Shown piece after piece: positions 1-36,330 of a stretch of 36,330 nt of DNA. The translations under genes were made by a program, and so were the position numbers. The DNA is from Caldilineaceae bacterium (lineage in GTDB: Bacteria > Chloroflexota > Anaerolineae > Caldilineales > Caldilineaceae). Under the pieces are notes generated by a model. It ran no database searches and was not told the origin of the DNA. It saw nothing but the letters and a program-made list of their open reading frames with translations. Every line of letters starts with the position of its first letter. Positions within the stretch are counted from its first letter, which is position 1. The stretch is taken from the NCBI GenBank assembly GCA_022824685.1, contig JAJDZJ010000108.1:1-36330 (forward strand), written 5' to 3'.

Positions 1-136
1 GGCCCTCAGTCGGCGAGATAAGTTAAATTCTCCGTCTACGTGCCATCTTTCGTACATTTCCCTGTGTCTTACCCCGACCTGGAAGAGTATTCGGCTGCAT
101 TTCGATGTTCTGACCCAATTTAGATGCAATCGCCCT

Positions 137-164
137 GCGCCCCTTGCGGGCGCCCTGGCTTTTT
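137..164 (+). terminator. Rho-independent terminator-like hairpin
   Basis: A perfect 6-bp stem, GCGCCC (137-142) and GGGCGC (148-153), closes a 5-base loop. It is followed six bases later by a run of five T (160-164). This would fit the end of a plus-strand transcript entering from the left. The gap between stem and T run makes it weaker than a textbook terminator. Confidence 0.45.
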
Positions 165-265
165 CGCACAGACACCTTCCTCCAATCAGAATGCCATCAC
201 GTCCCTCGCGCCCGTCCCCCGCAATTCCCCTCTGGTTCCCCCCGCCGCTCGCCAGTAAGTCAAAT

Positions 266-364
266 CCCATCCCCCAATTCCACTCAGTCCCCCCAAATCC
301 CCGTCCAGACAACAGTCCATCCCCCCAATCCCCGTCCGGACCACCGCGCCCCAAAACCCGTCCC
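266..364. repeat. C-rich degenerate tandem repeat, G-quadruplex potential on minus strand
   Basis: The plus strand carries many C runs: 266-268, 271-275, 289-294, 299-302, 321-326, 330-333, 349-352 and 357-359. Two neighbouring copies of about 30 bp share a run of six C, a short A/T spacer, then CCCCGTCC and GACAACAG or GACCACCG. The complementary strand therefore has at least six G tracts of three or more separated by short spacers. Formation of a quadruplex is inference only. Confidence 0.5.
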
Positions 365-551
365 GGTTTGCTCGCACAACCTCCGTTCTGCTACAATGAC
401 CGGAGCTTGCCGCCCGTACGAGCGTTCCGTAAATTTGTCTAACAGGCGCCGTCCACCTGATGGCCGCCAAATCTTTCAGGATGTCAGGCAAAGTACTTGC
501 GCAAGCTGAGTTGCCTGGACTGATTCGACCTCAATACGCGGAAGGTTTTGC

Positions 552-842
552 ATGAAAGCGATGCTATATCTCGACCCAATGTCCGAACCCGTTGCCGTGC
601 TGGATGACGTCAAAATTGTGGAGTTTGGCAGCGACAATCACCCCGAAAGCGACCGGGTCAGAATCTACTACCATACCGCGAACCTCAACGCGACAGAGAT
701 GATGGTCGAACTTCACCGTGATCGTAAAATGACAGTGAAGTTGGAGGACGGCCGTTCTGCCCCCGCGCTGATTACGCACGCCAGCCTCGACGCGAAGGGC
801 AGGTTCGTTGGCGTCCTGAGAGTGCTCGGAACACTGGCCTGA
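552..842 (+). CDS. Small hypothetical protein (96 aa)
   Basis: I do not recognise this protein. It is a soluble 96-residue chain without signal peptide or membrane segment, with alternating hydrophobic residues that suggest a small beta-rich domain. It has a charged middle (about residues 48-68) and a hydrophobic C-terminal end. The ATG at 552 has GGAAGG six bases upstream, a reasonable ribosome-binding site, and the composition is that of a real protein rather than a shadow frame. It precedes the helicase at 961 by 118 bases on the same strand, so co-transcription is possible, but nothing in the sequence shows a shared function. Confidence 0.55.
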   Translation: MKAMLYLDPMSEPVAVLDDVKIVEFGSDNHPESDRVRIYYHTANLNATEMMVELHRDRKMTVKLEDGRSAPALITHASLDAKGRFVGVLRVLGTLA

Positions 843-960
843 GCCCCGCGTGCGGCCCCACTCCACGCCCGCTCCCCTCGCAGCCTTTTTCCGCTACAGG
901 GCCTACGCGTGACTCCAGTTTCCCCCCACCTGAATCTGCTAGGCATCCCGCAACACTTCC

Positions 961-3342
961 ATGGCCTCTACACAGAAACTGCGCCTGGCGCAGGAGGAAA
1001 TCCTCAAGTATGACGGAGGCCGCCTCGGCATCAGCGCTGTGCCCGGCAGCGGCAAGACCTTCACCCTGAGCCGGCTCGCCGCACGCCTGGTCCAAAAGCT
1101 GGCAGCATCCGGACCTGTCGACGACCGCGAAGTACTGGTCGTCACCCTCACCAACGCCGCGGCGGAAAACTTCCGCTACAGCATCAGCCAGTTCATCCAG
1201 AGCCGCCGCATGCTGCCCAGCGGCTACCGCGTCCGCACTCTCCACAGTCTGGCCCATGACATCGTGCGCGAACGGCCCGGACTCGTCGGCCTCAGCGAAG
1301 ATTTCGACATCATCGACGATCGCACAAGCCAGGACATCAAGCGCCAGGCCGTCAACAACTACCTGCAGTCGAATCCCGACTTTCTGGGCGCCTTTATCAA
1401 GCCTGAATTCCTCAGCCAGCCCGGCCGCCTCACCCGCCACCTACCCGACACCGGGCAGGAGATCGCGGACGCAGCCATCCGCCGCGTCAAGGAGCTCCGA
1501 GCTGACCCCATAGCGCTCGATAAAACACTCGCGCATCAGGCGGACGCCTGGCCTTTGCTATCCTTTGCCCTGCAAATCCATATGGACTACCAGCGCGGGC
1601 TGAGTGTGCGCGGCGGCGTCGACTTCGACGACCTCATTCTCCTCGCCCTCCAGGCGCTCGAATCTGACGAGAACCTCCTCGCGCGCCTGCAGATCCGCTG
1701 GCCCTACGTGCTTGAAGATGAGGCCCAGGACAGTAGCGCCCTCCAGGAACAGATGCTGTCGCTCCTATCTGCCGCCCACGGAAACTGGGTTCGCGTGGGA
1801 GATCCAAACCAGGCCATCCACACGACCTTCACCAGCGCCGATCCCAAATTCCTGCGCGACTTCGTCAGTAGCGACGACGTCCATGCTCTTCCACTTCCCA
1901 ACTCCGGGCGCTGCTCCCTCCCGATCATGGAACTGGCCAACCTTTTCATCAATTGGAGCCGCAATGCGCATCCAGTCCTGTCACAGAAAGAGGCCCTTTC
2001 GCCTCCTCTCATCGAGCCCACTGAGCCTGGTGACCCGCAGCCCAACCCCCCGCCGGGGGAACCGGCTGTGTTCTTCTACGACAGGCCGCTTACGCCCGCC
2101 CAGGAGATTGACACGCTCGTAAAGAGCCTGGACCGCTGGCTTGCCAAGAATCCCAAACAGACTGTGGCCTTGCTCGTACCCGACAACCGGCGGGGCGCCG
2201 ACTTCGGTCGAGCCCTCGAAAAGGCCTCATTGCCATTCGACGACTCCCTCCTCCAGTCTACCAGCGCGACCCGCGCCGCCGTGGACGTATTGCTTCATTC
2301 GATGCGTTTCATCGGCCAGCCTTCCAACCCGTCCTATCTCCGTTCCTTCTGGTCAAGTGTATGGTGGCCCCGCCTCGGGCGCAGTCGACTGCGTGAGCTT
2401 GCGGCAATGGGGCCCGAACCTGAGGGGCGTCCCGTCACCGGCTCGGAGGACCTTGACCGCTGCCTTCCCGCCTGGATTGCTACCTCCTCTGACCAGAGTG
2501 AGGACAGACAGGATGAACCGCTGCCGAAACCGGTTACGCTCTTCAGCAGCGCCCTCGGTCGGCTGCGGCTGCCCGAACGCTTTGTCTATCCCGCTGCCGG
2601 TGATGACTGGCTCAATGAGATTAGCTGGGTCGGCGACTACGACCATTTCCCCGCAGTGGTCAACCGGTTCCGTCAAGACCTTCAACGCTGGTGCGGCGCC
2701 GCCATCCTGCCGGTTGATGAGCTCATCCTGACACTGGGACAAGATCTGTTCACCGATGCCTCCGACCTGGCCTTGGCGCACAGCGCAGCCATCGTCCTGG
2801 CGCAAAGGGCCGCCGAGCGCCCCAATCTGCGTCTGCCCGAGTTGACCATGGATCTGGAGGAAATCGCGTCCCGCCGCCGGCGGCTTCTTGGCTTCAGCGA
2901 CGAAACTCGCGGCTTCGAACCCCCAGCGGGGAAAGTAACCGTCGCAACCATTCACACCGCCAAAGGCCTGGAATGGGACCGTGTCCACCTCGCGTCGGTC
3001 AGCGCCTACAGTTTACCCAGCGGCGGCGACGATAGCGACTACCGCGGTGAACGCTGGTTCGTCCGCGACCACCTCAACCTGACCGAGGAAGCGCAAGAAC
3101 AGATCGAACACCTGCACATGGGGACCATGGATGAATACCTGCCCGGTTCGGCCTCCGGTACCGCCCGCAAGGAACTGGCCGCAGAGCGACTCCGCCTTCT
3201 TTATGTCGGCATCACCCGCGCCCGACAGGAGCTGATCCTCACCTACAATACCGGTAGCCGCCACGAGACCAACCCCAACCAACCCGCGCTGGCCTTCACA
3301 GCCTTGGAGCGGGCCTGGAGTCACTGTCATCGACAGCTTTAG
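961..3342 (+). CDS. UvrD/Rep-type superfamily 1 DNA helicase
   Basis: This 793-residue protein has the motif set of an ATP-dependent 3'-5' SF1A helicase. Walker A is GSGKT at residues 29-33, followed by a motif Ia region reading TLTNAAAENF. Walker B is L-E-D-E-A-Q at 251-256, and a motif III region starting VGDPNQ lies near 278. Motif V (TIHTAKGLEWD) is near 663 and motif VI (LLYVGITRAR) near 747. No nuclease or helix-hairpin-helix domain follows motif VI; the chain ends about 40 residues later. It is longer than UvrD/Rep (about 670-720 aa) and much shorter than AddA/RecB. The role is probably DNA repair or recombination; the exact subfamily cannot be fixed from sequence alone. The ATG at 961 has no good Shine-Dalgarno sequence, but the GSGKT distance from the start is normal for the family. 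Confidence 0.9.
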   Translation: MASTQKLRLAQEEILKYDGGRLGISAVPGSGKTFTLSRLAARLVQKLAASGPVDDREVLVVTLTNAAAENFRYSISQFIQSRRMLPSGYRVRTLHSLAHDIVRERPGLVGLSEDFDIIDDRTSQDIKRQAVNNYLQSNPDFLGAFIKPEFLSQPGRLTRHLPDTGQEIADAAIRRVKELRADPIALDKTLAHQADAWPLLSFALQIHMDYQRGLSVRGGVDFDDLILLALQALESDENLLARLQIRWPYVLEDEAQDSSALQEQMLSLLSAAHGNWVRVGDPNQAIHTTFTSADPKFLRDFVSSDDVHALPLPNSGRCSLPIMELANLFINWSRNAHPVLSQKEALSPPLIEPTEPGDPQPNPPPGEPAVFFYDRPLTPAQEIDTLVKSLDRWLAKNPKQTVALLVPDNRRGADFGRALEKASLPFDDSLLQSTSATRAAVDVLLHSMRFIGQPSNPSYLRSFWSSVWWPRLGRSRLRELAAMGPEPEGRPVTGSEDLDRCLPAWIATSSDQSEDRQDEPLPKPVTLFSSALGRLRLPERFVYPAAGDDWLNEISWVGDYDHFPAVVNRFRQDLQRWCGAAILPVDELILTLGQDLFTDASDLALAHSAAIVLAQRAAERPNLRLPELTMDLEEIASRRRRLLGFSDETRGFEPPAGKVTVATIHTAKGLEWDRVHLASVSAYSLPSGGDDSDYRGERWFVRDHLNLTEEAQEQIEHLHMGTMDEYLPGSASGTARKELAAERLRLLYVGITRARQELILTYNTGSRHETNPNQPALAFTALERAWSHCHRQL

Positions 3343-3491
3343 AAGCGGCCTTCGGACCTCAGACTCCCTTACCAAATTCCAATGACGCAAACGACCGAGC
3401 CAACCATTCCTACAGCGATCTACAGGGCCCTTGAGGTCGAAACTCGGATTCCCGTTTCTGCAACGACACGCCCAACCGTCTGGATTCACGA

Positions 3492-6400
3492 ATGAGACAG
3501 ACGAGGATCCAGCAGTACTGCGAATCCATAATCGAAGCTGGCTGGCTTGCAGCGCTGATCATCGCGCCCCTCTTTTTCAACACCTACTCCAGCCGCGTCT
3601 TCGAGCCCGACAAAATCAGCCTTATCCGGTCAATCTCCCTGGTCATGCTGCTGGCATACCTGGTCAAAGTTCTCGACGGCGGCCGCATCTGGCTGCCGGC
3701 AGGAGGGCACCCCCCCTCACCTGCGAGCCGCCCCCCCACAGAGGATGACGAAGAACAGTTCGGTTTCGACTGGGCACTGGGCCGCCTTTGGAAGGCGCCC
3801 CTCCTTCTTCCCGTCCTGCTGCTGGCCGCTTCCTACACCCTCAGCACACTTCTGAGCATCTCCCCTGCTGTCAGCTGGTGGGGCTCCTACCACCGTCTCC
3901 AAGGCGGCTACACCTTCTTCAGCTACCTGGTAATCGCCATTCTTACAGCTGCCCACCTGAGGCAACCGTCCCAGCTGCGCCGCCTCCAACACACGGTCAT
4001 CATGACCAGCCTGCCGATATCCCTCTACGGAATCTTTCAACACTTCGGCAAAGACCCGCTTCCTTGGGGAAAAGACGTGGATGGCAGGATCACCGCCAAC
4101 GCTGGCAATCCCATCTTCCTGGCCGCCCACCTGATCATGGCCTTCTTCCTCACCCTCGAACGCGCCGTCTCCAGCTACGCATACCTCCTGACATCCGGGC
4201 CCCATCCCAACGCCGGCCCCGCGCCGCAAGACGACTCCGAAGGCCCTACACCCGAACAGAGTCTGGCAGGCGTGTTGGCAGGCGGCTCCTACCTGTTTAT
4301 CCTCATTGTCCAACTCCTAGCCATCTACTGGTCACAGAGTCGCGGCCCCTGGCTTGGCCTTGCAAGTGGCCTCTACATCTTTGTCCTCCTGCTCCTGACA
4401 GGACTCCGGCCCCGCAACTACCGTTCCTGGACAGCCGCCTGGGTGGGGCTAGGCGTCGCCGGTTTCATCCTCCTCATCCTCCTGAATACCACGGCCCTCG
4501 GCAACGCCTTGCGACCTGTTCCCACCTGGGGGCGTCTCACCACCATGCTGGACAGCGCCACCGGCACCGGGCGTGTCCGGGTGCTCATCTGGGAGGGCAC
4601 CGCCGAACTGATCTCCCCCAACCCTCCCCTGACCTTGCCCGACGGCAGCAAAGACGCTACCAATGCTCTGCGCCCTTTGATCGGCTACGGCCCGGAAACC
4701 TTGTGGATGGCCTTCAATCGCTTCTATCCGCCCGAACTGGCCCAATGGGAGTCCCGTAGCGCTAGCCCCGACCGCGCCCACAATGAGACTTGGGACAGTC
4801 TGGCAATGACAGGGATACTTGGCTTCCTCGCCAATTCCCTCCTCTTTCTCTCCATCTTTTTCTGGGCGCTGCGCTGGCTCGGCCTGATCCGCTCTCGGAG
4901 GGATGTTGCGCTCTTCGCTTCCATGGTCATTGGCTGCGGCATTCTCCTCAGCCTCCTATTCCATTTGCGCGGCGTCAGCGTCGGCTTCCTCGGCGTCAAC
5001 TGGCCCACCGGCCTCGTGCTCGGGTTGATCGCCTACGTCACCCTTGCCGTCTTCTTTCTACCCGAATCCAAAACCTCCGCCGCTCAACGCCGACGCCAGC
5101 TCCTCTTGGTTGCTGCATTCTCCGCAATTATTGCCCACTTTGTCGAAATCCACTTCGGCATTGCCGTCGCCGCAACACGCATATATTTCTGGGTTTTCGT
5201 AGCGCTACTGCTCGGCGTGGGAATGAACTGGCTAACTCCGGAGCCCTTTGCGGCCGGCCCGGTCTCTTCTGACCAGGAAGCGCAAGGAGGCCCCGGCAAA
5301 CCGAACGCCGGCAGCAGGCGAGCTTCCTCCCGTGCAAAGGCCGCCCGCGGCCGGCGCCGTTCCATGCCTGCGGTGTCCAGGTGGCGCACTCGTCTGCCGG
5401 CAACGTTCACGCCCGATATTCTCATTCTGTTCACCCTGGCCTTCCTCTATTCCGTGAATTTTCGCGGACTGTCCAATCCTTTTTCAGTCCTGTTCCTGGG
5501 GTTGGGAGGCGCGTCGCAGAACACGAACGGGGCTGGAACATCCGACATCCTGTGGCTGGTCCTTTTCACTTGGCTGATCGCGACAGTGTTGGGCGTGGCA
5601 ACAGCGCTGATGCGCTTGCCAACACAACAACGGACAGCCCGATCCTCAGCAACCGGCCCGGCGGCTGCCCGACGCACTGTGCCCAGCGGAAACAGCCGCG
5701 AAGTGGGAACTCTCGTCCAGTTGGCAAGCGCCGCGGGCCTTTATGGCCTGGTCCTCTTCGCTGCGTGGCTGATCTACGGCGTCATCCACGCCTTCCGGCT
5801 CCTCCCGGTCGCCAGGTCCGGCTCGGTCGCCGAGCAGCTCGATCAGATTGCCGGCCACTTTACACTGTTTGCCTGGTTAGTCGTCTCTTGGTGCCTGCTG
5901 GCCGGTCTGTATCTGGCCATGCGCGCCCCTGCGCCTGCCAGGCCAGCTTGGCTCGGCCGCGGGGTCGCCACCGTCGGCGCGGCCGTCGTATTTGCCATCT
6001 CTGGCTTCCTCATCATTGGTAACGTCAACATCGCTCAAGTGCGTGCCGATGTCTATTACAAACAGGGCCAGACCTTCGATGCCGCAGGCCGTTGGGTCCA
6101 GAGCGCAGACCTGTACCGCCGCGCGCTGGTTGTAAGACCCAAAGAAGACTACTATATGCTCTTCCTGGGACGCAGCCTCCTCGAATCAGCGACACAGGCC
6201 CCGCCCGAAGGCTCCTTACCCTTGCCAGCCGAACCATCCATCGATGATGTCCTGAACCTGAACACTGAAAGCATCGAACTTCTGGGCCAATACGACGTGT
6301 GGCAGGCCGCAAGAACCGTTCTGCTGAGAGCACAGGAGGTAAACCCCCTCAACACAGATCATACCTCCAACCTTGCCCGCCTTTACCGCCATCAGGCGCA

Positions 6401-7163
6401 GCTGACCGACGACAGCGGCGAAATAACGCAGGCACTGGAAACGAGCCTGGAATACTATGACGCCTCTCTGACGCTCAGCCCCAATGCGGCGCACCTCTGG
6501 AATGAGAGAGGTCAGATTCAGTTGACTTTGGGCCGGTCAGAAGAGGCGGAACGATCCTTCCTGCACAGCCTGACTTTGGACGACAGGTTTGAGAACACCT
6601 ACCTCCTGTTGGCCGAGGTCTATCGGCAGAACAACCAGCCGGAAAGTCTGATCCGGATACTTGACCAAGGACTCGAAAAGTTGCCGGAAAGCATGCAGCT
6701 TCTCAATCACAAAGGCTCGGCGCTATCGCAGGCCGGCGATCTGGAAGGCGCTCTGGAAGCGATCACCAGAGCCTACAACAGTTACCCAGAGAACCTGGAC
6801 AGTATCCGGAATCTGATCATTCTTACTCACCTGCTCGACCGTCACGATGAGGCGCTGAAATGGGCTGAGAAGGGCATAGCTCTGATCGAAAGTGGTCGTG
6901 GCGGACAGGAAGAGGCAGTCTCCATCTATCGAATGCTCGTCGAAATTAACCTTGATCTCGGCCGGTTGCCGGAATCTGTCGACCTCCTCCACCGCCTCAT
7001 GGACCTGGCCCCCAACGACTTTCGCTACCCTTATCAGCTGGCCCAAGTCCATCTGCAGCTGGGCAACGCGCAGTTCGCCCGGCAGTTTGGCGAAAACGCC
7101 CTGGCTTTGGCTCCGGACGGCGACAAACCGCCAATCCAGTCCTTTGTCGATTCAATTGAGTAG
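3492..7163 (+). CDS. O-antigen ligase/polymerase-like membrane protein with C-terminal TPR domain
   Basis: A 1223-residue polytopic membrane protein. The first half holds many hydrophobic segments and a Wzy_C/WaaL-type periplasmic loop (about 361-450) containing RVLIWEGT, a GYGPETL element and the DRAHNETWD motif typical of O-antigen ligases and related oligosaccharyltransferases. An Arg/Ala/Ser-rich, probably cytoplasmic loop (about 593-635) separates a second membrane block (about 640-845). From about 849 to the end run TPR-like helical repeats. The family joins lipid-linked glycans to acceptors (lipid A, protein) or polymerises them; which applies here is unknown. The next gene, 30 bases downstream, is a WecA/MraY-type transferase that starts such lipid-linked glycans, so both probably serve one envelope-glycan pathway. 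The ribosome-binding site at 3492 is weak. Confidence 0.88.
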   Translation: MRQTRIQQYCESIIEAGWLAALIIAPLFFNTYSSRVFEPDKISLIRSISLVMLLAYLVKVLDGGRIWLPAGGHPPSPASRPPTEDDEEQFGFDWALGRLWKAPLLLPVLLLAASYTLSTLLSISPAVSWWGSYHRLQGGYTFFSYLVIAILTAAHLRQPSQLRRLQHTVIMTSLPISLYGIFQHFGKDPLPWGKDVDGRITANAGNPIFLAAHLIMAFFLTLERAVSSYAYLLTSGPHPNAGPAPQDDSEGPTPEQSLAGVLAGGSYLFILIVQLLAIYWSQSRGPWLGLASGLYIFVLLLLTGLRPRNYRSWTAAWVGLGVAGFILLILLNTTALGNALRPVPTWGRLTTMLDSATGTGRVRVLIWEGTAELISPNPPLTLPDGSKDATNALRPLIGYGPETLWMAFNRFYPPELAQWESRSASPDRAHNETWDSLAMTGILGFLANSLLFLSIFFWALRWLGLIRSRRDVALFASMVIGCGILLSLLFHLRGVSVGFLGVNWPTGLVLGLIAYVTLAVFFLPESKTSAAQRRRQLLLVAAFSAIIAHFVEIHFGIAVAATRIYFWVFVALLLGVGMNWLTPEPFAAGPVSSDQEAQGGPGKPNAGSRRASSRAKAARGRRRSMPAVSRWRTRLPATFTPDILILFTLAFLYSVNFRGLSNPFSVLFLGLGGASQNTNGAGTSDILWLVLFTWLIATVLGVATALMRLPTQQRTARSSATGPAAARRTVPSGNSREVGTLVQLASAAGLYGLVLFAAWLIYGVIHAFRLLPVARSGSVAEQLDQIAGHFTLFAWLVVSWCLLAGLYLAMRAPAPARPAWLGRGVATVGAAVVFAISGFLIIGNVNIAQVRADVYYKQGQTFDAAGRWVQSADLYRRALVVRPKEDYYMLFLGRSLLESATQAPPEGSLPLPAEPSIDDVLNLNTESIELLGQYDVWQAARTVLLRAQEVNPLNTDHTSNLARLYRHQAQLTDDSGEITQALETSLEYYDASLTLSPNAAHLWNERGQIQLTLGRSEEAERSFLHSLTLDDRFENTYLLLAEVYRQNNQPESLIRILDQGLEKLPESMQLLNHKGSALSQAGDLEGALEAITRAYNSYPENLDSIRNLIILTHLLDRHDEALKWAEKGIALIESGRGGQEEAVSIYRMLVEINLDLGRLPESVDLLHRLMDLAPNDFRYPYQLAQVHLQLGNAQFARQFGENALALAPDGDKPPIQSFVDSIE

Positions 7164-7193
7164 TGTGCGCCGTTCTCAGCTAATGGTGTGTGA

Positions 7194-8189
7194 ATGACTT
7201 CCTTCCTGCTCATGGCAGCAAGCGCCCTGGTTTTCGCCATCGGAAGCACGCCGCTGGTGCGTATCGCCGCGCTTCATCTGGGCATTCTGGACCAGCCCTC
7301 CGCGCGTAAGATTCACCGCTCGCCCGTGCCGCTGATGGGTGGCGCCGCCATCTACTTTGCATTTATCGCCGCCCTCGCAATCTGGAGCGAACGCAGCTAT
7401 GTAAATGAAGTGGTCGGCATCTTTGTCGGCGCAACGCTGGTCAGCCTTGTCGGCGCAATTGACGACAGTCGCGGTCTGGGCAGTTATCTTAAGCTCCTTC
7501 TCCAAACTGCCGCCGCCTGTATTCTCATCCTCAGCGGAGTCCAGGTCCGCCTACTTGGCGGCGTGCCCGATCTCCTCCTGACCCTACTCTGGGTCGTCGG
7601 CATCACAAACGCCCTCAATCTGTTGGACAATATGGACGGACTGTCAGCCGGTATCGCCACAGTCGCCTCTGCCTATTTCACGCTCCTCGCTGCCATGAGC
7701 GACCAGTATCTCGTCGGAGCCCTGGCTGCCGCGCTGTTCGGTGCCTGTGTCGGTTTCCTCGTTTATAACTGGAATCCGGCGCGCGTCTTCATGGGCGACA
7801 CGGGAAGCCTTTTCCTCGGTTTCCTGCTCGCCGCCGTCGGCATCAAACTTCGTTTCCCTGCCAACAGCGCAAGCATCACCTGGATGATTCCCATCCTCAT
7901 CCTCGCCCTGCCCGTTTTTGACACAGTTCTTGTCTTTGTCAGCCGCATGCGCCGCGGCGTCAACCCGCTCACCACGCCCGGCAAGGACCATGTAAGCCAC
8001 AGGCTGGCCCGCCTCACAGGCAGTCAGCGCGAAGCCGTCCTTCTGTGTTATCTTATAGCAGGAGGAACCGGCTTGGCCTCCATCTTTCTCACCCAGGCCA
8101 ACTTGCATGAGGCCATCGCGGTCGGATTGACCGCGCTCGCCCTGGCTTTCTTTTCCCTCTGGAAGCTCGAATCCATGGGCGGCCAATAG
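7194..8189 (+). CDS. Polyprenyl-phosphate sugar-1-phosphate transferase (WecA/MraY family, GT4)
   Basis: A 331-residue integral membrane enzyme of the polyprenyl-phosphate N-acetylhexosamine-1-phosphate transferase family, which moves a sugar-1-phosphate from a UDP-sugar to undecaprenyl phosphate and so starts a glycan. Visible family motifs are D90-D91, NLLDNMDGL (142-150), FMGDTGS (199-205) and a late cytoplasmic D-H-V-S-H-R element (265-270). About ten hydrophobic segments separate them. The absence of a peptidoglycan-style MraY neighbourhood (no mur genes) and the O-antigen-ligase-like gene 30 bases upstream favour a WecA/TagO-like role in surface polysaccharide or teichoic-type polymer. 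The exact sugar is not readable. The ATG at 7194 has little Shine-Dalgarno match, suggesting coupling to the upstream gene. Confidence 0.9.
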
Positions 8190-8250
8190 CGTGTATCGGC
8201 TGACCGCGTGCTGCCGTACCCTGAACTGCATTCCGAAAAAGGAGATCGTC

Positions 8251-9060
8251 TTGCTTTCTGCTGCCACTTTGAAGACCGTAAAATCAATTTCCTCGCGCCG
8301 CATCAGGCTCGCCGCTGCCGCCGTTTCACTGGTGACGGCCAACTCGACCATTGCGCACACTGCTTCAAACCCTGCCAAGCCCTACTCACGATACGGGTTT
8401 GCCGGAACTTTCTCAATTCTCCTCCTTCTTGCCCTTTCCCTTTCCGCCTGCGCTTCAACCCCCACCGCGGCTGAGGATCCCCCACCGGCAGCCGAAGAAC
8501 CACCGCCGTCCGCGGAGGGTACTGCGGGGGCTCTTGAGCCGGCTGGCCGCAATGGGATGTACAACGACCCTCCCGACATGACCATCGACCCCGCGGCGAC
8601 GTACTACGCCCTCTTCAAGACCGAGAAAGGCGACATGCGAGTCCGCCTCTTCGCCGAGGAAGCGCCGGTCACAGTGAACAACTTCATCTTTCTTGCCCGC
8701 GAAGGATTCTATAACGGCACCCACTTTCACAGAGTCCTGGAAAACTTCATGGCCCAGGGTGGAGACCCAACCGGCAGCGGCGCAGGCGGCCCCGGCTATC
8801 AGTTCCAGGACGAAATCGTTGCCAGCATCCAGTTCGATCGCGCCGGTCTTCTGGCCATGGCGAACGCCGGCCCAAACACAAATGGCAGCCAGTTCTTCAT
8901 CACCTTTGCCGAAACTCCCTGGCTCAACGGCAATCACACGATCTTCGGCGAGGTAGTCGAAGGAATGGAGGTCCTGATGTCGATCTCGCTACGCGACCCA
9001 GCGTCGGCCGACTCGCCAGGCGATCTTCTGAGGACCGTCGAAATTGAGGAATCGGAATAG
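8251..9060 (+). CDS. Cyclophilin-type peptidyl-prolyl cis-trans isomerase, probable lipoprotein
   Basis: The catalytic domain is a complete cyclophilin: FHRVLENFMAQGGDP holds the active Arg and Gln, followed by NGSQFFIT and the ligand-contacting Trp in PWLNGNHTIFG. It should speed prolyl isomerisation of exported proteins. I place the start at the TTG at 8251, because AAAAAGGAG ends six bases before it. The frame is open back to a GTG at 8191, only two bases after the upstream stop, but that start has no ribosome-binding site. A hydrophobic run ending LALSLSAC is a good lipobox, followed by a Pro/Ala/Glu-rich linker. It lies unusually far from the start (about 45 residues), so a later GTG at 8332 is also possible. 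Placement outside the membrane is inferred from the lipobox. Confidence 0.88.
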   Translation: MLSAATLKTVKSISSRRIRLAAAAVSLVTANSTIAHTASNPAKPYSRYGFAGTFSILLLLALSLSACASTPTAAEDPPPAAEEPPPSAEGTAGALEPAGRNGMYNDPPDMTIDPAATYYALFKTEKGDMRVRLFAEEAPVTVNNFIFLAREGFYNGTHFHRVLENFMAQGGDPTGSGAGGPGYQFQDEIVASIQFDRAGLLAMANAGPNTNGSQFFITFAETPWLNGNHTIFGEVVEGMEVLMSISLRDPASADSPGDLLRTVEIEESE

Positions 9061-9365
9061 ACGCGAAGACTTGAACGGAAACTCTTTTGCTTTGCGGCCC
9101 GCGTTCCGATCAGAAGGAATGAGGATGTCCTCGCGGCTGCATACTCGCCTCGGCCTCGGACACCTGATCGTCTGAACACCAAGTCGAACGTTCAGCAGCC
9201 GGCCAGGAATTGCATAGCAGTTGAGTTTCCCCTCGGCGTGCGCAAAGAGAACGACCAAGTTCACGCGTGCAACCGGCAAGTCATCTACCGCAGGGTTTTG
9301 CAGCGAGCAAAGAGATGAAGTCGACTGGGAAACTGGGATCAATCCCGGAAAAGGAGACACCAACT
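9061..9365. other. Intergenic gap, nothing recognisable
   Basis: Between the cyclophilin stop and the preferred DedA-like start there are 305 bases. I see no RNA gene, repeat, or clear promoter here. The frame of the downstream gene is open from 9267, so the right end would be coding if an earlier start were used. Confidence 0.5.
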
Positions 9366-9980
9366 GTGGCTGGGGCAAGCGGCCCGGCCATGCTCGGTGA
9401 TACCGAAAGGGAAGTTCAGGAGTCCTCAAAGCCCAATCCATGGATTACGTCGATCCAAATTGTCGGTATCCTTGCGATCGTAATTGGCGCATTCTGGCTC
9501 GGAACCCAAAGAGAACTGGTCCAACGATTCAGCCAGTGGGGCTATCTGAGCAGCTTTATCATCAGCCTGATCGGGAGCGCGACGGTGATTCTCCCCGCCC
9601 CCGGCCTGGCGCTCATTCTCGCCCTGGGCGCGCACCTGAATCCTGTCCTCCTCGGAACTGTCGCCGGCATCGGAGCCGGTTTAGGTGAGCTGTCCGGATA
9701 CCTGGCCGGCAAGACTGGGCGGGACCTGGTCAACAGTCAGGGCAAAGTCAATTCCCTGCTTCTTCGCGTCACAACGCGCTTTACCACGCCGGCCCTGTTC
9801 TTCTTGGCCATCCTGCCCCTGCCAATCTTTGACTTCGCCGGAATCCTCGCCGGGGCGTTGCGGTTTCCCGTCCTGAAGTTCCTGGGCGTTGTTATCAGCG
9901 GAAAGATCATCAAGCACGTGCTGGCCGCCTATCTGGGGGCGGAGTTCTTTGAGATGCTTATGAACACATTCGGCATCTGA
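9366..9980 (+). CDS. DedA/VTT-family membrane protein
   Basis: The protein belongs to the SNARE-associated/VTT (DedA, TVP38/TMEM64) family of integral membrane proteins, linked to lipid scrambling or undecaprenyl-phosphate recycling in bacteria. The signature region ILPAPGLALIL, then GAGLGELSGYLAGKTGR, then ILPLPIFDFAGILAGALRFP is present, with four to five hydrophobic segments. I choose the GTG at 9366 (204 residues), since AAAAGGAG ends nine bases upstream. Earlier in-frame starts exist at 9267 (GTG) and 9315 (ATG) but add only a polar, poorly conserved tail. A polyprenyl-phosphate carrier role would suit the neighbouring glycan-initiation gene, but that link is inference. Confidence 0.85.
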   Translation: MAGASGPAMLGDTEREVQESSKPNPWITSIQIVGILAIVIGAFWLGTQRELVQRFSQWGYLSSFIISLIGSATVILPAPGLALILALGAHLNPVLLGTVAGIGAGLGELSGYLAGKTGRDLVNSQGKVNSLLLRVTTRFTTPALFFLAILPLPIFDFAGILAGALRFPVLKFLGVVISGKIIKHVLAAYLGAEFFEMLMNTFGI

Positions 9981-9993
9981 ACCCCTCATTGCT

Positions 9994-10024
9994 GCGCCTC
10001 GGCGCATGCCCGCCTGCCGCAGGC
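9994..10024. terminator. Tandem hairpins between DedA-like and macroglobulin genes
   Basis: Two small perfect dyads follow the stop at 9980: GCGCC (9994-9998) with GGCGC (10001-10005), and GCCTG (10012-10016) with CAGGC (10020-10024). There is no following T run, so this may be a weak terminator, an attenuator or a dispersed palindromic element rather than a strong stop. Confidence 0.35.
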
Positions 10025-10088
10025 AGTCGTCTGGAAAAAATGTACTCTCGGCACATGGTTCGGTCTGCTTCTCAAGGAGTTTAGGTCT

Positions 10089-13000
10089 ATGTTTCAACGT
10101 CCCGTCCTCCTGTTTCTTCCGCTCTTGCTTGCTCTGACAATACTCGGTTGCAACGGTTATCGCTCGCCAGAGCCCGCATTGGGAAGCGCTGGGCCGTCCG
10201 CCGCGGACGAGGAACTCGTATCCGCCAACGATTACGATGTAGGCCTCTCTTTCGAAGAGGAATTGGTTTTCGACGAGTCTGGCAGGCCTCCCTTTGTCCT
10301 GAGCGAAGGCCAACTTGGTTGGGATGGGGGCGAAGCCCGTCCGCCTCTGGCCGAAACGACGCCTCTGAGCGCGGATCACCTCCTGCAGCTGCTGGCCCGC
10401 CTTGCCCCTCTCCATGAGAATGAGAGCGACGTAGAGCAGTTCAGATTGCCCGACCAGAGCGTCCCGCCCCCGAGGCCCGGCTCAAAGGTGGAGCTGCCAT
10501 TCCCCCCGTCCCACGCGGACCCATCAACCGAATCCCCGCTCGACGCTTCGCTCTCTGTCCTGCGCTTCTCCCCGCATGGCAATGTGCCTCTCGCCCCCCA
10601 GCTGAGCGTAACCTTCAATCTCCCCATGGCGCCCCTGACCAGCCATCAACAGCTGGCCGGGGAAGACATTCCCGTCCTCCTTGAACCAGCCGTGCCTGGA
10701 CAATGGCGATGGGTGGGAGCCAAAACGGTCCTTTTTGAAGCGCGCATGGACGGCGCAGACAGAATGCCGATGGCCACTGAGTATTCGGCTGTTGTGCCCG
10801 CCGGTACCATGTCTGCAGACGGGAAAGAACTCGCTGAAGCAGTACGCTGGACCTTCCGCACACCGCCGCCGACCTTGCAGTCCGCCTATCCCATTGACGG
10901 GCCGGTTGGCCTGGAGCCGGTTCTATTCGCCTCCTTTGATCAGACCATCGACCCCGACGCCGTCCTCGAGCGCACACAAGTCACCGCACAGGGCCGTATG
11001 TACCCCGTCCGCAGCGCAAGCGAAGACGAGATCGCCGCCAAGCCCCGCATTCAGCGCCTGCTCGCCAGGTCTACCGAGAGCAGGTGGCTCGCTTTCGTGC
11101 CCGTTGAACCACTGCCGCGCAACACGACGGTGACCGTGTCCTTTCTTGCCGGAACACCCTCCGCCGAAGGCCCTCTCGTAACCGCGCATCCGCAGAGCTT
11201 CAGCTTCAAAACACCCGGACCCTTCCTTCTTCAACAGCAAGAATGCGGCTGGAGCAGAGATGAGATCTGCCCCCCCGCCAGTCCTTTTGCGCTGCAATTC
11301 AGCAATCCCATCGACACCGAGACCTTCGATCCCTCCCTCATCTCCATCGACCCCGAGCCGGACTACGTCTCCTTCGAAGTCTTCGACAACACCATCTGGA
11401 TCGCTGCCGCGACCAACGGCAGAACGACCTACAGCGTCACCGTTGACTCCGGATTGACCGACCGATTCGGCCAGCGACTTTCCGAGGACGCGCAAGTTCA
11501 ATTCACTACTGGGCCAGCGGAGGCCTTTCTGACAGCAGGAAGCCGCGGCCATATCACCGTTATTGACCCGTACGGACCGCCCGCCCTCCCGGTCTATTCG
11601 GTGAATGTCTTCGCCGTGAACGTGCGCGCCTATCGCGTCGCCCCGGAGCAGTTCATCGAATACCTGCAGTGGCGCAACGAGCGCTGGCGCGACGAGCAGA
11701 TGGAGCCGCCCGGCGAGCTCGTCATGGAGCGCTCGCTGGAGATCAGCCGCCAGTTTGATGTAATGGTCGAAACCGAAGTCGACCTTGCCGCCGCGCTCGA
11801 CCGCCAAACGGGTCATCTGATCCTCGACATTGAACCGGAGTTCGGCCTCCTTTCGCCTCTCATGGGCAGTCGCCTGCGGGACATGCGTATCATCAGATGG
11901 GTTCAGGTTACCAACATAGGCCTCGACGCCTTCGTTGACGCCGATGATATGTTGGTCTGGACCAACAGCCTCGCTGACGGCTCCCCGCTGTCAGGCGTTG
12001 AAGTCACCCTCTGGCCGCAGGATGCACAGTCTACTACCGACGAGACCGGCTCAGCCCTACTGCAGTTGCCCCGCAGCAGCGCCCAACTGCTCATTGCCCG
12101 CAGTGGCGTCGACGTAACCTTCCTCCCCGAAAACCGCTACGAATACTACAGAACGGAGAGCGGTTGGAACGGCTGGCGGCGGCGCGATGAGAGATCCGAA
12201 GTTCGCTTCTTCATTTTCGACGACCGCGAAATGTACCGCCCCGGCGAAACCGTAAGCGTCAAAGGTTGGCTTCGCAAAATAGAGGGCGGTCTGGCAGGCG
12301 ATGTAGGCCTACTGTCCCAAAGCGCCTCCCACTCCCTGCAATACACTGTGCGTGATGCCACCAGCAATCAGATACTGACCGGCGAAGCAACGCTCAATCC
12401 TCTGGGGGGATTCCATTTCCAGTTCGAGCTCCCCGGCAACGTCAACCTGGGCTACGCATGGATCGAGTTCCAATACATCTCCGCCGAAGATGAATCGCGT
12501 CATGGCCACCTGTTTCAGATCCAGGAATTCCGCCGCCCCGAATTCGAAGTCAGCGCAACTGTAAGCCAAGGGCCTCACATCGCCGGGGGCCATGCCCTGG
12601 CCACGGTCAGCGCCTCCTACTTTGCCGGCGGCCCGCTTTCCAGCGCAGAGGTCGGCTGGGATGTTGAAGCCTCTGAAGCCTCCTACCAGCCCCCAAACTG
12701 GTCCGACTTTATTTTTGGCCGATGGTCCCCGTGGTGGCGTTACGATGACGGATCCAGCTACCTTGGACGCGCCTCCTTCAGCTCACGCACCGACGCAGCC
12801 GGCCAGCACGCTCTGCGAATCGACTTCCGCGACGAAGCCGCAGATGCTCCCTCCGCCGCCACCAGCCCGGAACAGGTGAGCCCCTTCCCGACCCACATCA
12901 ACGCAACGGCCACCGTATTCGATGTCAATCGCCAGGCATGGAGCAGCCGTGCCGCTCTCCTGCTCCATCCGGCCGACCGGTACGTCGGCATTCGCGCTGC

Positions 13001-16000
13001 CCGCTACTTCGTCGACCAGGGCCAGCCCCTGTCCGTCGATGTCGTCGTAACCGATATCGACGGAAACGCAATCGAGGGGCACCAAGCAATCGTTAGGGCC
13101 GCGCTGCTCGACTGGGAGTATCGTGACGATATGTGGCGCCAGATCGAGACCGAAACGCAGAATTGCACCGTCGAAACGACCTCCGCCTCCGTCCAGGACG
13201 ACACCGAACCACCCTTTGCTTCCTGCTCATTTGATACAGAGGTTGGCGGAGAATACCGAATCACCGCCACAGTTGTCGACCGCGCCGGACGGCGAAGCCA
13301 GACCGAACTGTCCCGCTGGGTGACGGGCGGCACGCGCCCGCCCAGCCGTACTCTGGACCGAGAAGAGCTGCAACTCATACCGGATAGCCGGGACTACGCG
13401 CCGGGCGATACGGCGGAGATCCTCGTCCAAGCCCCCTTCTACCCCGCTGAAGGTCTTCTGACCTTGCGGCGCGACGGACTCGTGTCCAGCCATCGCTTCT
13501 CGATGGATGAGCCCACCTACACTCTGCTCGTGCCGATCGAGGAGGGCCACATTCCCAACCTGCATATTCATGTGGACATTGTCGGCGCCAGCGCACGCGT
13601 CGACGAATCCGGCAACCCTATGCCAGGCCTGCCTGCCCGTCCTGCCTACGCTCGCGGCACACTGAACCTGACGATCCCGCCGCTGAGCCGTACTCTTCAG
13701 GTGGAGGCTGTTCCCGGGGCGACGCGCCTCGCGCCCGGCGCTGAAACGACAATCGACGTAACCGTCATGGACCACAGCGGCGCTCCCGTGCCCGATGCCG
13801 AGGTCGCCGTCGTCGTCGTCGATGAGGCAATTCTTGCCCTCACCGGCTACCAGATGCATGATCCAATCAGCGTCTTTTACGACGACAGAGGCGCCAGCGT
13901 CAGTGATCTTCACAACCGCGGAGATGTTCTCCTCGCCAGTTCACAGATCCTTTCCGACGAAATGCCTTCCCCAACCGGGACGCCGCAACGCCCGACAACG
14001 ACCACGCAGTTCCGTTCCATGGGCATAGCTGCAGACGCCGCAGACGCCCAGCCGGCGGCCATGGCTGAGATGGCGATGGACGATGAAATGGCTGAAGAGG
14101 AAGGGGCAGCCGATAGCGATGGACAGTCCATCCGCGTCCGACTCAACTTCGACCCCCTGGCCCTTTTCGCGCCCGAAGTTCGTACCGACCACAACGGCCG
14201 CGCGAGCCTGTCGCTCACGCTGCCCGACAATCTCACCCGCTACCGGGTCATGGTGGTCGCCGTTTCCGGGGGCCAGCGTTTCGGCGCCGGCGAAGCCAGC
14301 CTAACCGCGCGCCTGCCCCTCATGGCGCGGCCCTCTGCCCCCCGCTTCCTCAATTTCGGCGACAACTTCGAGCTCCCCGTCGTCCTGCAGAACCAGACCG
14401 ACGAGGACATTGAGGCGTATGCGCTGGTTCGCGCGGCAAACGCTGACCTGACTCAAGAGAGCGGCGTCGACGGAGCTGTCGGCTACATTGTTACGGTCCC
14501 CGCCAACGACCGCGTTGAAGTGCGTTTCCCCACAGCAACATCCAGCGCCGGCACTGCGCGCTTCCAGTTCGGCGTAGTCGACGCCAATCAACCGGCCACT
14601 GCCGACGCAGCCGAAATCGACCTGCCCGTGTTCACCCCCGCCACCACCGAAGCCTTCGCAGTATACGGCGAAGTCGATGCAGACGGCGCCATTCTGCAGC
14701 CGCTGCGGCCACCCGCAGACGCGATTCCTGATTACGGCGGCTTGGAGGTGACACTCTCCTCCACCGCCCTGCAAGCGTTGACAGATGCCTACCTCTACCT
14801 CGTCCGGTACCCGTACGACAGCTCCGAGCAGATCGCCTCCCGTATTCTGGCCGTCTCTGCCTTGCGGGATCTGCTGACAGCCTTCGACACCGAGGGTCTT
14901 CCCGCCTCCGACGAGATAGACAGAATGATGGAAAGCGATCTGCAGACGCTGGCGGCCATGCAGGATTTCGGAGGCGGCTACCCAATCTGGCGGCGCGGCG
15001 CGCCCATCTGGCCCTACCACAGTGTCCATGTCGCGCATGCCCTCGCCCGCGCCCGCCTCAAAGGCTACCCAGTGCCCGAAGAAATGGTGAGCCGCTCTCT
15101 CGCCTATCTTCGAACCATCGAGCAGCAGGTCCCCTCCTGGTATGCTGAAGATACCCGCCGCGGACTCTCCGCATACGCCCTCTACGTTCGCAAACTGCTC
15201 AACGACCACGACCCCGCCAAAGCCCGTGCCCTGCTGCGCGAGGCCCGGCACGAAAGCTTCTCTCTCGAAAGCCTCGGCTGGCTGCTCTTCGTCCTCACCG
15301 ACGATGCAGCCGCGCAGTCGACGGTCGCCGAAATGCGCCGCTTCCTCAACAACCGGATCACCGAGACGGCCGGCGCCGCGACGATCGCATCCTCCTACAC
15401 CGACGGCGACTATCTTCTCCTCCACTCCACCCGCCGCGCCGACGCCGTCCTTCTGGAGGCGCTCGTCGTCGACCAACCGGATAGCGATCTCATCGCCAAG
15501 CTCGTCAACGGACTGCTGGGCCATCGCACCGCCGGTCGCTGGAGCAATACCCAGGAAAACGTCTGGGTGCTCCTGGCGATGGACCGCTATTTCAGTCGCT
15601 TTGAAGCCCAGACGCCCGACTTCGTCGCCCGAATCTGGTTGGGTGAACAGTTTATTGCTGGTCACTCCTTCCAGGGCCGTTCCACCGAGTACCGCGGGCT
15701 GGACCTCCCAATGCAGTTCCTCCGCGACAGTTCGACCAGCCCGAACGAAGCGCTGCCGCTAACGGTCCTGAAAGAGGGCCAGGGCCGTCTCTACTACCGC
15801 TTGGGCCTGCGCTACGCGCCTGCCGACCTCGACCTGGATCCAGCTGACCACGGCTTCGCACTCGAACGCATCTACGAGGCAATCGACGATCCCGCCGACG
15901 TAACCCGTGACGAGAATGGCGTTTGGCGCATCCGCGCCGGCGCCCGCGTCCGCGTCAGGCTCACGTTGGCGGCTCCCTCGCGGCGCGTCCACGTCGCCCT

Positions 16001-16322
16001 CGTAGACCACCTGCCTGCCGGCCTCGAAATCCTTAACCCCGATCTGGCCGTGACTGCCGATCCCCCTCGGGAAACGGACAAGGCCTCAACCGGGCGCTGG
16101 TGGTGGAGCAGCTGGTACCAACACCAGAACCTGCGCGACGACCGCGCCGAGGCCTTCACCTCCTATCTCTGGGCCGACGTCTACGAATATAGCTACCTCG
16201 CCCGGGCGACGACACCCGGCGCCTTCATTGCCCCGCCCGCCAAGGTGGAAGAGATGTACACGCCCGAAACCTTCGGCCGCACCGGTTCCGATTGGATCGT
16301 TGTTGAGATTAGCGAAGAGTAG
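10089..16322 (+). CDS. Bacterial alpha-2-macroglobulin-like lipoprotein lacking the thioester cysteine
   Basis: A 2077-residue giant of the bacterial alpha-2-macroglobulin (MG/A2M) family, thought to trap or inhibit proteases at the envelope. The N-terminus is a lipoprotein signal with lipobox LTILGC, and AAGGAG lies nine bases before the ATG. Family landmarks in order are a long MG-domain region, VDEAILALTGY near 1244, NFDPLALFAPEVRTD starting at 1353, the alpha-toroid thioester-type domain from about 1530, and the C-terminal HLPAGLEI and EEMYTPETFGRT elements. At the site where thioester members read C-x-E-Q, this protein reads S-S-E-Q (1578-1581) after YPYD, so no internal thioester can form. 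A linker rich in Ala, Met, Asp and Glu (about 1310-1345) sits where a bait region is expected. No pbpC lies beside it. Residues 1578-1581 are direct observation; the trapping role is by family. Confidence 0.93.
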   Translation: MFQRPVLLFLPLLLALTILGCNGYRSPEPALGSAGPSAADEELVSANDYDVGLSFEEELVFDESGRPPFVLSEGQLGWDGGEARPPLAETTPLSADHLLQLLARLAPLHENESDVEQFRLPDQSVPPPRPGSKVELPFPPSHADPSTESPLDASLSVLRFSPHGNVPLAPQLSVTFNLPMAPLTSHQQLAGEDIPVLLEPAVPGQWRWVGAKTVLFEARMDGADRMPMATEYSAVVPAGTMSADGKELAEAVRWTFRTPPPTLQSAYPIDGPVGLEPVLFASFDQTIDPDAVLERTQVTAQGRMYPVRSASEDEIAAKPRIQRLLARSTESRWLAFVPVEPLPRNTTVTVSFLAGTPSAEGPLVTAHPQSFSFKTPGPFLLQQQECGWSRDEICPPASPFALQFSNPIDTETFDPSLISIDPEPDYVSFEVFDNTIWIAAATNGRTTYSVTVDSGLTDRFGQRLSEDAQVQFTTGPAEAFLTAGSRGHITVIDPYGPPALPVYSVNVFAVNVRAYRVAPEQFIEYLQWRNERWRDEQMEPPGELVMERSLEISRQFDVMVETEVDLAAALDRQTGHLILDIEPEFGLLSPLMGSRLRDMRIIRWVQVTNIGLDAFVDADDMLVWTNSLADGSPLSGVEVTLWPQDAQSTTDETGSALLQLPRSSAQLLIARSGVDVTFLPENRYEYYRTESGWNGWRRRDERSEVRFFIFDDREMYRPGETVSVKGWLRKIEGGLAGDVGLLSQSASHSLQYTVRDATSNQILTGEATLNPLGGFHFQFELPGNVNLGYAWIEFQYISAEDESRHGHLFQIQEFRRPEFEVSATVSQGPHIAGGHALATVSASYFAGGPLSSAEVGWDVEASEASYQPPNWSDFIFGRWSPWWRYDDGSSYLGRASFSSRTDAAGQHALRIDFRDEAADAPSAATSPEQVSPFPTHINATATVFDVNRQAWSSRAALLLHPADRYVGIRAARYFVDQGQPLSVDVVVTDIDGNAIEGHQAIVRAALLDWEYRDDMWRQIETETQNCTVETTSASVQDDTEPPFASCSFDTEVGGEYRITATVVDRAGRRSQTELSRWVTGGTRPPSRTLDREELQLIPDSRDYAPGDTAEILVQAPFYPAEGLLTLRRDGLVSSHRFSMDEPTYTLLVPIEEGHIPNLHIHVDIVGASARVDESGNPMPGLPARPAYARGTLNLTIPPLSRTLQVEAVPGATRLAPGAETTIDVTVMDHSGAPVPDAEVAVVVVDEAILALTGYQMHDPISVFYDDRGASVSDLHNRGDVLLASSQILSDEMPSPTGTPQRPTTTTQFRSMGIAADAADAQPAAMAEMAMDDEMAEEEGAADSDGQSIRVRLNFDPLALFAPEVRTDHNGRASLSLTLPDNLTRYRVMVVAVSGGQRFGAGEASLTARLPLMARPSAPRFLNFGDNFELPVVLQNQTDEDIEAYALVRAANADLTQESGVDGAVGYIVTVPANDRVEVRFPTATSSAGTARFQFGVVDANQPATADAAEIDLPVFTPATTEAFAVYGEVDADGAILQPLRPPADAIPDYGGLEVTLSSTALQALTDAYLYLVRYPYDSSEQIASRILAVSALRDLLTAFDTEGLPASDEIDRMMESDLQTLAAMQDFGGGYPIWRRGAPIWPYHSVHVAHALARARLKGYPVPEEMVSRSLAYLRTIEQQVPSWYAEDTRRGLSAYALYVRKLLNDHDPAKARALLREARHESFSLESLGWLLFVLTDDAAAQSTVAEMRRFLNNRITETAGAATIASSYTDGDYLLLHSTRRADAVLLEALVVDQPDSDLIAKLVNGLLGHRTAGRWSNTQENVWVLLAMDRYFSRFEAQTPDFVARIWLGEQFIAGHSFQGRSTEYRGLDLPMQFLRDSSTSPNEALPLTVLKEGQGRLYYRLGLRYAPADLDLDPADHGFALERIYEAIDDPADVTRDENGVWRIRAGARVRVRLTLAAPSRRVHVALVDHLPAGLEILNPDLAVTADPPRETDKASTGRWWWSSWYQHQNLRDDRAEAFTSYLWADVYEYSYLARATTPGAFIAPPAKVEEMYTPETFGRTGSDWIVVEISEE

Positions 16323-16379
16323 GGATCGGCTGCATCGCATCCCACTCTTCCCACCTCCCGTAGGAGAAAGGAGAAGAAG

Positions 16380-17087
16380 ATGCCGCGCAGAAGGGCGACA
16401 AGAGGAAGCTGCTCATTTTGTGGCAAGGATTACACGCGTTGGGGCATGACTCGTCATCTGCAGACGTGTGCGGAACGGCGCAATGCTATCGACTCCGCTG
16501 ACGCGGGTACAGGACGGCCGCAGAGAATCTTTCATCTGCTTGTGGAAGACGCTTGGACATCCGACTACTGGCTTCATCTGGAGGTCGCGGGCCGCGCCGC
16601 GCTTGACGAGTTGGACAGCTACTTGCGGATCATCTGGCTGGAGTGCTGCGGCCACCTCAGCCACTTCTCTGTAGATGAAATCTACTACGTCAAAGAGTCT
16701 GAATTGCCGTATGCATTTTATGAATCCAAGCCGATGTCCGCACAGATCGCCTCCGTCTTCGGACCGGAAACAGAGGCAGAGTACCTCTACGACTACGGCA
16801 CGTCTTCTGAACTTCTGATTACTGTGGCTGCAGCGCGCACTGGGATCTGGGAGGGAAAACCCGTTCGTCTTCTTTCCCGCAACAAGACACCCAAAATGGA
16901 ATGTATGGTATGCCGCAAGCAGGCCGACTGGCTCTGCCTCGACTGTCTCTATGAAGACGGTAACTGCTTCTTGTGCGTCCAACATGCAGACCAGCACGTC
17001 CATGACGATGAAATGATCCTGCCCGCCGTGAACTCCCCCCGGATCGGCATGTGCGGCTATGAAGGCCCTGCCGAACCACCATACTAG
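16380..17087 (+). CDS. Zinc-finger protein with pRiA4b ORF-3-like core and C-terminal Cys/His module
   Basis: A 235-residue soluble protein in three parts. Residues 11-30 form a C2HC finger (C11, C14, H26, C30). The middle (about 48-150) resembles the plasmid pRiA4b ORF-3-like domain: a hydrophobic strand after the finger, a helix reading LDELDSYLRIIWLE, and EAEYLYDYGTSSELLITV, the equivalent of the Y-x-Y-D-F-G signature. The end carries three C-x-x-C pairs (C175/C178, C186/C189, C196/C199) followed by H202, H206 and H208, and a closing NSPRIGMCGYEG motif. The molecular role is unknown; zinc binding is inferred. The ATG at 16380 has AGGAGAAAGGAG just upstream, a strong site. It starts 57 bases after the macroglobulin gene and may be co-transcribed. 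Codons are less GC-rich than in its neighbours. Confidence 0.72.
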   Translation: MPRRRATRGSCSFCGKDYTRWGMTRHLQTCAERRNAIDSADAGTGRPQRIFHLLVEDAWTSDYWLHLEVAGRAALDELDSYLRIIWLECCGHLSHFSVDEIYYVKESELPYAFYESKPMSAQIASVFGPETEAEYLYDYGTSSELLITVAAARTGIWEGKPVRLLSRNKTPKMECMVCRKQADWLCLDCLYEDGNCFLCVQHADQHVHDDEMILPAVNSPRIGMCGYEGPAEPPY

Positions 17088-17926
17088 CCGCCTGGTCTCC
17101 CCAGACGTTTCCCGATCTCCATCCAGATTTCCCCCAGCTCCAACCCGTCGATCCAGTGCGCCAGGTAGTCCTGCTCCAGGCTCTCCTCGCCAACCATGGC
17201 TACGATGCTTCCAATGTCGCGAATATGTTTCGGCTGGCCGCTCAATCTGTAATACTGCAGCTTATAGAGGATCAGGTCCTCCGGCGAATGAACGTAGGCC
17301 TCTCCAATTTCCGGCCCGAAGTCGAAGATGAGACGGCGCTCCAACGCGCCTGCTCGTAGGGCGTCGCCCGGCCTTAGAAGGAAGATTTCCAGCTTGTAAC
17401 CGGTCGGCAAATGAACTGAGTTGATTGGAAGATCTGCCGTGGACAGGTAGATGTCTAGCATCAAGTCAGGCGGGACCAGCATATCTCTGTCCCGCAGCGC
17501 TTCGGACAAACGGGCCATCTGCTCAACGGGCAGGTCCACAACAACATCAAAGTCTCTCGTGGTCCGGGCCTCGCCCCAACCCCATACCGCCACCGCCCCT
17601 CCTACGAGATACTTGATCCCCGCCTCTTCCAGCGCGTCAAGAACCTGGCGCACGAAGCTGCCAAATTCCTGCTCCGGGTCTGTCACTGCCTCCTCCTTTC
17701 CGGGCATCGACGAGGACCGCGCGATTCCCATCGCCTTTCCCCGCGAGAGCCCGGGAAAGCGCGCCCGTGTGCGATACGCGACGACATTCTCCGCAACTCG
17801 GATCATCGACAACCCTTGCTGGACGCGTTGCGCAGGCTTCAACCTGCGCGTCACAGCAATCTGCGCCGGATCGACATCCCTCAGCGCGCCGGCAATCTCC
17901 CTTTCCTCTTTGTCTGTGAGGGGCAT
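17084..17926 (-). CDS. Nucleotidyltransferase-fold protein with extra N-terminal module
   Basis: From about residue 85 the protein has the shape of the minimal nucleotidyltransferase/DUF6036-like group: an LVGGAVAVWGWGEARTTRDFDVVVDL stretch contains the G-G and D-x-D metal-binding elements, and SPEDLILYKLQYYR resembles the conserved late helix. Substrate is unknown; such proteins are often antitoxin or toxin partners or stand-alone transferases. Residues 1-75 form a separate Arg-rich helical segment (MIRVAENVVAYRTRARFPG) that in other genomes I would expect as its own small gene. A GTG at 17686 (residue 81) sits seven bases after AAAGGAGGAGG, so a 200-residue form from an internal start is likely too. 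The 17926 ATG has GGAGG nine bases upstream. Its stop overlaps that of the convergent gene in CTAG. Confidence 0.7.
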   Translation of the reverse strand: MPLTDKEEREIAGALRDVDPAQIAVTRRLKPAQRVQQGLSMIRVAENVVAYRTRARFPGLSRGKAMGIARSSSMPGKEEAVTDPEQEFGSFVRQVLDALEEAGIKYLVGGAVAVWGWGEARTTRDFDVVVDLPVEQMARLSEALRDRDMLVPPDLMLDIYLSTADLPINSVHLPTGYKLEIFLLRPGDALRAGALERRLIFDFGPEIGEAYVHSPEDLILYKLQYYRLSGQPKHIRDIGSIVAMVGEESLEQDYLAHWIDGLELGEIWMEIGKRLGRPGG

Positions 17927-18002
17927 CGCATTGGTCCTCCGCCGCCATAAAACACCCTGATCGCCGCCATGTCAGTGGCTTCCCAGGCCGCCGCCTCAAA
18001 GT

Positions 18003-19271
18003 CTACCTGTCCCGCTCCCGGGACTGTGATCCCTTCCAGTCAAGCCGTCCCAGCCGAACGACAACGCGCTGCAGGATCGCCTGAGCGACTTCATCCTTGC
18101 TCATCAGCGGCCAGGCCTCGCGATTGCCGCCCCGCTCGAATAAGGTCACCCGGTTCGTGTCCACCGCGAAGCCGCTGTCCGGCGCAGTCACGTCGTTCAG
18201 GACAACGAGGTCCAGATTCTTTCTCTTCAGCTTGTCGAGCGCGTTTGCCTCCAGGTCGTTCGTCTCGGCGGCAAATCCGATCACAAGGCGCGGGCCCGGG
18301 CCGCCCTCCTCCCGCCGTGTACCGACCTCCTGCAGAATATCCGGCGTCCTTTCCAGCGTGATCACCTGATTCTCCGGCGACTTCTTCAGCTTCTGGTTCG
18401 AGCTCCGCGTCGGCCGGTAGTCAGCCACCGCCGCCGCCCCGATCAGAACGTCGGTCCGGGGGAGTTGCTCCATCACCGCCCCAAACATCTGCTGAGCCGT
18501 ATGGACTGGCATAAGCGATACACCGCCCGGCGGATGCACCGAAAGCGGTGCATGGACCAACACCGTCTCCGCCCCCAGATCTCGCGCCGCCCGGGCCAGC
18601 GCCGCCCCCATCTTCCCAGTGGAGTGATTGCCCATGAACCGGACCGGATCGATCGGTTCACGTGTGCCGCCGGCTGTGATCAGCACCCGCAGCCCATCCA
18701 GCGGGCCGCCCCGCCCAATCACCTTGCAGGCCACTTCGAAAATATCCTCCGGCTCCGCAACCCGCCCCTCCCCAACCTCTCCAGACGCCAGCCTCCCCTC
18801 CTCCGGGCCGATGAAGTCAACACCCCAGTCGCGCAACGCCTGTACGTTGCGCATCGTCGCCGGGTGGGTCCACATATTGGTCTCCATCGCCGGCGCCAGC
18901 AGCATCGGTCCCTTGTAGCTCAGCGCCGTGATGCTCAGAAGATCGTCACTCAGTCCGTGAGCCAGGCGGGCAATCGTGTGCGCGGTCGCCGGCGCAATGA
19001 TGAACAGGTCGGCTGCGTGCGCCAGCGCAACATGCCCGATACGCAACCGGCCCGCATCGTGCCAGAACTCAAACGTGTCCGTCGCAACGCTCCGCTGCGT
19101 TATCGACTGAAACGTTACCGGCGCCACGAACTTGGCCGCCGAGTGCGTCATGATCACGTCCACCAGCGCGTTCGCCTGGGTAAAGCGGCTCGCCAGTGTC
19201 ACCGACTTGTAAGCCGCGATGCCGCCGCTGATGCCCAGCATGATGCGTTTACCGGAAAGAATCGGGGCCAT
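18003..19271 (-). CDS. coaBC: Bifunctional phosphopantothenoylcysteine decarboxylase / phosphopantothenate-cysteine ligase
   Basis: CoaBC carries out two steps of coenzyme A synthesis: ligation of cysteine to 4'-phosphopantothenate and FMN-dependent decarboxylation. The CoaC half shows GISGGIAAYKS at the start, the catalytic His in RIGHVAL (H80), and PAMETNM (127-133). The CoaB half begins VLITAGGTREPIDPVRFMGN and has AAVADYRP, a Lys pair in KLKKSPEN and GFAAET. The substrate clamp reads GRLASGEVGEGR, with Ser where E. coli has the active Cys; other bacteria also vary here. I place the start at 19271 (422 aa), where GGAG lies six bases upstream; the longer frame to 19451 overlaps the upstream gene and adds unrelated sequence. 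Confidence 0.95.
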   Translation of the reverse strand: MAPILSGKRIMLGISGGIAAYKSVTLASRFTQANALVDVIMTHSAAKFVAPVTFQSITQRSVATDTFEFWHDAGRLRIGHVALAHAADLFIIAPATAHTIARLAHGLSDDLLSITALSYKGPMLLAPAMETNMWTHPATMRNVQALRDWGVDFIGPEEGRLASGEVGEGRVAEPEDIFEVACKVIGRGGPLDGLRVLITAGGTREPIDPVRFMGNHSTGKMGAALARAARDLGAETVLVHAPLSVHPPGGVSLMPVHTAQQMFGAVMEQLPRTDVLIGAAAVADYRPTRSSNQKLKKSPENQVITLERTPDILQEVGTRREEGGPGPRLVIGFAAETNDLEANALDKLKRKNLDLVVLNDVTAPDSGFAVDTNRVTLFERGGNREAWPLMSKDEVAQAILQRVVVRLGRLDWKGSQSRERDR

Positions 19272-19291
19272 GGATAGCTCCAAAGTGATCT

Positions 19292-19337
19292 TTTGCGGGG
19301 CAGTTTGCCCTGCCGGCAAAGCCCGGAGACACCGGGC
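19292..19337 (-). terminator. Consecutive hairpins between the enolase-superfamily gene and coaBC
   Basis: In the 80 bases between the two minus-strand genes there is a perfect 6-bp stem (19321-19326 with 19332-19337, loop AGACA on plus) and a second dyad GGGCA/TGCCC (19298-19302, 19306-19310) within an outer TTTGC/GCAAA pair (19292-19296, 19316-19320). Read along the minus strand the first stem is followed by a TTTG run. They could end the upstream transcript or form a leader before coaBC. Confidence 0.4.
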
Positions 19338-19351
19338 GCCCCCAACCAACC

Positions 19352-20518
19352 CTACGAATCGGCAATGCCTCCGTCCCGATGGCGGGCCAGATAGGACTGA
19401 TATGAGTTTCTGAACGCGTCTGAGCTGAAGTCCGGCGCATGGCGCGCGCACGCAGCTTCGTCCACTTCCACCCCCAGGCCCGGACCCGCCGGCGGCAGAA
19501 TGTGACCGTCCACAACCTCCAAAGGCTCAACCACAAACTCGGTCATCGAAAGAGGCATGTCGTCCGGGTCGACCATCTCCTGAATTACGAAATTGGGAGT
19601 CGTAAAGTCGACATGTACGCATGCAGCCGTCGAAACCGGTCCATAAGGATTATGGGGCGCCAGCCCCGCGTAATAGACCTCCCCCAGCGCAGCGATGCGG
19701 CGAACCTCGCTGATTCCTCCCGCGTGGCAAGCGTCCGGCTGCAGCAAACTTGCCGCGCCGGTCTCAAGAATCTCTCGGAAACCCCAGCGGGTGAACAAAC
19801 GCTCCCCCGTCGCAATCGGAATACTCGTGGCACGCGCCACCTGCGCCATCGCCGCCGGGTTTTCAGCCTGCACCGGCTCCTCCATGAAGAACGGCTCGTA
19901 AGGCTCAAAACGCTGCGCGTACCGGATCGCCATCTGCGGCGAAACGCGCCCGTGCATGTCCAGCAGAATATCGACCCCGTTCCCAACAGCTTCCCGAACC
20001 GCCCTCAACCCTGCCTCCGCTTCATCCAGAACACGCGGCCCGTCCAGAATATTCGTAATTGGTGCCGGCACCGTCTTGACCGCGTCCCAACCCTTCTCCG
20101 CTTTCGACAGCGCGCTCTCCGCCATGGCATCCGGCGTATCGCCGCCGAAGTGCGTGTACATCCGCACCCGATCCCGTACCTTGCCGCCGAGCAGCTCGTA
20201 GATCGGCTTGCCTGCCTCCTTGCCCTTGATGTCCCATAGCGCCTGATCGATGCCCGACAGCGCCGATAGTCCGATGATGCCCTGCCTCCAGAACCCGCTG
20301 CGGTACAACACCTGCCAGCAATGCTCCACCTCCAGCGGATTGAATCCCAAAATCATCGGCTCCATGTCCTGAACACAGCCTGCCACCGCCCTCGGCTTGC
20401 CCTCCACAGAAGCCTCGCCCCAGCCAAACAGTCCCTGTTGATCCGTCTCCACCTTGACAAAGACGAATGTGCGCCTTTCCCCCTGGGCCAATATCGGTCT
20501 CACAGCCGTTATCTTCAT
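19352..20518 (-). CDS. Mandelate racemase/muconate lactonizing-type enolase-superfamily dehydratase (D-galactonate dehydratase-like)
   Basis: A 388-residue member of the enolase superfamily that abstracts a proton next to a carboxylate with Mg2+ help. The layout matches D-galactonate dehydratase DgoD: DMHGR (D187, H189), FMEEP (E213), TGERLFTRWGFREILE (E239), QPDACHAGGISE (D262) and APHNPYGP (H289). These supply metal ligands at about D187, E213 and E239 and the general acid/base histidines. The acid-sugar substrate is unproven, since related sugar-acid dehydratases share these motifs. I start at 20518, where AAGGGAAAAGAG precedes the ATG; the open frame extends to 20704 but overlaps the next gene. 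No sugar transporter or regulator is nearby, which leaves its pathway unclear. Confidence 0.85.
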   Translation of the reverse strand: MKITAVRPILAQGERRTFVFVKVETDQQGLFGWGEASVEGKPRAVAGCVQDMEPMILGFNPLEVEHCWQVLYRSGFWRQGIIGLSALSGIDQALWDIKGKEAGKPIYELLGGKVRDRVRMYTHFGGDTPDAMAESALSKAEKGWDAVKTVPAPITNILDGPRVLDEAEAGLRAVREAVGNGVDILLDMHGRVSPQMAIRYAQRFEPYEPFFMEEPVQAENPAAMAQVARATSIPIATGERLFTRWGFREILETGAASLLQPDACHAGGISEVRRIAALGEVYYAGLAPHNPYGPVSTAACVHVDFTTPNFVIQEMVDPDDMPLSMTEFVVEPLEVVDGHILPPAGPGLGVEVDEAACARHAPDFSSDAFRNSYQSYLARHRDGGIADS

Positions 20519-20588
20519 TTCTCTTTTCCCTTGAATGCCTTCGGCCAGTTCATGGTCGGTCGCGCCGCTGCTGACCCGCCCCGCCTGC

Positions 20589-23405
20589 CTATACTGGCGC
20601 GAGTCTCGCGCGCACCAGCTTCTCGGCCAACACCAACTCCGCGTCGCCAGCGGCAACTTCGCCATCCACCAGAGCCGAGCGTAAGGCGCGCAATACTTCC
20701 CCATACGCAGGGCCCACCGGCAGGCCCATTCTTCTTAAGTCTTCTCCGTTCAGCGACGACTGAATATGCCGCCAACTTTGCGCGTAGCAATCCAGCCGTT
20801 CCCGTAACAACGCGTCCTCCTCCAGCAACGAAACGAGCAGCAGGATCACCGGCTGAACGCGGTCCAGAATGGCAACAACCTCACTCGGCCGTATCCGAAG
20901 GTCGGTCAACTCAGGCAACCGGGTCTTGACCAGGCGCAGCTCGCGCATCAGTTGCCGCGTCTTTCCCCGAAGTTTCAGCCGTTCGCTCAATGCGCTTTCC
21001 AGCGGTGTCGTTTCCCCATCGCCGCTTCCCGTCGCAGGAAAAAGATCATAGACCAGCAGTCCCCAGTAGAGACGCTCGATTGGCGTGCCACATATCACAC
21101 GCGGGCCTGCTGTGCCCTTCGATGCCGCCAGAGAAGAAATGCCCTCCGCCCTTCCATCCTTCCGTCCGGCTGGACCGCCGCCAGCGCTCCCGCTCCCCGC
21201 CTCAATGATTTCGATTCGGTCGCGTAACGCAACACTTCTCTCCGCAAATTCAGGCCCGGCCCGCAATGCAGGATGGATCTGCCTGAGTATGCCCAGTTCA
21301 TCCAGGCGCAAAACCGCATCCTCCGGCTTCGCCTCCTGGAATATTCTGTGCAGCTCCTGCCGAATTCGCGCGGCCGTAACGCGCCCAACCAACTGCGCGG
21401 CATCCACAAGATGCTCCTGCGTCCGCGCCTCTATCTGGAATCCAAATCGCTGTTCATAACGAACGGCGCGCAGAATTCGGGTCGGGTCATCCACAAAACT
21501 CAAACTGTGCAGAACGCGGATCCTGCCGCCCTGCAAGTCGCTCAATCCACCGTAGAAATCAAGCAGGTCGCCCCACCGATCCGGTGTCAGCGCGACTGCC
21601 AGCGTATTGATCGTGAAATCCCGCCGGTGCAGGTCCAATTTGATACTGCCCTGTTCAACGGTCGGAAGCACAGTCGGCTCCGTGTAAAATTCAGTGCGCG
21701 CGGTTACGAAATCAAGATGGCTGGGCAATTGCGCCCCGCCTTCACGAAGTCCTCCTTTCTGCAAATCGGGACAGGTCAATGGGGAATCGGATTCATCCAG
21801 AATCCATTTGGCGGTGCCGAAGCGAGCGTGCGTTACAATCCGACCGCCGCATTGGTTCTGCATACGCTCGGCCAATTCGATCGCATCGCCCTCCACCACC
21901 AGGTCCATGTCCACAAAGGCGGCCCCGTCGTCCCTGTCGAAACGACCAAACAGCAGGTCTCGGACAAAGCCGCCAACCACATATACGGAGTTCCCTGTCT
22001 CGGCCGCGGTCTCTCCGACCAGCCACAGGAGCCTGTGCTGGCTGGCCGAAAGAACCTGTTCCAGCTCCCGGCTGACGTCCGGGATTCGCTGCCCTGCCTC
22101 TCTCTCTTCCCCCCACAGCTTGAGCAGGTCTGTTCGAGTGACGATGCCCACCATCTCGCCCTCGGCATCCACAACCGGAATCTGTCCCCAGCCGCTCTCA
22201 ATCATCAGCCCATGAAGCGCGCTCACAGGTGCGTCCGCCCGAATCGTATGGCTCCCCTGTTTCATCACTTTATGTACAGGTAACTTGCCCAGCCGGTGGC
22301 TGATCGTGCGATCCGCCTCTCGCCGAGTCAGGATCCCCACCAAACTGCTGCTGCCGTCGTCCCCGGCGCGCAAAACGGGGAATCCTTCGTGGCCATAGCG
22401 CTGCATCAACTCCGCCGCCGCCGATACCGACATCGAATCGTCAAGCGTGCGGGGCCGACCCCGGCTCATGATCTGCGCAACGTCAGCCGGCGCACGCGCG
22501 TAACGCTCAAGCAAAACGCCAATCCGTTCTCTCGCCTCCGCCAGCGTTACGCCATTCAATAGCGCGGCCGCTGCGCGAGGGTGACCACCACCGCCCAGCT
22601 CTTCTGCTATCTGTCCAACATCTATTGCATCCGTGTTGCTGCGCGCCACAACCTGCACGGTATCGCTCAGACTGACGACGACAAACAAGGCATCCGGATC
22701 AAATAGCTCGTTCAGCCTGTGGGCAAGTCCACTGAGCTCATCGTCATATTCGGGGGCTTCTGCCGCCGCGAACAGAACGTTTTGCCCCGCAACCTTCACG
22801 TGTTCGGCCTGCTCGGTCAGCTCTTTCTGCGCGTCCGACGGCGGGAAGTGCATGAAACGACGGATCACCTCCAGGCGGGCGCCCTGCTCAACCAACCAGG
22901 CCGCGCAACGAACATCACGATGCGTTGTGGAGGGGTACAGCAGACTGCCGGTGTCTTCGTATACGCCCAGCGCCAGCAGAGTTGCCTGAAATCGGGTTAA
23001 GGCCCTGTTCTGGTGCATCAGCCTCTCAACCAGAAGCGTCGTATTTGCGCCTGTCGTGTGCGGCCCAAGCGCTTCCTGCCAGATCTCCCATCCGGAAGGC
23101 AGCGGCTCAGTCGCGGTGTGGTGGTCTATCACCAAGTGACGCGTCTGGTCCCCCATGCCCTTAACGGCATTGAAAGTGCGCGTGTCCACCAGGATCGCCA
23201 ATTCAACACGGCCCCGAAGCAATTGCCGCGGATCTACAAAAGGGAACTGGTTGCGATAAAGGGACAAAAAAGCCTCGACGTTGCGCTGAAGCTTCCATGG
23301 CAACACGGGCACAGCACGCGGAAAAAGCAACGCGCCCCCCAACAGAGAGGCGAGCGCATCGAAGTCAGCGTGCTCGTGGGTTAAGATGACTGTTTGGCCG
23401 CGCAT
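20589..23405 (-). CDS. DHH phosphoesterase-CBS pair-tRNA nucleotidyltransferase/poly(A) polymerase fusion
   Basis: A 938-residue three-part protein. Residues 1-290 are a DHH/DHHA1 phosphoesterase like NrnA (THEHADFDA near 9, D94-H95-H96, GGGGHP 271-276). Two CBS domains follow (about 313-368 and 380-432). From about 473 is a class II poly(A) polymerase/CCA-adding head: GGFVRDLL (478 onward), catalytic D499-x-D501, RRDFTINTLAVAL and DPTRILRAVRYEQRFGF. This fusion is known in several bacterial phyla and is taken to add CCA or A to tRNA 3' ends, with the DHH part possibly trimming RNA and CBS sensing adenine nucleotides. The ATG at 23405 is preferred to a TTG at 23444; neither has a clear ribosome-binding site. 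Confidence 0.9.
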   Translation of the reverse strand: MRGQTVILTHEHADFDALASLLGGALLFPRAVPVLPWKLQRNVEAFLSLYRNQFPFVDPRQLLRGRVELAILVDTRTFNAVKGMGDQTRHLVIDHHTATEPLPSGWEIWQEALGPHTTGANTTLLVERLMHQNRALTRFQATLLALGVYEDTGSLLYPSTTHRDVRCAAWLVEQGARLEVIRRFMHFPPSDAQKELTEQAEHVKVAGQNVLFAAAEAPEYDDELSGLAHRLNELFDPDALFVVVSLSDTVQVVARSNTDAIDVGQIAEELGGGGHPRAAAALLNGVTLAEARERIGVLLERYARAPADVAQIMSRGRPRTLDDSMSVSAAAELMQRYGHEGFPVLRAGDDGSSSLVGILTRREADRTISHRLGKLPVHKVMKQGSHTIRADAPVSALHGLMIESGWGQIPVVDAEGEMVGIVTRTDLLKLWGEEREAGQRIPDVSRELEQVLSASQHRLLWLVGETAAETGNSVYVVGGFVRDLLFGRFDRDDGAAFVDMDLVVEGDAIELAERMQNQCGGRIVTHARFGTAKWILDESDSPLTCPDLQKGGLREGGAQLPSHLDFVTARTEFYTEPTVLPTVEQGSIKLDLHRRDFTINTLAVALTPDRWGDLLDFYGGLSDLQGGRIRVLHSLSFVDDPTRILRAVRYEQRFGFQIEARTQEHLVDAAQLVGRVTAARIRQELHRIFQEAKPEDAVLRLDELGILRQIHPALRAGPEFAERSVALRDRIEIIEAGSGSAGGGPAGRKDGRAEGISSLAASKGTAGPRVICGTPIERLYWGLLVYDLFPATGSGDGETTPLESALSERLKLRGKTRQLMRELRLVKTRLPELTDLRIRPSEVVAILDRVQPVILLLVSLLEEDALLRERLDCYAQSWRHIQSSLNGEDLRRMGLPVGPAYGEVLRALRSALVDGEVAAGDAELVLAEKLVRARLAPV

Positions 23406-23536
23406 CAGCGTAGTCGGATGGGTTGCCCCCGAATCTGCGAACAACTATACGCCCCGCATCGCCGACGCGCAAGCGCCTGCCGGGAAGAGGTCTGATCCTG
23501 TCTGGCGGCCGCAACCACCCCAGACCGAAGCAAATC

Positions 23537-24949
23537 CTACCCGCCTTCAGCCCGGCGCATCAGTGCCACAGCGGCCCGATTGTGACGCTCGGCCAGCAGC
23601 GGCACGTCAATGTGGAGAGGTATGCTTCCCTCAACCAGCAGGCGGCCGTTGACAATGGAAAAGTCGACCGGCTGCGGCGAGCAGAAGACCAGGGCCGCCA
23701 CCGGATCGTGGACCGCGCCCCCAGCAAATGTCAGCGCGGACAGGTCAAAGCCGATCACATCCGCGGCCATCCCCGGCACGAGCGCGCCGATATCGTCGCG
23801 GCCCAGAACCGACGCGCCGCCCAGGGTGGCGATCTCAAGCGCCTCGCGCGCCGTCATGCCCTTTGGGTTCCCCATCACCCGCTGTAACAGCAGGCACTGC
23901 CTTACCTCTTCCAACATGTTGCTGCCGTCATTGCTGGCGCTGCCGTCCACGCCCAGACCCACGTTTACGCCAGCATCTCGCATCGCCCGCACAGGAGAGA
24001 TTCCGCTCGCCAAACGCATATTGCTCGTGGGGCAATGGGCCGCGCCCGTTCTCGTTTTGGCAAACTTGCCAACCTCTTCCTCATTGAGATGAACGCAATG
24101 GGCGTGCCAGACGTCGTCGCCAAGCCAGTCCACGTCTTCAGCATACGTGCCCGGCCGGTGTCCGAACATCTCAATGCAAAACGCCTCTTCGTCCAGCGTC
24201 TCCGCCAAATGCGAGTGAAGATGTACGTCCATCTCCGGGCCAAACGAGCGGGCCAGCGCGGCGCACTCCCGCATCAGGTCCTGGCTAACGCTGAACGGGC
24301 TGGCGGGGCCAAGCACCACACGCCGCATCGAAAACTGAGAGGCGTCATGATACGTCTCAACCAGTCGCCGGCATTCGATCAGAATCGCTTCCTCTTCCTC
24401 CGTCATCCAGTCCGGCGGCAGACCACCCCGGCTTTCCCCAAGGCTGACGCTGCCCCTCGTGCCATGAAACCGAACCCCGATCTCCTCCGCGGCGGCGAAC
24501 TGATCGTCGAGCTTGGACCCGTTATGCCACAGATAGTGATGATCGCTGCTCGTCGTGCATCCGCTCAGCAGAAGCTCCGTCAGCGCAACCTGCGTACTGA
24601 CATGCACATCCTCCGGGATGATGCATGCCCACGTCGGATAGAGCGCGCGCAGCCAGTCGAACAGAACGCCATTCTGCGCAGCAGGCAAAACTCTGGTGAG
24701 GGTCTGGAAAAAATGGTGATGCGTGTTTACAAATCCGGGCAAGACGATCTTCCCGCGCGCGTCAATGTGGGTCGTGGACGCTGAGTCAGCCGACGCGCCA
24801 TCCTTGTACTCAGCCGGCAGGTCCGCGGTTGCCCCCACCCACACTATCTGCTGTCCCTCTATCACGACCGCCCCGTCAGAGATCTCCTCGCGCGCATCGT
24901 TCATTGTTACAACACAGTCGGCATTCGCAATTACGGTTCTGATGGTCAT
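23537..24949 (-). CDS. 8-oxoguanine deaminase (amidohydrolase superfamily, TRZ/ATZ group)
   Basis: A 470-residue metal-dependent deaminase. Zinc ligands of the amidohydrolase barrel are visible: the H77-H78-H79 triplet in GFVNTHHHFF, H247 in HSHLAE, H284 in WHAHCVHL and D335 in GVDGSASND. The run from GVDGSASNDGSNMLEEVRQ onward, and the closing GRDDIGALVPG, match the bacterial 8-oxoguanine deaminase group (converts 8-oxoguanine to urate) better than atrazine or cytosine deaminases. Substrate is thus by family resemblance. The ATG at 24949 has GGGGAG about eleven bases upstream. It is 131 bases upstream of the DHH-CBS-polymerase gene on the same strand, so a loose nucleic-acid-damage/RNA-maintenance cluster is possible but unproven. 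Confidence 0.85.
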   Translation of the reverse strand: MTIRTVIANADCVVTMNDAREEISDGAVVIEGQQIVWVGATADLPAEYKDGASADSASTTHIDARGKIVLPGFVNTHHHFFQTLTRVLPAAQNGVLFDWLRALYPTWACIIPEDVHVSTQVALTELLLSGCTTSSDHHYLWHNGSKLDDQFAAAEEIGVRFHGTRGSVSLGESRGGLPPDWMTEEEEAILIECRRLVETYHDASQFSMRRVVLGPASPFSVSQDLMRECAALARSFGPEMDVHLHSHLAETLDEEAFCIEMFGHRPGTYAEDVDWLGDDVWHAHCVHLNEEEVGKFAKTRTGAAHCPTSNMRLASGISPVRAMRDAGVNVGLGVDGSASNDGSNMLEEVRQCLLLQRVMGNPKGMTAREALEIATLGGASVLGRDDIGALVPGMAADVIGFDLSALTFAGGAVHDPVAALVFCSPQPVDFSIVNGRLLVEGSIPLHIDVPLLAERHNRAAVALMRRAEGG

Positions 24950-25055
24950 CGAAAAAGCAACTCCCCTTCCTTGTCCGCCAGCGCGCGGCGGTGATTAAAG
25001 TTTGAATAGCGGCCCCTGTAGTAGCGGTTGATCCCAAAGTTACCGATGCCTGACT

Positions 25056-25949
25056 CTATCCTGCCAGGGTGAGGATGCTCGGAGTCATCCCCTCTTCGTC
25101 CATCATCTCTCTCAACTCCGCAGCCGACAACGGACGCCCCTTGCCCGACAACGCGGTCAACGCCGCCTCCATCACATTCGTCCCAAAACTGCGCCCATCC
25201 AACCGCGGCGTAACCGTTGCCAGCCTGGCAAGGCCCCGTTCCTTCAACAGAGCCACGTCCTCATCCGTTGTTGTATTGGTCACAACTGTTTTCCCTTCGA
25301 GACTCGAAGGCAAGTGCTGTCTGATGTAATGAAAATCATCGGCAATGACCGACGCCCATCTGTACTGCGCACCGTACTTCGGCACGATCTTCTCCTGCTG
25401 CTCGCCCGTCGGGTATAACCACGGAAAGGGCAGTCGCGCCATAACCGGAAGCAGGAGCCTGGCCAGCAGATGAAGCGTGCTCAGGCTGCGCAAAAACACG
25501 GGTATTCCTAATCCGAAGGCCAGATCCCCAAAAAGCGGCTGATAGCCCATATCCAGAAACCCGCGCACCATCGCGTAGCGCCCAACAGCCACGCATATCA
25601 GGACCCGCTTGGGATGCGGCGGCAGGAGCCCCTGTAGTCGCTGCGCCGTATTGCGCTCAACCACCGCACGAACACCACCCCCGTCCACCACCGGAGATTG
25701 AGTGCCGGCCACTATGCTGGCAACCGAATGCAGTGGGAAGTATCTGTTGTTTACCTCCAAACCAAGATCCGCGCCGCCAAATCCAAACGCGTCTACCTGC
25801 CCGTCGTATTCCAGAAACAGCTCCCGCATCCGTTTCTGGTCCCCGTCCGCGCCTATCCGTTCCAGGACGATTGGCTCGTCCCTGATCGTGGTTTCGACCC
25901 GTTTGTTTCGCTTGCTGCTGCCCAAGCTGATGGAGACGACCCGTTTCAT
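25056..25949 (-). CDS. Conserved protein commonly labelled quinate 5-dehydrogenase
   Basis: A 297-residue soluble protein. The opening MKRVVSISLGSS, the phrase FEYDGQVDAFGFGGADLGLEV-like segment (about 47-66, here LEYDGQVDAFGFGG), PVVDGGGVRAVVER and the RYAMVRGF region match a family seen in Chloroflexota and Firmicutes. Databases often name it quinate 5-dehydrogenase. I see no classical Rossmann GxGxxG, so that name should be treated as a label, not proof. No export signal or membrane helix is evident, though residues 150-180 are hydrophobic. It lies 72 bases after the oxoamine synthase gene on the same strand, close enough for an operon; a joint role is inference. Confidence 0.6.
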   Translation of the reverse strand: MKRVVSISLGSSKRNKRVETTIRDEPIVLERIGADGDQKRMRELFLEYDGQVDAFGFGGADLGLEVNNRYFPLHSVASIVAGTQSPVVDGGGVRAVVERNTAQRLQGLLPPHPKRVLICVAVGRYAMVRGFLDMGYQPLFGDLAFGLGIPVFLRSLSTLHLLARLLLPVMARLPFPWLYPTGEQQEKIVPKYGAQYRWASVIADDFHYIRQHLPSSLEGKTVVTNTTTDEDVALLKERGLARLATVTPRLDGRSFGTNVMEAALTALSGKGRPLSAAELREMMDEEGMTPSILTLAG

Positions 25950-26021
25950 TGTTTTTCCGCATCAGTTGAACGGCGCGCCAAAAAACAACGCGCAGCGCAC
26001 GTTTGATTGTCGTTACCGGCT

Positions 26022-27335
26022 TCAGTCGATGACGCCTATGTGGCGCCCTGCCTCAATGAAGACACTTAACGCAAATTCAATGTCTTCTTCAGTGTGGGCA
26101 GCCGTAACGTTTGCCCGCAGCCGGGCTGTGCCTTCTTTGACGGCAGGAGGGAGTACGGGAAGGACAAATATGCCGTTGTCCTGGCAATATTTGGTCATGG
26201 CGAATGCGCGTTCTTCGGTGCCCACCATGATTGGAACGATCGGCGACTCCGTCAGACCTGTATCAAAACCCGCGGCCTGCAGACCGCGCGTGAACTGACG
26301 CGCATTGCGGAGAAGTATGCGGTTTCGCTCTTTGCCTTCATCTTCAAGAACGCGAAACCCTTCTGTGATGGCTGCCGCAACCGCAGGCGGCAACGCGGCG
26401 CTGAATACAAAGCCGCGTGCTGTATGGCGCAAAAAGGTTACCAGCCTGTCGCTACCGGCTACATACCCGCCAATGCCGGGAATCGTCTTGCTAAGTGTGC
26501 CCATCTTCAGATCGATGGAGCCATACATGTCAAAATGCTCTTCGATCCCGTGCCCCGTCTTTCCAAGAACACCGATGCTGTGGGCCTCGTCCAGCATCAG
26601 CCGGGCGTTGTAGCGCCTGCAGATCTCGTGCGCTGCTGGCAAGTTGAAGATGTCACCATCCATCGAAAACACCGCATCCGCAATAACCAACTTTCCCGCG
26701 TCTTCCGGTGCGCGTCTTAACTGCCTCTCAAGGTCGTCCATGTCATTGTGGCGGAACCGAACAAACTTGCCCCGCGCCAGCAAGCAACCATCGACTATGC
26801 TCGCATGGTTCCACCTGTCCGAAAACACCCAATCACCCCTGCCCACCAGGGTACTGACTGTCGCAAGATTGGTGACATAGCCGGAGCTGTAAACTATCGC
26901 CTCCTCGCGCCTGGCGAACGCCGCAATCGTCCTCTCCATCTCGGCATGAAGATCGAGCGTGCCGCCCAGAATGCGCACCCCGTGCGTTCCAGTGCCGTAC
27001 TTGTCCGCCGCCGCTTTTGCCGCCGCCACAATTCGAGGATGGTTGATCAGTCCCAGATAGCTGTACGTCGCAAACATCAGTTTGCGCTTGCCTTCAGTAT
27101 GGACCCACGGCCCTTCCAGGGCATCTACCGCCTGAAAATAGTAGTAGTGCTCGCTGGCCTTCGCCTCTGCCGTCCGTTCCCACCAGGCTTCGATTCGCTG
27201 CGAAAATGGATCGACCAGCTCACTGCTTCCGTTCAGGTAGGACTCCAGAGGAGGCGATTCGACGGCCGCCGTTGACATGCCGTCGGCATGAACCCCAATC
27301 GCCTCAGGTCCAAGGCGCGCTAACTGATTGACCAT
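26022..27335 (-). CDS. Alpha-oxoamine synthase (BioF/KBL/serine palmitoyltransferase-like PLP enzyme)
   Basis: A 437-residue fold-type I PLP enzyme that condenses an amino acid with an acyl-CoA and loses CO2. Visible features are YSYLGLINHP, GTHGVRILGG, H177 in WNHASI, DEAH (249-252) and the PLP lysine K283 in GTLSKTIPG. About 45 residues of extra N-terminal sequence and the motif spread are closer to serine palmitoyltransferase-like and CqsA-like members than to classic BioF (about 385 aa). No other biotin or sphingolipid gene is in the window, so the product is open: a long-chain 3-oxo base is one option. The ATG at 27335 has AAAGAGG eleven bases upstream. Codons use more A/T than neighbouring genes. 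Confidence 0.85.
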   Translation of the reverse strand: MVNQLARLGPEAIGVHADGMSTAAVESPPLESYLNGSSELVDPFSQRIEAWWERTAEAKASEHYYYFQAVDALEGPWVHTEGKRKLMFATYSYLGLINHPRIVAAAKAAADKYGTGTHGVRILGGTLDLHAEMERTIAAFARREEAIVYSSGYVTNLATVSTLVGRGDWVFSDRWNHASIVDGCLLARGKFVRFRHNDMDDLERQLRRAPEDAGKLVIADAVFSMDGDIFNLPAAHEICRRYNARLMLDEAHSIGVLGKTGHGIEEHFDMYGSIDLKMGTLSKTIPGIGGYVAGSDRLVTFLRHTARGFVFSAALPPAVAAAITEGFRVLEDEGKERNRILLRNARQFTRGLQAAGFDTGLTESPIVPIMVGTEERAFAMTKYCQDNGIFVLPVLPPAVKEGTARLRANVTAAHTEEDIEFALSVFIEAGRHIGVID

Positions 27336-27475
27336 AGTATGAGACCTCTTTTTCCAATACAGTACATATCAACAGGGCAGAGGCGGCGTTTGAATGAATG
27401 GTTTAGCCGCCGGCTGCCACAGAAATACAGCCAGCCGAACTGACCTCGCGATCGGCGCGGGAATAATATCATTGA

Positions 27476-27490
27476 ATTGTAACGTACAAT
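27476..27490. promoter_or_regulatory. Perfect dyad ATTGTA-N3-TACAAT, candidate operator
   Basis: A perfect inverted repeat, ATTGTA (27476-27481) and TACAAT (27485-27490) with 3 bases between, lies in the AT-rich 221-base gap between divergent genes at 27335 and 27557. A second half-site CGTACAATR occurs at 27551-27559, overlapping the start codon of the plus-strand gene. This is the most operator-like sequence in the window; no regulator is identified. Confidence 0.4.
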
Positions 27491-27556
27491 AGTCTACTAC
27501 GCAAAGACTACAAATGTCGATAAGAATTTCCGGATTTGGGCCCCTAATATCGTACA

Positions 27557-28687
27557 ATGTCTCCAATTGAATTCAGAACTGCGCGCCCTGAACTGTATCC
27601 TCTGCCACGCCCTAAAATGAGAACTTACGGATATCATCCGCGGCAGCCATGGCTGACCAACCCAGCCAACCTCTACCGGCCGCATCCCTTACTCCGCAGC
27701 GGCAACCTGCAAACCATCATCAGCCGGCGCCTTCCCCCAGACGCCGTTCTCGTCAATCGAGACCAACAAATGGTTCTGTTCGATGCCGGGCCCGATCACT
27801 CCATGTTCGACCCAGACCGGGCCGTGCGCCTGCTCGGATTCTACACGCCTGCCTCAGTGACTTTCCGCACGCCACCCCACACGGCATCCTTGTCTAAAGG
27901 CCTGGCAATGCTACTGCATGGCTGGGAAGGCGATAGCCACTCCGCCTACAATCTTGTCTTGGGCAGCGCCCTGGTTCGCGCAGGATATGATGTCATGCGT
28001 CTCAATCTGCGCGACCACGGGCCGACACACCACCTCAACCGGGGAATCTTCTTTGCCACCCTGATCGAGGAAGTCCACGCCGTCACCCAGCGGGTCGGAC
28101 TTCTCGCCGCAGGCAGGCCATTCTTCCTCATCGGCGCATCCCTCGGCGGCAGTTTTGCAGTCCGCATGGCGCTGCGCCATGCCCGTCGACCCATTCCAAA
28201 TCTGCGAAGGGCCATTGCCATCAATCCAGTTCTCAACCCCCGCCGCGCCTGTATTCTCCTCGACAACCATCCACTCTTGCGCCGTTATTTCCGCCGCCGC
28301 TGGCTCGACTCGCTGCGCAAGAAACAGGAGCTCTTTCCCGAACTCTACGATTTTACGCCCCTCCGATCAATTCCGACCATCTGGGAAATGACAGACTGCC
28401 TCACAAAAAGCGGGGCCCACTTCAACGGTGTGGAAGAATACCTCAACGCCTACAGTGTCAAACCCAGTCAAATCCACGACCTGAACACACCTCTGTCCAT
28501 CCTTACAGCAGCCAACGACCCCATCATTCCCCCCTGTGACATCGCCGCGCTCCCTCCGCACCCCCTGCTGCAGGTCCACATCCTGCCCCACGGGGGCCAC
28601 GTAGGCTACAACGATCTCTTCCCCTTTCGGAATCGCCTACCCGAACTCATTGAGACCCTCCTCGACCAGGAACCTACCTCAAACTGA
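27557..28687 (+). CDS. YheT-type alpha/beta hydrolase (AB_hydrolase_4/UPF0017 group)
   Basis: A 376-residue alpha/beta-hydrolase-fold protein of the YheT group. Family elements are HPLLRSGNLQTI (43-54), the LHGWEGD oxyanion loop (120-126), LRDHGPTHHLNRGI (151-164), the nucleophile S195 in GASLGGS, a late Asp in TAANDPIIP (near 320) and His in HGGHVGYND (near 349). The family is a broad esterase/lipase-like group, and YheT itself has no settled substrate. The ATG at 27557 overlaps the TACAAT half-site and lacks a ribosome-binding site; an ATG at 27617 could be used instead and still keeps all motifs. It lies upstream of the rhamnose genes on the same strand. Confidence 0.85.
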   Translation: MSPIEFRTARPELYPLPRPKMRTYGYHPRQPWLTNPANLYRPHPLLRSGNLQTIISRRLPPDAVLVNRDQQMVLFDAGPDHSMFDPDRAVRLLGFYTPASVTFRTPPHTASLSKGLAMLLHGWEGDSHSAYNLVLGSALVRAGYDVMRLNLRDHGPTHHLNRGIFFATLIEEVHAVTQRVGLLAAGRPFFLIGASLGGSFAVRMALRHARRPIPNLRRAIAINPVLNPRRACILLDNHPLLRRYFRRRWLDSLRKKQELFPELYDFTPLRSIPTIWEMTDCLTKSGAHFNGVEEYLNAYSVKPSQIHDLNTPLSILTAANDPIIPPCDIAALPPHPLLQVHILPHGGHVGYNDLFPFRNRLPELIETLLDQEPTSN

Positions 28688-28817
28688 ACTGTCCCGCCCC
28701 ACCCGTCCATCACCAATCTTTCCGCCGCGAACCAATACTCAGGTATACTGTGACGCAGCAGGGCATTTTTCCTGCCACCGCATACGCGGCCTCCGGCCGC
28801 AACCGCCAACCACCACC

Positions 28818-29663
28818 ATGCCGCATATCCTGATTGCTGGCGCGAACGGACAACTTGGACAGGCCCTGGCAGCCCGGTTCGCCTCCTCCGCCCAATTGAC
28901 CTGTTGGACGCGCCCCCGCTATGACATCGCCGACCCTTCAATCGCTGACGCGGTCGCAGCCGTCAGCCCCGATATTCTCGTCAACGCCGCCGCTTGGACC
29001 GACGTAGACGGAGCCGAAGACGCCCCCGATTTCGCGTTCGCCGTCAATGCCCTCGGCCCCAAGTATCTGGCGGAAGGGTGCGCTCGCTGCGATGCCGCTC
29101 TAGTTCAAATAAGCACAAACGAAGTCTTCGCCGGAACTGCGGGCCGTTTCTATCACGAGTATGAACAAACTTCGCCGGGCAGCGTATACGCCCGTAGCAA
29201 GGCCGCCGGTGAAAATGCCGCGGCCTCTGTCCTGGACCGACTCTACATTGTCCGCGTCGCCTGGCTCTACGGCGCAGGCGGCAACAACTTCCCAACCAAA
29301 ATCAGCGCCGCTGCTGACCGGCACGGCGCCCTGCGCGTGGTCAGAGATGAGTTCGGCAACCCCACCTGCGCTTCGGACGTTGCCGCGGCCATCGCACAGC
29401 TGATCGAGACCCAGCGCTTTGGTGTCTACCACTTCGTAAACGACGGCTTCGCCAGCCGCTACGACTGGGCCGTAGAGCTGATGCGCCTGACCGAGCGAGA
29501 ATCGCTGCCCGTTTCACCAATCAACGCGCGTGATTGGCCGCGCAAATCAGTGCCGCCTCCGCACGCCGTCCTGGTCAATCAGGCCGGATCGGCCCTGGGC
29601 ATCACTCTGCCCGACTGGCGGGACGCGCTGAGAAAATACGTCCGAACCTGGCTCAACCTGTAA
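28818..29663 (+). CDS. rfbD: dTDP-4-dehydrorhamnose reductase
   Basis: A 281-residue short-chain dehydrogenase/reductase that makes dTDP-L-rhamnose in the last step of its synthesis, using NAD(P)H. The GANGQLG nucleotide loop (8-14), AAAWTDVDGAE (57-67), STNEVFAG (99-106; usually STDYVFDG) and the Y124-x3-K128 catalytic pair are all visible. The ATG at 28818 begins the family-typical MPHILIAGANG; the open frame runs back to 28650, but that part is not protein-like and overlaps the previous gene. The other dTDP-rhamnose genes rfbA, B and C are not in this window. A glycosyltransferase starts 13 bases after its stop, so the two are very likely co-transcribed for rhamnose-containing surface glycan. 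Confidence 0.88.
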   Translation: MPHILIAGANGQLGQALAARFASSAQLTCWTRPRYDIADPSIADAVAAVSPDILVNAAAWTDVDGAEDAPDFAFAVNALGPKYLAEGCARCDAALVQISTNEVFAGTAGRFYHEYEQTSPGSVYARSKAAGENAAASVLDRLYIVRVAWLYGAGGNNFPTKISAAADRHGALRVVRDEFGNPTCASDVAAAIAQLIETQRFGVYHFVNDGFASRYDWAVELMRLTERESLPVSPINARDWPRKSVPPPHAVLVNQAGSALGITLPDWRDALRKYVRTWLNL

Positions 29664-29676
29664 AGTGGGTGCTTTG

Positions 29677-30672
29677 ATGAAAGAGAATGGGGTAACCGCA
29701 AGAGTGGAAGCGGAAGACCGGCAAGCGGAGCCTGCACCGTTTTTTTCAGTGCTCATTCCCAATTTCAACGGCCGCCGCTATCTGCCAGACCTGTTCGCAG
29801 GACTGAAGTCCCAAACCTTCACTGATTTCGAAACCATCTTCGCCGACGATGCCAGCAGCGACGACTCCGTGGCCTGGGTGCAAGCCAATGCCGGCAATAC
29901 GCGCCTGCTCGCCAGGTGGGAAAACGAGGGATTCGTAGCCACCGTAAACTCCGCCGCCAACTCCGCCCGCGGCCGCATCTTCGTGCTCATCAATAACGAC
30001 ACCCAGCCCGCCCCGGACTTTCTCGCCGAGCTGGCCAAGACGGTCTGCAACTTCCCCGAGGCCGGAATTATCGCTGCCAAACTCCTCCTCTTTGAAGAAC
30101 GCGACCGCATCCATACTGCCGGCGACATGATGGGCCGCGACGGCATTCCTCGCAACCGCGGCGTCTGGTCCATCGACAGCGGACAGTTTGACCACTCCGT
30201 TGATGTGTTTGGCGGCTGTGGCGGCGCAATGGCTGTGCGCCGTGAACTCTGGAATGCCCTCAAAGGCTTCGATGAGGAGTTCTGGATGTATCTCGAAGAC
30301 GCGGACTTCTCGTTCCGGGCTCAACTCCTGGGCTGGCAGACCGTCTTCGCGCCCACAGCCCACATCTACCATAAACTGGGCGGCAGCGGCGGCGACGAAC
30401 TGAGCAGCTTCTACGTCGGCCGCAATACCATCTGGACCATCGCAAAGAACATGCCCTCTTCACTCCTGTTGGCCCACGCCCCCCATATCGTCATAGCCCA
30501 ACTCGATATCGCCGCCGACGCGCTCCGCAACTACAGGGGAACCGCCGCCCGCGCCCGCATGCGCGGTCAGATCGCAGGCCTGCTCGGCCTCCCGCGCGTC
30601 CTTCGACAGCGCGCTGTCATTCAATCCCGCAAAAGGCGCCACGATGTCGAAATCGACAGCCTTCTGATCTGA
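29677..30672 (+). CDS. Family 2 glycosyltransferase (rhamnosyltransferase-like)
   Basis: A 331-residue cytoplasmic GT-A transferase. SVLIPNFNG, ADDASSDDSV and LINNDTQPAPDF (the D-x-D equivalent) form the nucleotide-sugar site, and FGGCGGAMAVRRELW with FDEEFWMYLEDADFSFRAQL forms the acceptor-side motif seen in WbbL-type rhamnosyltransferases. The closing Arg-rich helix could contact the membrane. Its position 13 bases downstream of the dTDP-4-dehydrorhamnose reductase gene makes dTDP-rhamnose a likely donor, which is inference. A GTG at 29665 opens the frame almost at the previous stop; the ATG at 29677 is preferred because it is a stronger start codon, and the difference is only four residues. 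Confidence 0.87.
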   Translation: MKENGVTARVEAEDRQAEPAPFFSVLIPNFNGRRYLPDLFAGLKSQTFTDFETIFADDASSDDSVAWVQANAGNTRLLARWENEGFVATVNSAANSARGRIFVLINNDTQPAPDFLAELAKTVCNFPEAGIIAAKLLLFEERDRIHTAGDMMGRDGIPRNRGVWSIDSGQFDHSVDVFGGCGGAMAVRRELWNALKGFDEEFWMYLEDADFSFRAQLLGWQTVFAPTAHIYHKLGGSGGDELSSFYVGRNTIWTIAKNMPSSLLLAHAPHIVIAQLDIAADALRNYRGTAARARMRGQIAGLLGLPRVLRQRAVIQSRKRRHDVEIDSLLI

Positions 30673-30685
30673 CGCCCTTTTCACG

Positions 30686-30713
30686 CCGCTGGATACACCA
30701 TGTCATGGGTGGC
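30686..30713. terminator. Imperfect hairpin between convergent genes
   Basis: The 68-base gap between the converging transferase (ends 30672) and GNAT gene (ends 30741) holds a dyad CCATG-T-CATGG (30698-30708) that extends with one bulge to CACC/GGTG and an outer CCGC/GCGG. There is no T run, so a shared terminator is only suggested. Confidence 0.3.
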
Positions 30714-30740
30714 GGAAGAATCCGATTTCGCTGGACCCTC

Positions 30741-32006
30741 TCACTCTGCCGGCGCCAATAGTTCGTCCAAAAGCCTGCTGTCCACCCGGTCACCTATCAG
30801 ATAGCGCCGGGAACCAAATGATCCGGTGCCCGTCAGGATGTACTGGCCCGGGCGCACACCCAAATAGTGCTCTAGCAACTGGCTCGTAACATCCCGCCAC
30901 GCTTGCGCCGCCATCTGGTCTCTCCGCTGGAGTTCGACCCAATCCGCAGGAATCTCGATTGCGATACGTGCGCCGGCAGCGCCGAAATCCGGCTCAGTCG
31001 CTCCCCGGTTGACCACGTCCACTTGAGTGTCGCCGTCGACTTCAAGAGGACTTCCGCCCTTACCCTCTTCCCACATCATCCGTGCCCTCCGCGAGCTTAC
31101 CAGCCACGTAAGTTTCAGCCGCGCTGCCGCCACCCGGTTCAACTCATTGCGAAACGAATACATACTGCGCTGAAATTCGCAGGCAACTGCGCCCAAACGC
31201 GTGAAATTGAGCAGCGCGTTGCCGTAGAGCAGGGGGTCCGTCGTCCAGCAAATCAAGTCAATTCCCATCTCCCGGGCCTGCTCGGCCTGCAGTCGTTTGA
31301 GCAACCGGCCGATTCGCCGCCTCCGCATCCCAGGCGCCACCGCCAGCAACTGCGATTCCAGCTGCAGGTCCTGCCTGTACCCTCCAAGCGGCAGCCCAAC
31401 CGGCGCCGGGGCAAAACTGTAGAAACCCAGCAGAAAACCTGCCAGCGCCCCGTCGACGCGTGCCACCAGTGAACAACCCGTGCCCCCTTCCGCGCAGTGC
31501 AAGTCGCTAGGGTACAGTCCTTCAGAATGGCAGCGCCAGATTGCCTTCTGCAGCCTCCGGATTTCTTCTGCCTCTCCCTCGTCGGCGCGCCCGCAATCCA
31601 CGCCCTCAATTTCAATGTGCGTCGGCGCGAAAACGTGCGCGCCCTCGGGCCGGTAAAAGAGGCTCCTCTGGAAGCTCGGCAGCGCCTCTGCGACCGCGCC
31701 AGAAATCTCCTCTTCTCCCAACGCCGGGGCTCCCGCCGCCTGCTCATAGCGCAGCGTATACATCGGACCGCCTCCCTTGGGGTCGCGTGGCAACAGAAAA
31801 GAATAGCCGCAGGGCGTCTCGCCGTCCTCGGCCTCGCCGGCAACAATCGCGACGCACGCTCCCCCTATTCTGGGTAGAACAGTCTCCAGAAAGTGGTGAG
31901 GAAGCAACGACGGGCGCGCCCCCAACTGTTCTCGCATCGCCCGAAGTTGACCCGACCACTCGGCCGACGACGGATCAAGGTACCGGGCGCTGAGCTCGCG
32001 TATCAT
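30741..32006 (-). CDS. GNAT-family acetyltransferase, COG3375-like
   Basis: A 421-residue protein whose middle resembles a GNAT acetyltransferase: LLAVAPGMRRRRIGRLLKRLQ is the acetyl-CoA pyrophosphate-binding loop and helix, and LICWTTDPLLYGNALLNFTRLGA is typical of the COG3375 predicted-acetyltransferase group. Residues 1-130 and the last 130 have no domain I can name. The substrate is unknown. The stop of the upstream GNAT gene and this start share ATGA (32003-32006), so translation is probably coupled, with a GGGGGAAGG sequence directly before the ATG. A second ORF start at 32036 exists but lies within the upstream gene. Two different acetyltransferases made together may act on related small substrates; this is inference. 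Confidence 0.72.
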   Translation of the reverse strand: MIRELSARYLDPSSAEWSGQLRAMREQLGARPSLLPHHFLETVLPRIGGACVAIVAGEAEDGETPCGYSFLLPRDPKGGGPMYTLRYEQAAGAPALGEEEISGAVAEALPSFQRSLFYRPEGAHVFAPTHIEIEGVDCGRADEGEAEEIRRLQKAIWRCHSEGLYPSDLHCAEGGTGCSLVARVDGALAGFLLGFYSFAPAPVGLPLGGYRQDLQLESQLLAVAPGMRRRRIGRLLKRLQAEQAREMGIDLICWTTDPLLYGNALLNFTRLGAVACEFQRSMYSFRNELNRVAAARLKLTWLVSSRRARMMWEEGKGGSPLEVDGDTQVDVVNRGATEPDFGAAGARIAIEIPADWVELQRRDQMAAQAWRDVTSQLLEHYLGVRPGQYILTGTGSFGSRRYLIGDRVDSRLLDELLAPAE

Positions 32007-32560
32007 CCTTCCCCCACACCGTAACGCTGCTGCCACTCCTCTACCGTCATGCCGTAATACAGCTCGTCCAGGTAACGACCATCCGTGAATATCGCACGCC
32101 GCACCGCTCCTTCACGCACAAAGCCCATCCCTTCATGCAGCGCACGCGAGGCGTCGTTTGCGCTGTGCATCTGGACCGTAACCTTCTGGTAACGCAACTC
32201 CTGAAAGTAGTAGCGAAGCACCAGCAGTGCCGCCCCTCTTGCATAGCCCTTACACCGGTGCGGCGCCGCGATACCAATTCCGTACTTAAACATACCATTG
32301 CGAGGTTGGCAGTTATGTGTGTGTATGAAGCCGACCGGCGTGCCTTCCAGATTTTCGATCACCCACCTGAATGAGTCATCCTCCAGCTTTCTCTTCGCCT
32401 CGGTTTCCGCCCACGCACGCACCTGCGCATTCGAAACAGGAGGCCACACGAACTCCAGATTCCGGGCCATCTCACTGTCTTGATTCCATTCCCAGAATAC
32501 ATCACCGTCCTCCGGTTCAACGCCGCGCAATCGAACTAAACTCGTTTGCCAGTAGTTCAT
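32003..32560 (-). CDS. GNAT acetyltransferase, RimJ/RimL type
   Basis: A 185-residue single-domain N-acetyltransferase. VRLRGVEPEDGDVFWEW is the usual opening; YGIGIAAPHRCKGYARGAALLVLRYYF supplies the R/Q-x-x-G-x-A acetyl-CoA loop (here RCKGYA), and QMHSANDASRALHEGMGFVREG is the conserved N-x-x-S-x-x-x-x-E-K-x-G-F region. The family acetylates protein N-termini, aminoglycosides or other amines. I place the start at 32560, preceded by GAGAGGGG; the open frame to 32767 adds a Arg/Gly-rich extension that contains the inverted repeat at 32594-32612 and is not protein-like. It overlaps the next gene by four bases (ATGA). Confidence 0.85.
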   Translation of the reverse strand: MNYWQTSLVRLRGVEPEDGDVFWEWNQDSEMARNLEFVWPPVSNAQVRAWAETEAKRKLEDDSFRWVIENLEGTPVGFIHTHNCQPRNGMFKYGIGIAAPHRCKGYARGAALLVLRYYFQELRYQKVTVQMHSANDASRALHEGMGFVREGAVRRAIFTDGRYLDELYYGMTVEEWQQRYGVGEG

Positions 32561-32593
32561 GCCACCCCTCTCGCCCCTGGTTTCCACTTCACA

Positions 32594-32612
32594 GACCATC
32601 CTTCGGATGGTC
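32594..32612. terminator. Perfect 8-bp hairpin with TTC loop
   Basis: GACCATCC (32594-32601) pairs perfectly with GGATGGTC (32605-32612) around a TTC loop. It sits in the 228-base gap before the GNAT pair, with no T run on either strand. It adjoins the degenerate repeat that starts at 32609, so it may be part of a repeat element rather than a terminator. Confidence 0.4.
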
Positions 32613-32653
32613 AACCGCAAGCCTCCTTCGTTCGGGGAGACCTCACGCAATCG
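32609..32653. repeat. Degenerate intergenic repeat, copy A
   Basis: This copy starts GGTCAACCGCAAGC and ends GCAATCG. It matches the segment 34988-35040, which starts GGTCAGCCGCAAGC and also ends GCAATCG, with CGGGG and GAC in between. Both copies are in gaps of the same minus-strand cluster. Confidence 0.4.
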
Positions 32654-32788
32654 TCCGCCTCCATTTCCCCGCAGGTGCAGAAAAAAGAAAGGTTCAGGCC
32701 AACATTGGCGCCGAACCCCTACCTGCCTCCTCTTGATAATCCCCTCTGCCCACCAACCGCCGACCACAATCCACTGAAACGTCTCTAA

Positions 32789-33169
32789 TCAGGTGGCTGG
32801 GGGCGTGCCCTGCGTCGTCTCCGAAGCCGAATCAGGGCCGGTGGCCCGCTGCTGCCGTCTTGTCGGCGTGAACTCACCCATCGAACTCTTCAGCTCCGAC
32901 CTGATTACGTTTACGGAACGCCAGATGCCTGCCAGCCTGCTGCTCGTCGTGATCAGAGGACTGATGAAACTGCCGCTCACGAATTCGGCTGAACCCTTTA
33001 CCGTGCCGACTGTCTCCTGGCCGTCCTTGATCACCGGCTTCATCTCCGCTCCAATCATCTTGACCAGGCGCCACACCTGCCAGATCAGGACCACCAGCAG
33101 CGCGTTCATGATGAGGATTTCCAATGCCACAAGAATGATGGCGATATCCCGTACCGTGGCGCTTACCAC
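32789..33169 (-). CDS. Small membrane-anchored protein, unknown function
   Basis: A 126-residue protein with one long N-terminal hydrophobic helix (about 8-34, IAIILVALEILIMNALLVVL) followed by a charged, probably helical stretch (K/E-rich, about 37-60) and a polar Thr/Ser/Pro-rich tail. That layout recalls DUF948-type single-pass proteins, but I cannot assign it. The GTG at 33169 has AGGAG about six bases upstream, a good site, and no ATG lies nearby. It is 85 bases from the upstream membrane-protein gene in the mnmA cluster. The gap after it (32561-32788) holds the hairpin and a degenerate repeat. Confidence 0.6.
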   Translation of the reverse strand: MVSATVRDIAIILVALEILIMNALLVVLIWQVWRLVKMIGAEMKPVIKDGQETVGTVKGSAEFVSGSFISPLITTSSRLAGIWRSVNVIRSELKSSMGEFTPTRRQQRATGPDSASETTQGTPPAT

Positions 33170-33254
33170 GACGCTCTCCTATTTCAGTCGGTCGTGCCGT
33201 CCAATTCCTGTTGAACAGACCATTTCCCTGACCACACGGCAAGGAATCTCGCCC

Positions 33255-33593
33255 TCAAGGCAGAACAATCCTCATCAGGATCAGGGCAAATACTGAAGCC
33301 AGTGTCGCCTCCAACAGGCTGAGCTGACCAATTCGTAGAGTTTCCCACTGTAACGTTTCGCTAACCCAATGGCCCAGCGCAAATCCCAACCCGGCCACGA
33401 CGATAAACTGCGGCAATTCGCGTAGCGACCGTCCTGTCCACAGATGAAATATGCTGGCATAGCCCGTGACAAGCAGTGTACCCAACAGGACTGCCGGACT
33501 AAGAATAAGTGATGTGATCGGCGTACCAGGAACCAGTCGTGTACCTCCCCGCTCCCTATGACGCAAGCTCAGCCCGCTCCAACTCGGGCCCAA
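33255..33593 (-). CDS. Small polytopic membrane protein, unknown function
   Basis: Up to 112 residues with about three hydrophobic segments (near 26-44, 62-76 and 92-112), no family recognised. The start is unclear. A TTG at 33593 or 33566 lies inside the end of mnmA without a good ribosome-binding site. A perfect GGAGGT is six bases before a CTG at 33536 (residue 20), which would begin just before the first hydrophobic segment and leave mnmA without overlap. A CTG start is rare but fits this spacing best. The C-terminus is IVLP at the membrane side. It is in line with mnmA and the next small membrane gene, so all three are probably one transcript. Confidence 0.55.
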
Positions 33594-34701
33594 CCGGCCT
33601 CGCGTTGCCCGCTTCCTCCCTGGCGATCAACCCCCCACCCAAACAACGAGCCCCGTCATAAAAGACCGCGCCCTGGCCGGGACTGATGCCGCGCGCCGGC
33701 TCATCGAATGTCACCCGAACGCTGCCGTCCCGCAGCGGGCAAACCCTGCAGTCGAGCGGACGGCCCGTATGGCGGATCTGACATTGTACCCGGCTGCCTT
33801 CCGCGACCGGCTCGCCTGATGTCCAATTGACATCTCTTGCGACGAGCTCCAACCTGCCCAGCGCCTCGGACGGCCCAACAACCAGTTCATTGCTTTCAGG
33901 CTCCAACGAGACCACGTACATAGCGGAAGCCGAGCCGCTCAGGCCAAGACCCTTCCGCTGGCCTACCGTATAGTTAGGCAACCCGCGATGCTTGCCAACC
34001 ACCTTCCCATCCACGTCCACGATATCGCCCCCGGCCATCGCATCAGGAGCCCAGTCTGTCAGAAAGCGCCGGTAGTCGTCGTCAACAACAAAACACAGAT
34101 CCATCGAATCGTGCTTGCTGTGAATCGGCAGCCCGCGCGCCGCCGCCATCCGTCTGACTTCCTCCTTCGGCATATCCCCAACCGGAAAGAGCAGATCCTG
34201 CAGCTCAGCCTGCCCCAGCACGCTCAGCACATAGGACTGGTCCTTCTGGGTATCCACACCCCGTAGCAGAAGTACTCGACCGTCCGCCTCCCGCCGCAGC
34301 CGGGCGTAGTGCCCCGTCGCCAGGAAATCTGCCCCCAGCCTCCGCGCATAGTTGAGCAGATAGTCGAATCTTATGTGCCGGTTACATGCGAGACAGGGAT
34401 TCGGCGTCAGCCCGGCGCTGTACCCTTCGATAAAGAAATCCACGACCTTCTCTTTGAAGGGCCGCTCGACATTGATCAGATAGAACGGTATGCCCAGCCG
34501 GTCTGCGACCCGCCGCGCATCCGCAACGCTCTCTTCATCACAGCACTTGTTCCCGGATCCCTCGCCGCTTGCCACTTCGGCCCAAAGGCGCATCATCACG
34601 CCAATGCAGCGATATCCCTGCTCAACCAGCAACGCCGCCGCCACCGAACTGTCGACACCGCCGCTCATGGCAACGACGACGGTCGTCTCCGAGGGTGACA
34701 T
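33556..34701 (-). CDS. mnmA: tRNA-specific 2-thiouridylase
   Basis: MnmA thiolates U34 of tRNA-Lys, -Glu and -Gln, taking sulfur relayed from a cysteine desulfurase. The PP-loop SGGVDSS (13-19) binds [10 protein letters not shown] (101-107) gives the first catalytic Cys (C103), and HDSMDLCF gives the second (C203). Later family elements such as VGQRKGLG and the C-terminal beta-barrel [12 protein letters not shown] are present. The length, 381 residues, is normal. I start at 34701, where AAGGAAAGG directly precedes the ATG; the frame is open to 34743, but the extra 14 residues are Arg-rich and atypical. Two small membrane proteins follow on the same strand. No mnmE, mnmG or iscS is in the window. 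Confidence 0.95.
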
Positions 34702-34987
34702 CCTTTCCTTGCGTCTTATCGTCCTGTCAATCATGCTGCGCATTTTAACACACCCACCGTTTTTCCGTCATGGCCGGAGCAGCCTGCGCGTGTCCGGGCC
34801 CGCTCCTTCTCGCCTACGACTTCGCTGAGCGCAGTTCAGATGTGTGGCTGCCTGGAAAAGCAGGCTCCAGGATTCAATGAGATCTCCCAGCGATAGCCCC
34901 AAAACTCGCCTAAACTACCCTGCTCCTCGCGCTTACCTGTCTTTCTCTCTCTCCTCACTTCTCTCCCCTCTCTCCTCGCTTTGGGGC

Positions 34988-35040
34988 GGTCAGCCGCAAG
35001 CGGCTTCCCTTGTGCGGGGGGGACACCCCCAGGGCAATCG
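34988..35040. repeat. Degenerate intergenic repeat, copy B, with two hairpins
   Basis: Partner of the copy at 32609-32653. It contains two strong dyads: AGCCGC (34992-34997) with GCGGCT (35000-35005), and GGGGG (35018-35022) with CCCCC (35026-35030). These are missing or changed in the other copy, so the two copies have drifted. Confidence 0.42.
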
Positions 35041-35044
35041 AATT

Positions 35045-35173
35045 TTATTGGGAGAGAACATTCAGCAGATAGTCAGTTTTCCAACCAGCTCGTTTACGTT
35101 TGGCGGCAATAGCGACTTTGGCGCTTTTCTCATTGCGTAGGAGGTTCAGGGCCAGTTTGCGTAAGATGGCCAG
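35045..35173 (-). pseudogene. ISAs1-family transposase, C-terminal fossil
   Basis: The last 42 codons of an open frame ending at 35045 read PLAILRKLALNLLRNEKSAK, then a short Lys/Arg-rich stretch and GWKTDYLLNVLSQ. This is the conserved end of ISAs1/H-repeat transposases (N-L-A-x-L-R-R-x-A-L-N-L-L-R). Upstream of this the frame turns into GC-rich repeat sequence with no transposase likeness, so the 5' part is lost. The sequence CAGGGCAATCG at 35030-35040, just past the stop, may be a remnant of the terminal inverted repeat. The family call rests on this short stretch. Confidence 0.62.
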
Positions 35174-35216
35174 GGGAAGGGCGGGGAACGGCAAGGGCGA
35201 ACGGCAACAGCTTTCT

Positions 35217-35294
35217 ATCCACGGAGGGGCACGGAGGAGGGCAACGGCAGACGGCAACGGCAGATTGATCCACGAAGGGACACGGAGGAGGGCA
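35217..35294. repeat. Two copies of an ATCCACG(A/G)(A/G)GGG-type direct repeat
   Basis: Copies at 35217-35243 and 35268-35294 both read ATCCACG, A/G-rich, then CACGGAGGAGGGCA. A third related piece, ATCCGCGAAGGGACGCG, lies at 35684-35700. CCACGAAGG-like elements recur in many environmental genomes; no function is known to me. Confidence 0.45.
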
Positions 35295-35340
35295 GCGCCT
35301 TTGTGGTGCGCGAAGGGGATGGTGTGAGGGCGTGGTGGGT

Positions 35341-35659
35341 GTTCGTAAGTGTTTACGAGCGTTCATGAGTGTTCGTGAGTGTTCTTGAGCGTCTGCGAGT
35401 GTTCCCGAGCGTTTGTGAGTGTTTACGAGCGTTTGTGAGTGTTTACGAGCGTTTGTGAGTGTTTACGAGCGTTTGTGAGTGTTTACGAGTGTTTGTGAGT
35501 GTTTACGAGTGTTTGTGAGTGTTTACGAGTGTTTGTGAGTGTTTGTGAGCGTTTACGAGTGTTTGTGAGTGTTTGTGAGTGTTTGTGAGCGTTTACGAGC
35601 GTTTGTGAGTGTTGGTGAGTGTTACGAGTGTTCCCGAGCATTTGCGAGCGTTTGTGAGA
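35341..35659. repeat. Array of about 32 ten-base tandem repeats
   Basis: About 32 units with consensus GTTTRYGAGY repeat in strict 10-base register from 35341 to 35620, then continue with one 9-base unit and end units to 35659. GTTTGTGAGT and GTTTACGAGC alternate in the middle, giving a 20-base higher period, while both ends are more varied. Because 10 is not a multiple of 3, TGA and TAA fall in all frames, so it is not coding. The period is close to one DNA helical turn, so any protein contact sites would line up on one face. Confidence 0.85.
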
Positions 35660-35717
35660 GATTGGAGGTGGAAAAGGGCGGGGATCCGCGAAGGGACGCG
35701 AATCGGGGCCAGGGCGA

Positions 35718-35750
35718 GTGATGAATGGGCGATGAACGGGCGATGAATGG
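35718..35750. repeat. Three 11-base tandem units
   Basis: Units GTGATGAATGG, GCGATGAACGG and GCGATGAATGG are contiguous. They lie 58 bases beyond the 10-base array and differ in sequence from it. Confidence 0.6.
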
Positions 35751-35848
35751 GCGTTTGCGAGCGTCTGACGAGGTGTTGAGGGGGGGGCTGGGCGGTCTAA
35801 TGGGCGTTGCAGCGGGTGGGGCGGCAGGATGGTGGGAAGGGGGTTACG

Positions 35849-35870
35849 CTGCCGCGCGGAGGGGCGGCAG
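35849..35870. terminator. 7-bp hairpin downstream of the right-edge gene
   Basis: CTGCCGC (35849-35855) pairs with GCGGCAG (35864-35870) across an 8-base loop. It lies just beyond the stop of the minus-strand gene at 35910 and could end that transcript, but no T run follows on the minus strand. Confidence 0.35.
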
Positions 35871-35909
35871 GAGTTCGTTATATGCTATTTGTTTTCCGAC
35901 CTTCCCAGG

Positions 35910-36330
35910 TCAGGAGGTTGGAACGGGCTGGTGGTTGATTACGGCGCCACTGGGGGCGTCCGGGTTGTGAAGTTCGTCCTGCGTTCTTTCGTATTCGTCA
36001 TCCAGATAGAGGTTCTCGAGGAGGCGAATCAGGTCCCCGGCCTGGCGCACCTGGTCCTCCAGGACATCAGGGTCGGTTTCGACTTCGCCGGTTTCGGGGA
36101 CGACGCCGGTCCTGGCCCGGGCGGGCAGCCTGTCCATGGGCTGTCCGGTCAGGGGGTCGCGCAGGGGCTCGGGGGCGTCTTCGGCGCCGCTGGTGAGCGC
36201 AGTCCGGGCTGCTTCCATCTCGTCACGCATCTCTTTCGTCATTTCGATCACGTATGGCAGTTCTTCCTTGGGGAAGCGGTATTGCAGCGCGTCGTTTCTG
36301 AGTGTGTCGAGGTCTTCCTGTGTGTAGGCG
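35910..36330 (-). CDS. Hypothetical protein, N-terminus cut off by window edge
   Basis: The frame is open from the right edge of the window to a stop at 35910; no start or upstream stop is seen before the edge, so the gene continues beyond it. At least 139 residues are visible. They are acidic and polar (Glu/Asp about one fifth), with helices likely around DLDTLRNDALQYRF and the segment EMTKEMRDEMEAA, a middle Pro/Arg-rich linker, then another acidic helix (VRQAGDLIRLLENLYLD). I do not recognise the family. The in-frame GTG at 36251 is not needed as a start because the frame before it is also protein-like. Confidence 0.55.
   Translation of the reverse strand, partial: AYTQEDLDTLRNDALQYRFPKEELPYVIEMTKEMRDEMEAARTALTSGAEDAPEPLRDPLTGQPMDRLPARARTGVVPETGEVETDPDVLEDQVRQAGDLIRLLENLYLDDEYERTQDELHNPDAPSGAVINHQPVPTS

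Follow-up and report, generated by a model that had tools for sequence, protein, structure and literature searches.

Iteron and parC arrays of direct repeats are bound by Rep or ParR proteins, and transposon ends can carry multiple transposase sites. The nearest described kinds to the locus reported here are BOX and the BrickBuilt MITE. BOX of Streptococcus pneumoniae is a short interspersed repeat of the form boxA-boxB(n)-boxC whose internal tandem modules vary in number (PMC3049150), and BrickBuilt of Porphyromonas gingivalis is described as a MITE without a gene that carries a minisatellite of 23-bp units, lies in intergenic DNA and has a limited host range (PMC4596501).

Here, we analyzed a window of 36,330 bp, i.e., the whole stretch of Caldilineaceae DNA under study, which is one contig (C195) of an assembly of 5.23 Mb in 243 contigs (G000). 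Near its end lies a tandem array of 10-bp units that an earlier note had described from the sequence, overlooking the adjoining gene and the association between gene and array. We propose that the array is the expanded cis module of a genus-specific, apparently mobile DUF5763-type gene family, with the module serving as a putative protein landing site, a reading to which we assign a probability of roughly 0.58.

Results

The array occupies positions 35341-35659 on the minus strand, where its unit reads CTCRYNAACN in the sense of the adjoining gene, corresponding to GTTTRYGAGY on the plus strand. TRF reports it at 35367-35658 with a period of 20, 14.6 copies and a score of 332, and anchoring on GAG yields 31 units with spacings of 10 bp in 29 of 30 cases and 9 bp in one, in good agreement with the earlier count of about 32 units in register with few indels. 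Within the unit, each T of the pair at positions 3-4 is present in 30 of 31 units and positions 1 and 5-7 vary, much as had been claimed for the internal bases, the invariance of GAG in this alignment being a consequence of the anchoring. The 20-base superperiod of the earlier note is statistically evident but local, chiefly at 35417-35537: for the variable triplet, 14 pairs agree at lag 2 against a shuffle mean of 7.8 (p 0.004), and just 3 agree at lag 1 against a shuffle mean of 8.1 (p 0.011), and by eye no alternation run of this kind is seen in the orthologous arrays of two relatives. Stops interrupt all six frames, bearing out the non-coding assignment. The longest run of CTCRY in gene sense comprises 22 units, against a longest run of 2 (28 times) or 3 (twice) in 30 dinucleotide shuffles of the window. 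The array is unlikely to be an artefact of assembly, because arrays like it are present in other assemblies and the single-contig genome G011 has runs reaching 13 units (relaxed pattern CTYRY). A structured RNA was considered and set aside, an Rfam search of the window giving 0 matches at gathering score.

The contig stops 671 bp beyond the array, inside a multi-copy gene on the minus strand (35910-36330), of which the C-terminal 139 residues (residues 196-334) are kept up to the contig end. Between the gene stop and the array lies a 250-bp spacer (35660-35909, minus strand), which has homologous counterparts in contigs C138 and C235 and partly in C104, and which carries a CTGCCGC...GCGGCAG inverted repeat close to the gene stop. 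The far side of the array is a repeat-rich flank (35173-35340) with CCACGGAGGGGCACGGAGG and GCGCGAAGGGGATGG segments, at least partly common to C138, C235, C3 and C104. It is followed by a dispersed repeat of ~145 bp (35030-35174, minus strand) that resembles the 3' end of an IS transposase beside its inverted end, which we take to be ISAs1-like; further copies occur genus-wide, often at contig ends, and the 42-residue peptide of the C3 copy has no Pfam match at E 0.01. This repeat probably lies outside the element formed by gene and array. A mnmA-type gene with Pfam tRNA_Me_trans domains (33556-34743, minus strand) provides the anchor for the orthologous locus. Elsewhere, the window encodes a bacterial alpha-2-macroglobulin-like protein of 2,077 residues (10089-16322) and a 951-residue protein combining DHH/DHHA1, CBS and poly(A)-polymerase head domains (20589-23444).

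The protein of the window fragment has nine matches in its own genome, six of them at a contig end, which suggests why contigs in these genomes often stop in such genes. Three full-length copies measure 309, 328 and 334 residues, and it is from full-length relatives that the N-terminal DUF5763 zinc-ribbon is known, the window fragment having no N-terminus. One of three proteins, the C23 copy, passes the Pfam model DUF5763 (PF19067) with 30.2 bits against a cut-off of 26.3, and the C44 and C140 copies score 24.8 and 21.0 bits, under that cut-off. Among the 41 genomes searched, the gene was found in 14 of the 17 belonging to the genus and in 0 of the 24 outside it. The relatives recovered with names are Caldilineaceae MAGs (54 loci), many of them presumably sponge symbionts. 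Values of dN/dS between 0.20 and 0.72 in 13 pairs suggest that the protein is under weak to moderate constraint. A modest AlphaFold model (pLDDT 78, pTM 0.43), built for the relative L100 from G008 and not for the window fragment, predicts a zinc-ribbon-like N-terminus followed by long helices; a fold search of the PDB gave no match at E <= 0.001 (best fold match E 1.6), and the best sequence match has E 0.021. Searches of Pfam, PHROGs, NCBIfam, PADLOC and the PDB with two to three full-length relatives or their alignment found no transposase, and no domain other than DUF5763 was found in Pfam, PHROGs, NCBIfam or PADLOC. Two further candidates were rejected: a phage origin, since viral contigs and, with one query, phage records yielded no relative and the best PHROG match was weak (E 0.02), and a defence gene, with no PADLOC match for two copies. 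A literature search returned no paper mentioning 'DUF5763'.

The association between gene and array extends across the family. Runs of CTCRY units at 9-12 bp spacing were sought around 29 gene copies with flanks, out of at least 30 loci; a partial copy at a contig end with no 3' side (L084) was left out, flanks are short in L081 (97 bp 3'), L071 (12 bp 5') and L069 (300 bp 5'), and several of the 29 are orthologous pairs (e.g., L060/L061, L072/L073 and L065/L085) and thus not independent. At least three units follow the gene in 22 of 29 copies, all in gene sense with 0 antisense, and at least four in 18 of 29, compared with means of 0.28 (maximum 1 of 29) and 0.0, respectively, in 100 dinucleotide shuffles, a control that covered the downstream sequences only. 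A left-end partner in the form of a CTCRY run upstream of the gene was considered and rejected, such a run being seen in just one of 29. Four units is the commonest length (13 of 22 sites), and across all 22 the first unit lies 143-387 bp past the stop in 21 and 457 bp past it in the remaining one; in window-type copies (n = 12) the array begins about 233-260 bp after the stop. The 61 spacings of 20 short sites are 10 bp (30), 11 bp (28) and 12 bp (3), with a mean of 10.56 bp where 9-12 bp were allowed, close to the helical repeat of B-DNA (10.5 bp). An exact CTCGTACGAG palindrome accompanies 12 of 29 copies and a one-base variant 3 more, sometimes within a longer palindrome. Copies at 36-52% protein identity to the first sequence of the alignment (18/21) are among those that keep the module, and the 7 of 29 that fail the run test comprise six with a degenerate or shorter version, as judged by eye, and L081 with its 97 bp of downstream sequence. 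The set also includes two long sites in G008 (L068 and L076), with 13 and 23 units at a spacing of 10.06 bp. Since the short site is conserved beside gene copies and long copies run from 13 to about 40 units, the window array is most readily understood as a conserved short site that has expanded.

These spacings bear on the suggestion that repeats on one face of the helix bind a protein. It suits the short site with its mean of 10.56 bp and suits the uniform long array less well, because a nearly uniform period of 10 bp drifts around a 10.5-bp helix and takes long arrays off a single face. The long arrays, with their nearly uniform 10-bp period, may well have no function.

The module could also be read as a transcription end signal that marks or reinforces the gene's 3' end alongside an intrinsic terminator. 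Among 24 copies, four of which had their start positions set by hand, 9 show a T-run of at least five in the 45 nt preceding the first unit, as against 116 of 5600 random windows (2.1%), and L064 has a textbook hairpin with a T-run. The remaining 15 of 24 copies have no T-run, however, the window copy offering just TTTT, and the direct repeats come after the T-run and, by eye on unfolded sequence, contain no hairpin apart from the terminal palindrome. We therefore regard this role as very improbable.

At the orthologous locus, the mnmA region is 92% identical in G008 and G013, both of which, among the matches listed, have this element with an array in the corresponding position, and there the gene is internally deleted (residues 1-93 and 288-334 found). 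Counted by a single rule, the arrays hold 28 units in the window, 36 in G013 and 40 in G008, with differing inner units. Between G008 and G013 there are 7 mismatches in 5 kb; within the arrays a single gap of exactly 30 bp, equal to three units, and 1 mismatch separate the two, and the flanks of 800 bp on each side show 0 and 1 differences. The 13 other mnmA-bearing genomes have neither gene nor array in the ~1.5 kb beyond mnmA that was examined (~180 bp only in G002), and mnmA itself was not found in G003 among the matches listed. A 30-bp gap amid nearly identical 5 kb, together with 13 genomes lacking the element, therefore provides direct evidence of unit-wise exchange after lineage-specific gain, and the slippage or unequal exchange proposed in the earlier note is thereby supported.

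Such unit turnover, like the local 20-bp superperiod, would also fit an inert satellite grown by slippage from a chance seed and functionless at any length. For the expanded copies, the inert satellite of the earlier note may still hold; it applies less easily to the conserved short module, whose near-helical spacing beside many diverged gene copies it leaves unaccounted for. We consider a functionless satellite the least probable of the readings, and a control or mobility site that has been stretched is a likelier account of the array than random satellite DNA.

Arrays of this kind recur in the same genome and in relatives, where the earlier note had proposed to look for them, and the register on which it had made its reading depend is kept in relatives. 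BLAST places the family at 11 sites in the own genome, the window included, and a three-unit pattern has 48 matches there versus 4 for the reversed control. Across the 17 genomes of the genus, a four-unit pattern is present in 7 among the matches listed, and G000, G008 and G013, where arrays reach about 40 units, hold 204 of the 214 matches listed, with 5 in total for the reversed control. Long arrays are expansions, found mainly in three genomes. As to the origin or terminus preference raised in the earlier note, sites look scattered by eye, among the matches listed, along the single-contig chromosomes G011 and G015, whose origins were not located.

Several comparisons suggest movement of gene and module together. 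Setting dispersed repeats aside, L106 and L109 have ~1.45 kb in common at 91%, from promoter to repeats, with otherwise different flanks among the matches listed, and contigs C31 and C20 of G008 have 1.56 kb in common at 91%, from promoter to array, with a left limit at AAATTGCCCCTTGACA. At an intergenic locus, here called locus X, the element is present among the matches listed in G011, G014, G015 and G009 and absent from G002, G007 and G016, where the flanks are about 80, 70 and 270 bp apart, respectively. Also among the matches listed, G008 and G013 have ~1.7 kb there with a short CTCRY module and no gene match, and G000, G004 and G010 have gaps of ~3.2, 1.1 and 1.5 kb with no gene; the locus could not be read as one interval in G001, G003, G005, G006 and G012. 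Internally deleted and 5'-truncated gene copies still have the array at its usual distance. No flanking pair of terminal inverted repeats emerged when five DUF5763 loci were scanned for the ends of the type-2 element described below, other ends being inspected by eye only, and no target-site duplication was seen by eye at locus X or between C31 and C20 of G008, the sites being hypervariable intergenic DNA. Judged by these alignments, gene and site look mobile.

The module also exists without the gene. Among the matches listed, a three-unit CTCGT pattern occurs in 16 of 17 genomes of the genus, with 0 for the control in all. The exception, the single-contig genome G004, is the sole one of the 17 with no match listed for the CTCGT pattern, the DUF5763 gene or the MITE-like query, and a host factor might come to light from its comparison with the other genomes. 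The pattern matches 18 times in G005 and 11 times in G003, an assembly that is 81% complete, with no DUF5763 match among those listed in either, and therefore the gene product cannot be the sole user of the module. At four loci in G009, G006 and G007 (L193, L195, L205 and L207), the module is internal to a MITE-like element of ~530 bp (type-2) with inverted ends TAGGRSTCGTTGACATTT, both of which are clear in G009C65 and G009C117 and weaker in G006C91; in G007C29 the right end was not found. Among the matches listed, 16 of 17 genomes contain sequence of this element: 8 have it at near full length, and in the others it is mostly the module alone that matches. Modules of 3-5 units further form higher-order tandems of up to 12 modules, mostly ~129 bp apart (range 81-141), with a unit spacing that by eye is nearer 10-10-10-11 (L223, L225, L226 and L229 in G011; L213 and L217 in G015; L228 in G009; L227 in G005). 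Given these other carriers, a factor other than the DUF5763 protein may use the module, or the module may spread as a selfish repeat. An integron-type gene cassette, which modules behind unrelated genes might suggest, was rejected, some of these being the MITE-like element with its own inverted ends and others tandem module arrays. Directly 5' of one ~530-bp element, in contig C29 of G007 (L207:298-3524), lie Pycsar-type defence genes (PycC E 1.9e-70, PycTM E 4.2e-32), which follow a protein whose N-terminus is TIR-like.

The extra carriers make a selfish short interspersed repeat a serious rival. On that account the module is BOX- or MITE-like and parasitic, travels on several carriers, is amplified by slippage and has no role in binding the DUF5763 protein; its presence inside an element with inverted ends that matches most of the genus, and in higher-order tandems, fits well, and BOX (PMC3049150) and BrickBuilt (PMC4596501) are precedents for tandem repeats in non-autonomous elements. 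It leaves unexplained, however, the similar position, the single orientation and the persistence beside diverged gene copies, and we judge it possible but on the whole unlikely.

Discussion

We prefer an expanded cis module with a putative protein-binding site, because a similar place, a single orientation, near-helical spacing and survival beside diverged genes argue for selection. The module would be a helically phased landing site for a DNA-binding protein, either the DUF5763 protein itself or a host factor, and the bound protein may act in moving or maintaining the element, as in iteron clusters or transposon-end arrays. A site of several near-identical units would be prone to replication slippage or unequal exchange, which may have produced the 13-40 units seen mainly in three related genomes, and the expanded copies might provide extra binding sites or be neutral; either may hold. 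What appears to speak against the cis-module reading, on sequence grounds, is that terminal inverted repeats, target-site duplications and a transposase domain or fold were not recognised and that the module also occurs without the gene. In a bolder version, the DUF5763 protein, made of a zinc-ribbon and long helices and lacking any known transposase fold, would itself mobilise a transposable element of a new class; it would bind the CTCGT array, one-ended and helically phased, whose unit number would tune the frequency of movement. This seems to us quite unlikely.

Collectively, our analysis shows what had seemed a satellite to be the visible end of a multi-copy gene family, about which we found nothing in print. 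The family offers a naturally graded set of one near-helically spaced site beside one gene, with some four to some forty units, in which repeat number can be set against binding, mobility and stability.

Compared with iteron and parC arrays, the short sites likewise comprise a few short direct repeats spaced by roughly a turn of the helix, in some cases close to AT-rich DNA and a dyad. They thus have the helical spacing of that type of array, their binding by a protein being putative; unlike iterons and parC, they exist in many chromosomal copies, and the element yielded no identifiable gene for replication or partition. They resemble transposon ends with multiple transposase sites in that short sites recur at one end of a mobile unit, whereas here the sites are one-ended, with no inverted copy found opposite and no recognisable transposase. 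With BOX, the family has in common a short interspersed repeat with variable internal tandem modules; it differs in its 10-bp unit, in its place 3' of a specific protein gene and in a gene-bearing form in which no terminal inverted-repeat modules were found. Like BrickBuilt, it combines a minisatellite within a mobile element, an intergenic location and a limited host range, and, unlike BrickBuilt, it exists for the most part as a near-helical site of roughly four units, of which only some copies have expanded.
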